DNA from: a virus
Direction: 5' to 3' (one strand)
IMG/VR virus record: IMGVR_UViG_3300023178_002129
Location: 1-48,022 of that record
Length of the DNA: 48,022 nucleotides
Part shown: in pieces, positions 1 through 48,022 of the stretch
Position numbering within the stretch: the stretch's first letter is position 1
How the letters are laid out: every line of letters starts with the position of its first letter
Made by a program: the position numbers and the translations under genes
Notes under the pieces: model-generated
What the model was told of the DNA's origin: nothing
Database searches by the model: none
The model's input: only the letters and a program-made list of their open reading frames with translations

Positions 1-206
1 CCTTATCTAGTCTATGTATGATATTGAACAACGGGCTAGCCTTTAGGAGTCAATAAGTTTGAGCCTGTATGAGCCAAAAAAGTAAGCCTGTGTGTTGCCC
101 GCTACCACTGATGTTATAGTTCTTATTAGCAATGGATCCTAAGTTCTTAATCAGAAAATGCAAAAGTGCCATAAGTGCTTTCCATCAATGTTTCAGCAAC
201 ATTATT
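1..206. other. Non-coding stretch at left edge
   Basis: I see no convincing gene. One frame is open from the left edge to a TAA at 54-56, so the end of a gene that starts outside the window is possible. An ACGGGC near 30 and a GCCCG near 109 could pair, so a folded RNA is also possible, but nothing identifies it. Confidence 0.4.
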
Positions 207-214
207 TATAAATA
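207..214 (+). promoter_or_regulatory. T4-type late promoter TATAAATA
   Basis: Exact match to the T4 late promoter octamer, 8 bases before the ATG at 223. By T4 spacing, transcription would start about 3 bases before the start codon, leaving almost no leader. Confidence 0.7.
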
Positions 215-222
215 GTATTACT

Positions 223-489
223 ATGAAGAGAAAAACAAGATCTATTTTAGAAGAAATTAATGCAATGGCTCCTAAGAGAGACAAAAAACAGATTGTTGAG
301 TCTAATGCCGAGCAAGTAATTGTAACTGCAATTAATTTAATTGAATTAATTAATGAAAGTTTTGATGTTGAAACGGCTGCAGATTTAAATAAACGTCTTA
401 TTAACAGTATTAGAACTAAAGATCCACGAAAATTTAAAAGAGGAATAGCTAGAGTTGAAAATCAAAGATATAATCAGTGGGACTCATAA
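223..489 (+). CDS. Small basic phage protein, unknown function
   Basis: 88 residues, not recognised. An upstream in-frame ATG at 175 is rejected because it lies before the late promoter at 207-214; the ATG at 223 lies just after it. The N-terminus (MKRKTRSILEEI) is a short charged amphipathic segment like those on several other late genes here. The rest is predicted helical and rich in Asn, Lys and Glu, with a basic C-terminus. The end overlaps the next gene by 35 bases, suggesting co-translation. A virion or internal head protein is possible but is inference. Confidence 0.7.
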   Translation: MKRKTRSILEEINAMAPKRDKKQIVESNAEQVIVTAINLIELINESFDVETAADLNKRLINSIRTKDPRKFKRGIARVENQRYNQWDS

Positions 490-1759
490 AAGGCGTTCAA
501 AGCGTGGATCCCGAATTAAACGAATTAAACAAAGAAGTCTTTTCGGAGAAGATAGCGGTAGTAAAAACACGCACTTAGATCACGCTGAAGAAATTGTTTT
601 CCTTCGTGGTGCTACTGGTGTGCAACAATTAGTCAGTGGCTTTAATAATCTATTATCAATGTTAACAGGCAGTGGTGGCGACAGTAATGTTACTACCAAG
701 TGGGACGGAAGTCCTGCCATTTTTTGTGGTATTGATCCAAGTGATGGTAAATTTTTTGTAGGTACAAAAGGTGTATTTGCTAAAAATGCCAAGCTAAACA
801 AGAGCATGGAAGATATTGAAACAAATCACGGCGATGTTACTAAAAATGGTGAAAACGTTAGCAAAGAAGGGTTACGTGAAAAATTACGTTATGCTTTGCA
901 ATATTTGCCAGAGCTAGGTATTACAGGTGTATTGCAAGGCGATATGTTGTATACTAGACCAGATCTTAAAATGGTGCAAATTGATGGACAACAGGCTGTA
1001 GCATTTACACCAAATACAATTACATACACAATGCCAACTGATAGTGATGTTGGAAAACAAATATTAAGTTCACAAATGGGCATTGTTTTTCACACAGAGT
1101 ACACTGGAGACAGTATTTCTACTATGAGTGCTAATTTTGGATTTAATGCCGACAGTTTAAACCCAAGTAGTAATGTTTGGTTTACTGACGCAACAATTAA
1201 AAACGTTAGCGATCAAGTGTCATTTGACAAAAAAGAAGTTGCGCAAATTGGTCAAGCAATTAAAAATTTAAGTAGTTTAGGACAAAATGTAAAACAATTT
1301 GAAGTATTAAACAAGCAAATGCCAATTGATCTTATTCAAGAATTAAAAGCACATGCTAATACTCCTATTAGAAGCGGACAGCCATTACAACAAGATCCAA
1401 CACAGTTTGCAAAAACATTTACAGAACGTGTTAAACAAAAATTTGCAAAAGCAATTGACAGTTTAAAATCAGATCGTGGTCGTGAAAATAAACAAGCACA
1501 ATTACAGCAAGTATTACAAATATTAGACGAGCACGTAAATGATATTGCTGGAATGTATAAAGCGTATTTGTTAGCAGATCGTATTAAAATGATGTTCCAA
1601 CGTAAAATGCGTGAAATACGTGCAATAGATAGTTTTATACAACAACCAGACGGCAGTTTTAAAGTAACAGATCCAGAAGGGTTTGTTGTGGTAGGTAGTG
1701 ATGGTAATGCAATGAAAATTGTTGACCGCTTGGAATTTAGTGCAGCGAATTTTGCATAA
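455..1759 (+). CDS. Putative nucleotidyltransferase of the DNA/RNA ligase superfamily
   Basis: 434 residues. The basic N-terminus (about residues 1-35) is followed by a domain carrying KWDGSPA at about 82-88, which fits ligase/capping-enzyme motif I (KxDG, the nucleotide-accepting lysine). Near the C-terminus, EGFVV (about 408) and MKIV (about 420) are placed like motifs IV and V. An HTEYTG segment in the middle could supply the motif III glutamate. The spacing is wider than in classical ligases, so there is an insertion of roughly 150 residues, or the resemblance is only to the fold. Related proteins are common in T4-like marine phages without assigned function, as far as I recall. Start 455 overlaps the previous gene. 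Confidence 0.6.
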   Translation: MKIKDIISGTHKRRSKRGSRIKRIKQRSLFGEDSGSKNTHLDHAEEIVFLRGATGVQQLVSGFNNLLSMLTGSGGDSNVTTKWDGSPAIFCGIDPSDGKFFVGTKGVFAKNAKLNKSMEDIETNHGDVTKNGENVSKEGLREKLRYALQYLPELGITGVLQGDMLYTRPDLKMVQIDGQQAVAFTPNTITYTMPTDSDVGKQILSSQMGIVFHTEYTGDSISTMSANFGFNADSLNPSSNVWFTDATIKNVSDQVSFDKKEVAQIGQAIKNLSSLGQNVKQFEVLNKQMPIDLIQELKAHANTPIRSGQPLQQDPTQFAKTFTERVKQKFAKAIDSLKSDRGRENKQAQLQQVLQILDEHVNDIAGMYKAYLLADRIKMMFQRKMREIRAIDSFIQQPDGSFKVTDPEGFVVVGSDGNAMKIVDRLEFSAANFA

Positions 1760-1767
1760 GGTAAATA
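1760..1767 (+). promoter_or_regulatory. Late promoter variant GGTAAATA, leaderless arrangement
   Basis: GGTAAATA is followed by exactly five bases and then the ATG at 1773. This is the same spacing as the late octamers at 3404, 12614, 18787, 38460, 41009 and 45131. It begins just after the stop of the preceding gene. Confidence 0.5.
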
Positions 1768-1772
1768 GTAAT

Positions 1773-2537
1773 ATGGAACAAAAGTACACAGCACAACAAT
1801 GGGCAGCAATACAAGGAGGACATCAAATTGATGAATCTCCAAAGTATAGTTTCTTGAGCAATTTAAATGAAAGCAAAATGTATCGTACCCGCAAACAACT
1901 CAATGCAACTGCAGTAGATGATGTTGCAGACTTTGCATTTTTAAATTTAATTTCTATGCACATTTTAAATAGTGATGAGCAAACACAAAAAATTGCACAA
2001 TCATATGCTAAACGTACTATTGCAAATAACCAATTTAAAAATTATAGACAAAGCGGAACAGATTTATATCAAGCGTTGCACAAATTAACAACAAACGATA
2101 AAGTAAACTTACCTGATGAAGAACTAAAAGCATATTTACGTGATGTAGCAAAAGGTAAACCAACACCACGAGCACGTGGGTTATTCATGAAGTTAGAACG
2201 TGCACTTAAAATTCAAGATTCAAATTACAAGAGTATGCGTAGACTTGGTGTTGATTGGGAAAAATTAAGTCCTACTCAACGTCAGCTTGTAAACACAAGA
2301 ATGCTTCAGTACTACAAAACAAATGCTATTAGAAGTGAACTATATGAACCATTAAAACAGTATTCAAGAGCAAATAATTATATATTAGCAGGTGTTGGTA
2401 ATGCTGAAAAAGCCAGTGTTGCTAAAAAGATTGCTGTTAGAACTGCTATGGGTGCGGCAAGTGCTGCAGCAGGGTTTCAAATGGGTAGAGCGTTTGGTAG
2501 AAGTTTGGTCCGAGGAAGAAGTCCTGACTTAAAGTAG
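1773..2537 (+). CDS. Conserved phage protein, unknown
   Basis: 254 residues, not recognised. An in-frame ATG at 1719 would overlap the previous gene by 41 bases; 1773 is preferred because it sits five bases after a late-type octamer and after the upstream stop. The protein is mostly helical with many Lys, Arg, Gln and Tyr. It ends in a small-residue segment (about residues 220-245, Ala/Gly-rich with MGRAFGRS) that could be a weak membrane or fusion-like helix. The setting between ligase-like and small structural genes suggests a virion-associated role. Confidence 0.65.
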   Translation: MEQKYTAQQWAAIQGGHQIDESPKYSFLSNLNESKMYRTRKQLNATAVDDVADFAFLNLISMHILNSDEQTQKIAQSYAKRTIANNQFKNYRQSGTDLYQALHKLTTNDKVNLPDEELKAYLRDVAKGKPTPRARGLFMKLERALKIQDSNYKSMRRLGVDWEKLSPTQRQLVNTRMLQYYKTNAIRSELYEPLKQYSRANNYILAGVGNAEKASVAKKIAVRTAMGAASAAAGFQMGRAFGRSLVRGRSPDLK

Positions 2538-2544
2538 GTGATAC

Positions 2545-2967
2545 TTGACTGAAAAATACACTATCTATACTCTAATAGATATTACAAATAGTAAAAATAC
2601 TAATTCAAAATCTAAAAATATCAAAGAGTATAATCAGCAGCAAAATTTAAATACTATGATACAAATTATAGGTCTTCGTAGTCAGCCTATACAATACGAA
2701 TCTTTGGTATTAAATGCACAAGATCTAGCACAATACCAGTTCGGAAACCAGTTTAAGGGACTACATACTGTGTGGGAATTTCAGTTTGTAACAGAACATA
2801 GCCAAGTCTATGAAAAAGACCAAGACCCTGTTTATTTTTTAAAAGATGACTTTGACGGTGTAGCATTTACACCATACTTAGATGAAACTGTAAATTTCTT
2901 ATCTTCTACTTTTGAAACAAAAAATCTAGATTTAAGAAACATATACTTTAATAAACTTGTAATCTAA
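2545..2967 (+). CDS. Conserved phage protein, unknown, TTG start
   Basis: 140 residues. The TTG at 2545 is chosen because AGGTGA lies six bases upstream and the gap after the previous stop is only seven bases. An internal ATG at 2656 has no ribosome-binding site. The sequence QQQNLNTMIQIIGLRSQP followed by an acidic C-terminal half is of a type I associate with T4-like marine phages, but no function is known to me. Confidence 0.6.
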   Translation: MTEKYTIYTLIDITNSKNTNSKSKNIKEYNQQQNLNTMIQIIGLRSQPIQYESLVLNAQDLAQYQFGNQFKGLHTVWEFQFVTEHSQVYEKDQDPVYFLKDDFDGVAFTPYLDETVNFLSSTFETKNLDLRNIYFNKLVI

Positions 2968-2975
2968 TATAAATA
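2968..2975 (+). promoter_or_regulatory. T4-type late promoter TATAAATA
   Basis: Exact octamer overlapping the stop of the upstream gene. The predicted start at about 2981 precedes an ATG at 2987 and would serve the amber-interrupted frame and the coiled-coil gene at 3100. Confidence 0.65.
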
Positions 2976-2986
2976 GTTATGTAACG

Positions 2987-3109
2987 ATGAAAGTATTATA
3001 TTACAACGATCGTTTCTAGGCACACTACAAAGGCAAAACATACCAAGGCTCCTACCAACACGATGCTAAGAAGCATTTAAGCCGTAGAAGAGTGAATCTA
3101 TGTCAGTAA
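2987..3109 (+). pseudogene. Small frame interrupted by an in-frame TAG (possible readthrough)
   Basis: The ATG at 2987 begins ten codons (MKVLYYNDRF), then TAG at 3017-3019, then 29 more open codons of protein-like, Tyr/His/Lys/Arg-rich sequence ending in TAA at 3107-3109, ten bases into the next gene. The downstream part has no start codon of its own. The frame follows a late promoter directly and overlaps the next gene in the usual way for this genome. It could be a gene broken by a point mutation, a sequencing error or an amber readthrough product. TAG serves as a normal stop elsewhere (e.g. 2535-2537), so wholesale recoding is unlikely. Confidence 0.5.
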
Positions 3110-3396
3110 CTACAATCGGAACGACTCAAATTGAGCGTGAAAATTTAGAAGCACACGTTGACCTGTGTGCCGAAAGGTATCTTATTTTGAATGAAAAGGT
3201 GAATAACATAGACACAAGGCTAACAAATATTGAGACATCCGTTCAACGGATGCGTGAAGATAGTATTCGTGAGTTTTCTCGCCTTAGAGAAGATATGATC
3301 AAAGCACAGAATACTACAAATAAAATCATGATGGGCACAAGTGGTACTATCATCGCTGGCGTATTAACAGTTGTCGCTACATTATTAATGTCATAA
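3100..3396 (+). CDS. Coiled-coil protein with C-terminal membrane anchor (XhlA/holin-like)
   Basis: 98 residues. Residues about 15-70 form an amphipathic coiled coil (NIDTRLTNIETSVQRMRED). Residues about 77-97 form one hydrophobic helix (GTIIAGVLTVVATLLM) at the very C-terminus. This layout matches XhlA/BhlA-type holin-associated proteins, which act at the inner membrane in lysis, but tail-anchored virion proteins look similar. Similar coiled-coil/TM proteins occur on the minus strand at 43.9-45.1 kb. Confidence 0.6.
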   Translation: MSVTTIGTTQIERENLEAHVDLCAERYLILNEKVNNIDTRLTNIETSVQRMREDSIREFSRLREDMIKAQNTTNKIMMGTSGTIIAGVLTVVATLLMS

Positions 3397-3403
3397 ACTT
3401 TCC

Positions 3404-3411
3404 GATAAATA
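3404..3411 (+). promoter_or_regulatory. Late promoter GATAAATA, leaderless arrangement
   Basis: GATAAATA followed by ACTTT and then the ATG at 3417. No ribosome-binding site fits between, so the mRNA is predicted to begin at the start codon. Confidence 0.65.
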
Positions 3412-3416
3412 ACTTT

Positions 3417-3704
3417 ATGAACTTTAGTGAATTTACATCACAAGAGCCTGTTGTGGAAGCACAACTTGTATGGGCTCGTAAGGGTAATAAAATTGCTCGT
3501 AAATTTCGTTGTGCTGTTGGTCAACGTGCTGGTAGAGTAGTGAGCGATCCAAGCCAATGTAGTAAACCAATTGACATTAAAAAACGTATAACACTTAGAA
3601 AAACAAAGGCACGTATGGGTGCAAGGATGGCTCGTAAAGCACAAAGAACAAAACGTATGAATCCAGCAAGTAAAGCAGTCCAACGTCTTAATAAGGTAAA
3701 ATAA
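3417..3704 (+). CDS. Small basic conserved phage protein
   Basis: 95 residues, strongly basic. The N-terminus MNFSEFTSQEP resembles the short acidic/hydrophobic leader of T4 packaged proteins. A central RKFRC..GxRxGRVVSDPSQC pattern has two cysteines 15 residues apart. The C-terminal third is Lys/Arg-rich (KTKARMGARMARKAQRTKR) and could bind DNA. Such proteins recur in T4-like marine phages; a DNA-bound internal head protein is plausible but inferred. Start is fixed by the late promoter five bases upstream. Confidence 0.65.
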   Translation: MNFSEFTSQEPVVEAQLVWARKGNKIARKFRCAVGQRAGRVVSDPSQCSKPIDIKKRITLRKTKARMGARMARKAQRTKRMNPASKAVQRLNKVK

Positions 3705-3705
3705 A

Positions 3706-3954
3706 ATGAAAGTATCAGACATTGTAGAAAGATATGGAATGAGATCAGGCACAGCAATGGCTAGAGATTCTGCATCATCTGTAACTAATCAAAATAAACG
3801 TGCTAATGCTCAAGCAGCTGATAGTAATAGAGAAGCAAATATTTCTAATAAACACGCAGAAAGAAGTGCAAAAAGAAAACGCTATGCACCAACTGGCGTG
3901 CCGTTTAGATTAATGCAACCACAAGCACCAGCAGGACCAGAGGGAGAACAATAA
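3706..3954 (+). CDS. Small hydrophilic phage protein, unknown
   Basis: 82 residues starting one base after the previous stop, with AAGGT upstream. It begins MKVSDIVERYGM, again a short amphipathic leader. The middle is Asn/Ala/Arg-rich and looks disordered; the C-terminus is Pro-rich (PQAPAGPEGEQ). Its stop overlaps the next ATG (TAATG). Unknown function, probably virion-associated by context. Confidence 0.6.
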   Translation: MKVSDIVERYGMRSGTAMARDSASSVTNQNKRANAQAADSNREANISNKHAERSAKRKRYAPTGVPFRLMQPQAPAGPEGEQ

Positions 3955-4181
3955 TGAGAGCGTTTGTAACCAAAGGTGGTTTCCCTACATTTATTAATAG
4001 TCGTGAAAGTGATTTTTTAGATCAATATTTTACTGAAGATGTAATTTTAGAAAAAGAAAATTTAAGTGAGAGAGAAGCATATATTGCTCAAAATTTAGTA
4101 ACACGTGGTGTACTAGACAAAGTAGTTAACAGTGGCACAACGGGCTATAAACTTAATATTAACAAATATGGAAAATTATAA
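3954..4181 (+). CDS. Small phage protein, unknown
   Basis: 75 residues, coupled to both neighbours by one-base TAATG overlaps. It has an N-terminal FVTKGGFPTF segment, an acidic middle (QYFTEDVILEKENLSERE) and a C-terminal section that reads like a small winged-helix-type fold (LVTRGVLDKVVNSGTTGYKLN), though this is only an impression. No family recognised. Confidence 0.6.
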   Translation: MRAFVTKGGFPTFINSRESDFLDQYFTEDVILEKENLSEREAYIAQNLVTRGVLDKVVNSGTTGYKLNINKYGKL

Positions 4182-4648
4182 TGAGCCGTAGCCTTAAAGA
4201 AATACTCTTACAACAAGTTGAAGAAACTAGTCAAGCCTTAAATGAAGCAGCAAATTCTGATGTTAATTTAAAAGTAGCAATGACACAAACAGTAACACCT
4301 GATAGTATTACTATACAAAATTATCGTATTGATATTATTAGTGAAGAATTTGCTGGTAGAAAAAAGAATTTTTATAATATTGTTGAAGACAATAAAGTAA
4401 TACATCGTGATTTGGCTTTATTTGAAACTGCAATGGGTATTGTTAAAAGATATATTGCAAATAGCATATCACAAATTAGTGAATTAGAAAAACTTGATAT
4501 GGAATATTGCAATGCATTATACGAAACTTGGATGCACCAGAGTCGTGCAAAAAAAGGCGGCATAAACGAAGATATTGCACTAGCAAAAGCTGGCGCCGCA
4601 AAAAGTAAAGTCGCAGAAGCGAAGCGCAAAATAATGAAAAGACTATAA
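4181..4648 (+). CDS. Conserved helical phage protein, unknown
   Basis: 155 residues, TAATG-coupled to the gene before. The N-terminus MSRSLKEILLQQVEETSQ is amphipathic. The body is alpha-helical, with a beta-rich portion at about residues 40-70, and the Lys/Ala-rich end (KAGAAKSKVAEAKRKIMKRL) is basic and coiled-coil-like. The stop codon overlaps the next late promoter. By order it belongs to the head/structural block. Confidence 0.6.
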   Translation: MSRSLKEILLQQVEETSQALNEAANSDVNLKVAMTQTVTPDSITIQNYRIDIISEEFAGRKKNFYNIVEDNKVIHRDLALFETAMGIVKRYIANSISQISELEKLDMEYCNALYETWMHQSRAKKGGINEDIALAKAGAAKSKVAEAKRKIMKRL

Positions 4649-4651
4649 ATA
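4644..4651 (+). promoter_or_regulatory. T4-type late promoter TATAAATA
   Basis: Exact octamer overlapping the stop codon region of the gene before. The following gene has a 25-base interval containing GGGG, so here a leader with a ribosome-binding site is present. Confidence 0.7.
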
Positions 4652-4675
4652 TACTATATAACGGGGAATAAGAAA

Positions 4676-5767
4676 ATGTATTTAAACGATTTAAACTCAG
4701 CTTCTCATAGTGTTGACAAAATTAATAAAGTGTTAGCCAATACATTTGGTCACAATGTTAATATCAGCGAAATGAGCACAAATGCATTAGAGCGTATGCT
4801 TACAGCAACTAATGCAAAAATTACACAGATCAAAGAAAGTGATCTAACATACTGGGAAAATCCACAGTATAACAAACTAAACCTAATTTCACATTCATTA
4901 AAAACATATATTAATGAAGTGGCACCAGGTCGTACAGACGGTAAAACAATGAAAACAAAAGTAAAAGAATCTGCAGAACTTGAAGCAGCAGAAGTTATGC
5001 TAGCAGCGCAAGAGCTAGTTGACGAACTACAAAAAATGGTTGAAAACCTAGCAGAGATGCAAGTACAAAAACTAATGCCAATTGTTGATGCAATGAAAGA
5101 GCAAATGGGTTTTGAACAAGCTGAAGCATATAATGCCGCAGCTGATGCAGCACTAGCTAGTTTACTAGACCAAGCTAAAGCAGCTAAAGATGCACTAGAC
5201 AATGCAACAATGGCGGCACGTGGTGAAGCACCAGCAGCGCCTGCTCCAACAGACATGGCAATGGATCCAGCAATGGACATGGGAGATGATGACATGTCAA
5301 TGGACGATGATTTTGCAGTAGATACAGCCGCAGCAGGTGAAGAAAATGCAACAGGCCGTGAAATGAAAGAAGGCCTAGATGTGATGGAAGCACAAGCAAT
5401 AAAAGAAAAAAAGTTCTTGGAAGCTAAAGACCGTATTTTCCAGATGCTAGAAGCAGGCCAAATTACCAAAGAACAGTTTTTAGATATGATGAATGAATTT
5501 GATTTAGGTAGATTAAATCCATTTAGAAAACGTGGCCCAGCAGTGCCAGCAGGTAATCCTACAAGTAGTATGCCAGAACCAGCACAAGATATGATTGGAA
5601 AACAGTACAAAGGTGCGTTTGATCGTATTCAAGGCGGTGAAAGAATTGGTGATTTAGATAGAAAAGGATCTACACAAGCTCTGATGAGACATATGGATAA
5701 AAGATACGGCGGTGGCGGCATTCGTCCAGATGGCACAGGTGATTGGACTGCTAGAGGAAGAAAGTAA
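4676..5767 (+). CDS. Putative prohead core/scaffold-like virion protein
   Basis: 363 residues. Residues about 1-90 form a globular helical region. Residues about 95-185 form a long acidic helix/coiled coil (ELVDELQKMVENLAEMQVQKL). Residues about 190-225 form an Ala/Pro/Met/Asp-rich disordered stretch with MDMGDDDMSMDDDF-type acidity. The C-terminal part ends Gly-rich and basic. An acidic helical body is typical of T4 prohead core proteins, and similar proteins are conserved in marine T4-like phages. The exact role is inferred. It has its own late promoter and is followed three bases later by the next gene. Confidence 0.55.
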   Translation: MYLNDLNSASHSVDKINKVLANTFGHNVNISEMSTNALERMLTATNAKITQIKESDLTYWENPQYNKLNLISHSLKTYINEVAPGRTDGKTMKTKVKESAELEAAEVMLAAQELVDELQKMVENLAEMQVQKLMPIVDAMKEQMGFEQAEAYNAAADAALASLLDQAKAAKDALDNATMAARGEAPAAPAPTDMAMDPAMDMGDDDMSMDDDFAVDTAAAGEENATGREMKEGLDVMEAQAIKEKKFLEAKDRIFQMLEAGQITKEQFLDMMNEFDLGRLNPFRKRGPAVPAGNPTSSMPEPAQDMIGKQYKGAFDRIQGGERIGDLDRKGSTQALMRHMDKRYGGGGIRPDGTGDWTARGRK

Positions 5768-5770
5768 CAA

Positions 5771-6085
5771 ATGAAAGCAACTGAACTATTACATGAAGGT
5801 CAGGATTATGTGTTAAACGGTATAGAAGAAATTATCGTTAGAGCAAAAGCACGTGGCTTTACAAAAATAAAAACACCGACTGTACTAGCAAAGCTAGAAG
5901 CAGGAGGATATTTTATTGACATGGGTAGCTTAGTTGATTTACTAAACAGTATTGACGCTGTTGGTTCTGCCAACAAAGAAACCATCACTTTGACAAATGC
6001 ATTGCCCCCGGATGCAAATCAGCCTGATGATACTGTCAGTAAAATGGCGTCAAAACAACTTACTAAAAAGGATAAGAAACTATGA
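5771..6085 (+). CDS. Small conserved phage protein, unknown
   Basis: 104 residues beginning MKATELLHEGQ, another leader of the amphipathic type. Residues 15-85 look like a compact alpha/beta fold. The Lys-rich C-terminus overlaps the next start (ATGA). It is probably co-expressed with the core-like protein upstream from the late promoter at 4644. Confidence 0.6.
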   Translation: MKATELLHEGQDYVLNGIEEIIVRAKARGFTKIKTPTVLAKLEAGGYFIDMGSLVDLLNSIDAVGSANKETITLTNALPPDANQPDDTVSKMASKQLTKKDKKL

Positions 6086-6705
6086 GTTACAGTATTAACA
6101 GTAATCAAGCACGTACTATAGCTAGAAGTCAACTTTCTATTTTTAATGAAAGCAAAAAACTCATGGAAACTGTTATTACTGATGCAACAAATGGTGCTTA
6201 TCAAACTACAGTAAGCGATGGTACTGATATGACAGAAAGCACACCAACAATTACTGTTACTGGTACAGTTGCAAATCCTACTATTACAGGTACACCATCA
6301 CTTATTCTTAACAGCACAACTATTACTTTGGGAACAACAGGAACCAATCTCAATTCTATTATAGCTGATATCAATGATGGTGGTATTAGTGGAATTGTTG
6401 CTAGTAAAAATACTGCAAATAATTTAGTAATAACATACACTGCGCCGGCCGCAACAACCTGGGAATTATCAATTGGTGCTGGAACAGCAAATGTAGATCT
6501 AGGTCTTCAAACTGGTGCCACTGTGGTTGCAACTAATCCGTCTAGTGTTTCTTATTTTCAAGTTTGGCAAGGCACTGCTGAAGACCGTGCAAAAGCAGAT
6601 GAAATGCGTCAAGTTATCGACTATTTTAAAAATCTAGGATACGATATAGAACGCCAAACAAACACAGCTACAAATAAAACATTTAAATGGGTTATTAGCT
6701 ATTGA
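6082..6705 (+). CDS. Phage protein with inserted flagellin-IN-like beta domain
   Basis: 207 residues. The first 45 (ARTIARSQLSIFNESKKLMET) and last 55 (helical, DRAKADEMRQVIDYFKNLGY) look like one conserved helical protein. Between them, residues about 50-150 are Thr/Gly-rich beta sequence (TITLGTTGTNLNSIIADIND, then NLVITYTA) resembling the flagellin hook IN motif. An inserted beta domain on a helical virion protein would fit a surface decoration or fibre. Coupled by ATGA to the gene before. Confidence 0.6.
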   Translation: MSYSINSNQARTIARSQLSIFNESKKLMETVITDATNGAYQTTVSDGTDMTESTPTITVTGTVANPTITGTPSLILNSTTITLGTTGTNLNSIIADINDGGISGIVASKNTANNLVITYTAPAATTWELSIGAGTANVDLGLQTGATVVATNPSSVSYFQVWQGTAEDRAKADEMRQVIDYFKNLGYDIERQTNTATNKTFKWVISY

Positions 6706-6730
6706 CATTTGCTTAATGTTGTATTACATT
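6702..6730 (+). promoter_or_regulatory. Sigma70-type early promoter, TTGACA-17-TACATT
   Basis: TTGACA at 6702-6707, 17-base spacer, TACATT at 6725-6730. The expected start, about seven bases on, falls on the ATG at 6737, so this early mRNA may also be leaderless. The -35 lies over the stop of the preceding gene. Confidence 0.65.
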
Positions 6731-6736
6731 ATGTAA

Positions 6737-7411
6737 ATGTTAACAATCAATTCCCCCTATCCATATCAAGAATTTAAAAGAAAGAGCGTTAATGGAAAAC
6801 GTCTATACGAAAATCCATATGGTGATCCAGTACCTAGTGTTACAACTATCTTGGACAAAACCAAACCCCAAGAAAAACGACAAGCCCTTGCGAACTGGAA
6901 AAAACGTGTGGGCGAGGAAAATGCTCAAAGAATAGTCACTGAAGCAGCAAATGTTGGCACTATTATGCACAACATGCTTGAATCTTGGGTCAAGAACGAA
7001 GACTATTCTGGTGACCGTATACTTCAAGCAGAGATGATGGCAGAAACAGTAAAGAAAAATGTTGAGCCACATTTACAAGAAGTATGGGGAAGTGAAGTAA
7101 ACTTATGTTATCCTGGTTTGTATGCTGGCACAACTGACCTAGTAGGTGTGTACAAAGGCAAGCCTACCATAATGGACTTTAAACAAACCAATAAACCCAA
7201 AAAGCGTGAATGGATTGACGACTACTTTATGCAAGCCGCTGCATATGGACTAGCACACAATGCAATGTTTGAAACTAAAATTGAAAATGCAGCAATCTTT
7301 ATGTGTAGTAGAGAATGTCAATGGCAACTATTTGAGATTGGACCAGATGAATTTAAAGAATGGGAAGAAAAATGGGCAAAGCGTGTAGAGGAGTTCTATA
7401 ATCTAACATAA
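6737..7411 (+). CDS. PD-(D/E)XK (RecB/Cas4-like) exonuclease
   Basis: 224 residues. The core shows GTTDLVGVYKGKPTIMDFKQ at about residues 131-150, giving the D...DxK metal-binding signature, followed by QAAAYGLAH (about 175), the QxxxY-type motif of RecB-family nucleases. The early SVTTIL and GTIMHNMLE segments are also typical of this phage exonuclease group. It probably degrades or trims DNA during host takeover or recombination. An early promoter directly precedes it, unlike the late genes on both sides. No ribosome-binding site is visible before the ATG. Confidence 0.75.
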   Translation: MLTINSPYPYQEFKRKSVNGKRLYENPYGDPVPSVTTILDKTKPQEKRQALANWKKRVGEENAQRIVTEAANVGTIMHNMLESWVKNEDYSGDRILQAEMMAETVKKNVEPHLQEVWGSEVNLCYPGLYAGTTDLVGVYKGKPTIMDFKQTNKPKKREWIDDYFMQAAAYGLAHNAMFETKIENAAIFMCSRECQWQLFEIGPDEFKEWEEKWAKRVEEFYNLT

Positions 7412-7414
7412 ATA
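7407..7414 (+). promoter_or_regulatory. Late promoter CATAAATA
   Basis: Overlaps the stop of the nuclease gene. The octamer lies inside a small inverted repeat (TAACAT/ATGTTA); a transcript starting at about 7420 would lack the left arm. GAGGAAA follows as ribosome-binding site for 7434. Confidence 0.6.
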
Positions 7415-7433
7415 TGTTATAGAGGAAATTAAA

Positions 7434-8099
7434 ATGGCAGATACACGTATTAGTAAAATTAGAGTTAGGCAAGGTAACTTTTCAGACCTTCCATTATTAG
7501 ATGCTGGAGAATTTGGTTATGCAACAGATAACCAGCGTTTGTTTATAGGTAATAGTCAAATTAATGTAGGCACTGGTGATGGTGCAGAAATCGCCTATAT
7601 TATTCCAACAACATTAACATCAAATAATGTTATTGGTGTCTTTTTAGATGGAAGTCAAGTTAACGCTTCTGACTACAGTATTGTAGGCACTACGCTTACA
7701 TTTGCTACTCCTCCTGCTCTTAATGTAGTGATTACTGCACAATTTAACAGCGAAGTTGATTTAGTACGTTATGCAACTGTACCCAATGTTATTTCTTTAC
7801 CAGCAAATGGTAATCAGCAAGACACTGGCTTTACAGTTGATACATCAGTTTACAACGTTGTAATTATGGATTATACTTTAGAATCTACTAACGGTGTACG
7901 TGCTGGGCAGTTGAGATTTGGTACTGACACTAGTGCAAGCACAACAATGATTGATGACAATTACACTGAAACAGCAACAGTAGACGTTGTCTTTAATGCA
8001 GACATTAGTATTACTAATACATTAAAGCTACAGTATACTGATAATGCTAATGCGATAACAACTTTCAAATATACGTATCAACTTTGGAACAGCAATTAA
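7434..8099 (+). CDS. Tail-fibre-like virion protein with Mtd-N-type N-terminus
   Basis: 221 residues. The first 45 (IRVRQGNFSDLPLLDAGEFG..TDNQRLFIGN) match the pattern at the N-terminus of many phage fibres and adsorption proteins (Mtd-N-like), which attaches them to the tail. The rest is Thr/Val/Asn-rich beta sequence in two domains. Likely a fibre or fibre adaptor. Late promoter upstream; end overlaps the next gene by 16 bases. Confidence 0.65.
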   Translation: MADTRISKIRVRQGNFSDLPLLDAGEFGYATDNQRLFIGNSQINVGTGDGAEIAYIIPTTLTSNNVIGVFLDGSQVNASDYSIVGTTLTFATPPALNVVITAQFNSEVDLVRYATVPNVISLPANGNQQDTGFTVDTSVYNVVIMDYTLESTNGVRAGQLRFGTDTSASTTMIDDNYTETATVDVVFNADISITNTLKLQYTDNANAITTFKYTYQLWNSN

Positions 8100-8533
8100 A
8101 TCATAGGGCTTGGTTTGAATCTCCCAGTATACGACTTGGTATGTGGAGAGAATTTCGACGTAGCCTTGACACAGAAAATATAATGGAAGTATGTGACACT
8201 GTTGTTAAATGGTGGCAAAGTGCTCCTCTTGTTAATATAGCTATTGATCCAGTTAATAGTAATCAATGGCCAACACCTTGGGAAATGCTACACCAAGGTG
8301 ACTTTTGTGAGAATAGTTTGGCATTGGGTATGAGTTATACAATTTATTATGCAAATTCTGATATACCAAATGAGTTACTATATGTAACATGTCTTGGTGA
8401 TTCTTTTCAGCGTTTGTGCACACTGATTGACAATAAACACTTGCTTAACTTTGAACGTGGTGTGATAAGTACATTACCCGGTGACGATTGCACTGTAAGT
8501 TATCGTCAAAAAATAAAAAATATTATAAAATAA
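8084..8533 (+). CDS. Conserved phage protein, unknown
   Basis: 149 residues, Trp-rich (WWQSAP, NQWPTPWEMLHQGDFCENS). The combination WP.PWE...G.FC...LALGMSYT is one I associate with T4-like marine phages but without known activity. Starts within the end of the fibre-like gene. Confidence 0.6.
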   Translation: MEQQLNHRAWFESPSIRLGMWREFRRSLDTENIMEVCDTVVKWWQSAPLVNIAIDPVNSNQWPTPWEMLHQGDFCENSLALGMSYTIYYANSDIPNELLYVTCLGDSFQRLCTLIDNKHLLNFERGVISTLPGDDCTVSYRQKIKNIIK

Positions 8534-8541
8534 TAAAAATC

Positions 8542-8575
8542 TTGCGGCAATGATGCGGCATCAATAGTCTATATT
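8542..8575 (+). promoter_or_regulatory. nrd operon promoter region with palindrome
   Basis: A perfect inverted repeat TGATGC-G-GCATCA occupies 8551-8563. TATATT at 8570-8575 could be a -10, but the TTGCGG at 8542 is 22 bases away, so no proper -35 exists. The palindrome sits where an activator or repressor would bind. AAGGAAG follows before the nrdA start. Confidence 0.45.
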
Positions 8576-8589
8576 TTAAGGAAGCAGAC

Positions 8590-10899
8590 ATGAGTAACAT
8601 TCAAGTAACAAAAAGAGATGGAAGTAAAGAAGCAATTGATTTAGACAAATTGCACAAAGTAGTTTTTTATGCATGTGATGGCATTAATGGAGTAAGTCCT
8701 AGCCAGGTTGAAATCAAAAGTCATTTACATTTCTATAATGGTATTACTAGTAATGATATTCAAGAAACATTAATTAAAAGTGCAAGTGAACTTATTGATG
8801 AAGATACTCCTAACTATCAGTGGGTAGCAGGTAGACTTATTGTTTATCATCTGCGTAAACAAGTTTATGATAGTTTTGAGCCATGGCCGCTAATTGACCT
8901 TATTGAGAAAAATATTGAAGACGGGTGGTATGACCCTGCACTATTAGAAGACTATTCTGCTGACGATTGGAACGAATTAAACGACTATATTAAACACGAA
9001 CGTGATGAAAACTTCACATATGCTGCAATGGAACAGTGGCGTGGTAAATATTTGGTACAAAACCGTGTAACTGGTGAAATTAAAGAAACACCACAAATGG
9101 CATATATGTTAATTGCTGCAACATTGTTTGCAAAATATCCAGTAGAAACACGTTTGCGATGGGTTAAGGATTATTATGATGCAGTCAGTAACTTTGATAT
9201 TTCTCTTCCTACTCCTGTTATGGCTGGTGTTAGAACTCCACAGCGCCAATTTAGTTCGTGCGTCCTTATTGAAACTGGCGATAGTCTTGATAGTATTAAC
9301 GCTACTACCAGTAGTATTGTAAAATATGTAAGTCAGAAAGCAGGTATTGGGATTGGCGCAGGCAGTATCCGTGCGCTAGGTTCACCAATCCGCAAAGGCG
9401 ATGCGTATCACACTGGCGTTGTTCCTTTCTATAAAATGTTCCAAAGTGCTACACGTAGTTGTAGCCAAGGTGGGGTGCGTAACGGTGCCGCTACACTTTA
9501 CTATCCGATTTGGCACTTAGAAGTTGAAGACCTGCTAGTACTTAAAAACAATAAAGGTATTGAAGATAATCGTGTGCGTCACATGGATTATGGTGTACAG
9601 TTTAATAAACTAATGTATGAGCGTCTTATCTCAGGCGGTGACATTACACTGTTCTCTCCAAGTGATGTACCAGGACTATACGAAGCATTCTTTGCAGACC
9701 AAGATAAGTTTAAAGAAATATACGAACGTGCAGAACGTAACACACGACTACGCAAGAAAACAGTAAAAGCATTAGAGCTGTTCAGTCAGTTTGTAGGCGA
9801 GCGTAAAGATACAGGACGCATTTACTTAATGAATGTAGATAATGCTAATACACACAGTTCATTTAAACAAGAAGTAGCACCTGTACGTCAGAGTAACCTA
9901 TGCTGTGAAATTGATTTACCAACAAAACCACTAAACGACTTTAATGATCCAGACGGTGAAATTGCACTATGTACACTAAGTGCTATCAACTGGGGTAATG
10001 TTAAAAAGCCAGATGATTTTGAAAAGATGTGTAAATTAGCAGTGCGTGGTCTTGATGCACTATTAAGCTATCAGCATTATCCAGTTATCGCAGCTAAGAT
10101 GGCTACAATGGGTAGACGTCCGTTAGGTATTGGTATTATTAACCTTGCATATTGGATGGCACGTAATGGAATGACATACAGCAACCCAGACTTAGAAATG
10201 ATTGACGAATATGCAGAAGCATGGAGTTACTATCTAATCAAAGCAAGTGCAGAGATTGCACAAGAGCAAGGTGCTTGTTTGTGGAATGAACAAACAAAAT
10301 ACAGTGATGGTATTCTTCCAATCGACACTTACAAAAAAGACGTTGATGAACTAGTACCGCATGTAGAGCGTATGAACTGGGATGGGTTACGTGGCATGTT
10401 ACAAGAAACAGGCATCCGTAACAGTACATTAATGGCATTGATGCCTGCTGAAACATCAGCACAAATTAGTAATGCTACAAACGGTATTGAACCACCACGT
10501 AGTTTAGTAAGTGTTAAGCAATCAAAACACGGTGTACTGAAACAAGTTGTACCTGGTATCCATCATCTTAAAAACAAATATGAACTACTATGGGATCAAA
10601 CAAGTCCTGAAGGTTACTTAAAGATTATGGCTGTACTACAAAAGTATATTGACCAAGGTATTAGTGTAAACACAAGTTATAATCCTACACACTATGATGA
10701 TGAAAAGATCCCAATGTCAACTATGTTACAGCACCTAATGATGTTCTACAAATACGGTGGTAAGCAATTATATTACTTTAATACATATGATGGTGCTGGA
10801 GAAATAGACCTTGACAAATTAGAACAAGGTGCTAATATCACTATTAACGAGGAAATTCAAATTAACGAAGATGAAGCATGTGAAAGCTGTGTAATCTAA
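8590..10899 (+). CDS. nrdA: Ribonucleoside-diphosphate reductase class Ia, large subunit
   Basis: 769 residues, the normal length for NrdA. It reduces ribonucleoside diphosphates to deoxy forms with the radical supplied by NrdB. Visible features include an N-terminal ATP-cone (KRDGSKEAIDLDKLHKVV), the redox cysteine in QFSSCVLIE, the NLCCEIDLP active-site segment (N, catalytic Cys and Glu), the second redox Cys in IALCTLSAINWG and the C-terminal CESC pair at 764-767 that takes electrons from glutaredoxin. First gene of an nrdA-nrdB-glutaredoxin operon; supplies dNTPs for phage replication. Confidence 0.95.
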   Translation: MSNIQVTKRDGSKEAIDLDKLHKVVFYACDGINGVSPSQVEIKSHLHFYNGITSNDIQETLIKSASELIDEDTPNYQWVAGRLIVYHLRKQVYDSFEPWPLIDLIEKNIEDGWYDPALLEDYSADDWNELNDYIKHERDENFTYAAMEQWRGKYLVQNRVTGEIKETPQMAYMLIAATLFAKYPVETRLRWVKDYYDAVSNFDISLPTPVMAGVRTPQRQFSSCVLIETGDSLDSINATTSSIVKYVSQKAGIGIGAGSIRALGSPIRKGDAYHTGVVPFYKMFQSATRSCSQGGVRNGAATLYYPIWHLEVEDLLVLKNNKGIEDNRVRHMDYGVQFNKLMYERLISGGDITLFSPSDVPGLYEAFFADQDKFKEIYERAERNTRLRKKTVKALELFSQFVGERKDTGRIYLMNVDNANTHSSFKQEVAPVRQSNLCCEIDLPTKPLNDFNDPDGEIALCTLSAINWGNVKKPDDFEKMCKLAVRGLDALLSYQHYPVIAAKMATMGRRPLGIGIINLAYWMARNGMTYSNPDLEMIDEYAEAWSYYLIKASAEIAQEQGACLWNEQTKYSDGILPIDTYKKDVDELVPHVERMNWDGLRGMLQETGIRNSTLMALMPAETSAQISNATNGIEPPRSLVSVKQSKHGVLKQVVPGIHHLKNKYELLWDQTSPEGYLKIMAVLQKYIDQGISVNTSYNPTHYDDEKIPMSTMLQHLMMFYKYGGKQLYYFNTYDGAGEIDLDKLEQGANITINEEIQINEDEACESCVI

Positions 10900-10911
10900 A
10901 AGGAAAAAACA

Positions 10912-12039
10912 ATGAGCGTATTTGACGTAAAAAACAAAGGTAGTCAGATGAGTAACCTAGCATTCCTGGATCCAACTGGGGGTGTTACTATTCAACGTTA
11001 TGATGCAATGAAGTATCCTAGCTTTGATAAGTTTACTGACAAGCAACTGGGATTCTTTTGGCGTCCTGAAGAAGTAGATACCTATCGTGACGGAAAAGAT
11101 TTTAAAAATCTTACAGCACATGAGCAACACATTTTTACAAGTAACTTGAAAAGACAAATTCTACTAGATAGTGTACAAGGTCGTGCACCGGCAGAAAGTT
11201 TTGGCAGTATTGTAAGTTTGCCAGAACTAGAAAACTGGATTATTACTTGGACATTTAGTGAAACAATTCATAGTCGTTCATATACACATATCATTCGTAA
11301 TGTGTACAGCGATCCAAGTAAAATCTTTGATGAACTCATGGACATTCCAGAAATTGTAGAATGTGCGGGTGATATTAGTCGTTATTATGATGATTTAATT
11401 GAAGCAGCAGGTTACTATAACTTACTAGGAGAAGGTACACACACAGTTAATGGCAAGAAAGTTGTTGTTGATTTGCGTGAACTTAAAAAGAAACTTTGGC
11501 TTGCTATTATGAGTGTTAACATTCTTGAAGGTGTTCGCTTTTATGTTTCATTTGCTTGTAGTTGGGCATTTGCAGAACTTAAAAAGATGGAAGGCAATGC
11601 TAAAATTATTAAGTTTATTGCACGTGATGAAAACTTGCACTTGGGTAGTACACAGTTACTTCTTAAAACACTTAAAAAAGACGATCCTGTGTTTGCAGAA
11701 ATTGCAAAAGAGACAGAAGAAGAATGTATTAAAATGTTTACTGATGCAGTTGACCAGGAAAAGGCTTGGGCAGAGTATTTGTTTAAAGATGGTAGTATGT
11801 TAGGTTTAAACAAAGAGTTGTTGTGTGATTATATTGAACATATTGCAATGAAACGTATGAACAATGCAGGACTTCCTAAAATTTATAATGTAACAAGTAA
11901 TCCATTACCATGGACTCAGAAGTGGATCGCTGGTGCAGAAGTGCAAGTTGCTCCACAGGAAACAGAAATTACTAGTTACATTAACGGCGGCACAAAGCAA
12001 GATGTTACAGAAGATACATTCAAAGGATTTAGTTTATGA
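10912..12039 (+). CDS. nrdB: Ribonucleoside-diphosphate reductase class Ia, small subunit
   Basis: 375 residues. It carries the diiron/tyrosyl-radical centre. Ligands are visible as the Asp in LLDSVQGR, Glu and His in SETIHSRSYTH (the Tyr there is the radical residue), Glu in NILEGVRF and Glu/His in RDENLHLG. The C-terminal tail DTFKGFSL resembles the NrdA-docking tail. Twelve bases after nrdA with AAAGGAAAA upstream; the stop overlaps the glutaredoxin start (ATGA). Confidence 0.95.
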   Translation: MSVFDVKNKGSQMSNLAFLDPTGGVTIQRYDAMKYPSFDKFTDKQLGFFWRPEEVDTYRDGKDFKNLTAHEQHIFTSNLKRQILLDSVQGRAPAESFGSIVSLPELENWIITWTFSETIHSRSYTHIIRNVYSDPSKIFDELMDIPEIVECAGDISRYYDDLIEAAGYYNLLGEGTHTVNGKKVVVDLRELKKKLWLAIMSVNILEGVRFYVSFACSWAFAELKKMEGNAKIIKFIARDENLHLGSTQLLLKTLKKDDPVFAEIAKETEEECIKMFTDAVDQEKAWAEYLFKDGSMLGLNKELLCDYIEHIAMKRMNNAGLPKIYNVTSNPLPWTQKWIAGAEVQVAPQETEITSYINGGTKQDVTEDTFKGFSL

Positions 12040-12314
12040 TTACAGTATATACTAAACCTCATTGTCCTTATTGTGACTTAGCAAAGCAATATTTAACAAA
12101 AAACGAGTTTGAATTTGAAACTATTGACATTATGGAAAATCCAGAAGCTCGTGAATTTTTGATAGCAGAAGGACATCGTACGATGCCTCAAATCTATCAT
12201 AATGGAAAACTATTAATTGAAGGCGGCGGAATGGCACTTAATAGGTTGCAGCCAGATTACGTCCGTGAACTTATTGGAGATATTAAATTAGATGTTGGTG
12301 ATTTCAAACTTTAA
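12036..12314 (+). CDS. Glutaredoxin
   Basis: 92 residues with the dithiol CPYC motif at 10-13, TMPQIY (cis-proline loop) and a GGG segment for glutathione binding. It reduces NrdA, matching its position directly after nrdB with a 4-base overlap. The C-terminal tail of about 10 residues extends slightly beyond the core fold. Confidence 0.9.
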   Translation: MITVYTKPHCPYCDLAKQYLTKNEFEFETIDIMENPEAREFLIAEGHRTMPQIYHNGKLLIEGGGMALNRLQPDYVRELIGDIKLDVGDFKL

Positions 12315-12618
12315 AAAAAGTGACGTTGTTACAGTTAAACTCAGTACAGGAGAAGAAATTGTAGCACGTTTTGATGCAGATACTGGTAGTGAACTAAAAA
12401 TAGTAAAGCCAACTGTACTAACACTTAACCCAACAGACGGAAAAGCAATGCTTATTCCATGGTTAATGAGTGTTGACACAGGCAGTAGCGACCCAGTAAT
12501 TATTTCAAAAGCACAGGTGGTAGCCGTTAGCAAACCACATAAAGGTATTGCTGATGGTTACATGCAAAGCACCACTGGTATTGCAACAGCACCGGCGGAG
12601 AGCAGTTTTATACTATAA
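12292..12618 (+). CDS. Small LSm-like phage protein
   Basis: 108 residues overlapping the glutaredoxin gene by 23 bases. The N-terminal half (DVVTVKLSTGEEIVARFDADTGSELKIVKPTVL) reads as a five-strand Sm-like barrel, a fold found in a small protein common to T4-like marine phages. The conserved tail ends YMQSTTGI. RNA binding is possible but not shown. Confidence 0.55.
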   Translation: MLVISNFKKSDVVTVKLSTGEEIVARFDADTGSELKIVKPTVLTLNPTDGKAMLIPWLMSVDTGSSDPVIISKAQVVAVSKPHKGIADGYMQSTTGIATAPAESSFIL

Positions 12619-12621
12619 ATA
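12614..12621 (+). promoter_or_regulatory. T4-type late promoter TATAAATA, leaderless arrangement
   Basis: Exact octamer over the stop of the previous gene, then CGTGT, then the ATG at 12627. There is no room for a ribosome-binding site. It separates the nrd operon from the baseplate genes. Confidence 0.75.
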
Positions 12622-12626
12622 CGTGT

Positions 12627-12932
12627 ATGGCAAACTTCGTACACAGACAAGATGATAGCAGAGTATGTGGTGCAAAAACACGTACTACTGTTACTAACGT
12701 TAGAGTAAACAATAAATTTATATCTACTGAGGGCGACACCAACACACATGGAGGTGGCGCTCTTCGTGCCACTGAAACATCGGGAAGAACCCGTGCAGGT
12801 GGTAAACCCATTATTATTTTAAACGACCCCGCAAGTCCTGATAGACTGTTTAGACAAATTGGACATGCAGGCCACGGACACGGCAATCCAAAAGCAACTG
12901 GTGCAAGTAATAATGTAAGAGCCGGAGGTTAA
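12627..12932 (+). CDS. PAAR-domain tail-spike tip protein
   Basis: 101 residues. Conserved pattern DDSRVCGAKTRTTVT...VNNKFISTEGDTNTHGGGAL, then a C-terminal half with IGHAGHGHGNPKATG, typical of PAAR proteins that cap the membrane-piercing spike (T4 gp5.4 equivalent) and hold a metal through His/Cys residues. It is followed one base later by a large baseplate-like gene. Expressed from its own late promoter, probably as a leaderless mRNA. Confidence 0.75.
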   Translation: MANFVHRQDDSRVCGAKTRTTVTNVRVNNKFISTEGDTNTHGGGALRATETSGRTRAGGKPIIILNDPASPDRLFRQIGHAGHGHGNPKATGASNNVRAGG

Positions 12933-12933
12933 T

Positions 12934-15477
12934 ATGGTAGAATACACAGATTTTAAAAACGGCTTGCAAGACGCAAATGATTACTTAGATGCAAGACATC
13001 ATTTAAGTGGAACAACTGCACTAGGCAACAGTGCTCTTAATGTTGTTGCTCAAGCTGAATACAGTTTTACACTCAGAGAATTGTTATGTGGTGTACTAAG
13101 TGGAAACGGTGTTAAACTTCCCAACCTACAGATTTGTTTAAGCGCAAATATTAAAGAACTATTGGGCATTCCAGGATTGCAAGGTGAACTTTATGATGCA
13201 CTATCGCAACTAGAAGGCGCAATGGATGACTTCATGGATCACACCAAGTTGGATAGTATATTGGGTCGCTTAAATGGTGTGTTAGCTGAAGCACAAAACG
13301 TTGCTAATATGATTAACTTCTGTAGTGCGCCAGTTGATCCTATTGCAATTCCAAATATGCTAGAAAGAGCCTTTGGTAGTTTTCTAGGAGCAGGAAAAAA
13401 TTTAATTGATCAAATTGGCAGTATTGCACCAGAAAACGTGTGTGCATGTATTGGCACAGGTGGATTTAATAGCAATGTGTTTAATGGTGGTATTTTAGGA
13501 ACTATTGCAAATAATATTGATGCAATCAATGCAGGTAACTTAGGACAAAGTGTGATTGACAGCATACGTGCTGACGTTGAAAGTGTTAGAGATGGTATTA
13601 CAAACTTAATTAATTTTGAAAATAACATTAACGGTGCTTATGCATTGGGTGGTAGTCAATTTGCTACGCCAGATAGTGGATGTAATAGCAACGTTGGTGT
13701 ATTACATAATCCATTTACTGGGAGTATTGCTGATAATGCTAGACTTGTTACTAGTATGAAAAGTTTATATGACAGACTTGGTGGATATCCAGTTACATAC
13801 AGGCCTGGTACAACATTGGGTGGTACAGATGGAGAAAGTCCACTTTCAGCTGCTGACCCAAGTGTAGGAGATACAACACCTGTAGAATATGCAAACATTT
13901 TTGAATTGTTATTTGATCAAGAATTTTTAGATTTATTAGCACAAGCTGATGACCCACAAAGCACAGTAGATAATCAAACACCAGTTATGGATTATTGTGG
14001 TAACATTATTGGTTATACTACTAACTTTGTTCAAAAAGAGCAAGAAAAAAGTGATGGGTCAGATCCAACTATTCCAAATAGTCCTGGTTATGCTGCGGGC
14101 GGCCTCCAAACAACATCAGGTAATACGACTGAAAATACACAAACAGTAGAAGGCGGCAGTCTTACTGTAAATTCTGGTGGTGGTGCAAATGTTTATCTAG
14201 TTAGTAGTGAAGCAGCACAACTTTCATTAACTACAAATAGCTTTGACATTGTTGTACGTACTGACATTTTAACAGTATTTGTAAGAAAAGATACAACAGT
14301 AATTAATACTGGTACAATGGACGATTATCAACAAAGTAGTGTTACATTGACGGCTTTTGGCAATAGCGTAAATGATCTAACGAGTTATGGCTTTGTTGTT
14401 AAAGACGGTAACACTGCTATTGCAAGAACTATTCTTGGTACTACTAATGAAATTACTGTTATAAATGGAAATGGGTCTGGTGGTAATCCAATTATTGGAT
14501 TAGCTGACAACATTGTAATGCCTGGCCAAGCATCTGCTACTATACCACGTGGTACAACTACTCAAAGACCAAGTAGTGGCACTACTGGTATGATAAGATA
14601 CAACCAAACTAGAGATAAATTAGAAGCATATATTAACCCCAATGGATGGGAAGATATAGCAACTACACAAGACCTTGTTGGCTTAACTATAGCTATGGTC
14701 AATATTGGTACTGGTGCTGAATCATTTAAACAAATAAACTCTAATCAAGAATATGAATTCAGAAAAATTAACGGTGATGGGCTTGTTACTGTAACACAAA
14801 ATGCAAATGATATTACTATTAGTGATAACCTAACGGTGTCAAATAATGGCGGTGGTGCTGAACTTTTCAATACCCGGTTAGTAAATGATTTACAATTTAG
14901 AACATTGACAAACGTTAATAGTAATTTAACTATTTTACAAGACGGCGACACAGTTGACATTGACTTGCCAGGAGTAAGAACAACAACATTACAAACAACC
15001 GATGCCAATACAGTTAATGTACAATTTAACAGTGAAATATTACAGCCTGCTACAGACAAAACTTGGTTTTATGAATTGTATGTATTGGCAGGAAATGGAG
15101 CAACTACAAAACGTGCATGGAAACTTCAAGGAGTTGTACAAAACAATGGTGGAACACCAAGTTTAGTTGGTGCTGTTAATAGAACTGATTACCAACGTGG
15201 TACACAAGATGCTGCAGAAACGCCATGGCAAGCAGGAAGCGCATATGCAATTAATGATGTAGTAGAATATGATTTGATTGTATATACAGCAAATGCAAAT
15301 ATAACAGCAGCATCAACTTCAAGTTATCAGTCACCAGATACAAATTCAGATTGGACAGTTTCTTATGCCGGATGGAATGCTAGCACTGAAATATCAGGTA
15401 TAAATTTCTTAATAAGAGTGCGTGGAGACGCAAATCCAGTTGACTGGAGTATAAAACTTGAATACGTAGAATTATAA
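12934..15477 (+). CDS. Large baseplate/tail structural protein
   Basis: 847 residues with GGAGG before the start. Residues 1-250 are helical and moderately hydrophobic with several Cys (NFCSAPVDPI, VCACIGTGG). About 360-420 is Gly/Asn/Thr-rich low complexity. About 450-600 contains a short repeat-like beta region with RYNQTRDKLEAYINPNGWEDI, a motif typical of tail-fibre proteins. The C-terminal about 180 residues form a beta domain with a carbohydrate-binding flavour (AWQ-type segment PWQAGSAYAINDVVEY). Directly behind the PAAR gene, so a baseplate or fibre component. Confidence 0.6.
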   Translation: MVEYTDFKNGLQDANDYLDARHHLSGTTALGNSALNVVAQAEYSFTLRELLCGVLSGNGVKLPNLQICLSANIKELLGIPGLQGELYDALSQLEGAMDDFMDHTKLDSILGRLNGVLAEAQNVANMINFCSAPVDPIAIPNMLERAFGSFLGAGKNLIDQIGSIAPENVCACIGTGGFNSNVFNGGILGTIANNIDAINAGNLGQSVIDSIRADVESVRDGITNLINFENNINGAYALGGSQFATPDSGCNSNVGVLHNPFTGSIADNARLVTSMKSLYDRLGGYPVTYRPGTTLGGTDGESPLSAADPSVGDTTPVEYANIFELLFDQEFLDLLAQADDPQSTVDNQTPVMDYCGNIIGYTTNFVQKEQEKSDGSDPTIPNSPGYAAGGLQTTSGNTTENTQTVEGGSLTVNSGGGANVYLVSSEAAQLSLTTNSFDIVVRTDILTVFVRKDTTVINTGTMDDYQQSSVTLTAFGNSVNDLTSYGFVVKDGNTAIARTILGTTNEITVINGNGSGGNPIIGLADNIVMPGQASATIPRGTTTQRPSSGTTGMIRYNQTRDKLEAYINPNGWEDIATTQDLVGLTIAMVNIGTGAESFKQINSNQEYEFRKINGDGLVTVTQNANDITISDNLTVSNNGGGAELFNTRLVNDLQFRTLTNVNSNLTILQDGDTVDIDLPGVRTTTLQTTDANTVNVQFNSEILQPATDKTWFYELYVLAGNGATTKRAWKLQGVVQNNGGTPSLVGAVNRTDYQRGTQDAAETPWQAGSAYAINDVVEYDLIVYTANANITAASTSSYQSPDTNSDWTVSYAGWNASTEISGINFLIRVRGDANPVDWSIKLEYVEL

Positions 15478-15480
15478 ATA
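15473..15480 (+). promoter_or_regulatory. T4-type late promoter TATAAATA
   Basis: Exact octamer over the stop of the baseplate gene. No start codon follows closely; the nearest gene is about 130 bases on. Confidence 0.5.
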
Positions 15481-15506
15481 AAATTGTAGAAAACAACCTT
15501 TTTTGG

Positions 15507-15535
15507 TTGACAAGTAAGTCGTTTTGCCATAGTAT
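15507..15535 (+). promoter_or_regulatory. Sigma70-type early promoter, TTGACA-17-TAGTAT
   Basis: TTGACA at 15507, 17-base spacer, TAGTAT at 15530. A small CAACC/GGTTG inverted repeat with a T-run lies just upstream and may end late transcription. Confidence 0.6.
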
Positions 15536-15611
15536 CTTGGTTACAAGTAAGATGTCATGGTAAAACGTCATGGCACTAAAAGCGATATTATGGCACAGAA
15601 AGGCACAAAAA

Positions 15612-15902
15612 ATGAGAAGTAAAGATAATGGCGATGGAAGAAAAATCTTGGCAAAAGTGGCAGTACCCTTAGGCGTTGATGATATAACAATATATGCACT
15701 TAGATACTTAGACGGCATTGGAGACAATGATTGTCGTGAAACTATCTTATCAAGCAATAAACGAGAAATATTTAACTTTGCAAAATCAGCAATTCATAGA
15801 TGGGGCACAGAAGAGCCCAAAGAATATGTTGAACAAAAGTTAAACGGTTCGGTTAAAACAATAAGAAAAATTGTAGAATATAAATTTCCAGAGTGTGACT
15901 AA
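15612..15902 (+). CDS. Small early phage protein, unknown
   Basis: 96 residues from the ATG at 15612, preferred because AAAGG lies eight bases upstream; an in-frame ATG at 15570 would add 14 residues but has no ribosome-binding site. Helical, mixed charge, not recognised. Stop overlaps the next start (TAATG). Driven by the early promoter at 15507. Confidence 0.6.
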   Translation: MRSKDNGDGRKILAKVAVPLGVDDITIYALRYLDGIGDNDCRETILSSNKREIFNFAKSAIHRWGTEEPKEYVEQKLNGSVKTIRKIVEYKFPECD

Positions 15903-16246
15903 TGGAAAATGTAATTGATTTTGCAGTAGAACGAGCATATTTAAAAAGTGGCATCAAAGATCGTTCGCTAATTAAAGACATGATTGATCATGGATATGAT
16001 CCTTGCAGTCCTAAAGATATAATCAAATACAATGAATGGAATCAATTTCGAGATATTGTAACAACAAGTACAGTTGATTTTTCAAGTGAATATCAGTTTT
16101 CAGATGAAGCAATAGATAGACTATGGAATGATATTCAAAATTTTGATACCAATCACACTGTGACAGTATCTTATGATTCATTTGATGATAATAGTGATTT
16201 TATATACGAACCAGATTTCAGCAAGTTTTTTGACGACAATAAATAA
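15902..16246 (+). CDS. Acidic small phage protein, unknown
   Basis: 114 residues with a very acidic, Asp-rich C-terminal half (YDSFDDNSDFIYEPDFSKFFDDN). Such acidity is common in DNA mimics and inhibitors, but this is only a suggestion. Coupled to the previous gene. Confidence 0.6.
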   Translation: MENVIDFAVERAYLKSGIKDRSLIKDMIDHGYDPCSPKDIIKYNEWNQFRDIVTTSTVDFSSEYQFSDEAIDRLWNDIQNFDTNHTVTVSYDSFDDNSDFIYEPDFSKFFDDNK

Positions 16247-16273
16247 TTGTGTAATTTAAAAGGATCTACAAAA

Positions 16274-16798
16274 GTGAGCGACACTTTAGTTTTGAATGCT
16301 GACGGTCAACCTGTAAACTTTCTCCCACTTAGCGTTGTACAATGGAAAGAAGCTATCATGTATATGTACCATGATAAGTGTACAGTGATGGAGTGGTATG
16401 ATGATTGGATGGTCCGGAGCCCCAGTTGGGAGACGAAAGTCCCCGCTGTGATTATGCTCAAAGATTATCTAAGACGCACCAGGAAGGTGCGTTTTTCACG
16501 AAGTAATATGTATCTTCGTGACATGTACACATGTCAGTATTGTAATTTAGAGTTTCCAAAAAGTCAGCTAACACTTGACCATGTTCAGCCTATCAGTAGA
16601 GGCGGCAAAACAACCTGGGACAATAGTGTAACAGCATGTAATCCATGTAACAGTCGCAAAGGAAATCGTATAGATATAAGACCAAAACATAAACCATATC
16701 GTCCTGGATATTATGAACTTGTAAGAAAACGTAAACAAATGGAAATACAAGTACGACATCCAAGTTGGTATCAATGGCTTAACTTAGAAAATATTTAA
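16274..16798 (+). CDS. HNH endonuclease
   Basis: 174 residues from the GTG at 16274, chosen for AAAGGA ten bases upstream; a TTG at 16247 is less likely. The C-terminal half has CQYC, LDHVQPISRGG, the central Asn in TWDNSVTAC and NPCNSRKG, the zinc-bound HNH (beta-beta-alpha metal) fold. The N-terminal half (LVLNADGQPVNFLPLSVVQWKEA) is shared with a widespread free-standing HNH family of bacteria and phages. Role unknown: host DNA cleavage or mobility. A terminator-like hairpin lies inside the gene at 16474-16496. Confidence 0.8.
   Translation: MSDTLVLNADGQPVNFLPLSVVQWKEAIMYMYHDKCTVMEWYDDWMVRSPSWETKVPAVIMLKDYLRRTRKVRFSRSNMYLRDMYTCQYCNLEFPKSQLTLDHVQPISRGGKTTWDNSVTACNPCNSRKGNRIDIRPKHKPYRPGYYELVRKRKQMEIQVRHPSWYQWLNLENI
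16474..16496 (+). terminator. Terminator-like hairpin inside the HNH gene
   Basis: ACGCACC-AGGAA-GGTGCGT followed by a T-run, a good intrinsic terminator shape within coding sequence. It may be chance or may attenuate full-length HNH mRNA. Confidence 0.4.
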
Positions 16799-16838
16799 AA
16801 AAATTCTAACCTATTGATATTTAAGAAAACCTTTTTTG

Positions 16839-16876
16839 CGCCAGGGCTTGACTCTGGCGTTTCTAGTCACTATATT
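16839..16876 (+). promoter_or_regulatory. Overlapping hairpin and sigma70-type promoter, TTGACT-17-TATATT
   Basis: TTGACT at 16848 and TATATT at 16871 with a 17-base spacer. The -35 overlaps the loop of a CGCCAG/CTGGCG hairpin (16839-16859) that probably ends the upstream transcript. Confidence 0.65.
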
Positions 16877-16902
16877 ATATATGTAACAAGAAGGAAAACA
16901 AC

Positions 16903-17061
16903 ATGTCAATGAGCTACCTAAAAGAAGCAGTTGCATACGAAACATATGCTGATTATTGCGCACCACGTCGTGAAATTGGACTTGGTGTTATTCCTAAATC
17001 ACTTTTTGATGCGTTAAAAGAACAAGAAAAAAATATCGAAAAAAGTGAAAAAAGTTGTTGA
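16903..17061 (+). CDS. Small early protein, 52 residues
   Basis: Preceded by its own early promoter and AAGGAAAA. Translation gives MSMSYLKEAVAYETYADYC, a middle with PRREIGLGVIPKS and a Lys/Glu-rich tail ending SC. Its stop codon is inside the -35 of the next promoter. Not recognised; typical of small host-takeover proteins. Confidence 0.65.
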   Translation: MSMSYLKEAVAYETYADYCAPRREIGLGVIPKSLFDALKEQEKNIEKSEKSC

Positions 17062-17086
17062 CACCAAGACGTTTTGGTTTTAATAT
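17058..17086 (+). promoter_or_regulatory. Sigma70-type early promoter, TTGACA-17-TAATAT
   Basis: TTGACA at 17058, 17-base spacer, TAATAT at 17081; precedes the four-gene early cluster starting at 17113 with AAGGAGA as ribosome-binding site. Confidence 0.7.
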
Positions 17087-17112
17087 GATAGTGTAAGTTA
17101 AGGAGACACACA

Positions 17113-17463
17113 ATGAGAATTACTGTTCAACATATGATCCAAAATTCAGAAACAGGAGACGTAGAAGGCTTCCGTGATGTTGCGTTAGTAACATGCGATC
17201 ATGACACAGTTGAAGAAGCACTAGAGTATGCATATCGTTACACAAACAATGTAATGGGCTCCTGGAGCATCAAAGAAACAGAATTTACATTGCGTGACGG
17301 CAGCACCCAACGAAACGGTGACTACAACGACGATGTTACTGTGCTTTACAATCGTCCAGACGGAATGGGTCAGCGTTCAACTATGATGGGTGATCGGATG
17401 ACAGTTAACGGTAAAACATACCGTGTTGCAATGATGGGTTTTAAAGAAGTGGAGACTGTATAA
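17113..17463 (+). CDS. Small early phage protein, unknown
   Basis: 116 residues with a strong GGAG site. Beta-rich start (MRITVQHMIQN), an Asp/Asn-rich middle (DGSTQRNGDYNDDV) and a Met-rich end. Not recognised. Stop overlaps the next start (TAATG). Confidence 0.65.
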   Translation: MRITVQHMIQNSETGDVEGFRDVALVTCDHDTVEEALEYAYRYTNNVMGSWSIKETEFTLRDGSTQRNGDYNDDVTVLYNRPDGMGQRSTMMGDRMTVNGKTYRVAMMGFKEVETV

Positions 17464-17669
17464 TGAGTGGTACTAAATCTTGGATAATGTCAATTGAAGA
17501 AGCATACTGGGATCAAGTTGCTGAAATTATTAAAGATTCAGAACATGTGTCTGAAGCTATGGAACGGGCAGTAAGTCTTGGAAAGCCTATGGTTCCTTTT
17601 ATTGAAGTTGCTGACATTGAAGAAATAGTTGGCGAAATGTGGAACGAATTATGGAGTGAGTACGTATGA
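17463..17669 (+). CDS. Small acidic early protein, unknown
   Basis: 68 residues, Glu/Asp-rich, helical, overlapping both neighbours by 1 and 4 bases. Not recognised. Confidence 0.6.
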   Translation: MSGTKSWIMSIEEAYWDQVAEIIKDSEHVSEAMERAVSLGKPMVPFIEVADIEEIVGEMWNELWSEYV

Positions 17670-17965
17670 AAAGTCTTCCTTTAGAAATTGCAGCAAAAGT
17701 AAAAGAGCGTGAAACTTTCGAGTTTCAAGGTGTTGTTTATGACCATACTTGGGAAGACGATAACGAGCTAATCCGTCATGGTGGTCCATGGGATCGTGGC
17801 AGTGCAGATTCATATTATGGTCGTATGCCTAAGCCACATTATTATGTTGGAGGAACAAGAACATCAGCAGAAGTAGAAAAAGAAAACATGACTGAAACAG
17901 AGATCATGGAATATTATGCTGGTTATGAATATAACGAACTCCAAGGTGACAAAAAAGATTGGTAA
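17666..17965 (+). CDS. Small early phage protein, unknown
   Basis: 99 residues. A DHTWEDDNELIRHGGPWDRGSADSYYG-type region rich in His, Trp and Gly looks enzyme-like or metal-binding but matches no family I know. ATGA overlap with the gene before. Confidence 0.6.
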   Translation: MKSLPLEIAAKVKERETFEFQGVVYDHTWEDDNELIRHGGPWDRGSADSYYGRMPKPHYYVGGTRTSAEVEKENMTETEIMEYYAGYEYNELQGDKKDW

Positions 17966-17969
17966 GTGC

Positions 17970-17998
17970 TTGACAAACTTAAATACAAGTACTATATT
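17970..17998 (+). promoter_or_regulatory. Sigma70-type early promoter, TTGACA-17-TATATT
   Basis: TTGACA at 17970, 17-base spacer, TATATT at 17993. It excludes a GTG-initiated longer reading of the next gene, because that start would lie upstream of the promoter. Confidence 0.75.
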
Positions 17999-18022
17999 AA
18001 GTGTGTATTAGGAGTTATTGTT

Positions 18023-18247
18023 ATGGCAACATTTGAAATTACAACCATTGAATATAATGCACACGGCAACGTTAGAAAAGAGTTTGAGTTGTTTGGATCT
18101 AAAAATGCAGCGATCCAACACATGCGGGATAAAATAAAAGATCGTCATGGCTTTACACAACAAGGTAAAGTTAAAGACGGCGAAGTAAAACTTCTCGATG
18201 AACGAGGCACTGTTCGTTCTGTGATCAGATTTGGACAGTTAATTTAA
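18023..18247 (+). CDS. Small early phage protein, unknown
   Basis: 74 residues from the ATG at 18023 with AGGAG eight bases upstream. Beta-alpha start (MATFEITTIEYNAHGNV), basic middle (MRDKIKDRHGFTQ). Not recognised. Confidence 0.65.
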   Translation: MATFEITTIEYNAHGNVRKEFELFGSKNAAIQHMRDKIKDRHGFTQQGKVKDGEVKLLDERGTVRSVIRFGQLI

Positions 18248-18268
18248 TCTTCAAAAACAGAGGCAGTA

Positions 18269-18775
18269 ATGAAGAAACTTCTAATGAGCATTGTTGCGGT
18301 TATGCTAACAACTAGCGTACACGCAACCGAATCACAAACTTTTTCTGGATACAATCCTGAAATTTTTCCCCAAGAATATTGCATGGCACTTAACATTTAC
18401 TACGAAGCACGTGGTAGCAGCATGGCAGATCAAATTGGTGTAAGTGATGTTGTACTAAATCGTGTTCGTGATAGTCGTTATCCTGATACAGTATGCGAAG
18501 TAGTAAAACAAGGCCGCCAAGACAGTAAAGGTAATATGATACGTAACCAATGCCAGTTTAGTTGGTATTGCGATGGAAAAAAAGATATACCACAAGACAC
18601 AGATGCATGGATTAATGCACAAACAATTGCTTGGCGTATTATGAAGTTCAACGAGTTTCGTGGACTAACAGAAGGTGCTACTCATTATCATGCACATTAC
18701 GTAAACCCACGTTGGGCACGTGATATGACGTTTGTTGGTAGTATCGGAGTACACAAGTTTTATCGCTGGGATTAA
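18269..18775 (+). CDS. Secreted SleB-type cell-wall hydrolase (endolysin candidate)
   Basis: 168 residues. Residues 1-19 form a signal peptide (MKKLLMSIVAVMLTTSVHA). The rest fits the SleB/Hydrolase_2 family: ALNIYYEARG with the catalytic Glu, GVSDVVLNRV, QCQFSWYCDG and the C-terminal GATHYHAHYVNPRWA. It would cleave peptidoglycan in the periplasm. A signal-carrying lysin means export by the host Sec system with holins only needed to trigger lysis. No separate promoter is visible; GAGGCAG precedes the start. Confidence 0.85.
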   Translation: MKKLLMSIVAVMLTTSVHATESQTFSGYNPEIFPQEYCMALNIYYEARGSSMADQIGVSDVVLNRVRDSRYPDTVCEVVKQGRQDSKGNMIRNQCQFSWYCDGKKDIPQDTDAWINAQTIAWRIMKFNEFRGLTEGATHYHAHYVNPRWARDMTFVGSIGVHKFYRWD

Positions 18776-18786
18776 CCCCATATATG

Positions 18787-18794
18787 CATAAATA
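18787..18794 (+). promoter_or_regulatory. Late promoter CATAAATA, leaderless arrangement
   Basis: CATAAATA, then TATGT, then the ATG at 18800: the constant five-base spacing. Confidence 0.7.
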
Positions 18795-18799
18795 TATGT

Positions 18800-19489
18800 A
18801 TGAAGATATGCGAAGTAATACAAACATTAGATGAGGGTCCAAATGACCCTCACATTTTTAAAGCAGTGTTTATGGCTGGAGGCCCTGGTTCTGGAAAGTC
18901 GTATGCGGCTGGAAAGTTACTAGGAGGCTCTGGCCTTAAATCTGTTAATAGTGATGAAATTTATGAATATCTAGCATACAAGCATGAGTTGGATCTTGGT
19001 GATCCAGACGTAGTAGGTAGTGAAAAAGGACAAGAAATACGCAACAAAGCAAAAGACTTGACTAACAAAAGACGTAACAATTATCTTCATGGACGTTTAG
19101 GTATTATTATTGATGGTACAGGAAAAGATGTTGCTAAAGTAGCAAAAGATAAAGCAGCACTTGAAGAGTTAGGTTACGAGTGTATAATGATCATGGTTAA
19201 CACTGATCTTGATGTAACACTAAAACGTAATGCTCAACGTGCAAGAACGGTTCCAGCAGAGATGTTAACAAAAATGTGGAACACAGTTCAATCCAATGTA
19301 GGCAAATTCCAACGAGTGTTCGGTTCATCAAATTTTCATATTATTGACAACACATATGGACTAGATCATCCTGATGTAAAAGATGACGCACTTGAAGTGC
19401 AGCGCAATATTAATAACTTTTTAGCTTCTCCTCCTCGAATGCCAGCTGCCAAAGAATGGCTAGCCGCACAAAGGAAAGGTAGAGCATAA
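18800..19489 (+). CDS. P-loop kinase, zeta-toxin/polynucleotide-kinase type
   Basis: 229 residues. The N-terminus MKICEVIQTLDEG is the short leader type shared with other late proteins. Walker A GGPGSGKS lies at about 28-35, followed by SVNSDEIYEYL and IIIDGTGKD, the pattern of zeta-toxin-like and AAA_33 small-molecule or nucleic-acid kinases, and MVNTDLDVTLKRN with the lid arginines. The substrate cannot be told from sequence. A late-expressed kinase with a packaging-type leader may be injected with the DNA (inference). Confidence 0.7.
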   Translation: MKICEVIQTLDEGPNDPHIFKAVFMAGGPGSGKSYAAGKLLGGSGLKSVNSDEIYEYLAYKHELDLGDPDVVGSEKGQEIRNKAKDLTNKRRNNYLHGRLGIIIDGTGKDVAKVAKDKAALEELGYECIMIMVNTDLDVTLKRNAQRARTVPAEMLTKMWNTVQSNVGKFQRVFGSSNFHIIDNTYGLDHPDVKDDALEVQRNINNFLASPPRMPAAKEWLAAQRKGRA

Positions 19490-19490
19490 A

Positions 19491-19838
19491 ATGTACGAGT
19501 ATAAGTGTTTAACTATCCGTGTGATAGACGGTAATACAATCGATGCAGAAGTTGATTTAGGATTTAATGTACTTGTGCGTCAACGTATTAAGTTACATGG
19601 TGTTCTTGCTCCCGATATTAGAAGTTTTAATGAAAGTGATAAAAAACGTGCTACTGAGGCACGTCAACGGCTAATTGAATTGGTCGGAAAAGAGTTTTAT
19701 TGCAACACTGTGATGAATAAGCGTGGCAAGGCAGGTAGGACTCTTGGATATGTCTATATTATAGATGAAAATGAAAACCGTATCGACGTAAATCAAACTT
19801 TAATTAATGAAGGCCTTGCTACTAGATACGGAGATTAA
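19491..19838 (+). CDS. Staphylococcal-nuclease-like (SNase fold) protein
   Basis: 115 residues, one base after the kinase. RVIDGNTIDAEVDLGF, RQRIKLHGVLAPD, ATEARQRLIEL and GRTLGYVYI follow the SNase OB-fold, but the catalytic DGDT is DGNT and the acidic/arginine set looks incomplete, so activity may be reduced. The second copy at 41695 is better conserved. Confidence 0.65.
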   Translation: MYEYKCLTIRVIDGNTIDAEVDLGFNVLVRQRIKLHGVLAPDIRSFNESDKKRATEARQRLIELVGKEFYCNTVMNKRGKAGRTLGYVYIIDENENRIDVNQTLINEGLATRYGD

Positions 19839-19841
19839 ATT

Positions 19842-21848
19842 ATGTTTTTCGGATTATTAACTTTACTAGTCGCTCTGACCATTAGTGCTGTTGCAATATA
19901 CTACAGCGTTGCTGGACTAGTGGCTATTTTTGCGGCGGCAACTATCCCAATTATTATTATGGGAGGTGCTTTAGAAATTGGTAAACTAGTAACGGCTGTC
20001 TGGTTACACCGTTATTGGAACAAAGCCAAGTGGTGGCTTAGAATATATTTAGGTACTGCAGTTTTAGTGTTGATGTTTATTACAAGTATGGGTATTTTTG
20101 GTTTCTTATCAAAAGCACATATTGAACAAACAAGTGCAGCACAGGAACAAGTAGCACAACTAGAACGCATGGACGAAGAAGTATTACGTCAGCGTGAAAT
20201 TATAGAACGTGCAGAGCAACGTATTATTAAAGCCGAAACCAATGCTGATAAAGAAGATGTTGGCATCCAAGAAAAAATAGATGCAGAACAGGAACGCATT
20301 GATACAGCATACAACAGACGTCAGCCTAGTATTAGAGAACAACTAGATATTATTGACAAACAAGAACGTGACTTACAAGGTCGTATAGCAGTTTACGAAG
20401 ATGAAATTGCTAGTTTGGATACCGAGCTAACACGTTTAAATGGACTAGTTGAAGAATACAGAACTCAACTTACTAACACAAGTGTTGCTAGTGTTGAAGA
20501 ACAAGTGCAGCCGTATAGAGATCAAATTGCACAGTTAGATGCAGACATCGCTAGACTAGACGAACAAGCCGCATCATACGAAGCACGTATTGCAGAACTA
20601 CAACCAGACTACAGTGCAGTTGATACACTTAAAGAACAAATTGCTGCAATTGAAAACTCAATTGTTGTAACAACAAATAAATTGCAAAGCACAGAACGTG
20701 ATAAGATTCGTGAAGGACAGGCAGTAATTGGTGTTACTAGCGATGGTTTATTTGGTGGTAATACACGTAGAGCATTAACAGCATGGGTAGAAGCACAACA
20801 AGAACGTATTGCAAGTTTACAAGCACAAGAAACAGAATTACGTGCACAGGCACAAAATGTTATTGCACAAGAACGTGATAGACTTACAGGACTTGTAACA
20901 AATCTGCGTGGCGCACAAACTGAAGCAGTGCAAGAACGTAAACAAGGATTGTTAGATACAATTGATCGTATAAGAGCAGATGCAGCAAGCACACTAGATT
21001 CGCAAAGAGCAAATATACAAGCAAAAATTGATGCAGTGTTAAACACAGACATTCCTGATAACAGAGACGCTCGTGGTGTAGCACAAGATACAATTACTAG
21101 TTTGCGTAATGCAGAAGATCCTCTTATTGCAGATGCAAGAAATGAAATTGCAAGACTACGTCAATTAGCAGAAGAAGAAATTGCACAAGCACAAAGTGTT
21201 ATTGAGCGTTTACGAGCAGAGATACAAATCGGAGAAAATGCTGATTTAGACACTATTATTGACGAACAAAATGTTCGTATTAAAGCAGCAAATGATGAAA
21301 TAGATGCGATCACTGAACGCAAGTTTGCACTACAAGCAGAAGCACGTAAATTAGAAGCAGAAGTGGGACCAGTAAAATATCTTGCAGAATTTATATATGA
21401 AGATGCTGACAGAGATACATTAGAAGAAGCAGTTCGTTGGGTAATACTTATTATTATCTTTGTGTTCGATCCACTTGCGGTTGCACTACTAATTGCAGCA
21501 CAGTATATATTTGAATGGCGCAGACAAGATAGACCAAAGCCTAAAGTAAAAAAGCCTGAACCTGTTGTTGAACCAGTAGAGGAAGAACAAACAGGCGTAG
21601 ACGATGATGGTAACATTGATGATATAGAAGCAGCGAGTTGGAAGATGACAGGTGCTGCAAAATTAGGGTTAAAGGATCCAGGCAAACAACCAATTGAACA
21701 AAAAAAGGTTGACAAACCTGATTATGACCCGTATACTGACAATAGACCAACAAAAGAGCTAACAAAAGAAGAGCGTGTTATTAGAGAAACTATCTGGCCA
21801 GATGGATATGATGGAAAGCTAGCACCTCCTAGACCATTTAAAGAGTAA
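19842..21848 (+). CDS. Large membrane-anchored coiled-coil protein
   Basis: 668 residues. Three hydrophobic segments lie in the first about 95 residues. A very long Glu/Gln/Arg/Ala-rich coiled coil follows (about 100-520), broken at about 295-320 by VIGVTSDGLFGGNTRRALTAW, which resembles a peptidoglycan-binding repeat. Another hydrophobic hairpin lies at about 530-560 (VRWVILIIIFVFDPLAVALL), then an acidic/Pro-rich tail. Proteins of this layout are conserved in T4-like marine phages. It may span the cell envelope or be an injected virion component; function unknown. Confidence 0.65.
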   Translation: MFFGLLTLLVALTISAVAIYYSVAGLVAIFAAATIPIIIMGGALEIGKLVTAVWLHRYWNKAKWWLRIYLGTAVLVLMFITSMGIFGFLSKAHIEQTSAAQEQVAQLERMDEEVLRQREIIERAEQRIIKAETNADKEDVGIQEKIDAEQERIDTAYNRRQPSIREQLDIIDKQERDLQGRIAVYEDEIASLDTELTRLNGLVEEYRTQLTNTSVASVEEQVQPYRDQIAQLDADIARLDEQAASYEARIAELQPDYSAVDTLKEQIAAIENSIVVTTNKLQSTERDKIREGQAVIGVTSDGLFGGNTRRALTAWVEAQQERIASLQAQETELRAQAQNVIAQERDRLTGLVTNLRGAQTEAVQERKQGLLDTIDRIRADAASTLDSQRANIQAKIDAVLNTDIPDNRDARGVAQDTITSLRNAEDPLIADARNEIARLRQLAEEEIAQAQSVIERLRAEIQIGENADLDTIIDEQNVRIKAANDEIDAITERKFALQAEARKLEAEVGPVKYLAEFIYEDADRDTLEEAVRWVILIIIFVFDPLAVALLIAAQYIFEWRRQDRPKPKVKKPEPVVEPVEEEQTGVDDDGNIDDIEAASWKMTGAAKLGLKDPGKQPIEQKKVDKPDYDPYTDNRPTKELTKEERVIRETIWPDGYDGKLAPPRPFKE

Positions 21849-21853
21849 ACTGA

Positions 21854-22282
21854 ATGAAAGAAAACTCAATTTTTACTATTACACCTCCCGATATGCAATT
21901 ATTAGATGCGGGACCAAGTGTTACTATTTTAACAACAGATAATGAATTTGTTGAAGATGTTGAAAGAATACATGAAGGATTATTTAAAACTGTTCCAGTA
22001 AATTTATATCATCCAGCAGGTCAAGTAAATAGTAAAAATATTGCTTGGGTATTAAGTGTAATGCACTTTAGTGATAATGTGTTTGTTGATTTAGACACTA
22101 TTAATCAATTAGGTCTAGTTGCAGCAATAATGCACGAATCAAATAAAGTTTTTATTAGTAAACAAGATAAAAATAAAGATATTATTAAACTTTTTAATTC
22201 AATGAAAGAAGGCTACACAGTATATGAAAATCTCGATGATTATATGCATATAGTGTTAGCAAATTTTAACAACGGAGGATAG
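21854..22282 (+). CDS. Conserved phage protein, unknown
   Basis: 142 residues, alpha/beta (TPPDMQLLDAGPSVTILTTD; IAWVLSVMHFSDNVFVDLDT). It begins a few bases after the coiled-coil gene. A type I associate with T4-like marine phages; function not known. Confidence 0.6.
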   Translation: MKENSIFTITPPDMQLLDAGPSVTILTTDNEFVEDVERIHEGLFKTVPVNLYHPAGQVNSKNIAWVLSVMHFSDNVFVDLDTINQLGLVAAIMHESNKVFISKQDKNKDIIKLFNSMKEGYTVYENLDDYMHIVLANFNNGG

Positions 22283-22319
22283 ATGATAACCAAAAATAGA
22301 ATCTCTAGCGTAGGAAAAA

Positions 22320-22850
22320 ATGCGCAAATTTAAGCCGGAACCAAAAGCCCCAGTAAATGGGCAAATAAGATATCGAGAGTTACGTGTGGTTGACGACAGT
22401 GGTCAATTAGGTGTAATGGATAAAAACGAAGCATTAAATATTGCAGAAAGTCGAGGATTAGACCTAGTAGTAATTACTGAGTCAGCCAATCCTCCTGTTG
22501 CTAAGATTTTAGATGCTAATAAATATTTTTATGAACAAAAACGACGAGAAAAAGAAGTAGCCAAACGGCAGCGAGAAAGTCGTATAGAAGTTAAAGAAAT
22601 TCAGTTCCGACCGGGTATTGGTGATCATGATTTCGAAACAAAACTAAAAAATATAGAAAAATTCTTGTCAAAAGGAAACAAAGTTAAACTTATGGTTCGT
22701 TTCCGTGGTAGAGAAAATGCCAACAAACAAATTGGTTTTGATATACTTGATCGTGTTGTTACAGCACTTGATCAAACAGAATGGGATTCAAAACCAAGTT
22801 TAAATGGAAATAGATTGATAGGAATAGTAAAACGAGGAAAGAATGGCTAG
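22320..22850 (+). CDS. infC: Translation initiation factor IF-3
   Basis: 176 residues, full bacterial IF-3 length with both domains: N-domain (NGQIRYRELRVVDDSGQLGVMDKNEAL, ending NPPVAKILD) and basic C-domain (KEIQFRPGIGDHDFETKLKN, VKLMVRFRGREN). IF-3 binds the 30S subunit, prevents 70S association and checks the start codon. In E. coli it disfavours leaderless mRNAs, of which this genome appears to have several. It overlaps the bS21 gene by 8 bases, so the two are co-translated. A short overlapping frame at 22283-22333 (16 residues) lies just before it. Confidence 0.9.
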   Translation: MRKFKPEPKAPVNGQIRYRELRVVDDSGQLGVMDKNEALNIAESRGLDLVVITESANPPVAKILDANKYFYEQKRREKEVAKRQRESRIEVKEIQFRPGIGDHDFETKLKNIEKFLSKGNKVKLMVRFRGRENANKQIGFDILDRVVTALDQTEWDSKPSLNGNRLIGIVKRGKNG

Positions 22851-23076
22851 AAAACCAAATCAAGACAAAAATCGAGGATTGTATGTAGAAGTACATAACA
22901 ATGATGTTAACCGTGCTATGCGTAAGCTAAAAAAGATGGTTAATAATGACGGACTATTAAAAGAAGTTCGTGAAAGAGAGTATTATGAAAAACCAAGTTT
23001 AAAAAAGAAAAAAGCAAAAGCCGCTGCAAGAAAACGTTGGCTTAAACAAGTAGAAAAAATGAAAGAAAATTGGTAG
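22843..23076 (+). CDS. rpsU: Ribosomal protein bS21 homologue
   Basis: 77 residues. GLYVEVHNNDVNRAMRKLKK, a KEVREREYYEKPSLK segment and the Lys/Arg-rich C-terminal helix are the bS21 pattern. bS21 sits beside the anti-Shine-Dalgarno end of 16S rRNA and is, to my knowledge, the ribosomal protein most often found in phages, including SAR11 phages. Likely replaces host bS21 to steer initiation to phage mRNAs. Overlaps infC. Confidence 0.85.
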   Translation: MARKPNQDKNRGLYVEVHNNDVNRAMRKLKKMVNNDGLLKEVREREYYEKPSLKKKKAKAAARKRWLKQVEKMKENW

Positions 23077-23082
23077 TAATAC

Positions 23083-23111
23083 TTGACAAACTATAATAAA
23101 GTAACTATATT
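23083..23111 (+). promoter_or_regulatory. Sigma70-type early promoter, TTGACA-17-TATATT
   Basis: TTGACA at 23083, 17-base spacer, TATATT at 23106. The transcript would begin at about 23118 and contain the folded region ahead of the Hsp20 gene. Confidence 0.75.
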
Positions 23112-23116
23112 TAGGA

Positions 23117-23246
23117 GAAGGCAGAAGAAGCCGCACTGAAACATTTGTTAAGTCAGTGTTATATACGATAAGATAAACAGTATACAAATTTTTAAGAATG
23201 GGGTTGCTGCCTAATAAGCACGTGGGAGGCCACGGTTAGCCTCCCA
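23117..23246 (+). ncRNA. Structured leader or small RNA upstream of Hsp20 gene
   Basis: No gene lies in these 130 bases. Directly after an early promoter, stem GGCAG (23120-23124) can pair with CTGCC (23207-23211), enclosing CACTGA/TCAGTG (23134/23153) with an inner AAC/GTT. A second, perfect GGGAGGC/GCCTCCC hairpin (23224-23245) follows. It ends right before a late promoter. No known riboswitch is recognised. It could be a small RNA or a heat-responsive leader. Confidence 0.5.
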
Positions 23247-23247
23247 A

Positions 23248-23255
23248 CATAAATA
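23248..23255 (+). promoter_or_regulatory. Late promoter CATAAATA
   Basis: Follows the GGGAGGC hairpin; a late transcript from about 23261 would give Hsp20 a leader without the structured region. An ATG at 23258 lies too close to be used. Confidence 0.6.
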
Positions 23256-23314
23256 AAATGTGGATGCCAATGATGGGTCCATACATTAATCTTGCTTTTA
23301 TAAGGAGAAACAAA

Positions 23315-23749
23315 ATGACAAGACTAACTACAATCGATCTTAATAAACTCACCCCTCACAGTGTTGGATTTGACAGACTGTTTAACGATATGTTTAGATA
23401 CGTTGAGCACTCAGGTAACGCTGGTTACCCCCCATATAATATTGTCCAAGAGGATGAGCGTTTCCAAATTGAAATGGCACTTGCCGGAGTACGTATGGAA
23501 GATGTTGACATTGAGGTCGCAGACGGTGTGCTAACAATTAGTCATGACCCACAAGAGGTTGAACAACCAGAAGTTCGTTGGGTACACAAAGGTATTGCAC
23601 AGCGTAAATTCAAACGCCACTTTACCCTTGCAGATGACGTAGTTGTACAAGGTGCTCGTATGGAAAATGGTATGCTTTATATTGAACTAGAGCGTATTAT
23701 TCCTGAAGAGAAAAAACCTCGCAAGATTGCGATTGAATATAACAAATAA
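23315..23749 (+). CDS. Small heat-shock protein Hsp20 (alpha-crystallin family)
   Basis: 144 residues from the ATG at 23315, with AAGGAG ten bases upstream; an in-frame ATG at 23258 is rejected. N-terminal GFDRLFNDMF, then the alpha-crystallin domain (YNIVQEDERFQIEMALAGVRMEDVDIEV), HKGIAQRKFKRHFTLADDV and a C-terminal tail. Holds unfolding proteins; common in T4-like marine phages. Followed by ClpS. Confidence 0.9.
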   Translation: MTRLTTIDLNKLTPHSVGFDRLFNDMFRYVEHSGNAGYPPYNIVQEDERFQIEMALAGVRMEDVDIEVADGVLTISHDPQEVEQPEVRWVHKGIAQRKFKRHFTLADDVVVQGARMENGMLYIELERIIPEEKKPRKIAIEYNK

Positions 23750-23757
23750 GTTAACAC

Positions 23758-23783
23758 CTGGGAGGCCAGTATACTGGCCTTCC
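23758..23783 (+). repeat. Long palindrome between Hsp20 and ClpS genes
   Basis: AGGCCAGTATACTGGCCT (23763-23780) is a perfect 18-base palindrome, extended by GGG/TCC outside. It could be a hairpin that stabilises or ends mRNA (no T-run) or a protein-binding site. Confidence 0.55.
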
Positions 23784-23805
23784 TGATCCATACCAAGGCA
23801 GGCAA

Positions 23806-24105
23806 ATGAGTACACAATTAGCAATAGAAGAAAATGTTACAATTAATGTTCAAAAACCAAGTAAATACAAAGTCATTTTACTTAACGATGATCAAACCCC
23901 TATGGAGTTTGTCATTGAATTGTTAATTGCTGTTTTTAAAAAAACATCTGCAGACGCAGAACGCATTACACTGCAAGTACACGAAAATGGTCGTGGAATT
24001 GCAGGGATATATAATTTTGAAGTTGCTGAACAAAAAATACATGAAGCAACTACTGCAAGTAGAGCACATGGGTTCCCACTTGCTTTTGACTTAGAAGAAG
24101 AGTAA
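23806..24105 (+). CDS. clpS: ClpS protease adaptor
   Basis: 99 residues. YKVILLNDDQTPMEFVIELL, VHENGRGIAGIYNFEVAEQK and GFPLAFDLEEE fit ClpS, which delivers N-degron substrates to ClpAP. The window also encodes ClpP at 47201 but no Clp ATPase, so the phage adaptor probably acts on a host or distant phage ClpA. Three bases before guaC. Confidence 0.9.
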   Translation: MSTQLAIEENVTINVQKPSKYKVILLNDDQTPMEFVIELLIAVFKKTSADAERITLQVHENGRGIAGIYNFEVAEQKIHEATTASRAHGFPLAFDLEEE

Positions 24106-24108
24106 ATC

Positions 24109-25242
24109 ATGAGAATTGAAAATGAAATTTTGTTGGACTACAGCGATGTTCTGATTCGTCCAAAGCGTAGTACCCTTGCGTCACGTAAAGAAGTTGATCT
24201 TACTCGCAATTTTACGTTTAGAAACTATGAACCAGACTTCCCTGACAATATTGAAGAATATCACTATCGTGGTATTCCTATTATGGCTGCTAATATGGAC
24301 GGTGTTGGTACGTTTGCGATGGCTGACAAACTAGCAGAAGGTGAAATTTTTACTTGTCTTGTAAAAACTTATACTGCAGATGAATTAATTAAATACTTCG
24401 ATGGAGAGTGGGAACGCACAGAGTTTGTTGCAATGAGTATTGGCACAAGCGAAAGCGATTACAATAAACTAGTTCAAGTTAAGAATGCCGTAGGCGATTA
24501 CTTGCAATATGTTTGTATGGACATTGCTAATGGATATAGCGAACACTTTGTGGATTGTGTACGTAATGTGCGTAAAGCGTTTCCGGACTTGGTAATCATT
24601 GCGGGTAATGTTGTTACTGCGGATCAAACACAGGAGTTAATTTTAAATGGAGCAGATATTGTTAAAGTCGGTATTGGTCCTGGCAGCGTTTGTACTACTC
24701 GTATCCAAACTGGCGTTGGTTATCCTCAGCTATCTGCTGTTATTGAATGCGCAGACGCCGCTCACGGTCTTGGCGGTCATATTATTGCTGACGGCGGCTG
24801 TACTTGTCCTGGTGATGTGGCTAAAGCATTTGCTGCAGGTGCTGACTTTGTAATGCTAGGCGGTATGCTTGCAGGACACGATGAAGGTGGCGGCGAAGTA
24901 ATTGAAACGTTTTACAAAACTAATGAACTTGTAGAAGGTTCATGGGATAAACATGTAATAGAACGCAAACAGTTTGTACAGTTCTACGGTATGAGTTCAG
25001 ATGCAGCAAATAAAAAACACTTTGGTGGTCTTAAAGACTATCGTTCAAGTGAAGGTCGTGAAGTTCTTGTTCCCTATCGTGGATCAGTTGCTGTCACAGT
25101 GCAAAACATCTTAGGCGGTGTGCGCAGTACATGTACATACGTTGGTGCACCTACACTAAAACAACTTAGCAAGTGTACAACATTTGTTCGTGTTAACAAT
25201 CAGTTCAACCGTACATACGAGAGTAAAACCACTAAAATGTGA
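24109..25242 (+). CDS. guaC: GMP reductase
   Basis: 377 residues, slightly longer than E. coli Gua[19 protein letters not shown] at the N-terminus, [24 protein letters not shown], the catalytic Cys loop [47 protein letters not shown] and FYGMSS agree with GuaC rather than IMP dehydrogenase, and no CBS domains are present. Converts GMP to IMP with NADPH, shifting guanine toward adenine nucleotides, which may suit an A+T-rich genome. An extra stretch of about 20 residues follows GGGEVIETF. Confidence 0.9.
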
Positions 25243-25248
25243 TAAATA
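25241..25248 (+). promoter_or_regulatory. Late promoter GATAAATA
   Basis: Overlaps the guaC stop; the next gene at 25271 has AGGA within its short leader. Confidence 0.65.
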
Positions 25249-25270
25249 TTCTTAATACAGGAATATTTTA

Positions 25271-26095
25271 ATGAGAGCAAATGAACTACTAGACTTAGAT
25301 GAAGGCGTAGGCCAAGCGGGTGTTGATTACGAAAACCGTGTCGCACAAGCAATTACAGATGCACAACTTCCTATACTAAAATTAACAAAATCAGGCGGTG
25401 CAGCATTCAGCGCCGCTGATCCTGCCGACATTGAAGCTACACTTAACGGTAAGCCTTTTTTAGTAGAATGTAAATCAGGCCCTAGTGACACTATGGGCAG
25501 TTTCCTAATGGCGTACAATAAACAAAGTGGTGAATTTATTCCTAGTAAGAAAGCTCTAGAAAAAGTAGAACCAGAAGATTTACAAATTGCTCAAGTTGCA
25601 TTACAAAACCGCAAGTCAGCAATTGACGCTTATTTGGATGAAATTGCAACACGTGAGCCAGTAGCATTGCACCAAGAAGCTCTTAAGGGTGTTCCGTTTG
25701 TAGCGGAGTATAACACTAAAGAAGAAATGAAAAACGAAGGATATCAGCGAGCAATTCAGCAAATGGTGACTGCAGGTCCTAACTTTATTGCTAACTTATA
25801 TAACTCAAAAGGTGTGTATTATATCCAAGTTGGCGGCCGTGGATTATTTTATATGGGCAAAGATGCTTTTAATCTGGGCGTTCCTAAATTTAACGGTGAA
25901 GTTAAAATGGAAATACGTTTTAAACCAGCCGGCGATTCAACTGGTGCAACTAGCCGTAGAGCAAGTGCAGCCGTTGGTCAAGAAATACAAGCACGTAAAG
26001 TTGACTTAGTGTGTGGTGGTAAAATTATTACAAAAGATAAATCTCCATATACACTAGACGATCCTGAAAGTATCCGTACATTATTTAATCAATAA
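25271..26095 (+). CDS. Putative PD-(D/E)XK nuclease with packaging-type N-terminus
   Basis: 274 residues. Leader MRANELLDLDEG as in T4-type packaged proteins. A nuclease-like core follows: Glu in YENRVAQAI, GGAAFSAADPADIEATLNGKP then FLVECKSG, giving E...D...ExK spacing of restriction-endonuclease folds. The C-terminal part has RGLFYMG and RRASAAVG. Late promoter. It could be injected to attack host DNA or defence targets; this is inference. Confidence 0.65.
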   Translation: MRANELLDLDEGVGQAGVDYENRVAQAITDAQLPILKLTKSGGAAFSAADPADIEATLNGKPFLVECKSGPSDTMGSFLMAYNKQSGEFIPSKKALEKVEPEDLQIAQVALQNRKSAIDAYLDEIATREPVALHQEALKGVPFVAEYNTKEEMKNEGYQRAIQQMVTAGPNFIANLYNSKGVYYIQVGGRGLFYMGKDAFNLGVPKFNGEVKMEIRFKPAGDSTGATSRRASAAVGQEIQARKVDLVCGGKIITKDKSPYTLDDPESIRTLFNQ

Positions 26096-26160
26096 TTTAG
26101 TCATGCACTAAACGCATATCGAGAATGCATAATTCTTGATTGTTTTTCTCGGTCTTTTGT

Positions 26161-26204
26161 AGTAAATAAAGGTGTACAAGGAGTAAAACTAACTAATTAG
26201 TTAG
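26161..26204 (+). promoter_or_regulatory. Late-like octamer and perfect 16-base palindrome before DUF1127 genes
   Basis: AGTAAATA at 26161-26168 could be a late promoter. CTAACTAATTAGTTAG at 26189-26204 is a perfect palindrome, a likely operator or hairpin in the leader. An unused AAGGAG lies between. The rest of 26096-26246 shows no gene. Confidence 0.5.
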
Positions 26205-26246
26205 ACTCGGATCACACATATACATATACATAGAAAAGAGAAAAAA

Positions 26247-26498
26247 ATGACACAAGCAATTCTTGCAGCCGGAAATGCGCTACATATTCATGCGCTATTA
26301 GACTTCTTCCGTGACGTAAAAAGAAGTTACAGTAAAAGACAAAGAATTAATGCAACTATCAAAGAACTATCAAAATTAACAGACTATGAGCTTAATGACA
26401 TTGGTATTGCTCGTGGAGATATTTGGAGTATTGCACATGATGATGCAGACTACAAAAGAGTTGCAGAAACAAATAAAAACTTAGGAGGCTGGGTTTAA
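26247..26498 (+). CDS. DUF1127-domain protein
   Basis: 83 residues. The C-terminal half (RINATIKELSKLTDYELNDIGIARGDI) is the DUF1127 (YjiS-like) motif, a family abundant in alphaproteobacteria, where some members bind RNA or adjust phosphate/carbon stress responses. A likely host-derived regulator. Overlaps the next gene by TAATG. Confidence 0.8.
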   Translation: MTQAILAAGNALHIHALLDFFRDVKRSYSKRQRINATIKELSKLTDYELNDIGIARGDIWSIAHDDADYKRVAETNKNLGGWV

Positions 26499-26689
26499 TG
26501 ACAACACTAGTAATGAACTATACAGTAAATCCTTTTTTAAGTGGTATGAAATCTTTCGGAAGAGGATTTTGGAATTTCTGCGAAGTAGCAGGATACGCTA
26601 GAGCAGCAGGTGAGCTTGCTCGTCAAGGACTACATAAAGAAGCAAAGGCTTGTATGATGCAAGTTGCAAAACTAAGACAAGCAAAATAA
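26498..26689 (+). CDS. Small partner of the DUF1127 gene
   Basis: 63 residues. AGYARAAGELARQGLHKEAKACM resembles the helical segment seen in small alphaproteobacterial proteins encoded with DUF1127. Followed by a strong terminator, so the pair forms its own unit. Confidence 0.65.
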   Translation: MTTLVMNYTVNPFLSGMKSFGRGFWNFCEVAGYARAAGELARQGLHKEAKACMMQVAKLRQAK

Positions 26690-26711
26690 TTTGCCGCATA
26701 ACAACAAACTT

Positions 26712-26745
26712 AAAAAAGGGTGTCCTATTAACGGGCACCTTTTTT
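26712..26745 (+). terminator. Intrinsic terminator
   Basis: A-run, GGGTGTCC, loop TATTAAC, GGGCACC, then six T. The A-run and T-run extend the stem. Ends the DUF1127 pair. Confidence 0.8.
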
Positions 26746-26746
26746 C

Positions 26747-26777
26747 TTGACGATACCTATAAAAAATACTATAAATA
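26747..26777 (+). promoter_or_regulatory. Fused early and late promoter
   Basis: TTGACG at 26747, 17-base spacer, TATAAA at 26770; the same -10 is the start of an exact late octamer TATAAATA (26770-26777). Both classes of polymerase could start at about 26783. Confidence 0.65.
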
Positions 26778-26799
26778 TATATATGTAGCGAGGTACGAA

Positions 26800-27060
26800 A
26801 TGCAACATACAATTGAAGATGTAATACGCAGAATTAACGCAATGCATGATTTAGCAGTGCAGTGTCATAGAGTGAGAAATGAGTTTTCAGATTTGGTTAA
26901 TAGAGAATATGATCATCAAACTTGTAAACATTTAATAGAACAAATACAATCTATGGCAGCGGGTATTGCTAATGACACACAAGGTGATGAAATCCGTACA
27001 GAGATGGAATACAAGCAGACGAAAGAGGAAAATGAATCTAACGCACAAGTTTTTAGTTAG
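26800..27060 (+). CDS. Small helical phage protein, unknown
   Basis: 86 residues from the ATG at 26800, chosen because it lies after the promoter with GAGG upstream; a longer reading from 26650 would cross the terminator. Helical, with two His/Cys-containing turns (AVQCHRVRNE, HQTCKHLIEQ). Overlaps the YqgE gene by 29 bases. Confidence 0.65.
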   Translation: MQHTIEDVIRRINAMHDLAVQCHRVRNEFSDLVNREYDHQTCKHLIEQIQSMAAGIANDTQGDEIRTEMEYKQTKEENESNAQVFS

Positions 27061-27580
27061 TTTACCAACACTTACAGCAGGTCAGTTTAATAAAAGCGTA
27101 GTGTACGTAGAACATCACAACGGTGATGGTGCTTACGGCTGGATTATTAACAAACAACTAACTAATGACAATATAGTACAACGATTACGAAGAGGTATGA
27201 GACTACAAGTAGATGTACCATTATATTATGGAGGTCCTGTAGATGCTAATAATGCAGTTGTGTTGCATAGTGCAGATTTAAAATTACCAGCTACAAAACA
27301 ATTAAATAATAATTTGTCATTAACACGAGATAAAAGTATAGTTAATATTATGAACATTGGACAGTTTCCTGAATATTGGCGTATTGCTGTTGGCAAGTGC
27401 TCATGGGGTGCTGGACAATTAGAAAGTGAAATACTTGGAAGTAGAACGAATGGAGTGAGCAGTTGGACTACTTTAAACTACTCAACTGACTTAATGTGGA
27501 ATACACTACCAAGTAAGCAATGGGAACGTGCAATTGAAATGACAGCATCACAGTTAACTGAAAATGTATTAAATTTTTAA
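27032..27580 (+). CDS. YqgE/AlgH (UPF0301) family protein
   Basis: 182 residues from the ATG at 27032 with GAGG upstream. FLVSLPTL..GQFNKSVVYVEHHNGDGAYGWIINK, the YYGGPVD segment and GKCSWGAGQLESEI match YqgE. The biochemical role is unclear in bacteria; some homologues affect transcription or stress. Unusual in a phage. Confidence 0.75.
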   Translation: MNLTHKFLVSLPTLTAGQFNKSVVYVEHHNGDGAYGWIINKQLTNDNIVQRLRRGMRLQVDVPLYYGGPVDANNAVVLHSADLKLPATKQLNNNLSLTRDKSIVNIMNIGQFPEYWRIAVGKCSWGAGQLESEILGSRTNGVSSWTTLNYSTDLMWNTLPSKQWERAIEMTASQLTENVLNF

Positions 27581-28273
27581 ATGAACAAAAGAATATTTGT
27601 ATATGGAGATAGTTTTGCTAGCCCAACCTATCCCGATAACAATGTTAATAACCCTCGTAGTTGGAGCAGTATTTTAGCACAGCACTACCAGGTTAGCAAT
27701 CGTAGCGTGATTGGGTGTGGTGTAGAATATCAAATACGCAGGCTGTTAGATGATATACAAGAAGGCCAAGTTTCCAAAAATGATGTTATGATATTTGTGA
27801 TTCCCTGTCTTAGTAGATTTAATTTTACATTTTTGAATAAAGTACAACATCAGGGTCAGCAAAATATCTTAAAATTTTATCCTGAGTATCTGGATTTTTA
27901 TGAACAATTCATGTCTTACTATGTTAGTGATCAAACAATTATTGAACGTGGTACAAACACACTGCTAGCTTTGATTCCACTAACTCAGTTTTTTAGTAAA
28001 GCTCTTATATGGCCAACTAGTGATGAAATTATATTTGCTAACAGAGATTGGCAGCCGCCCTTTACTAAGAATACCACTTACATTGATCACAAAATGCTAA
28101 ACATTTCATTAAATGAAGGAACCTGGGACAAAAGCAAACCTGATTTAAGAGCTGCACATCTAAGTGATGAAAATAATCAAATAATGGCTAATATGATACT
28201 TCAATGGATTGTTAAAGATCAAAAACCAAATGTATCGCAATTTGTTTGCGCCAACAATGTAACAACTTTGTAA
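27581..28273 (+). CDS. SGNH-hydrolase-like protein
   Basis: 230 residues directly after the YqgE stop. RIFVYGDSFASP carries the GDS nucleophile motif and DLRAAHLSDENN near the end could give the Asp-x-x-His pair, as in SGNH/GDSL esterases; VIGCGVEYQ may supply the Gly block. Possible action on surface glycans or lipids. Confidence 0.6.
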   Translation: MNKRIFVYGDSFASPTYPDNNVNNPRSWSSILAQHYQVSNRSVIGCGVEYQIRRLLDDIQEGQVSKNDVMIFVIPCLSRFNFTFLNKVQHQGQQNILKFYPEYLDFYEQFMSYYVSDQTIIERGTNTLLALIPLTQFFSKALIWPTSDEIIFANRDWQPPFTKNTTYIDHKMLNISLNEGTWDKSKPDLRAAHLSDENNQIMANMILQWIVKDQKPNVSQFVCANNVTTL

Positions 28274-28305
28274 ATAATAATGTTACCAACAAAGGACGGT
28301 AAACA

Positions 28306-28515
28306 ATGTTAAAACGACTTTCAAAAAATGACTATAAAGAAGAGTACAGATTGTTTTTTATGGTCAAAGGTCATCTTAACGCAGATCTCGACACAGTAGT
28401 AGCAAGTGCAGATGGTTATTTTAAACGCCTCTGGTATGATGGCGGAGATGGCGCACCTCTTTACGATTATAGTGAACAGTTTGAAGAAGCATGGAGTAAA
28501 CTGAATGGTGAGTAA
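28306..28515 (+). CDS. Small phage protein, unknown
   Basis: 69 residues with AAGGA before the start. Mixed charge, Asp/Tyr-rich C-terminal half (WYDGGDGAPLYDYSEQF). Overlaps the next gene by 11 bases. Confidence 0.6.
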   Translation: MLKRLSKNDYKEEYRLFFMVKGHLNADLDTVVASADGYFKRLWYDGGDGAPLYDYSEQFEEAWSKLNGE

Positions 28516-28714
28516 AGCAATAGCAAGTCTAAGTGACAGTGATTTGTCATATTTAGAGAAGCTCTTAGGAAAAGAATTTACACAACTAAACGAAAAAAGA
28601 TCAGTATTTAAAGCAAAAAATGGTTATTCATATGACGGTGATAGTAAAGTTTTGTTGCGTTTAATGAATGCTGTTCGTAGTCAAAAAAAACTCTTGACAA
28701 TGGAAAAATGGTAA
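28505..28714 (+). CDS. Small phage protein, unknown
   Basis: 69 residues, helical, Lys/Ser/Leu-rich. Its last codons contain the -35 element of the tmRNA promoter. Not recognised. Confidence 0.55.
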   Translation: MVSKAIASLSDSDLSYLEKLLGKEFTQLNEKRSVFKAKNGYSYDGDSKVLLRLMNAVRSQKKLLTMEKW

Positions 28715-28724
28715 TATATAAATA
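28694..28724 (+). promoter_or_regulatory. tmRNA promoter: early sigma70-type fused with late octamer
   Basis: TTGACA at 28694, 17-base spacer, TATAAA at 28717, which is also the exact late octamer TATAAATA (28717-28724). Expected start at about 28729, so tmRNA could be made throughout infection. Confidence 0.7.
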
Positions 28725-28726
28725 AT

Positions 28727-28782
28727 CTGTAGGCGTTACAAAGCGTATTTGGACTCCGGGGCGGTACCGGACGCCTCCACCA
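28727..28782 (+). ncRNA. ssrA: tmRNA acceptor piece (permuted ssrA, first part)
   Basis: Ends CGCCTCC-ACCA (28772-28782). The seven bases pair with GGGGGCG at 29039-29045 of the coding piece, with a G-U third pair, the alanine identity element. A 5-pair T stem TCCGG/CCGGA encloses a 7-base loop GGCGGTA, unlike the usual TTCGAAT. ATTTG before GGAC can pair with CAAGT of the coding piece as helix P2. Acceptor part before coding part is the two-piece, circularly permuted arrangement of alphaproteobacteria. The 5' end is approximate. Confidence 0.85.
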
Positions 28783-28800
28783 TAAACACATGAGGATATA

Positions 28801-28932
28801 ATGAATTGGGATTGGCACTGGATTAGTTGGTTTAAAGGAACTCCTTTTCAATGGGGTGACTTTAGATTCAATAGTGGCAAGCCATATAAAAGTTATAGAC
28901 TTGGACCATTACTTATTCGTGTGTTTATATAA
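28801..28932 (+). CDS. Small protein encoded in the tmRNA spacer
   Basis: 43 residues, ATG at 28801 with GAGG eight bases upstream, ending TAA at 28932. Trp-rich N-terminus (MNWDWHWISWFKG), then GDFRFNSGKPYKSYRLG and a hydrophobic end. The gene lies wholly between the two tmRNA pieces. Not recognised; the composition looks like a real protein and the ribosome-binding site is good. Confidence 0.65.
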   Translation: MNWDWHWISWFKGTPFQWGDFRFNSGKPYKSYRLGPLLIRVFI

Positions 28933-29032
28933 GCACACTGCCTTGAACTAGAAGTGGCAAAGGCGACGAACAGACTAAGTTACCCTTATTCGAAGGGGGT
29001 TACATGGGGGCGGATCCCATAGTCGGTGTGTT
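28932..29032 (+). ncRNA. Folded RNA in the tmRNA spacer
   Basis: A closing stem AGCACACTG (28932-28940) pairs with CGGTGTGTT (29024-29032). Inside are TGCC/GGCA, an imperfect GTTACCC/GGGGGTTAC arm and ATGGG-GGCGGAT-CCCAT (29004-29020). The last hairpin copies the 5-pair stem and GGCGGNN loop of the tmRNA T arm. It could be a processing signal for the precursor or a separate RNA. Confidence 0.5.
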
Positions 29033-29038
29033 TATGAT

Positions 29039-29194
29039 GGGGGCGAAATAGGTTTCGACAGGTAGGCAAGTTTACAAAACACAAATGCAAACGATAACTT
29101 TGCACCTTCTGGTTACGCTCTAGCAGCATAATTAAGGGGGCGGCCACTGCCTAGCAACAGAAGTGTGGCACTAAATACTAACGTTCAATAGAAC
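29039..29194 (+). ncRNA. ssrA: tmRNA coding piece (permuted ssrA, second part)
   Basis: Starts GGGGGCGAAATAGGTTTCGACAGG, the conserved tmRNA 5' element. The tag frame 29087-29131 reads ANDNFAPSGYALAA then TAA, ending in the LAA-type degron recognised by Clp proteases. After the tag, GGGC/GCCT and GCCAC/GTGGC (about 29137-29170) could form a pseudoknot, and GTTC-AATA-GAAC (29183-29194) a terminal hairpin. No CCA end follows, which confirms the permutation. The 3' end is approximate. It rescues stalled ribosomes together with SmpB. Confidence 0.9.
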
Positions 29195-29221
29195 ATACAC
29201 ACATACACAAAGGAAAATAAA

Positions 29222-29515
29222 ATGAATGAACAAGTAACAAAACAATTTGAGCAATTTGCCGACATGATGAAATCAGCAATGCCGCAAGTAAAGCCAAACA
29301 AAAATGGCTACGAGATCCGCACTAAAGTATTGGAAATGGCACAAAACCAAGCATGGCAAGACTATCATGCAAAATGGGGTGCATTTGAAACTTCAATGAA
29401 AAAAGAAGATGATGAGATTGTAACTACTGTTGCAATGCCAGAAGTACCAGGTGCTGATGTTGTACTAGAAGCAGCAAACAAGTTTTACGATTTTGTAAAC
29501 GGTAATAAAAAATAA
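29222..29515 (+). CDS. Conserved helical phage protein, unknown
   Basis: 97 residues with AAAGGAAAA upstream, starting shortly after the tmRNA. KPNKNGYEIRTKVLEMAQNQ, then AKWGAFETS and a Val-rich middle, ending AANKFYDFVNG. A family I associate with T4-like marine phages; function not known. Confidence 0.65.
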   Translation: MNEQVTKQFEQFADMMKSAMPQVKPNKNGYEIRTKVLEMAQNQAWQDYHAKWGAFETSMKKEDDEIVTTVAMPEVPGADVVLEAANKFYDFVNGNKK

Positions 29516-29543
29516 TATATCCTGCTACAATTTAACGCATAAA

Positions 29544-29588
29544 ATAGCACGTCTTAACACTTGATTTTGTGTTTTGGCGTGCTATATA
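29544..29588 (+). promoter_or_regulatory. Long hairpin overlapping a promoter-like sequence
   Basis: ATAGCACG (29544) pairs with CGTGCTAT (29578), with inner AACAC/GTGTT. TTGATT at 29561 and TATATA at 29583 give a weak 16-base-spaced promoter. It may end the upstream transcript and start the tiny-gene cascade. Confidence 0.45.
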
Positions 29589-29612
29589 TTATTATACACA
29601 ACGGAGACACAG

Positions 29613-29711
29613 ATGTTAAAATATTTTCTAAAACTATTCTCAACAGAAACATTACCAAATGGTGTATTACACAGAGCCCATACAACAAAGTATGAGGACT
29701 TGTGTCAATGA
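29613..29711 (+). CDS. Tiny protein, 32 residues
   Basis: ATG after CGGAGA. MLKYFLKLFSTETLPNG start, His/Thr-rich end. The stop overlaps the next start (ATGA). First of five chained small genes; not recognised. Confidence 0.5.
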   Translation: MLKYFLKLFSTETLPNGVLHRAHTTKYEDLCQ

Positions 29712-29794
29712 GCGAAATTTTTACAGCAATAAGCATACTGGCAATTATTATCTTAGGTTTTTATATAATTGCAGTAACGGAAATCAATAAATGA
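29708..29794 (+). CDS. Tiny membrane protein, 28 residues
   Basis: MSEIF then one hydrophobic helix (ISILAIIILGFYIIAV) and a short polar tail. Coupled by ATGA on both sides. A single-span micropeptide that could insert in the inner membrane. Confidence 0.5.
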   Translation: MSEIFTAISILAIIILGFYIIAVTEINK

Positions 29795-29919
29795 TAGAAA
29801 TTGTGGGATATTTTAAAGATAGAATTGTATCACGTAAGTTTGATAATGTGCTTGATGCTATAGACTTTAGAGATGATCTAGATGCACAATATGCTAGAGT
29901 AGAATGGATTAAACTATGA
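29791..29919 (+). CDS. Tiny protein, 42 residues
   Basis: MIEIVGYFKDRIVSRKFDN then an acidic helix (DAIDFRDDLDAQYARVEW). ATGA overlaps on both sides. Not recognised. Confidence 0.5.
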   Translation: MIEIVGYFKDRIVSRKFDNVLDAIDFRDDLDAQYARVEWIKL

Positions 29920-30152
29920 AATGGTTAATTGTGTTTACAATGTTAGAAGCAGAGCCTTTTGCAATTAAAACATTGCCATTTGAGACACAAAACGAATGTA
30001 AAAAGTATATCAATAATCCTACTAACAGTGATAGACTTGCAATAGAAGTTATTGATGTAGCAGGATTCAACGATACAATACTTGCTGTGTCTTGTATGCC
30101 GGCTAATAAAATTACTAAGGAAATTTTAAATGAAACCAAATCTAAAGTTTGA
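29916..30152 (+). CDS. Small protein, unknown
   Basis: 78 residues. A hydrophobic N-terminus (MKWLIVFTMLEA) might be a weak signal; the remainder has two Cys about 30 residues apart. Overlaps the next gene by 23 bases. Confidence 0.55.
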   Translation: MKWLIVFTMLEAEPFAIKTLPFETQNECKKYINNPTNSDRLAIEVIDVAGFNDTILAVSCMPANKITKEILNETKSKV

Positions 30153-30348
30153 ACTTACAGTTAAAGATATTAATATTATTGAAACAGCATTGCGTAATAA
30201 AGTTGGACGTAGAAGCCAACGTATAATCGAAGGAGAAGATCCTGAGATGTTACAAACTGAGGCAAAAGAAATACTAGATTTACTAGGAAGATTGCACGAT
30301 CAAAAAGCATGGTATCGTCCTAAAAATGGAGTATATGTCGGCGGTTAA
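30130..30348 (+). CDS. Small protein, unknown
   Basis: 72 residues, basic/acidic helical (DINIIETALRNKVGRRSQR; KEILDLLGRLHDQ). Last of the chained small genes; a probable terminator follows. Confidence 0.55.
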   Translation: MKPNLKFELTVKDINIIETALRNKVGRRSQRIIEGEDPEMLQTEAKEILDLLGRLHDQKAWYRPKNGVYVGG

Positions 30349-30389
30349 TTGTTGTAAAAATGCAACAAATAGCACTATTTTTATTTTTA
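30349..30389 (+). terminator. Probable terminator
   Basis: TTGTTG/CAACAA hairpin followed after nine bases by a T-rich run. A 20-residue frame at 30360-30422 overlaps it and has no ribosome-binding site, so it is not called. Confidence 0.45.
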
Positions 30390-30440
30390 TTACCAACTTT
30401 TGCTGGTAAAATAGATAAGTAAATGTGCACAAATAAAAAA

Positions 30441-30461
30441 AGGCTGTACCAAGTACAGCCT
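30441..30461 (+). terminator. Perfect hairpin before the porin-like gene
   Basis: AGGCTGTAC-CAA-GTACAGCCT with A-rich sequence before and ATAGTTTT after; works as a terminator or a stabilising leader hairpin 25 bases before the next ATG. Confidence 0.55.
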
Positions 30462-30486
30462 ATAGTTTTACGAAAGAAGAAAAATC

Positions 30487-31284
30487 ATGAAAAACTTATT
30501 TTTATCTACCGTAATGGTATTTAGTATGGCGGGCGTTGCGTTCGCTGAAACAGAGAATGTAACTATTCCGGGTCCTGTTGTATCAGGTGAAGTTTCATTA
30601 GACTTTACACAAGATGCAAATGATGACTGGGGCGGAGCAATGGGCTTAGACCTAGGTGTAAATGCAGCAGGTCTAGCAACTGTAGATCTAGACTTTAGTG
30701 CAACTGACGGAAACGCAGTTACACTAGACAACTGGACAGTTGGTACAGAAGTAGGTGGCATTGGTCTTGCAATGGGCGATGACAATGGCGTATTTGTTGG
30801 AGCAGAAGGTGAGCAAACACTAGCAGCACCAGCAATGACTGAGTCAGTAAAAGTAACTGTCGGCGATGCAGCCGTAGCAGTTGGTTTCACAGACTGGACA
30901 ACAGACATTACAGATATCAGCAACATTCAAGGTGCTTACACTATTAGCGATGTAGCAGGTCTTGATGTAACAGCTTCAGGTGACTATAACCTAGACAGTG
31001 AAAACATTGTACTAGGTGCAAGTGCTGGCGGATTAAATGTTGGTATGGCAAGTCTAGGTGGCACAGTAACATATGATGTAGACGGTGAAAAATTTGCATT
31101 TGAAGGTGTTGCAAACGTAATGGGCATCACAGCATATGCAAACGGTGACCAAGATGACGCATTCCAAAACGTCGGTGGTGAGTATACATACATGCTAGGT
31201 GGCGCAGAGCTAACAGCAGGTGGTGTATATAACATGGATTCTGAAGAACTAACACCATCAGTTGGCGTTAGCTTTAGCTTCTAA
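30487..31284 (+). CDS. Porin-like outer-membrane protein
   Basis: 265 residues. Signal peptide (about 1-20, cleavage after AFA). The remainder alternates polar and hydrophobic residues in Gly/Asp-turn beta strands (YDVDGEKFAFEGVANVMGIT, YTYMLGGAELTAGGVYN) and ends in Phe (VSFSF), the outer-membrane assembly signal. Looks like a small porin of alphaproteobacterial style. A phage-made porin could change uptake or block other phages. Bounded by a hairpin and a strong terminator, so a single-gene unit. Confidence 0.75.
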   Translation: MKNLFLSTVMVFSMAGVAFAETENVTIPGPVVSGEVSLDFTQDANDDWGGAMGLDLGVNAAGLATVDLDFSATDGNAVTLDNWTVGTEVGGIGLAMGDDNGVFVGAEGEQTLAAPAMTESVKVTVGDAAVAVGFTDWTTDITDISNIQGAYTISDVAGLDVTASGDYNLDSENIVLGASAGGLNVGMASLGGTVTYDVDGEKFAFEGVANVMGITAYANGDQDDAFQNVGGEYTYMLGGAELTAGGVYNMDSEELTPSVGVSFSF

Positions 31285-31303
31285 TATTAATTAATATTGC
31301 ATT

Positions 31304-31327
31304 AAAAGAGCCTACGGGCTCTTTTTT
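31304..31327 (+). terminator. Intrinsic terminator
   Basis: AAAAGAGCC-TACG-GGCTCTTTT with further T. Ends the porin-like gene. Confidence 0.9.
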
Positions 31328-31331
31328 TGTG

Positions 31332-31339
31332 ACTAAATA
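31332..31339 (+). promoter_or_regulatory. Possible late promoter ACTAAATA
   Basis: Near-match octamer between the terminator and GAGGAG of the gene at 31363. Confidence 0.4.
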
Positions 31340-31362
31340 TTTTTGATAGAGGAGTTAAACAT

Positions 31363-31728
31363 ATGGAAAGTTTTGTATGGGCACTTGCATTGAGTGCACA
31401 TGTTGGTATAGAGGGAAATTATAATCAATTCCATCCCCATGTTAGATTTATAGAAGATGGCGGTGCTATAGCCGGTGCTTACTATAACAGTATGGAACGT
31501 GTTACCTTTTATGGCGGTTATAGATTAGAACCAACTGACAATTTAGGGTTAGAGTTTGCACTAGCAACAGGATACAATGAATTTGGTCCAGTTGCCCCAT
31601 ATATGAGAACAACATATGATTTGGGTGATAAAACACGATTTTTTGCGGCTACTGCGATTGAAGAAAACACTAGTACTGATACAGTAACCGTTGGTGGAGT
31701 TCTTGGTATAGAATTTATTATAAAATAA
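31363..31728 (+). CDS. Small beta-barrel-like outer-membrane protein
   Basis: 121 residues. The first dozen are hydrophobic (SFVWALALSAHVGIEG), possibly a short signal. About eight amphipathic strands follow (RVTFYGGYRLEPTDNLGLEF; TDTVTVGGVLGIEFII). Resembles an eight-strand barrel; ends Ile-Ile-Lys rather than Phe. Function unknown. Confidence 0.55.
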   Translation: MESFVWALALSAHVGIEGNYNQFHPHVRFIEDGGAIAGAYYNSMERVTFYGGYRLEPTDNLGLEFALATGYNEFGPVAPYMRTTYDLGDKTRFFAATAIEENTSTDTVTVGGVLGIEFIIK

Positions 31729-31740
31729 TTTAAAAAACAC

Positions 31741-31769
31741 TTGACATCATCAAAAGACATTACTATATT
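31741..31769 (+). promoter_or_regulatory. Sigma70-type early promoter, TTGACA-17-TATATT
   Basis: TTGACA at 31741, 17-base spacer, TATATT at 31764; AAGGAG and the ATG at 31795 follow. Confidence 0.75.
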
Positions 31770-31794
31770 ATAATAGTGAATAAAGGAGAACACT

Positions 31795-31983
31795 ATGTAC
31801 TTAGAGCCCACAACACAAGGAATTGTTGCTGTAATTATAGGATTAATTCTATTTTTTATGGGTTGGATCAAAGGAAAACAAACCGGTGTTGAAAATGCAC
31901 TTGATACTTTAATTGCAATGCGTATATTGAAAATTACCGAAGATGGCAATGTTGTTCGTGGTGATCGCCTAGATTTAGAATAA
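31795..31983 (+). CDS. Small single-span membrane protein
   Basis: 62 residues. One hydrophobic helix at about 8-25 (GIVAVIIGLILFFMGWI), basic just after it, then a short cytoplasmic-type tail. Early promoter before, terminator after: a single-gene early unit inside a late region. Candidate host-membrane modifier or exclusion protein. Confidence 0.65.
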   Translation: MYLEPTTQGIVAVIIGLILFFMGWIKGKQTGVENALDTLIAMRILKITEDGNVVRGDRLDLE

Positions 31984-32007
31984 TAATTACAGATATGTTA
32001 AAATAAT

Positions 32008-32037
32008 ATACCAAGCAGTCTTGCTTGGTATTTTTTT
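32008..32037 (+). terminator. Intrinsic terminator
   Basis: ATACCAAGCA-GTCT-TGCTTGGTAT followed by a run of seven T. Separates the early membrane-protein gene from the late curli-type operon. Confidence 0.9.
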
Positions 32038-32049
32038 CTTTACTAACTC

Positions 32050-32057
32050 TATAAATA
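32050..32057 (+). promoter_or_regulatory. T4-type late promoter TATAAATA for the curli-type operon
   Basis: Exact octamer, then GGGAG and the ATG at 32077. Five tightly joined genes follow with no terminator between them. Confidence 0.75.
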
Positions 32058-32076
32058 TACATGTGGGAGTATAGTA

Positions 32077-32553
32077 ATGCAAAAATTAATATTTGGATTT
32101 ACAGTAGCATTCTGCTTACACATAGGGAGTGCTACTAGCGCAGACATGGTATATCAGTTTAAAAACCCTAGTTTTAACGGACAAGGGTATAGTGCTCATG
32201 TACTAAGTTTAGAACAACTTCAGTTTAATCGCCAAAAAGACATAGACGACGAAATACAAGCTGAACTTGATCGTATTGAACGTGAACTTGAAAATAGTGT
32301 ATTAAACAAGTTTATTAAAAACTTGGAATCACGTATCTATGCTACACTCTCCAAACAACTTGTTGATAATATCTTCGCAGACTGCGGAGGAGAAACCGGT
32401 GTAGAATGTACAAATACTGGTACTGCCGAAATAGAAGATGCGACCATTAGTTGGGTTAGAGACGAAACAACTGGGTCAATTACTCTTATTATTGATAGTG
32501 CAGACGGATATACAGAAATTGTTATTCCCAGTCTAGGGGAGTTGGCATTTTAA
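32077..32553 (+). CDS. csgF: CsgF-like curli assembly factor
   Basis: 158 residues. Signal peptide (about 1-22) then MVYQFKNPSFNGQGYSAHVL, the conserved CsgF N-terminus that plugs the CsgG channel and anchors the nucleator. Then a helical section (DEIQAELDRIERELENS) and a C-terminal beta part. CsgF couples secretion to fibre nucleation at the cell surface. Overlaps csgG by one base (TAATG), the same partner as in bacterial csg operons. Confidence 0.85.
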   Translation: MQKLIFGFTVAFCLHIGSATSADMVYQFKNPSFNGQGYSAHVLSLEQLQFNRQKDIDDEIQAELDRIERELENSVLNKFIKNLESRIYATLSKQLVDNIFADCGGETGVECTNTGTAEIEDATISWVRDETTGSITLIIDSADGYTEIVIPSLGELAF

Positions 32554-33341
32554 TGAAAAGCTCAATCATATTATTAACAAGTGCGCTTCTAATGGCCGGA
32601 TGTACAGCGAGTATCAAGCAGGAATATCCAATTGGTAATTCTGCTACTATACAAGAAAATCCGCAGGACGCTCAATTAATGGCAGTCCCGGAACTAGATG
32701 GACAAAAGATAACAATTGGTGTTTATAGTTTTACAGATAAAACAGGACAGCGCAAACCAGCAGAAAACATTGCAAGTCTTAGCAGTGCAGTAACTCAAGG
32801 AGCAGAGGCATGGGTTATAGATGCACTTATGAAAGTAGGCAATTGCACATGGTTTGATGTAGTTGAGCGTGGAGGCATGGATAATCTGATTAAAGAACGC
32901 CAGTTGATAAGAAACACAAGACAAAACTATGATGATGAACCCGAACAATTAAAACCATTATTGTTTGCTGGCTTAATACTAGAAGGTGGTATTGTTGGTT
33001 ACGATAGCAATATAGAAACTGGTGGTATGGGCGCACGTTACTTTGGTATCGGTGCAGCTGAAGAATATAGAGTTGACACAGTTACCGTTGCATTTAGATT
33101 AGTAAGTGTACAAACAGGTAGAGTGTTACTAACAGTAGCTACAGAAAAAACTATTGCAAGTACAAGAGCTGGTGGTGATGTGTTTAAGTTTTTAGATTTG
33201 GGTACAAAAGCATTAGAAATTGAGAGTGGATTTAGCGTTAATGAACCTGTAAACTATGCAGTCAGAGAGGCAATAGAAGCTGGTGTCATTGAAATGATTT
33301 ATGAAGGACAGCGTAAGGGTGTCTGGAGTTTTAAGGAGTAA
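32553..33341 (+). CDS. csgG: CsgG-like curli secretion channel lipoprotein
   Basis: 262 residues. Lipobox LMAGC with Cys17 (lipid anchor). Body: PELDGQKITIGVYSFTDKTGQ, a serine/Ala-rich stretch SSAVTQGAEAWVIDAL, DVVERGGMDNLIKERQLI, ALEGG-type LILEGGIVGYDSN and a TVAFRLVSVQTGRVL strand pair, all as in CsgG, the nonameric outer-membrane pore of type VIII secretion. Length matches bacterial CsgG. Directly linked to CsgF upstream and a curlin-like gene downstream. Confidence 0.9.
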   Translation: MKSSIILLTSALLMAGCTASIKQEYPIGNSATIQENPQDAQLMAVPELDGQKITIGVYSFTDKTGQRKPAENIASLSSAVTQGAEAWVIDALMKVGNCTWFDVVERGGMDNLIKERQLIRNTRQNYDDEPEQLKPLLFAGLILEGGIVGYDSNIETGGMGARYFGIGAAEEYRVDTVTVAFRLVSVQTGRVLLTVATEKTIASTRAGGDVFKFLDLGTKALEIESGFSVNEPVNYAVREAIEAGVIEMIYEGQRKGVWSFKE

Positions 33342-33347
33342 AATAGA

Positions 33348-34094
33348 GTGAGAAAATTAATATATTTAATGATGTTTATTCCTAGTCTAGCATTTGCAAA
33401 TGACATTTACATAAGTCAAGCAGGTGATAGTTTAGATTTAGACATAACACAAGACGGAAGCGGTAACGTTATTGGTACATCAACTCAAGATGTTGTACTA
33501 GGTAGCACAAGTGTTGCGTCAGATGATATGACATTTAGTATTACCCAAACAGGTGATAATAATGTTATAGCAGCACAAATTTATGGTACTTACTATACTG
33601 GTACTTGGAGTTTTACAGGAAGTAACAATACTGTAGACTTACTTTGTGATAGCACAGTTAAAAGTAGTCAGTGTGAAACTGTAACAATTGATATTACAAA
33701 TACAGGTTCTGACAACGATTATAAAATTTACGTAGGTGAAACAAACGATGCAAGTAACTTAGTTGCAGACTTTACTGTATCAAGTGACAATAATGTATTT
33801 GATGTTGACATTGACGGCACAGACGGTGATGTTACACTTACAGTTGGCGACAATAGTAGCTTAATTACTACTGCAGTTTCGAGTGCAAATGACGCAAATC
33901 TGACTGCAAGTAGTGGCGGTAGTATTTTCGATATTGATATAGATGGCGACGGTACTACAGGACACACCTTAGATCTAACTGTTGCAGGTGTTAGTAGTGT
34001 ATACACAATTACACAAAGCGGTATTAATGATAATACTATAGTTGCAAGTTTTACTGGTGATGAACAAGTAGTAGATATTACGCAGAGTGACTGA
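33348..34094 (+). CDS. Curlin-like (CsgA/CsgB-type) secreted protein
   Basis: 248 residues from a GTG start with GGAG nine bases upstream. Signal peptide to about residue 17 (SLAFA). Repeats with the curlin Gln-x-Gly-x2-x-Asn logic: ISQAGDSLDLDITQDGSGNVI, SITQTGDNNVIAAQI, TITQSGINDNTIVAS and a final VDITQSD. Between them are more diverged Asp/Ser/Val beta repeats (DIDGTDGDVTL). Likely the exported amyloid subunit or an adhesin of that fold. The stop overlaps the next start. Confidence 0.75.
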   Translation: MRKLIYLMMFIPSLAFANDIYISQAGDSLDLDITQDGSGNVIGTSTQDVVLGSTSVASDDMTFSITQTGDNNVIAAQIYGTYYTGTWSFTGSNNTVDLLCDSTVKSSQCETVTIDITNTGSDNDYKIYVGETNDASNLVADFTVSSDNNVFDVDIDGTDGDVTLTVGDNSSLITTAVSSANDANLTASSGGSIFDIDIDGDGTTGHTLDLTVAGVSSVYTITQSGINDNTIVASFTGDEQVVDITQSD

Positions 34095-35206
34095 TGTGGT
34101 ATCGTATTGCTATAATATTACTAGTAACACTAATCTCTAGTTCAGTGCACGCCAGTATTGGCGAAGTCACCGATTTGCGAGGCACTAACAGTAGTCTTAA
34201 ACGAGGATCAGACAAATTAACTCCCACCAAAGGTACTGGACTAGAGATGCAAGATGCTATATCTACTAGAGATGCATCGTTACAGTTAGAATTTATCGAT
34301 GAAACCCGTGTTGATGTAACAGAACACTCACGTATGGTCATTGATGAATTTATATATGATCCCAATAGCGGCACTGGTGCTTTAAACATGAAAGCAACAT
34401 TGGGTGCAGTACGTTATGCTAGTGGACAAATAGCAAAGAATAGCAGACAACGAGTAAACATACGTACACCAAGTGCTAAAATTACAGTACGTGGTACAGA
34501 CTTCATGATGCTTGTAGACGAGATAGGCGGCAGTATGATTACATTACTGCCAAGTTGTGATACAAGTGGTACTTGTGTTGTAGGTGAAATTGCAGTTGAA
34601 AGTGATGTTGGTGTAGTTATAATGAACCAAGCGTTTCAAACTACAATTGTTCCACATAGAGGAGCACATCCAGGTCCTACAGTTATATTAGATATACCAG
34701 AAAACTTGTTACGTAGTTTGCTTATTGTACGTAAAAAGTCACCGTATAATGAAGAACTAGAACGTCAATATCCAGTAACTAATTTGTTAGATATTGACTT
34801 TTTAGCATATGACGAATTAGATAGAGATCCACTTGTTGAAGGCATTAAAAACATTTGGGTAACAGACTTAGACAACATGACATACTTAGATGAAGTTTGG
34901 GTCGACGAGATGCAAAGAATGATGGACGAAATTCTGGCGCAATGGATAGACGAACTTGATGCGCAGAACGCAGATTTTTTTAGAGAAAGGTTTTTAGGAT
35001 TAGATCCTGAAACAAATATTTTCTATGATGAGTTTGATGGGCATTACTTTCTTAGACGGAAAGAAGGTGATCAGCATACTTTACAATTGAGGTTGGCATT
35101 TTATTATGGATATAACATTAACTTTGAGCAAAACGGATTTAGTCAATATGGGTATAGGATTGGTATTGGCAGTAATAATACTATTGATATCCGCCAATCC
35201 GACTAA
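34094..35206 (+). CDS. FecR-domain protein with curlin-like tail
   Basis: 370 residues. Signal peptide (to about 21, SVHA). Residues about 22-170 fit a FecR domain (IGEVTDLRGT, DAISTRDASLQLEFIDETRVDVTEHS, RVNIRTPSAKITVRGTDFMM), usually periplasmic sensing or peptidoglycan-side binding. A helical, acidic part follows (LDEVWVDEMQRMMDEILAQW) and the end reads NTIDIRQSD, echoing the curlin repeat end of the gene before. Coupled to both neighbours, so probably a periplasmic part of the same assembly. Confidence 0.7.
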   Translation: MWYRIAIILLVTLISSSVHASIGEVTDLRGTNSSLKRGSDKLTPTKGTGLEMQDAISTRDASLQLEFIDETRVDVTEHSRMVIDEFIYDPNSGTGALNMKATLGAVRYASGQIAKNSRQRVNIRTPSAKITVRGTDFMMLVDEIGGSMITLLPSCDTSGTCVVGEIAVESDVGVVIMNQAFQTTIVPHRGAHPGPTVILDIPENLLRSLLIVRKKSPYNEELERQYPVTNLLDIDFLAYDELDRDPLVEGIKNIWVTDLDNMTYLDEVWVDEMQRMMDEILAQWIDELDAQNADFFRERFLGLDPETNIFYDEFDGHYFLRRKEGDQHTLQLRLAFYYGYNINFEQNGFSQYGYRIGIGSNNTIDIRQSD

Positions 35207-35828
35207 CGCTAATGAAATATATATTACACAAACGGGTGACGATTATGTTCTGGAAGTGCAACAGCGTAGCAAAGACAACTATGTTAGTTTGAGTAGTACT
35301 GGCGGCTCTAATGATATTACTATTCGTCAAGGTATGCACGCCGATGGTACTGTCGATTTAGATGAAACTGGTGGTCACGAAGCATATTGGACCATAACTG
35401 GAGGTACCAATACTGTGGCAAGTTATCAAACAGATGAAAATAGAGCCGGTGGAGGTGGAGCACCACATCATCTAGCAAATATAGTAAATGGTGGCAACAA
35501 TTCAGTTGAGCATACGCAAAGAGGCAAAGCAGGACACGATGGATTTATAGAAATACAAGGTGATGACAATAATGTCACACTAGAGCAAAGAGGCAATGGT
35601 GGTCAACAATGGGCAGACATAGTGCTTACAGGTGATGGGCATACAGTTAATGCTAGTCAACGTGGAACTATGGCACATTCATTTGAAATTGATCTAACAA
35701 ACAGTGGCGGTGCTTATTCAGTGACCAGCAATCAAACAACCAACAACACAACCACAAGCAAGACCTACAGCCTTACTGGTATTTGTACAAACACAGCAGG
35801 TTGTGCTATAACAGTTTCACAAAATTGA
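35106..35828 (+). CDS. Second curlin-like (CsgB-type) secreted protein
   Basis: 240 residues, starting 101 bases inside the FecR gene; an internal ATG at 35148 is an alternative. A hydrophobic signal (GIGLVLAVIILLISANP) precedes NEIYITQTGDDYVLEVQQ. Repeats: SNDITIRQGMHADG, NSVEHTQRGKAGHDG, NNVTLEQRGNGGQQW, HTVNASQRGTMAH, each with the Gln-x-Gly and Asn positions of curlin. Better-formed repeats than in the gene at 33348, so it may be the major or nucleating subunit. Confidence 0.75.
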   Translation: MDITLTLSKTDLVNMGIGLVLAVIILLISANPTNANEIYITQTGDDYVLEVQQRSKDNYVSLSSTGGSNDITIRQGMHADGTVDLDETGGHEAYWTITGGTNTVASYQTDENRAGGGGAPHHLANIVNGGNNSVEHTQRGKAGHDGFIEIQGDDNNVTLEQRGNGGQQWADIVLTGDGHTVNASQRGTMAHSFEIDLTNSGGAYSVTSNQTTNNTTTSKTYSLTGICTNTAGCAITVSQN

Positions 35829-35859
35829 CTTATAATTAGTATGTTTTTCATTTAAAACT

Positions 35860-35892
35860 AGTAAATACTGTAGACAGAGGAGACTACAGTAT
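35860..35892 (+). promoter_or_regulatory. Late promoter overlapping an SD-sequestering hairpin
   Basis: ATACTGTAG (35865-35873) pairs perfectly with CTACAGTAT (35884-35892); the loop contains GAGGAG and the right arm contains the first two bases of the ATG at 35891. The late octamer AGTAAATA (35860-35867) would start transcription at about 35873, removing the left arm. Read-through mRNA is therefore blocked and late mRNA open, as known for T4 gene e. Confidence 0.65.
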
Positions 35893-37813
35893 GAAATCAT
35901 TCTACACGGGCACCGTGCTAGCCCTACTTCTAAGCACGACTGCTATAGCAGATACATCTAGCATGAACGCAGATGTAGCAGGTATGGGGTTACTTGAAAA
36001 CGAATGGGTTAAAGCTGGTGTAAACGGCAATACAGGTACACTAGGATCGGGTGGTGGCACATCACCAGGATTGTTATTTGATCCAGAGGGATCAGGCACA
36101 TTTAATCCAAGTTATGATTACTTAACACCAGGTTCACCATTTGATGGTTTTGCGGTTAAAATAGACGACACAAATTATTCAAACAATAACACGGGTAGCG
36201 TAGGTGTCACTAAAGACACAGACGGCTTTGTAGATGGTACTGATACGCTAACATGGAGTGGCGGTGTTACAGATAAATTTAACATTGACAACACTTACAC
36301 ACTAGAAGCAAACAAACCATTTATTGATATTAACACTCGTATTGAAATGTTAGTAGATGCTGGCGAAGTAAACTTTGCAAAGTTTATTGATCCAGATAGC
36401 CAAGGTATGCCGGGCGACAGTTCAAGTACAGACAACGTGCTAGGTTATGGAGTTATTCCAGATACTAATGTTGCGTTTAGTGAAGCAACCACAAGCCGTT
36501 ACGCATTGGGTATCTACACAACAGATACAAACGTGACAGCAGGTGTTGAAAGTTGGACACAAGAAGCAGACGGTTACGAAGGCACAAACTACACTGATGC
36601 TGAAGGCAATCCAGTAAACTTCGGTAACAGCGACGATACAATTGGTATTAGTTGGACATGGACAGGCGTTACAACTGGCGACATCTTAGAAGCAAACTAT
36701 GCATACATTTTTGGCCCAAGTGCATTTGATGCAGCAGAAGATGCTATTACTGGCGGTGCAGGTGGTGGTGACACTACAACTACAGACGGTTGGGGAACAC
36801 TAGAAGATGTTGGTAGTGCTACTGATGCAGCAGAAGCAGATGCCGGAGGTGCTGAGCCAGTTATTACAACTGAAACAGTAGTTGACACAAGCCGTCCTGT
36901 ACTTACAGCAAGTATTACAACACACGAATCAAGTGTAGCAGACGGTGTACAAACTATTGACAGAGAAAAAACTACAACTACAACTACACCTATGAAAACT
37001 ATAACATATACAGACGGTGTTGAAACATCAAGTGCAGTAGCAGATAGTGTTATAACTTCAGCAGTTACAGATCCAGGCTCATTTACAGGACGCATGGACA
37101 CAGGCAAAAAGATTGGTCATGCAGTTGATTTACATAGTTTAAAGTTTGCTGACTATGTTGCAGGTAGCCGTATTACAAGTGACTTAGGCGATGGATGCAG
37201 TGCTGAAAGTCGTGTACTAGGTATCGGTGGATCAACTACTACAGATGATCTAGTCACTATTGAAGGTGGTATCAACAGAATCACTACCAGTGCTGACGCA
37301 TGTAGCACAGGTGATATGACAACACTACACATGGGCGTTGGCGCAAGTAAGGCATTAGAAAAGTTTACTGTTCGTGGAACAATAAATCGTGCTAGTCAAG
37401 ATATTACATATGAAAGACACATTGGAGACTTTACAAACCAAGGTGAATATTCTAAAAACGATACTTGGGTAAATGTAGAAGTTGAACCAAACACAGGTCA
37501 AGTTCGTCCAGTAATTGGAGTTGTAGCAGGCAAGCGTTCAACAGATGCTTACACTGAAACAGGTAGTGTACAAAGTGCTATTGCCCACGAAGCAACTGAC
37601 GAATCATATCGTTATGCGACACTAGGTGCTAACTTTGATTTTGATCTTGGAACAGCACACATTAGCAGAAGCACAGAAGGCACAACACGCATTGGTATTG
37701 GGGTTGATCATCACATCAATGAGAAAGTATCATTTGCAGGTGACTTCAGCAGAAGCATGTCAGATGACGCAGCAACAAATACATTAAGTGTTGGATTTAA
37801 AATTCGATTCTAA
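35891..37813 (+). CDS. Large secreted surface protein with C-terminal barrel
   Basis: 640 residues. Signal peptide (to about 20, TAIA). Residues about 30-280 form a beta-rich passenger with Gly/Asp/Thr turns. About 285-400 is a low-complexity Thr/Val/Ala linker (GGGDTTTTDGWGTLEDV; EKTTTTTTPMKTITY). The last about 250 residues alternate as barrel strands and end LSVGFKIRF, an outer-membrane assembly signal. This is autotransporter-like architecture. Located directly after the curli-type genes but under its own promoter. The stop overlaps the convergent gene by 17 bases. Confidence 0.65.
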   Translation: MKSFYTGTVLALLLSTTAIADTSSMNADVAGMGLLENEWVKAGVNGNTGTLGSGGGTSPGLLFDPEGSGTFNPSYDYLTPGSPFDGFAVKIDDTNYSNNNTGSVGVTKDTDGFVDGTDTLTWSGGVTDKFNIDNTYTLEANKPFIDINTRIEMLVDAGEVNFAKFIDPDSQGMPGDSSSTDNVLGYGVIPDTNVAFSEATTSRYALGIYTTDTNVTAGVESWTQEADGYEGTNYTDAEGNPVNFGNSDDTIGISWTWTGVTTGDILEANYAYIFGPSAFDAAEDAITGGAGGGDTTTTDGWGTLEDVGSATDAAEADAGGAEPVITTETVVDTSRPVLTASITTHESSVADGVQTIDREKTTTTTTPMKTITYTDGVETSSAVADSVITSAVTDPGSFTGRMDTGKKIGHAVDLHSLKFADYVAGSRITSDLGDGCSAESRVLGIGGSTTTDDLVTIEGGINRITTSADACSTGDMTTLHMGVGASKALEKFTVRGTINRASQDITYERHIGDFTNQGEYSKNDTWVNVEVEPNTGQVRPVIGVVAGKRSTDAYTETGSVQSAIAHEATDESYRYATLGANFDFDLGTAHISRSTEGTTRIGIGVDHHINEKVSFAGDFSRSMSDDAATNTLSVGFKIRF

Positions 37814-38330
37814 TAATCGAACAACCTAAAGCAGTGGCAGTCGCATCTTGTATATCAAAGCGGCTGTCACTTAATTCTTTAACAACACCTGCAGCAAGTG
37901 CGGCAGCGCAACCTTTCCATCTACTATCAGTATAGTGTGTAACTGTTTCACTTACAACAGCACCTAGCGCAATGTGTCCTAGTTTGTCTTCATCTCCTGT
38001 TAAACGATAGTTACTATATGCAGCATGAGCATGAATAATGCTAAATGGCAATGCTATAATATCTAATCCTTGATCGTGCATCCAATAATTTAATCCAATA
38101 CGAGCAGCAAAATATAATGCTACTTCTCCTTGACTAGGATATGGACCCATGATTATGTTTTTTTCTCTGTATCCGTCCCAACCTTTACTAGCAGCCATAT
38201 CTGTGCTATGCCAGTCTAACATAATCCAGTTAGTAGTTCGCCAAAAGTTGTCACGACTTTGTTTATCCCAATCCTCCCACGCCCATGCTGCAGAAGGAAT
38301 AAGCATTAATAAAAATAATATCACTCTCAC
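37797..38330 (-). CDS. Secreted YfiM-like (DUF2279-type) protein
   Basis: 177 residues on the minus strand from a GTG at 38330. Signal peptide (RVILFLLMLIPSAAWA). The C-terminal part has DKLGHIALGAVVSETV, WKGCAAALAAGVVKEL and a final ATALGC, as in periplasmic or envelope proteins of the YfiM type. It reads against its neighbours and has its own minus-strand late promoter, probably leaderless. Confidence 0.65.
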   Translation of the reverse strand: MRVILFLLMLIPSAAWAWEDWDKQSRDNFWRTTNWIMLDWHSTDMAASKGWDGYREKNIIMGPYPSQGEVALYFAARIGLNYWMHDQGLDIIALPFSIIHAHAAYSNYRLTGDEDKLGHIALGAVVSETVTHYTDSRWKGCAAALAAGVVKELSDSRFDIQDATATALGCSIIRIEF

Positions 38331-38335
38331 ATTAG

Positions 38336-38343
38336 TATTTAAC
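38336..38343 (-). promoter_or_regulatory. Minus-strand late promoter GTTAAATA, leaderless arrangement
   Basis: On the minus strand GTTAAATA, CTAAT, then GTG at 38330: the five-base spacing again. It lies back to back with the plus-strand octamer at 38345. Confidence 0.5.
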
Positions 38344-38344
38344 T

Positions 38345-38352
38345 TATAAATA
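38345..38352 (+). promoter_or_regulatory. T4-type late promoter TATAAATA
   Basis: Exact octamer, ten bases before the ATG at 38362. Confidence 0.65.
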
Positions 38353-38361
38353 TCTAGTGAG

Positions 38362-38460
38362 ATGTGGAGTCACAGAGATACAACAACAATGCAATACGTT
38401 TGGCTAGGCGTGATCGTCTTTGCTTGGGGTGGTCTTGCGGTTGTACTTGTCCTAACCTAA
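38362..38460 (+). CDS. Tiny membrane protein, 32 residues
   Basis: MWSHRDTTTMQYVW then a hydrophobic helix (LGVIVFAWGGLAVVLVL). An alternative ATG lies at 38389 in the same frame. The stop is inside the next late octamer. Probably a small inner-membrane protein. Confidence 0.5.
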   Translation: MWSHRDTTTMQYVWLGVIVFAWGGLAVVLVLT

Positions 38461-38467
38461 ATAAATA
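38460..38467 (+). promoter_or_regulatory. Late promoter AATAAATA, leaderless arrangement
   Basis: AATAAATA, TGTTT, ATG at 38473. The spacing rule picks 38473 over the ATG at 38467, which overlaps the promoter. Confidence 0.65.
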
Positions 38468-38472
38468 TGTTT

Positions 38473-38808
38473 ATGATAAAGTGGCTAGTTGAAACATTTT
38501 TGAAAAAACATATAGATGAACTAGTCGACAAACGGTTCAAGGAGCAAATGTTTGAAAGATACTACGCCAAAAAAGCAAACGACCTCCACGAAAGAATCCA
38601 AAAACTCAGAAGATCAGTTGATGTATCACAAGCACAAGGGTTTCAAGAAGATTACGAGGAACCCGTACAATCCAGTAGTGTATTGGAAGTTTCCGGACAA
38701 ACCAAATCCGAACTGGTATCGCCGCCCAGTGAAGCCGAATTAGAAAAACAACAAAGAGCCGCTGAACTTGATGATTTAAGATCGAAACTTTTAGGAAAGA
38801 AAAAATGA
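38473..38808 (+). CDS. Small phage protein, charged coiled coil
   Basis: 111 residues. The N-terminus is a short hydrophobic/amphipathic helix (MIKWLVETFLKKHIDELVD), followed by Lys/Glu-rich helices and a Ser/Pro/Glu-rich middle. Not recognised. The stop overlaps the next start by ATGA. Confidence 0.6.
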   Translation: MIKWLVETFLKKHIDELVDKRFKEQMFERYYAKKANDLHERIQKLRRSVDVSQAQGFQEDYEEPVQSSSVLEVSGQTKSELVSPPSEAELEKQQRAAELDDLRSKLLGKKK

Positions 38809-38984
38809 AATTTGAACCTTGGTTACCAATAGCAGATTACTTACCCAAAGATACTAAAATGACTGGCGAAGCAATGCCATTACTCACAGATGCATCGAAC
38901 AAGCCAATCAGAGAATTTTTAAATAAACACGGCGAGCATCTTAAAAAAGCATTAGTGGAGAAAATCAAATGGGAAGAAAAATAA
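38805..38984 (+). CDS. Small phage protein, 59 residues
   Basis: MKFEPWLPIADYLPKDTKM start, helical Lys-rich end (IREFLNKHGEHLKKALVEK). Overlaps the gene before by 4 bases and the cyclase by 16. Not recognised. Confidence 0.55.
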   Translation: MKFEPWLPIADYLPKDTKMTGEAMPLLTDASNKPIREFLNKHGEHLKKALVEKIKWEEK

Positions 38985-41017
38985 TATTTTCTCCATTATG
39001 GAGTATCTTAGTGTTAGGCTTTCTTGCATGGATAATGCATAGTAATCCAGTATTTTTAGAAAGTCTTAGACTGAGATTTTTTGATACACTAATAGTTAAT
39101 CAAGAACCAGTAGTAAACAATGTATACACAGTAAACATAGATGAACCAGCACTAGACGCATATGGACAATGGCCATGGCCCAGAGGAGAGTATGCAAACT
39201 TAATCATGGATTTGTACGACCGTGGTGCTGGCTTAGTAGTGTTTAACGTGTTAATGGCCGAAAATGACAGAGCAGGTGAAGATGCAATATTAGCAGAGAC
39301 TATGCAAAATTATCCTATTATACTTAACTTGCTCGGAGCAGAGGAAAATAAAAATGAAGCAATTAATCCTGGTGCTACTATCGTTAACAGTGACTTTATT
39401 AATCTTATACCCGGTGTTCCTGGAATTATTGCTAACGTTCCAGACATTGAAAACAGTGCTATCGGGTCAGGGATAGTAGATACTTTTCCAGAAATAGATG
39501 GTGTAACAAGACGTATGCCGCTTATACTTGAAAGCGGAGGTACACTTTATCCAGGCGTAACAATGGAAGTGTTACGAGTTATAGCAGGAGATCCTAGTTT
39601 CCAAATTAAACTATCTCCTCTAGGAGTTGATAAGTTACGTATACCACAATTTGGTCCTATACAAACAGATGAATTAGGTCGTGTTTGGATAGATTGGAGC
39701 CAAAAAAATAAATCATACAGTGTTATGGATTTACCAGAAGATTTTGAAGGCGGTATTGTGTTTGTTGGACCAACTGCTGGAGGAATTAGTCAACCTGTTG
39801 CTACAGCGGTAGGAAGTGTTTTCCCACATGAGATTCATGCTACAATATTAGGTACAGTTTTCAATGAATCAAATATAAGCAGACACCCTGATGCAGAACA
39901 ATGGGCAGAACTAGCAGCATTAGTAGTTGCTGGATTATTATTAATAGGCTTAGCCAGATGGACATATGTAGGTATTGCATTTTTTGTATTGTCAGTAGGC
40001 GGCTTTATTGGAGTAAGTATCTATGTATTCAATACACAAAACATTCTTATTGATGGCGCTACTATTAGTGCTTTCCTCTTGCTCGTTGGTCTCAAACGAT
40101 ACGTGCTCAAGTTTCTCGACGAGTTCCTGCAAAAGCAAGCCATTAAAAAACAATTTGAAGGATACGCCAGCCCAGCAGTGGTTAAACTACTACAAGAATC
40201 TCCAGAGCTTGTTAAACTTGGTATAAAGAAAGAAGTGAGTATTGTGTTTTCAGACTTGCGTGGATTTACACCATTAGGTGAATCATTTGGAGACGATGTA
40301 CAAGGGCTAACAAGAATAATGAATGGCTACATGGATGCCATTACAGAGCCAGTGCTTGACGCAGATGGCATGATTATAAAGTATATTGGTGACGCTAGTA
40401 TGCATATACATAACGCACCTATTGACGACAGTAGACACGCACACACAGCAATAGAAACAGGACTTAAAATGTTGAAAGCAGTGGAGAAGTTTAATGAAGA
40501 AGTTATTATACCCGAAGGTAGGCCGCCTGTTGGTATGGGTGCCGGCATTAATACTGGCCTTGGTTATCTGGGCGAAATGGGCAGTAGCAAAAGACACAGT
40601 TACGATGTCCTTGGAGACGCAGTCAGTACAGCAGCTCGTGTTGAAAGCAAATGTAAAGAATACGGATGTTTATTACTTGTTGGAGAAGCGACATATGAAG
40701 CAACAAAGGACGACTTCTTCTATCTTAAAGTAGATGACTTGCAAGTCAAAGGCAAAAGTGTAGGACTAGGTATTTACACAGTACTAGATGATACTGCACC
40801 TGCTTGGCACACAGCACAGAAGAAACACGAACAAATGCACGAAGATTATCGTGCGCAAAGATTTGATGATGCTATAGATAAGTGTCGTTTGTTACACAAT
40901 CATTTTGATCACAAGATGGAAGGTTACTACGATATGTGGATCGAACGCTGTGAGTATATGAAAACACAAGACCTTCCGGAAGATTGGAATGGTGTGTTTA
41001 TCGCAACGAGTAAATAA
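38969..41017 (+). CDS. CHASE2-domain class III adenylate/guanylate cyclase
   Basis: 682 residues. One TM near the N-terminus, then a CHASE2 sensor (about 25-310; RLRFFDTLIV, GQWPWPRGEYANLI, HEIHATILGTV), three TM helices (about 315-385), then a class III catalytic domain (about 415-610). Metal-binding Asp residues are visible in SIVFSDLRGFTPL and IKYIGDASMH. The late motif reads GDAVSTAARVES, where the usual transition-state Asn is Ser while the Arg is kept, so activity or specificity may differ. CHASE2 senses signals outside the inner membrane. A short C-terminal helical part follows. It lies just after the curli-type locus. Confidence 0.85.
   Translation: MGRKIIFSPLWSILVLGFLAWIMHSNPVFLESLRLRFFDTLIVNQEPVVNNVYTVNIDEPALDAYGQWPWPRGEYANLIMDLYDRGAGLVVFNVLMAENDRAGEDAILAETMQNYPIILNLLGAEENKNEAINPGATIVNSDFINLIPGVPGIIANVPDIENSAIGSGIVDTFPEIDGVTRRMPLILESGGTLYPGVTMEVLRVIAGDPSFQIKLSPLGVDKLRIPQFGPIQTDELGRVWIDWSQKNKSYSVMDLPEDFEGGIVFVGPTAGGISQPVATAVGSVFPHEIHATILGTVFNESNISRHPDAEQWAELAALVVAGLLLIGLARWTYVGIAFFVLSVGGFIGVSIYVFNTQNILIDGATISAFLLLVGLKRYVLKFLDEFLQKQAIKKQFEGYASPAVVKLLQESPELVKLGIKKEVSIVFSDLRGFTPLGESFGDDVQGLTRIMNGYMDAITEPVLDADGMIIKYIGDASMHIHNAPIDDSRHAHTAIETGLKMLKAVEKFNEEVIIPEGRPPVGMGAGINTGLGYLGEMGSSKRHSYDVLGDAVSTAARVESKCKEYGCLLLVGEATYEATKDDFFYLKVDDLQVKGKSVGLGIYTVLDDTAPAWHTAQKKHEQMHEDYRAQRFDDAIDKCRLLHNHFDHKMEGYYDMWIERCEYMKTQDLPEDWNGVFIATSK
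41009..41016 (+). promoter_or_regulatory. Late promoter variant AGTAAATA, leaderless arrangement
   Basis: AGTAAATA over the stop of the cyclase gene, then ACTAC and the ATG at 41022. Confidence 0.6.
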
Positions 41018-41021
41018 CTAC

Positions 41022-41663
41022 ATGCTTAATTATATTAAAAACTTTTTTGGTACTGTTCCTGCGGAAGAAAAACGTACAACAGATGATATAAATGTTATTT
41101 GGATACATGGTGCAAATCAAACCAGTTTAAGTTTCAAGTACCTACAAACAAAAACACAATTTCCAAACGAAATACTTGTTAACTATAGTAGTATGAATCG
41201 TTTTGAAGATAATATTGAAATGATAGCGGAACAAGTGCAAGGAAAAGGACCACACTTTGTTATTGGACATAGTATGGGAGGGTTGTATGCACTACATTTA
41301 ACACAGTATGTCAGGGTACGTGGAGGTGTAAGTATTAGCACACCATTCCGTGGTAGTAGCACAGCAGACTGGGCAAAGTATATTGTGCCTAGTTATCCTT
41401 TGTTTAGAGATATTGGACGTAAAAGTGATCCTATTAAACGTGCAAACGAAATCGAATTAGAAATACCTTGGACACAAATTGTTAGTACAACAGGCAGTGT
41501 TCCATATCACAATGGTCCTAATGATGGTGTTTGTACACTAGCAAGTATGCAACACAGAACCGACATGAGACAAGTAGAAGTACCTCATACACATTATGAA
41601 ACAATGTGCAGTGACCAAGTTGCTGAAATTATAAAAACTAATTATAATGCTATTCTCAAATAA
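41022..41663 (+). CDS. Alpha/beta-hydrolase (esterase/lipase-like)
   Basis: 213 residues from the ATG at 41022; an in-frame ATG at 40989 lies before the promoter and is rejected. VIWIHGANQ (oxyanion region), VIGHSMGGLYAL (nucleophile Ser in GHSMGG), PNDGVCTLASM (Asp) and HTHYETM (His) give a complete triad. Possible lipid or ester substrate; it may act on host membrane lipids. Confidence 0.75.
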   Translation: MLNYIKNFFGTVPAEEKRTTDDINVIWIHGANQTSLSFKYLQTKTQFPNEILVNYSSMNRFEDNIEMIAEQVQGKGPHFVIGHSMGGLYALHLTQYVRVRGGVSISTPFRGSSTADWAKYIVPSYPLFRDIGRKSDPIKRANEIELEIPWTQIVSTTGSVPYHNGPNDGVCTLASMQHRTDMRQVEVPHTHYETMCSDQVAEIIKTNYNAILK

Positions 41664-41684
41664 ATAACTACAGTTATTTGTGAG
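41659..41684 (+). promoter_or_regulatory. Late promoter AATAAATA overlapping a hairpin
   Basis: AATAAATA at 41659-41666. AAATAACT (41662-41669) pairs with AGTTATTT (41672-41679), and CTCA/TGAG extends it toward the GAGAGGA site of the next gene. Late transcripts from about 41672 lack the left arm, as at 35860. Confidence 0.5.
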
Positions 41685-41694
41685 AGGATAAACT

Positions 41695-42168
41695 ATGCAA
41701 CAGAATGAATATGACGTAGTTCTACTTAAATGTGTAGACGGCGATACAGTTGATGTAGACATTGACTTGGGATTTGGCGTATGGCTCAAAGACGAGCGTG
41801 TACGAATTATGGGTATTGATACTCCAGAATCACGCACTAGTGATAAAGTTGAAAAAGTATTTGGCACAGCCGCTAAAAATAGATTAAAAGAACTATTAGC
41901 CAATGGCGGTAAACTAATCACAACAGAAAACAAGGACGGCGAAGATATGAAAGGCAAGTTTGGACGTATCTTGGGAGACTTTAGAGCACCAGACGGCCGT
42001 TTAGTAACTGACATTATGATCGAAGAAGGTCATTGTGTTGCGTATTTTGGCGGATCAAAAGAAGAAATCCAAACCAAGCATATGGCAAACAGAATGAAAC
42101 TGCTACGTGAAGGTATTGTAAGTCAGGAGGACTACGATGCGGCTGTCAAACTTATGGAAGACAAGTAA
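41695..42168 (+). CDS. Thermonuclease (SNase family)
   Basis: 157 residues. CVDGDTVDVDIDLGFG, ERVRIMGIDTPESRT, GTAAKNRLKEL and KFGRILGDF carry the full set of SNase residues (Arg, Asp, Glu-Ser and Arg). Cuts DNA or RNA using calcium. No signal peptide, so it acts in the cell or is carried by the virion. Better conserved than the copy at 19491. Confidence 0.8.
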   Translation: MQQNEYDVVLLKCVDGDTVDVDIDLGFGVWLKDERVRIMGIDTPESRTSDKVEKVFGTAAKNRLKELLANGGKLITTENKDGEDMKGKFGRILGDFRAPDGRLVTDIMIEEGHCVAYFGGSKEEIQTKHMANRMKLLREGIVSQEDYDAAVKLMEDK

Positions 42169-42259
42169 ACATCTTGCAATATTAGCATTTCTGTTTTTTC
42201 TAATTAAAGGATTGCTGTGGCTAGCAGCAATCTACTTTGGCGTGAACTTCTTTCTTTAA
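42137..42259 (+). CDS. Tiny membrane protein, 40 residues
   Basis: ATG at 42137 with AGGAGG six bases upstream, overlapping the SNase gene by 32 bases. Basic start (MRLSNLWKTSKHLA) then hydrophobic helices (ILAFLFFLIKGLLWLAAIYFG). Holin- or membrane-micropeptide-like. Confidence 0.6.
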   Translation: MRLSNLWKTSKHLAILAFLFFLIKGLLWLAAIYFGVNFFL

Positions 42260-42266
42260 ATAAATA
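42259..42266 (+). promoter_or_regulatory. Late promoter AATAAATA
   Basis: Overlaps the previous stop; AAGGAG and the ATG at 42285 follow. Confidence 0.6.
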
Positions 42267-42284
42267 TACATAAGGAGTAAAGAA

Positions 42285-43592
42285 ATGAGCGCAAATGGTA
42301 TTAGTACACTAGGAACAGGGACACCTGCTGAAATTAAAGAAGATAGGCAAATTGCTAAACTTGACATTGCACAAGCAAAACGTCAAGGTAAAGTAGTTGC
42401 AGTTGATGGTACAATCACTGGTGTAGCAGACGATACTAAACCTTATTATCGTTACTGGAACGTGTACGATAGAGTTACACTTTCACTTCCGTATAATGTA
42501 GCAGATGCAGCAACAGTAAATCCACTAGCAGATCACAGACCATGGGCAACCAACGTAGCAGCCGCTCCTGTGCCAGTTGGTGTTCCTACTGTTAATACAC
42601 AGTTAAATGCTCCTACCCAACCAACAATTACAGGTACATATGATAACGTAAACAGTACATCCTTTACTGTTACTGTAGATGGCACGACATACACACTTGG
42701 TGTTGATGCTGCACTTACAACAGACGGTGCTAATATTTGGAGTTTAGATTTAAGTGTAGCAGGGCAAACACTCGCAACTGAAACAAGTTTTGACGTAGTT
42801 GCTACAAGTAACGGTACTACTAGTGATACAACTACAGACGAAATTACTACTATTAACGCTATTGAAGATATTGTTGCTGACGCAGCAACTAGCTTGCAGA
42901 TTTGGTATGATGGTAGTGATGTTACACAATTCCAGCCAACTAATCCAAGTGATGGTGACACTATTACACAGTGGAACGACAAATCAGACTTTGCACACAA
43001 TGCTAATCCAATTGGCGGCGCTACGTACAGACCAACATATCAAACCAACGAACTTGGTGGTCTAAGTGTTGTAGAATTTGATGGAGTAGATGATTGCTTG
43101 AGTGTGAATCCATTTACACAAATAGCAGGCGCAACTAACTTTACAATCTTTATGGTAGCAAAAACAATTGATACAACAAGACAACAAGTATTTGGTGCAA
43201 CTAACAACTCAGACTTGAAAATAGAACTTGTTAATGATGGTGGAACATACAAGTATTGTGCTGCAATTAATGGTGGTTCTGGAGTGAGTAGTGTAGCAGC
43301 AGATACCAACTATCATATTTTAACATTACGTTATGATGGTAACGGTGTAGGCAATGCTAACAAAGTTAACTTTAGAGTTGATAAAGTTGCGCAAACACTA
43401 AACTTTACTGGGGCTATTAACAGTACAACATTGGGATCAAACACACACTATTACTTTGGTTGTGCAGGTTCAATGGTTGGACATTTAGACGGTAGTATTG
43501 CTGAAGTACTAATGTTTAGTAAATCACTAACTCCAACTGAAATAGACGATATTGAACAGTATCTTAATACGCACTGGACACTAGGACTATAA
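42285..43592 (+). CDS. Virion surface protein with Ig-like and LamG-like domains
   Basis: 435 residues. N-terminal 80 conserved-looking (AKLDIAQAKRQGKVVAVDGTITG); about 105-190 Ig-like beta repeat (PTITGTYDNVNSTSFTVTVDG); about 205-430 a concanavalin/LamG-type jelly roll (LQIWYDGSD, VVEFDGVDDCL, LDGSIAEVLMFSKSLT). Such proteins bind sugars on virion surfaces and could recognise the host. Late promoter. Confidence 0.7.
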   Translation: MSANGISTLGTGTPAEIKEDRQIAKLDIAQAKRQGKVVAVDGTITGVADDTKPYYRYWNVYDRVTLSLPYNVADAATVNPLADHRPWATNVAAAPVPVGVPTVNTQLNAPTQPTITGTYDNVNSTSFTVTVDGTTYTLGVDAALTTDGANIWSLDLSVAGQTLATETSFDVVATSNGTTSDTTTDEITTINAIEDIVADAATSLQIWYDGSDVTQFQPTNPSDGDTITQWNDKSDFAHNANPIGGATYRPTYQTNELGGLSVVEFDGVDDCLSVNPFTQIAGATNFTIFMVAKTIDTTRQQVFGATNNSDLKIELVNDGGTYKYCAAINGGSGVSSVAADTNYHILTLRYDGNGVGNANKVNFRVDKVAQTLNFTGAINSTTLGSNTHYYFGCAGSMVGHLDGSIAEVLMFSKSLTPTEIDDIEQYLNTHWTLGL

Positions 43593-43932
43593 TAAAATAT
43601 GTAGCATAGTGTAGTATTTGATCTATTGCTGCCCATTTCCAATATGTTTTAGTCATGTCTTTAACATTATGTTTTTCTTGTAATACTCGTTTAGTATAAT
43701 CTATTATAAAATGTAACACAAAATCTAGTAAGAATGCAGCTATTGCTCCTTGAATACCTACTACAATTAGTGCTATAAAAAATGTCAGTACTGCATGGTC
43801 CAGACAATGTAACCAAAGTCTTGGCGTTCTTAAATTTGCTTTACTTCCACGATTTACCAGTCTTGCTTGTAACCACAAATCTGCAATAGCATGTTTACAT
43901 ACTAACAGAAAGAAAAATATTAGTTCTATCAT
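43564..43932 (-). CDS. DUF3307-like membrane protein
   Basis: 122 residues on the minus strand. CKHAIADLWLQ near the start, then HCLDHAVLTFFIALIV and LDFVLHFIIDYTKR, the His/Asp pattern of DUF3307 integral-membrane proteins found in phages and bacteria. Four hydrophobic segments. Its end overlaps the convergent gene by 29 bases; its start overlaps the gene upstream (ATGA). Confidence 0.65.
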   Translation of the reverse strand: MIELIFFFLLVCKHAIADLWLQARLVNRGSKANLRTPRLWLHCLDHAVLTFFIALIVVGIQGAIAAFLLDFVLHFIIDYTKRVLQEKHNVKDMTKTYWKWAAIDQILHYATYFIIVLVSSAY

Positions 43933-44297
43933 TTTTTAAGTTGTTCTTCTTTGTATATTTGTTTTAAGTCAGCCAGAGAATAAACTTTTTCATGTTCGTT
44001 TATATCTATATCATGATCTTCTATAATTTTTTGTAAGTGTTTAATACGTTCTTCGTAATCTTCATGCTGATCACGTAACGTAAGTACAACATTAAGTTTT
44101 TGGTTGAGACGTATCAAGTCATTATCGAGCATACGAATACGATCAATAAGAGCAATAAGTGTCATGCTTGATTCACCTAATACAGGATCAATTTCAGTTG
44201 TAACCCATTGCCAGATAAAGTAGATAAAGTATCCCATACCTAGTGCAGCAATAATAGGGAAACCAAAATCTGAAATTGCCTGGCTTAAAACTTCCAT
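43929..44297 (-). CDS. TM plus coiled-coil protein (holin-like, BhlA-type layout)
   Basis: 122 residues. N-terminal helix ISDFGFPIIAALGMGYFIYFIWQW, then a long coiled coil (IDRIRMLDNDLIRLNQKLNVV). It is similar in order and in the DFGFPI..ALG motif to the gene at 44802, so the two are probably duplicates. Confidence 0.65.
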   Translation of the reverse strand: MEVLSQAISDFGFPIIAALGMGYFIYFIWQWVTTEIDPVLGESSMTLIALIDRIRMLDNDLIRLNQKLNVVLTLRDQHEDYEERIKHLQKIIEDHDIDINEHEKVYSLADLKQIYKEEQLKK

Positions 44298-44298
44298 G

Positions 44299-44490
44299 TT
44301 ATTCTCCGAACATACCTATTAGCTCAGGACCAAAACTACCTGCTGCCCAGCCTAGTGCAACAATAGCAATAACTCCCATTACTAACCATTTCATTTTAAA
44401 GTCGTCTACATCCATGCGTAGTGCAACTAGTTCGTTTCCTAAAATACGAACGCTTACTTCAAGTTTACCTTTATCATCAGTTTGTGTCAT
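44299..44490 (-). CDS. Small tail-anchored membrane protein
   Basis: 63 residues. The acidic/basic start has a short coiled-coil-like section (VSVRILGNELVALRMDVDDF) and a C-terminal TM (WLVMGVIAIVALGWAAG). Two bases before the next gene. Confidence 0.6.
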   Translation of the reverse strand: MTQTDDKGKLEVSVRILGNELVALRMDVDDFKMKWLVMGVIAIVALGWAAGSFGPELIGMFGE

Positions 44491-44680
44491 CTCGATCTTC
44501 TCCTATTTTTATAAGCCAACCGCTTTCGTTGACCCTAAATATATCTCCTGGCTGATACAAGGCATTTTCTTTATTTCCTGGGTTTCCTTCTTTGTCCCAT
44601 CCCATAACTTCACCATCCCAGTCGCCTTTAATGGTAAAATTTGGACCGGCGCTCATAATTAGATAGTCCATCCACATCAT
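44477..44680 (-). CDS. Small protein, unknown
   Basis: 67 residues from the ATG at 44680 with AAAGGAAG upstream. GDWDGEVMGWDKEGNPG and FRVNESGWLIKIG suggest a small beta barrel. Overlaps both neighbours. Confidence 0.55.
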   Translation of the reverse strand: MMWMDYLIMSAGPNFTIKGDWDGEVMGWDKEGNPGNKENALYQPGDIFRVNESGWLIKIGEDRDDTN

Positions 44681-44801
44681 TCTTTGCTTCCTTTACTAGT
44701 TCGCTAAATCTGTCTGCTATATGTCTTAACATAACTTCATCGGCTGCTCTTGCCAAATTATGTAACATTATAATCATTTCACCGTCTGTCATTTTGTCCA
44801 T
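44628..44801 (-). CDS. Small helical protein, 57 residues
   Basis: ATG at 44801 directly after the stop of the gene at 44802. Met-rich helix (MTDGEMIIMLHNLARAADEVM), then RHIADRFSELVKEAKND. Overlaps the next gene by 53 bases. Not recognised. Confidence 0.5.
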   Translation of the reverse strand: MDKMTDGEMIIMLHNLARAADEVMLRHIADRFSELVKEAKNDVDGLSNYERRSKFYH

Positions 44802-45083
44802 TTAATCTTTCCTTGCGTCTGTTTTACCGTCTGCTCTTGCAATACGATCTACGTCAGGCCTTAACCCTAGTGCATTACTCATTAGTGTATCAATACGTAC
44901 CACGTCGTGATTCATTGTTCTAATTCTATTGTCAAGACCCATAATAATTCCTTTAAGGCTCTTGACTTGCCCAGTAACACCTGCTAATATGAACTTTAGT
45001 GTTAAAAACACAAAGTATCCAGCACCAAGAGCACCAGCAATAGGAAACCCAACTTCAGCTATAAATGTTAAAATTTCACTCAA
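44802..45083 (-). CDS. TM plus helical protein, holin-like
   Basis: 93 residues from a TTG at 45083, chosen for GAGGG seven bases upstream. TM helix EVGFPIAGALGAGYFVFLTLKFIL, then a helical part (GLDNRIRTMNHDVVRID). Resembles the gene at 43929, a probable paralogue. First gene of the minus-strand cassette. Confidence 0.65.
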   Translation of the reverse strand: MSEILTFIAEVGFPIAGALGAGYFVFLTLKFILAGVTGQVKSLKGIIMGLDNRIRTMNHDVVRIDTLMSNALGLRPDVDRIARADGKTDARKD

Positions 45084-45111
45084 AAATTCACCCTCAATTA
45101 ACTGCTACTGT

Positions 45112-45119
45112 TATTTATA
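45112..45119 (-). promoter_or_regulatory. Minus-strand late promoter TATAAATA
   Basis: Exact octamer on the minus strand, 28 bases before the start of the six-gene minus cassette. Confidence 0.75.
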
Positions 45120-45130
45120 GGATATCAGAT

Positions 45131-45138
45131 GTTAAATA
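45131..45138 (+). promoter_or_regulatory. Late promoter variant GTTAAATA, leaderless arrangement
   Basis: GTTAAATA, GTCTT, ATG at 45144; divergent from the minus promoter 12 bases away. Confidence 0.55.
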
Positions 45139-45143
45139 GTCTT

Positions 45144-45284
45144 ATGTCAACACAAGAAAAAGATAAAACATTTACTGATGAACAAGACGATCCCTGTGAT
45201 GATTGCACAGATGTTGGAATGTCTAATTTAACAGGATGGATTACAGCTCAGAAAAAAACTGTTGACAAACAAAAAGAAGAGTAA
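45144..45284 (+). CDS. Small acidic protein, 46 residues
   Basis: MSTQEKDKTFTDEQDDPCDDCTDVG, then a Lys/Gln-rich end. Two Cys three apart within an Asp cluster could bind metal. The spacing rule picks the ATG at 45144 over one at 45129. The stop overlaps the spacer of the following early promoter. Confidence 0.55.
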   Translation: MSTQEKDKTFTDEQDDPCDDCTDVGMSNLTGWITAQKKTVDKQKEE

Positions 45285-45290
45285 TATACT
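45262..45290 (+). promoter_or_regulatory. Sigma70-type early promoter, TTGACA-17-TATACT
   Basis: TTGACA at 45262, 17-base spacer, TATACT at 45285; GGAGAG and the ATG at 45315 follow. Confidence 0.7.
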
Positions 45291-45314
45291 TTACTAATAG
45301 CATTGGAGAGAACC

Positions 45315-45440
45315 ATGTTCGTTGTAAAGGACAAAAACAATAATATAATTGCGTATTGTAGTCGATATGAAGATGCAACAGCTATAGTTTCTGGCGCTGA
45401 TATCGATAAGCAAAAATATTTAATTGAAAGTTTAAAATAA
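45315..45440 (+). CDS. Small early protein, 41 residues
   Basis: MFVVKDKNNNIIAYCSRYEDA, then a helix. A compact alpha/beta micropeptide, not recognised. Directly under an early promoter. Confidence 0.6.
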   Translation: MFVVKDKNNNIIAYCSRYEDATAIVSGADIDKQKYLIESLK

Positions 45441-45455
45441 CTTTAGGAGATGATA

Positions 45456-45995
45456 ATGAAGACATTAACACATGCAATATTGCTTGCTTGGATTTGTTCT
45501 TTTTGGGCAGGTGTTGCAAGCGCAAATAGTTTTACGACAACTGGAAGAGTTGTGGATATTAAACCAGTCTACACACAAGTACGACAGCAACAACCTACAA
45601 ATGTTTGTCGTAATGTAGAAGTTCCAATTTATGGCACTGTACAAGGTGGTGGAGACGCAGGTGCAAATGCACTTGCAGGAATGATTATTGGAGGCATACT
45701 AGGTAAAGGCGTGTCAGGTAATGATCAAGGTGCAGCCGCAGGTGCAGTAATTGGTGGTATCATTGGTGCAGACAAAGCACAAAATGGTTCTCGTCGTGTC
45801 ATTACAGGTTATAAAACTGAACGTCAGTGTACAACAGAGTATCAATATGTAAACACACAAGTTGTAAATGAATATGACATCATGTATAACATCGACGGGC
45901 GTGAAGTCACATTCCGTGTTAACCGTGCACAAGGTGAACGTGCATATATCAATCAACGTAAAACATTTCGCATTCGCTATCAACTACTAAACTAA
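45456..45995 (+). CDS. Secreted glycine-zipper protein
   Basis: 179 residues from the ATG at 45456 (AGGAG seven bases upstream); an ATG at 45450 touches the ribosome-binding site. Signal peptide (to about 23, VASA). A glycine zipper NALAGMIIGGILG...AAGAVIGGIIGA lies in the middle, flanked by paired-Cys beta parts (NVCRNVEVPIYG; ERQCTTEYQY). Resembles 17-kDa-antigen/SlyB-type envelope proteins of proteobacteria. It may sit in the outer membrane. Confidence 0.75.
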   Translation: MKTLTHAILLAWICSFWAGVASANSFTTTGRVVDIKPVYTQVRQQQPTNVCRNVEVPIYGTVQGGGDAGANALAGMIIGGILGKGVSGNDQGAAAGAVIGGIIGADKAQNGSRRVITGYKTERQCTTEYQYVNTQVVNEYDIMYNIDGREVTFRVNRAQGERAYINQRKTFRIRYQLLN

Positions 45996-46004
45996 GAGGT
46001 AACT

Positions 46005-46382
46005 ATGAGTATGCATCTTGTGGGTCCTTACATGACCACGACAAAGTATAATCGTAAAAAGAAAAAACCTAATGCTAAACAGCTACGTGCACAAGAAGAT
46101 CATGATAAGTGGTTGCGTAAAATGGGTGTACACCCAGAACAACTAGCAGAGAAAAAAGCAAAACGTAAAGATGTTAAAAATGTGGATGTTCCTTCTCATG
46201 TTAGTTGCAATACAAATAATGTCCATACTAGTGATAGGATTGCTGGTGTAGCAACAAAAAAAGATAGACAACAATATACTGGTGACTATATTATAGGTAT
46301 TGCAACAACACACAAAAGTAATCTTATGCCTGTTACAAGCCGTAAACAGGCTGTAGAAGCTAGCACAATGAGACGTAACTGA
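46005..46382 (+). CDS. Basic conserved phage protein, unknown
   Basis: 125 residues with GAGG upstream. MHLVGPYMTTTKYNRKKKK start and a long Lys-rich part; C-terminal RQQYTGDYIIGIATTHKSN-type section. Reminiscent of a family in T4-like marine phages; function not known. Confidence 0.6.
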   Translation: MSMHLVGPYMTTTKYNRKKKKPNAKQLRAQEDHDKWLRKMGVHPEQLAEKKAKRKDVKNVDVPSHVSCNTNNVHTSDRIAGVATKKDRQQYTGDYIIGIATTHKSNLMPVTSRKQAVEASTMRRN

Positions 46383-46513
46383 TGCAAGAGGAACGACTTA
46401 AAATTTGTAATAGTTGTGAGCACTTGACTTTTGGAATTTGTCGTGTATGTTATTGTTATGTAGCATTAAAAACAAAATTAGAAAACGCAACTTGTCCAAA
46501 AGGTAAATGGTAA
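46382..46513 (+). CDS. Small zinc-ribbon-like protein (DUF6171 type)
   Basis: 43 residues, TGATG and TAATG coupled. Cys pattern CNSC...CRVCYC...C, ending CPKGKW: a small zinc-binding ribbon as often found beside tail or late genes in T4-like phages. Confidence 0.6.
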   Translation: MQEERLKICNSCEHLTFGICRVCYCYVALKTKLENATCPKGKW

Positions 46514-47046
46514 TGCCCATACATGCAACACTTGACTTAGAAACACTTGATTATAAACCGTCAAGTACAGTACTCACAGTTGGTGGTGTAAAGTTTAATC
46601 CATATACTATGGATGATCCTTATGACAAATTTTACTGCCGTGTAAGTGTAGACGATCAAGATCGTTTTGGACGTACAGCAAGTGACAGTACAATTGAATG
46701 GTGGTCTCAACAAGATCCAAAAATTATGGAAGAAGCATTTGATCAGAATGGTGCTGTTACTATGTCTGATTTTTTGGATACACTAAACAAGTGGATTGTT
46801 GGTGTAGATGTTTTTTGGGGGCAAGGCTATGGTTTTGATTACACTATCCTAGAAGATATGTATAGAAACTTAGAGCGTCCTATTCCCTGGCGTTTTTGGC
46901 AGGTAAGGGATAGCAGGACATTGTTTTCGTTGTTGCGTGAAGATCCACGTAAAAAAATGCAAACAGATTTACACAATGCGTATGCAGATGCGTATTATCA
47001 AAGTAAAGCAATTCAAATTGCACTTAGTGATTTAGGAGTAGCATGA
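46513..47046 (+). CDS. DEDDh 3'-5' exonuclease (RNase T/DnaQ fold)
   Basis: 177 residues from the ATG at 46513 (AAAGG upstream). LDLETLD carries the first Asp and Glu, GQGYGFDYTIL the next Asp, and DLHNAYADAYYQ the His and last Asp. This is the single-domain exonuclease type seen in T4-like phages and in Rv2179c-like proteins. Acts on DNA or RNA ends. Confidence 0.75.
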   Translation: MPIHATLDLETLDYKPSSTVLTVGGVKFNPYTMDDPYDKFYCRVSVDDQDRFGRTASDSTIEWWSQQDPKIMEEAFDQNGAVTMSDFLDTLNKWIVGVDVFWGQGYGFDYTILEDMYRNLERPIPWRFWQVRDSRTLFSLLREDPRKKMQTDLHNAYADAYYQSKAIQIALSDLGVA

Positions 47047-47210
47047 TACGTTGGTATGATTATATAGCAGCATTTGTATTCGCAGAAGTATTATTAGTAA
47101 TAGCATTTTTTCCATATATTGGATTTATTGCTGCATATGCAGTATATGAATATGGTTGGAATTGGTACTGTAATTATAGATTAGAACAGGAGTATAATAA
47201 ATGGCGTTAG
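47043..47210 (+). CDS. Small membrane protein, 55 residues
   Basis: ATGA overlap with the exonuclease and 10-base overlap with clpP. Hydrophobic middle ([25 protein letters not shown]), Trp/Tyr-rich end. Not recognised. Confidence 0.6.
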
Positions 47211-47788
47211 TGCCTATTGTAGTTGATAAAACAAGTCAAGGTGAACGTAGTTATGACATCTACAGTCGCCTATTAAAAGACCGTGTAGTAATGCTAAACG
47301 GTGCAGTAGAAGATTATATGGCTAATCTAGTTGTTAGCCAACTATTATTTTTAGAAAGTGAAAATCCAGATAAAGATATTACACTTTATGTTAACAGTCC
47401 AGGCGGTGTTATTACAGCTGGTATGAGCATCTATGATACTATGCAATATATTAAACCAGATGTAACTACGGTTGTAATGGGACAAGCATGTAGCATGGGT
47501 AGTTTCCTTGCACAAGCAGGTGCGCCTGGCAAACGCTATGTATTGCCACACAGTCGTACAATGATTCACCAACCAAGCGGAGGTGCACGTGGTATGCAAA
47601 GTGACATTGAAATTCAATACAAAGAAATCACACATATGAAAAAGATGTTGACAGATTTGTATGTTAAACATAATACTAAAGGCAAGACTTATGCTGACTT
47701 TGAACGTGACATGGATAGAGATAATTTTATGACAGCACAAGAAGCAGTTGATTACGGTCTTGCAGATCAAGTAATTGAAAAACGATAA
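47201..47788 (+). CDS. clpP: ATP-dependent Clp protease proteolytic subunit
   Basis: 195 residues. Catalytic Ser98 ([10 protein letters not shown]), His123 (MIHQPSGG) and Asp174 (MDRDNFM). The adaptor-contact and axial N-terminal region are present ([16 protein letters not shown]). With phage ClpS and the tmRNA tag ending LAA, it points to control of host proteolysis; the ATPase must come from elsewhere. AGGAG precedes the start. Confidence 0.9.
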
Positions 47789-47854
47789 ATATGAATCAGT
47801 GGACTAAACAGGGATCGACCCACTATAAACATTCCGCCCCCTCTAAAATAGAGG
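47784..47854 (+). promoter_or_regulatory. Late promoter and folded leader before the last gene
   Basis: GATAAATA at 47784-47791. Then AGTGG/CCACT (47798/47820) and CCTCTA-AAA-TAGAGG (47840-47854), whose right arm contains the GAGG ribosome-binding site of the next gene. A translation switch is possible; no known riboswitch class is recognised. Confidence 0.5.
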
Positions 47855-47860
47855 TATAAA

Positions 47861-48022
47861 ATGCAACCAGTAACATACAAATATGTAAGTACAAAAGAAT
47901 ATCACAATGCTTTTCCATGTGCATATAGACAGTGGAAAGCTGACAGTCATTGTAATCAAATACACGGTTACTCGTTTAGTATGAAGTTTTATTTTGGAAC
48001 TGACACACTAGATGCTCGTAAC
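47861..48022 (+). CDS. 6-pyruvoyl-tetrahydropterin synthase/QueD family (partial)
   Basis: 54 residues before the window ends. FPCAYRQWKADSHCNQIHGYSFSMKF contains the catalytic Cys and zinc-binding His of the family. In phages this enzyme often belongs to deazapurine (preQ0) or pterin pathways. The C-terminal half is outside the window. Confidence 0.7.
   Translation, partial: MQPVTYKYVSTKEYHNAFPCAYRQWKADSHCNQIHGYSFSMKFYFGTDTLDARN

Follow-up and report, generated by a model that had tools for sequence, protein, structure and literature searches.

What occupies the 256 nt between the two pieces of this tmRNA gene, and is that content part of the tmRNA or cargo with a history of its own? The window, i.e. 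the whole 48,022-nt stretch that we analysed, is a linear IMG/VR virus record of about 48 kb from a T4-like marine phage. A sequence-only reading had proposed a permuted two-piece tmRNA whose spacer holds a protein gene and a folded RNA, which our analysis supports. From the comparisons described below, we consider it probable that, in marine (SAR11/OM43-type) T4-like phages, the spacer of the permuted tmRNA gene is a permissive slot in which the cargo can be swapped.

A complete permuted tmRNA gene

The tmRNA gene is located at 28726–29172, with the acceptor piece 5′ of the coding piece (Table 1). With cmscan, two covariance models match at full length and cover both pieces, RF04321 with 73.8 bits (cutoff 47) and RF01849 with 72.9 bits, which is above its gathering score of 50. 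The acceptor piece ends in CGCCTCC-ACCA and the coding piece starts with GGGGGCG. In the sequence and in the cofold, all seven pairs of the acceptor stem are formed between GGGGGCG (29039–29045) and CGCCTCC (28772–28778), including G3-U70. The cofold of the two pieces yields the acceptor, P2 and T stems, the T arm is present with an intact T-loop, and ARAGORN detects a resume codon followed by a degradation-type tag. Thus, the permuted order, the tag peptide, the fully paired acceptor stem with its G-U pair and the 256-nt gap are all present as initially read.

Two other gene structures were rejected. A standard one-piece tmRNA would have its acceptor end downstream of the coding piece, and it is ruled out as neither CCACCA nor a T-loop-like sequence occurs between 29194 and 31500; such a 3′ end had been named as one of two observations that would contradict the initial reading, and the other, a lack of RF01849 matches to the pieces, is contradicted by the scores above. 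A tmRNA interrupted by a group I intron is rejected by the intact T-loop and by Rfam, which gives no group I intron match in the window or the spacer. ARAGORN itself took a decoy GGGGGCG at 29006 (29006–29033, inside cassette 2) as the 5′ tRNA domain.

The tmRNA is surrounded by genes on the same strand. PHROGs matches in the window include ribonucleotide reductase genes and a dehydrogenase, and by inspection we found curli-type genes like those reported for Methylophilales phage Melnitz and pelagimyophages in the accessible text of PMC9004378.

Table 1. Features of the permuted tmRNA locus in the window and the evidence for each
Feature	Position	Strand	Evidence
Acceptor piece: P2 3′ strand, T arm, acceptor 3′ strand CGCCTCC, encoded CCA	28726..28782	+	RF04321/RF01849, cofold, identical in L248; 5′ boundary approximate
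Intervening spacer (putative cargo slot), 256 nt, two tandem stem-closed cassettes	28783..29038	+	Fold; same 256-nt tandem in L481 at 95.3% identity
Cassette 1: closing stem UAAACACAUGAG (28783–28794) with UUCGUGUGUUUA (28916–28927), enclosing a small protein gene	28783..28929	+	Predicted fold
43-aa ORF MNWDWHWISWFKGTPFQWGDFRFNSGKPYKSYRLGPLLIRVFI; GAGG ribosome-binding site at about 28793–28796; own stop TAA 28930–28932	28801..28932	+	dN/dS, family conservation
Cassette 2: 109-nt structured RNA, 13-bp closing helix and three hairpins, strongly conserved core UUGAACUAGAAGUGGCAA	28930..29038	+	Covariation, model R1
Coding piece: 5′ acceptor strand and D-like loop GGGGGCGAAAUAGGUUUCGAC, P2 5′ strand, tag frame, 3′ GCAACAGAA region	29039..29172	+	Covariance models, ARAGORN, cofold
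Tag reading frame ANDNFAPSGYALAA*	29087..29131	+	ARAGORN

Two cassettes in the spacer

The predicted fold of the spacer consists of two adjacent stem-closed domains. Cassette 1 starts with UAAACACAUGAGG and ends with UUCGUGUGUUUA, cassette 2 starts with UAAGCACACUG and ends with CGGUGUGUUUAUGAU, and the first three bases of cassette 2 are the UAA stop of the 43-aa ORF. The spacer had been described as one insert with a 43-codon frame and an RNA of roughly 100 bases; these contents are confirmed, whereas the single insert is replaced by two separately closed cassettes. Usually, the two cassettes occur singly. The ORF cassette alone makes up the whole spacer of 148–149 nt in L102, L107, L156, L196 and others, and of 167 nt in L004; the RNA cassette alone forms the whole spacer of 103–107 nt in L144, L208, L470, L475 and others. 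As the tandem arrangement recurs in L481, an assembly artefact is disfavoured.

For the ORF of cassette 1, differences at codon positions 1, 2 and 3 number 33, 49 and 220, and the median dN/dS is 0.118 (eight distinct family members). Judged from this substitution pattern, the 43-codon frame is a real gene under purifying selection, and the ribosome-binding site noticed in front of it is present as GAGG. The family is found in about 40 viral contigs, and in nearly all of them CCACCA precedes the start codon by exactly 18 nt. The protein matches no Pfam or PHROGs family, a tblastn search against named phages gave no match, and its AlphaFold model of four short strands is poor (pLDDT 60.9, pTM 0.30). 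In the predicted fold, the ribosome-binding site lies partly within the closing stem, and this overlap could hinder translation of cassette 1.

A few copies of window-type genes are also found outside an intact tmRNA. In L494, around 3655, the cassette with its stem arms lies inside another gene, and in L490 and L503 the ORF follows a different leader, with a remnant of the 3′ arm and the tmRNA 5′ domain kept. These copies suggest that the cassette is able to leave the tmRNA.

A new RNA family in cassette 2

The RNA of cassette 2 scores 104.3 bits with our model R1. In the alignment of 14 distinct R1 sequences, the 13-pair closing helix and the three hairpins have 98.5% of cells paired. Two-sided changes occur at 13 pairs, with none of 500 shuffles as high except for pair types (177 of 500), and sliding the helix partners out of register destroys the signal. 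Helix 2 is invariant and thus falls outside the covariation test. The structured RNA noted in the spacer is therefore borne out by covariation. Compared with 4227 Rfam models, cassette 2 had no match at E≤10, and in the spacer region only the tmRNA models match; a self-cleaving ribozyme, a riboswitch or another known RNA was rejected as having no Rfam match. By alignment and covariation, cassette 2 is an undescribed RNA family with a conserved core that is absent from Rfam.

We inspected all fetched contigs with the core motif and found R1 in 25 other viral contigs. It is located behind an acceptor end in each of these except L216, which is cut off at the contig end, and directly behind the CCA when it is the sole cassette. 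Among spacers without an ORF, a search for distant R1 similarity gave only weak matches at E 0.06–0.8. In 190 alphaproteobacterial genomes, R1 was detected in none, a weak negative as this search used stricter filters and no positive control.

The position of R1 raises the question whether the spacer elements act in cis on the maturation or regulation of the tmRNA, with R1 for example as a sensor or processing element, instead of being independent cargo. This would fit with R1 being seen only in tmRNA spacers wherever the context is visible, with its near-invariant core and with a closing stem that is conserved in independent named phages. However, one and the same tmRNA occurs with a 29-nt hairpin in L248 and with 10 nt in L249, and elsewhere with different RNAs or an ORF. 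Host tmRNAs need only 12 nt, and R1 is optional. We thus regard a cis-acting role as improbable and prefer the reading of R1 as swappable cargo.

Spacers across phages and hosts

To place the window among its relatives, we collected 162 distinct viral spacers from 231 loci, which form about 60 clusters. Exact-arm scans without length selection returned spacers of 10 to 376 nt. Later scans aimed at long spacers, and most loci are metagenomic; cargo counts are thus not usable as frequencies, and the clustering is approximate. For 158 of 159 spacers of at least 20 nt, at least six of eight closing-arm positions are paired, with stem-closed lengths of 20–410 nt; this near-universality is partly built in, as fetching by a single required arm favours the TAAACAC/GTGTTTA type. 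Closing-stem partners match at 7.96 of 9 positions compared to 7.00 for shuffled arms (shuffle maximum 7.33).

The spacers contain simple hairpins, structured RNAs or one of about 22 unrelated families of small-protein ORFs. These ORFs usually start 17–23 nt after the CCA and have a ribosome-binding site. Among 30 mutually dissimilar spacers of at least 105 nt, 25 are filled by an ORF, compared to 3.6 expected and a maximum of 8 in 300 rounds of dinucleotide shuffling. Some automatically listed ORFs are misframed: the 'MDNIF...' of L019/L062 is really the MDNQLW/MDREIW frame. Five further families with enough variation have dN/dS values of 0.12–0.30. Some spacer ORFs have homologues among free-standing phage genes, namely those of L206/L237, with 31 matches outside spacers, and those of the L016, L006 and L230 types. 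Only two cargo proteins match Pfam, both to uncharacterised DUFs and one below its cut-off. A likely membrane segment is found in 8 of the 22 families, which is a trend and not a test. Comparing spacer content among related phages, as had been proposed, thus shows that loaded spacers recur and that many of their cargoes are unrelated.

Named phages are also represented. Isolate Melnitz (L001) has an unannotated ORF in its tmRNA spacer, and similarity to the tmRNA identified stem-closed spacers of roughly 40–410 nt without an obvious ORF in L424–L430 (Mosig, RcSimone-Hastad, RcRudolph, Cp1R7A-A1, DSS3P8, vB_EliS-L02 and Phosso). The Sinorhizobium jumbo phage Phosso (L429) has the 410-nt spacer, and its gene was missed by ARAGORN.

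The gap in permuted genes had been described as usually short. This is correct for SAR11 chromosomes, where the spacers have 10–12 nt and the matched spans, 178–192 nt in 112 of 147 genomes, are too short to include cargo, and mostly correct for the other sampled alphaproteobacteria (5–76 nt with one outlier of 232 nt), but not for these marine phages. The outlier, L540 in alphaproteobacterial genome G229, is a chromosomal permuted tmRNA whose spacer has an internal repeat.

If the spacer were discarded anyway, its content might be neutral junk or a selfish insertion that is merely tolerated. The highly variable slot content, the simple hairpins and the repetitive 232-nt insert in hosts, and the mobile-element-like copies of the window family outside the tmRNA, including L494 with its stem arms in another gene, could be explained in this way. 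The dN/dS of 0.12–0.30 in six ORF families, the ribosome-binding sites at a fixed distance and the covariation of R1 speak against it, and we consider this explanation very unlikely.

Cargo and tmRNA are inherited independently

The closest relatives of the window differ depending on which part is compared. In L248, the acceptor piece is unchanged and the coding piece 99% identical, but the spacer is an unrelated 29-nt hairpin, and L249 has the same tmRNA with a 10-nt spacer. L481, on the other hand, shares 95% of the spacer sequence, whereas its acceptor and coding pieces are only 68% and 56% identical. Over all loci, we observed 74 pairs that share cargo (at least 85%) with coding pieces less than 70% alike, and 43 pairs that share the coding piece (at least 93%) with different spacers; the pairs overlap and should not be counted as separate events. 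The coding pieces of L170, L215, L156 and L144 are 97–99% alike in pairs, with four different cargoes. Judged from these identities, the cargo has a line of inheritance separate from that of the tmRNA. The simplest route for an exchange of whole cassettes would be recombination at the conserved ends of the tmRNA pieces, which are short.

Release of the cargo and a possible link to ribosome rescue

How could a tmRNA tolerate such different inserts? The acceptor stem and P2 would bring the two pieces into one fold. Directly inward of the CCA end, a conserved closing stem (UAAACAC.../...GUGUUUAUGAU) may hold the insert as a side loop, so that any insert would be tolerated. The tmRNA 5′ end is formed by RNase P, and the mature tmRNA stays in two pieces (PMC3985003, PMC3978253). 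For this reason, the insert should come free as a by-product of tmRNA maturation. With RNase P expected to cleave in front of GGGGGCG and a 3′ nuclease behind the CCA, it would leave as an RNA of its own whose ends are paired in a stem. The slot would be filled either with small protein genes, whose ribosome-binding site lies just inside the stem, or with structured RNAs. Since the tmRNA lies among same-strand genes, its cargo could be translated before or after cutting. The sequence-only reading had pointed out that processing would need to free an mRNA located between two tRNA-like halves, and this is the right consequence of the arrangement. The processing itself, like co-transcription, cargo translation, the recombination route and a benefit to the phage, is deduced from sequence comparison.

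The position of the stop codons suggests a further possibility. In roughly half of the ORF families, the stop lies 3′ of the RNase P site, at +13 or +42 nt, including +42 in Melnitz. In these families, the reading frame continues past the 3′ arm and terminates within the tmRNA 5′ domain, at +13 as ...VFMMGA[KN]* with the UAG of GGGGGCGAAAUAG. Most members of the window ORF family also stop beyond the site (+13/+14). For such families, maturation would leave a nonstop mRNA. The spacer mRNA might then be an arfA-like, self-limiting gene, in which the RNase P cut yields a nonstop message, the product is tagged by the very tmRNA that was co-matured, and translation up to the UAG opens the acceptor stem and delays maturation. 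In its widest form, the permuted tmRNA genes of marine phages would be a cassette-exchange system, whose interchangeable small-gene and RNA cassettes are set in the tmRNA precursor and released by its maturation. The cut would make about half of the families nonstop mRNAs policed by the tmRNA, linking cargo output to ribosome-rescue capacity in the course of infection.

However, this property is not conserved: about ten families stop inside the spacer (−12 to −22), and the window ORF ends 106 nt before the predicted cut. Its stop would thus survive the cut, whereas judged from sequence the +13 relatives would lose theirs. The UAG is moreover an old feature of alphaproteobacterial tmRNA, and frames that end there can be incidental. 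As other families and the window ORF stop inside the spacer, we keep the nonstop coupling as a rival and not as the main claim; we doubt the self-limiting gene, and the policed exchange system likewise seems unlikely.

Relation to known systems

The window shares with the alphaproteobacterial permuted tmRNA (RF01849, RF04321) the gene order, the tRNA-like domain, the G-U acceptor pair, the resume region and a tag ending in ALAA. It differs in the spacer, which has 10–12 nt in SAR11 and mostly less than 80 nt elsewhere, compared to 256 nt with a selected ORF and a structured RNA in the window. In tmRNA genes with a group I intron that carries a homing-endonuclease gene, the intron is removed from the T-loop by self-splicing. 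There too, a protein gene lies inside a tmRNA gene and is absent from the mature RNA; in the window, however, the insert separates two pieces that stay apart after processing, and the cargo includes no endonuclease. In E. coli, arfA is repressed by trans-translation and is separate from ssrA. The arfA mRNA is made nonstop by RNase III cleavage (PMC3989581), a model that would fit only the +13/+42 cargo families.

A phage two-piece tmRNA is already known from the accessible text of PMC9004378: the ssrA of Melnitz (MZ577095) lies beside T4-like genes as in the window. Its 142-nt spacer also carries an ORF with a ribosome-binding site (MFKWLSK...), but a different one, which is mentioned neither in the accessible text of PMC9004378 nor in record MZ577095. 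The 2025 tmRNA database, as far as its accessible text covers them, describes intervening sequences with extras, one an intact tRNA-Ala and one a repetitive element (PMC11915505). These resemble the window in their additional content but are single curiosities, and protein genes or cargo exchange are not reported in that text. In the searchable literature, i.e. outside subscription content, our searches did not turn up a description of exchangeable cassettes, protein genes or R1 in a tmRNA spacer.

The permuted-tmRNA spacer, so far treated as filler, would thus be a slot for phage genes, and its contents, new structured RNAs and at least 20 families of small proteins, escape annotation. Such a slot is a possible reason why permuted tmRNA might suit phages, and whether ribosome rescue is tied to gene expression of the phage could be tested directly in the existing isolate Melnitz.

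Rearranged loci

Several loci carry repeated tmRNA parts. In L491 (minus strand, 4375–3700) and L492, an acceptor-like piece is followed by a window-type ORF and a second acceptor piece; in L491, a second ORF of 41 aa and the coding piece follow. L140 (minus strand, about 4600–4100) is a tandem permuted tmRNA with the order acceptor piece, 99-nt spacer, complete tag-less tRNA-like domain (about 90 nt), second spacer and coding piece. The middle unit resembles the tmRNA of phage DS6A, which reportedly consists of the tRNA-like domain only. In L271 (369–857), two spacers are parted by a short remnant of the tmRNA 5′ domain and CCACCA, and the close relative L270 has a single spacer. L110 contains two complete permuted tmRNA genes (8151–8446 and 9078–9439) with tRNAs between them. 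Lastly, in L178 (1719–1923), a manA-motif RNA lies directly downstream of a phage permuted tmRNA.
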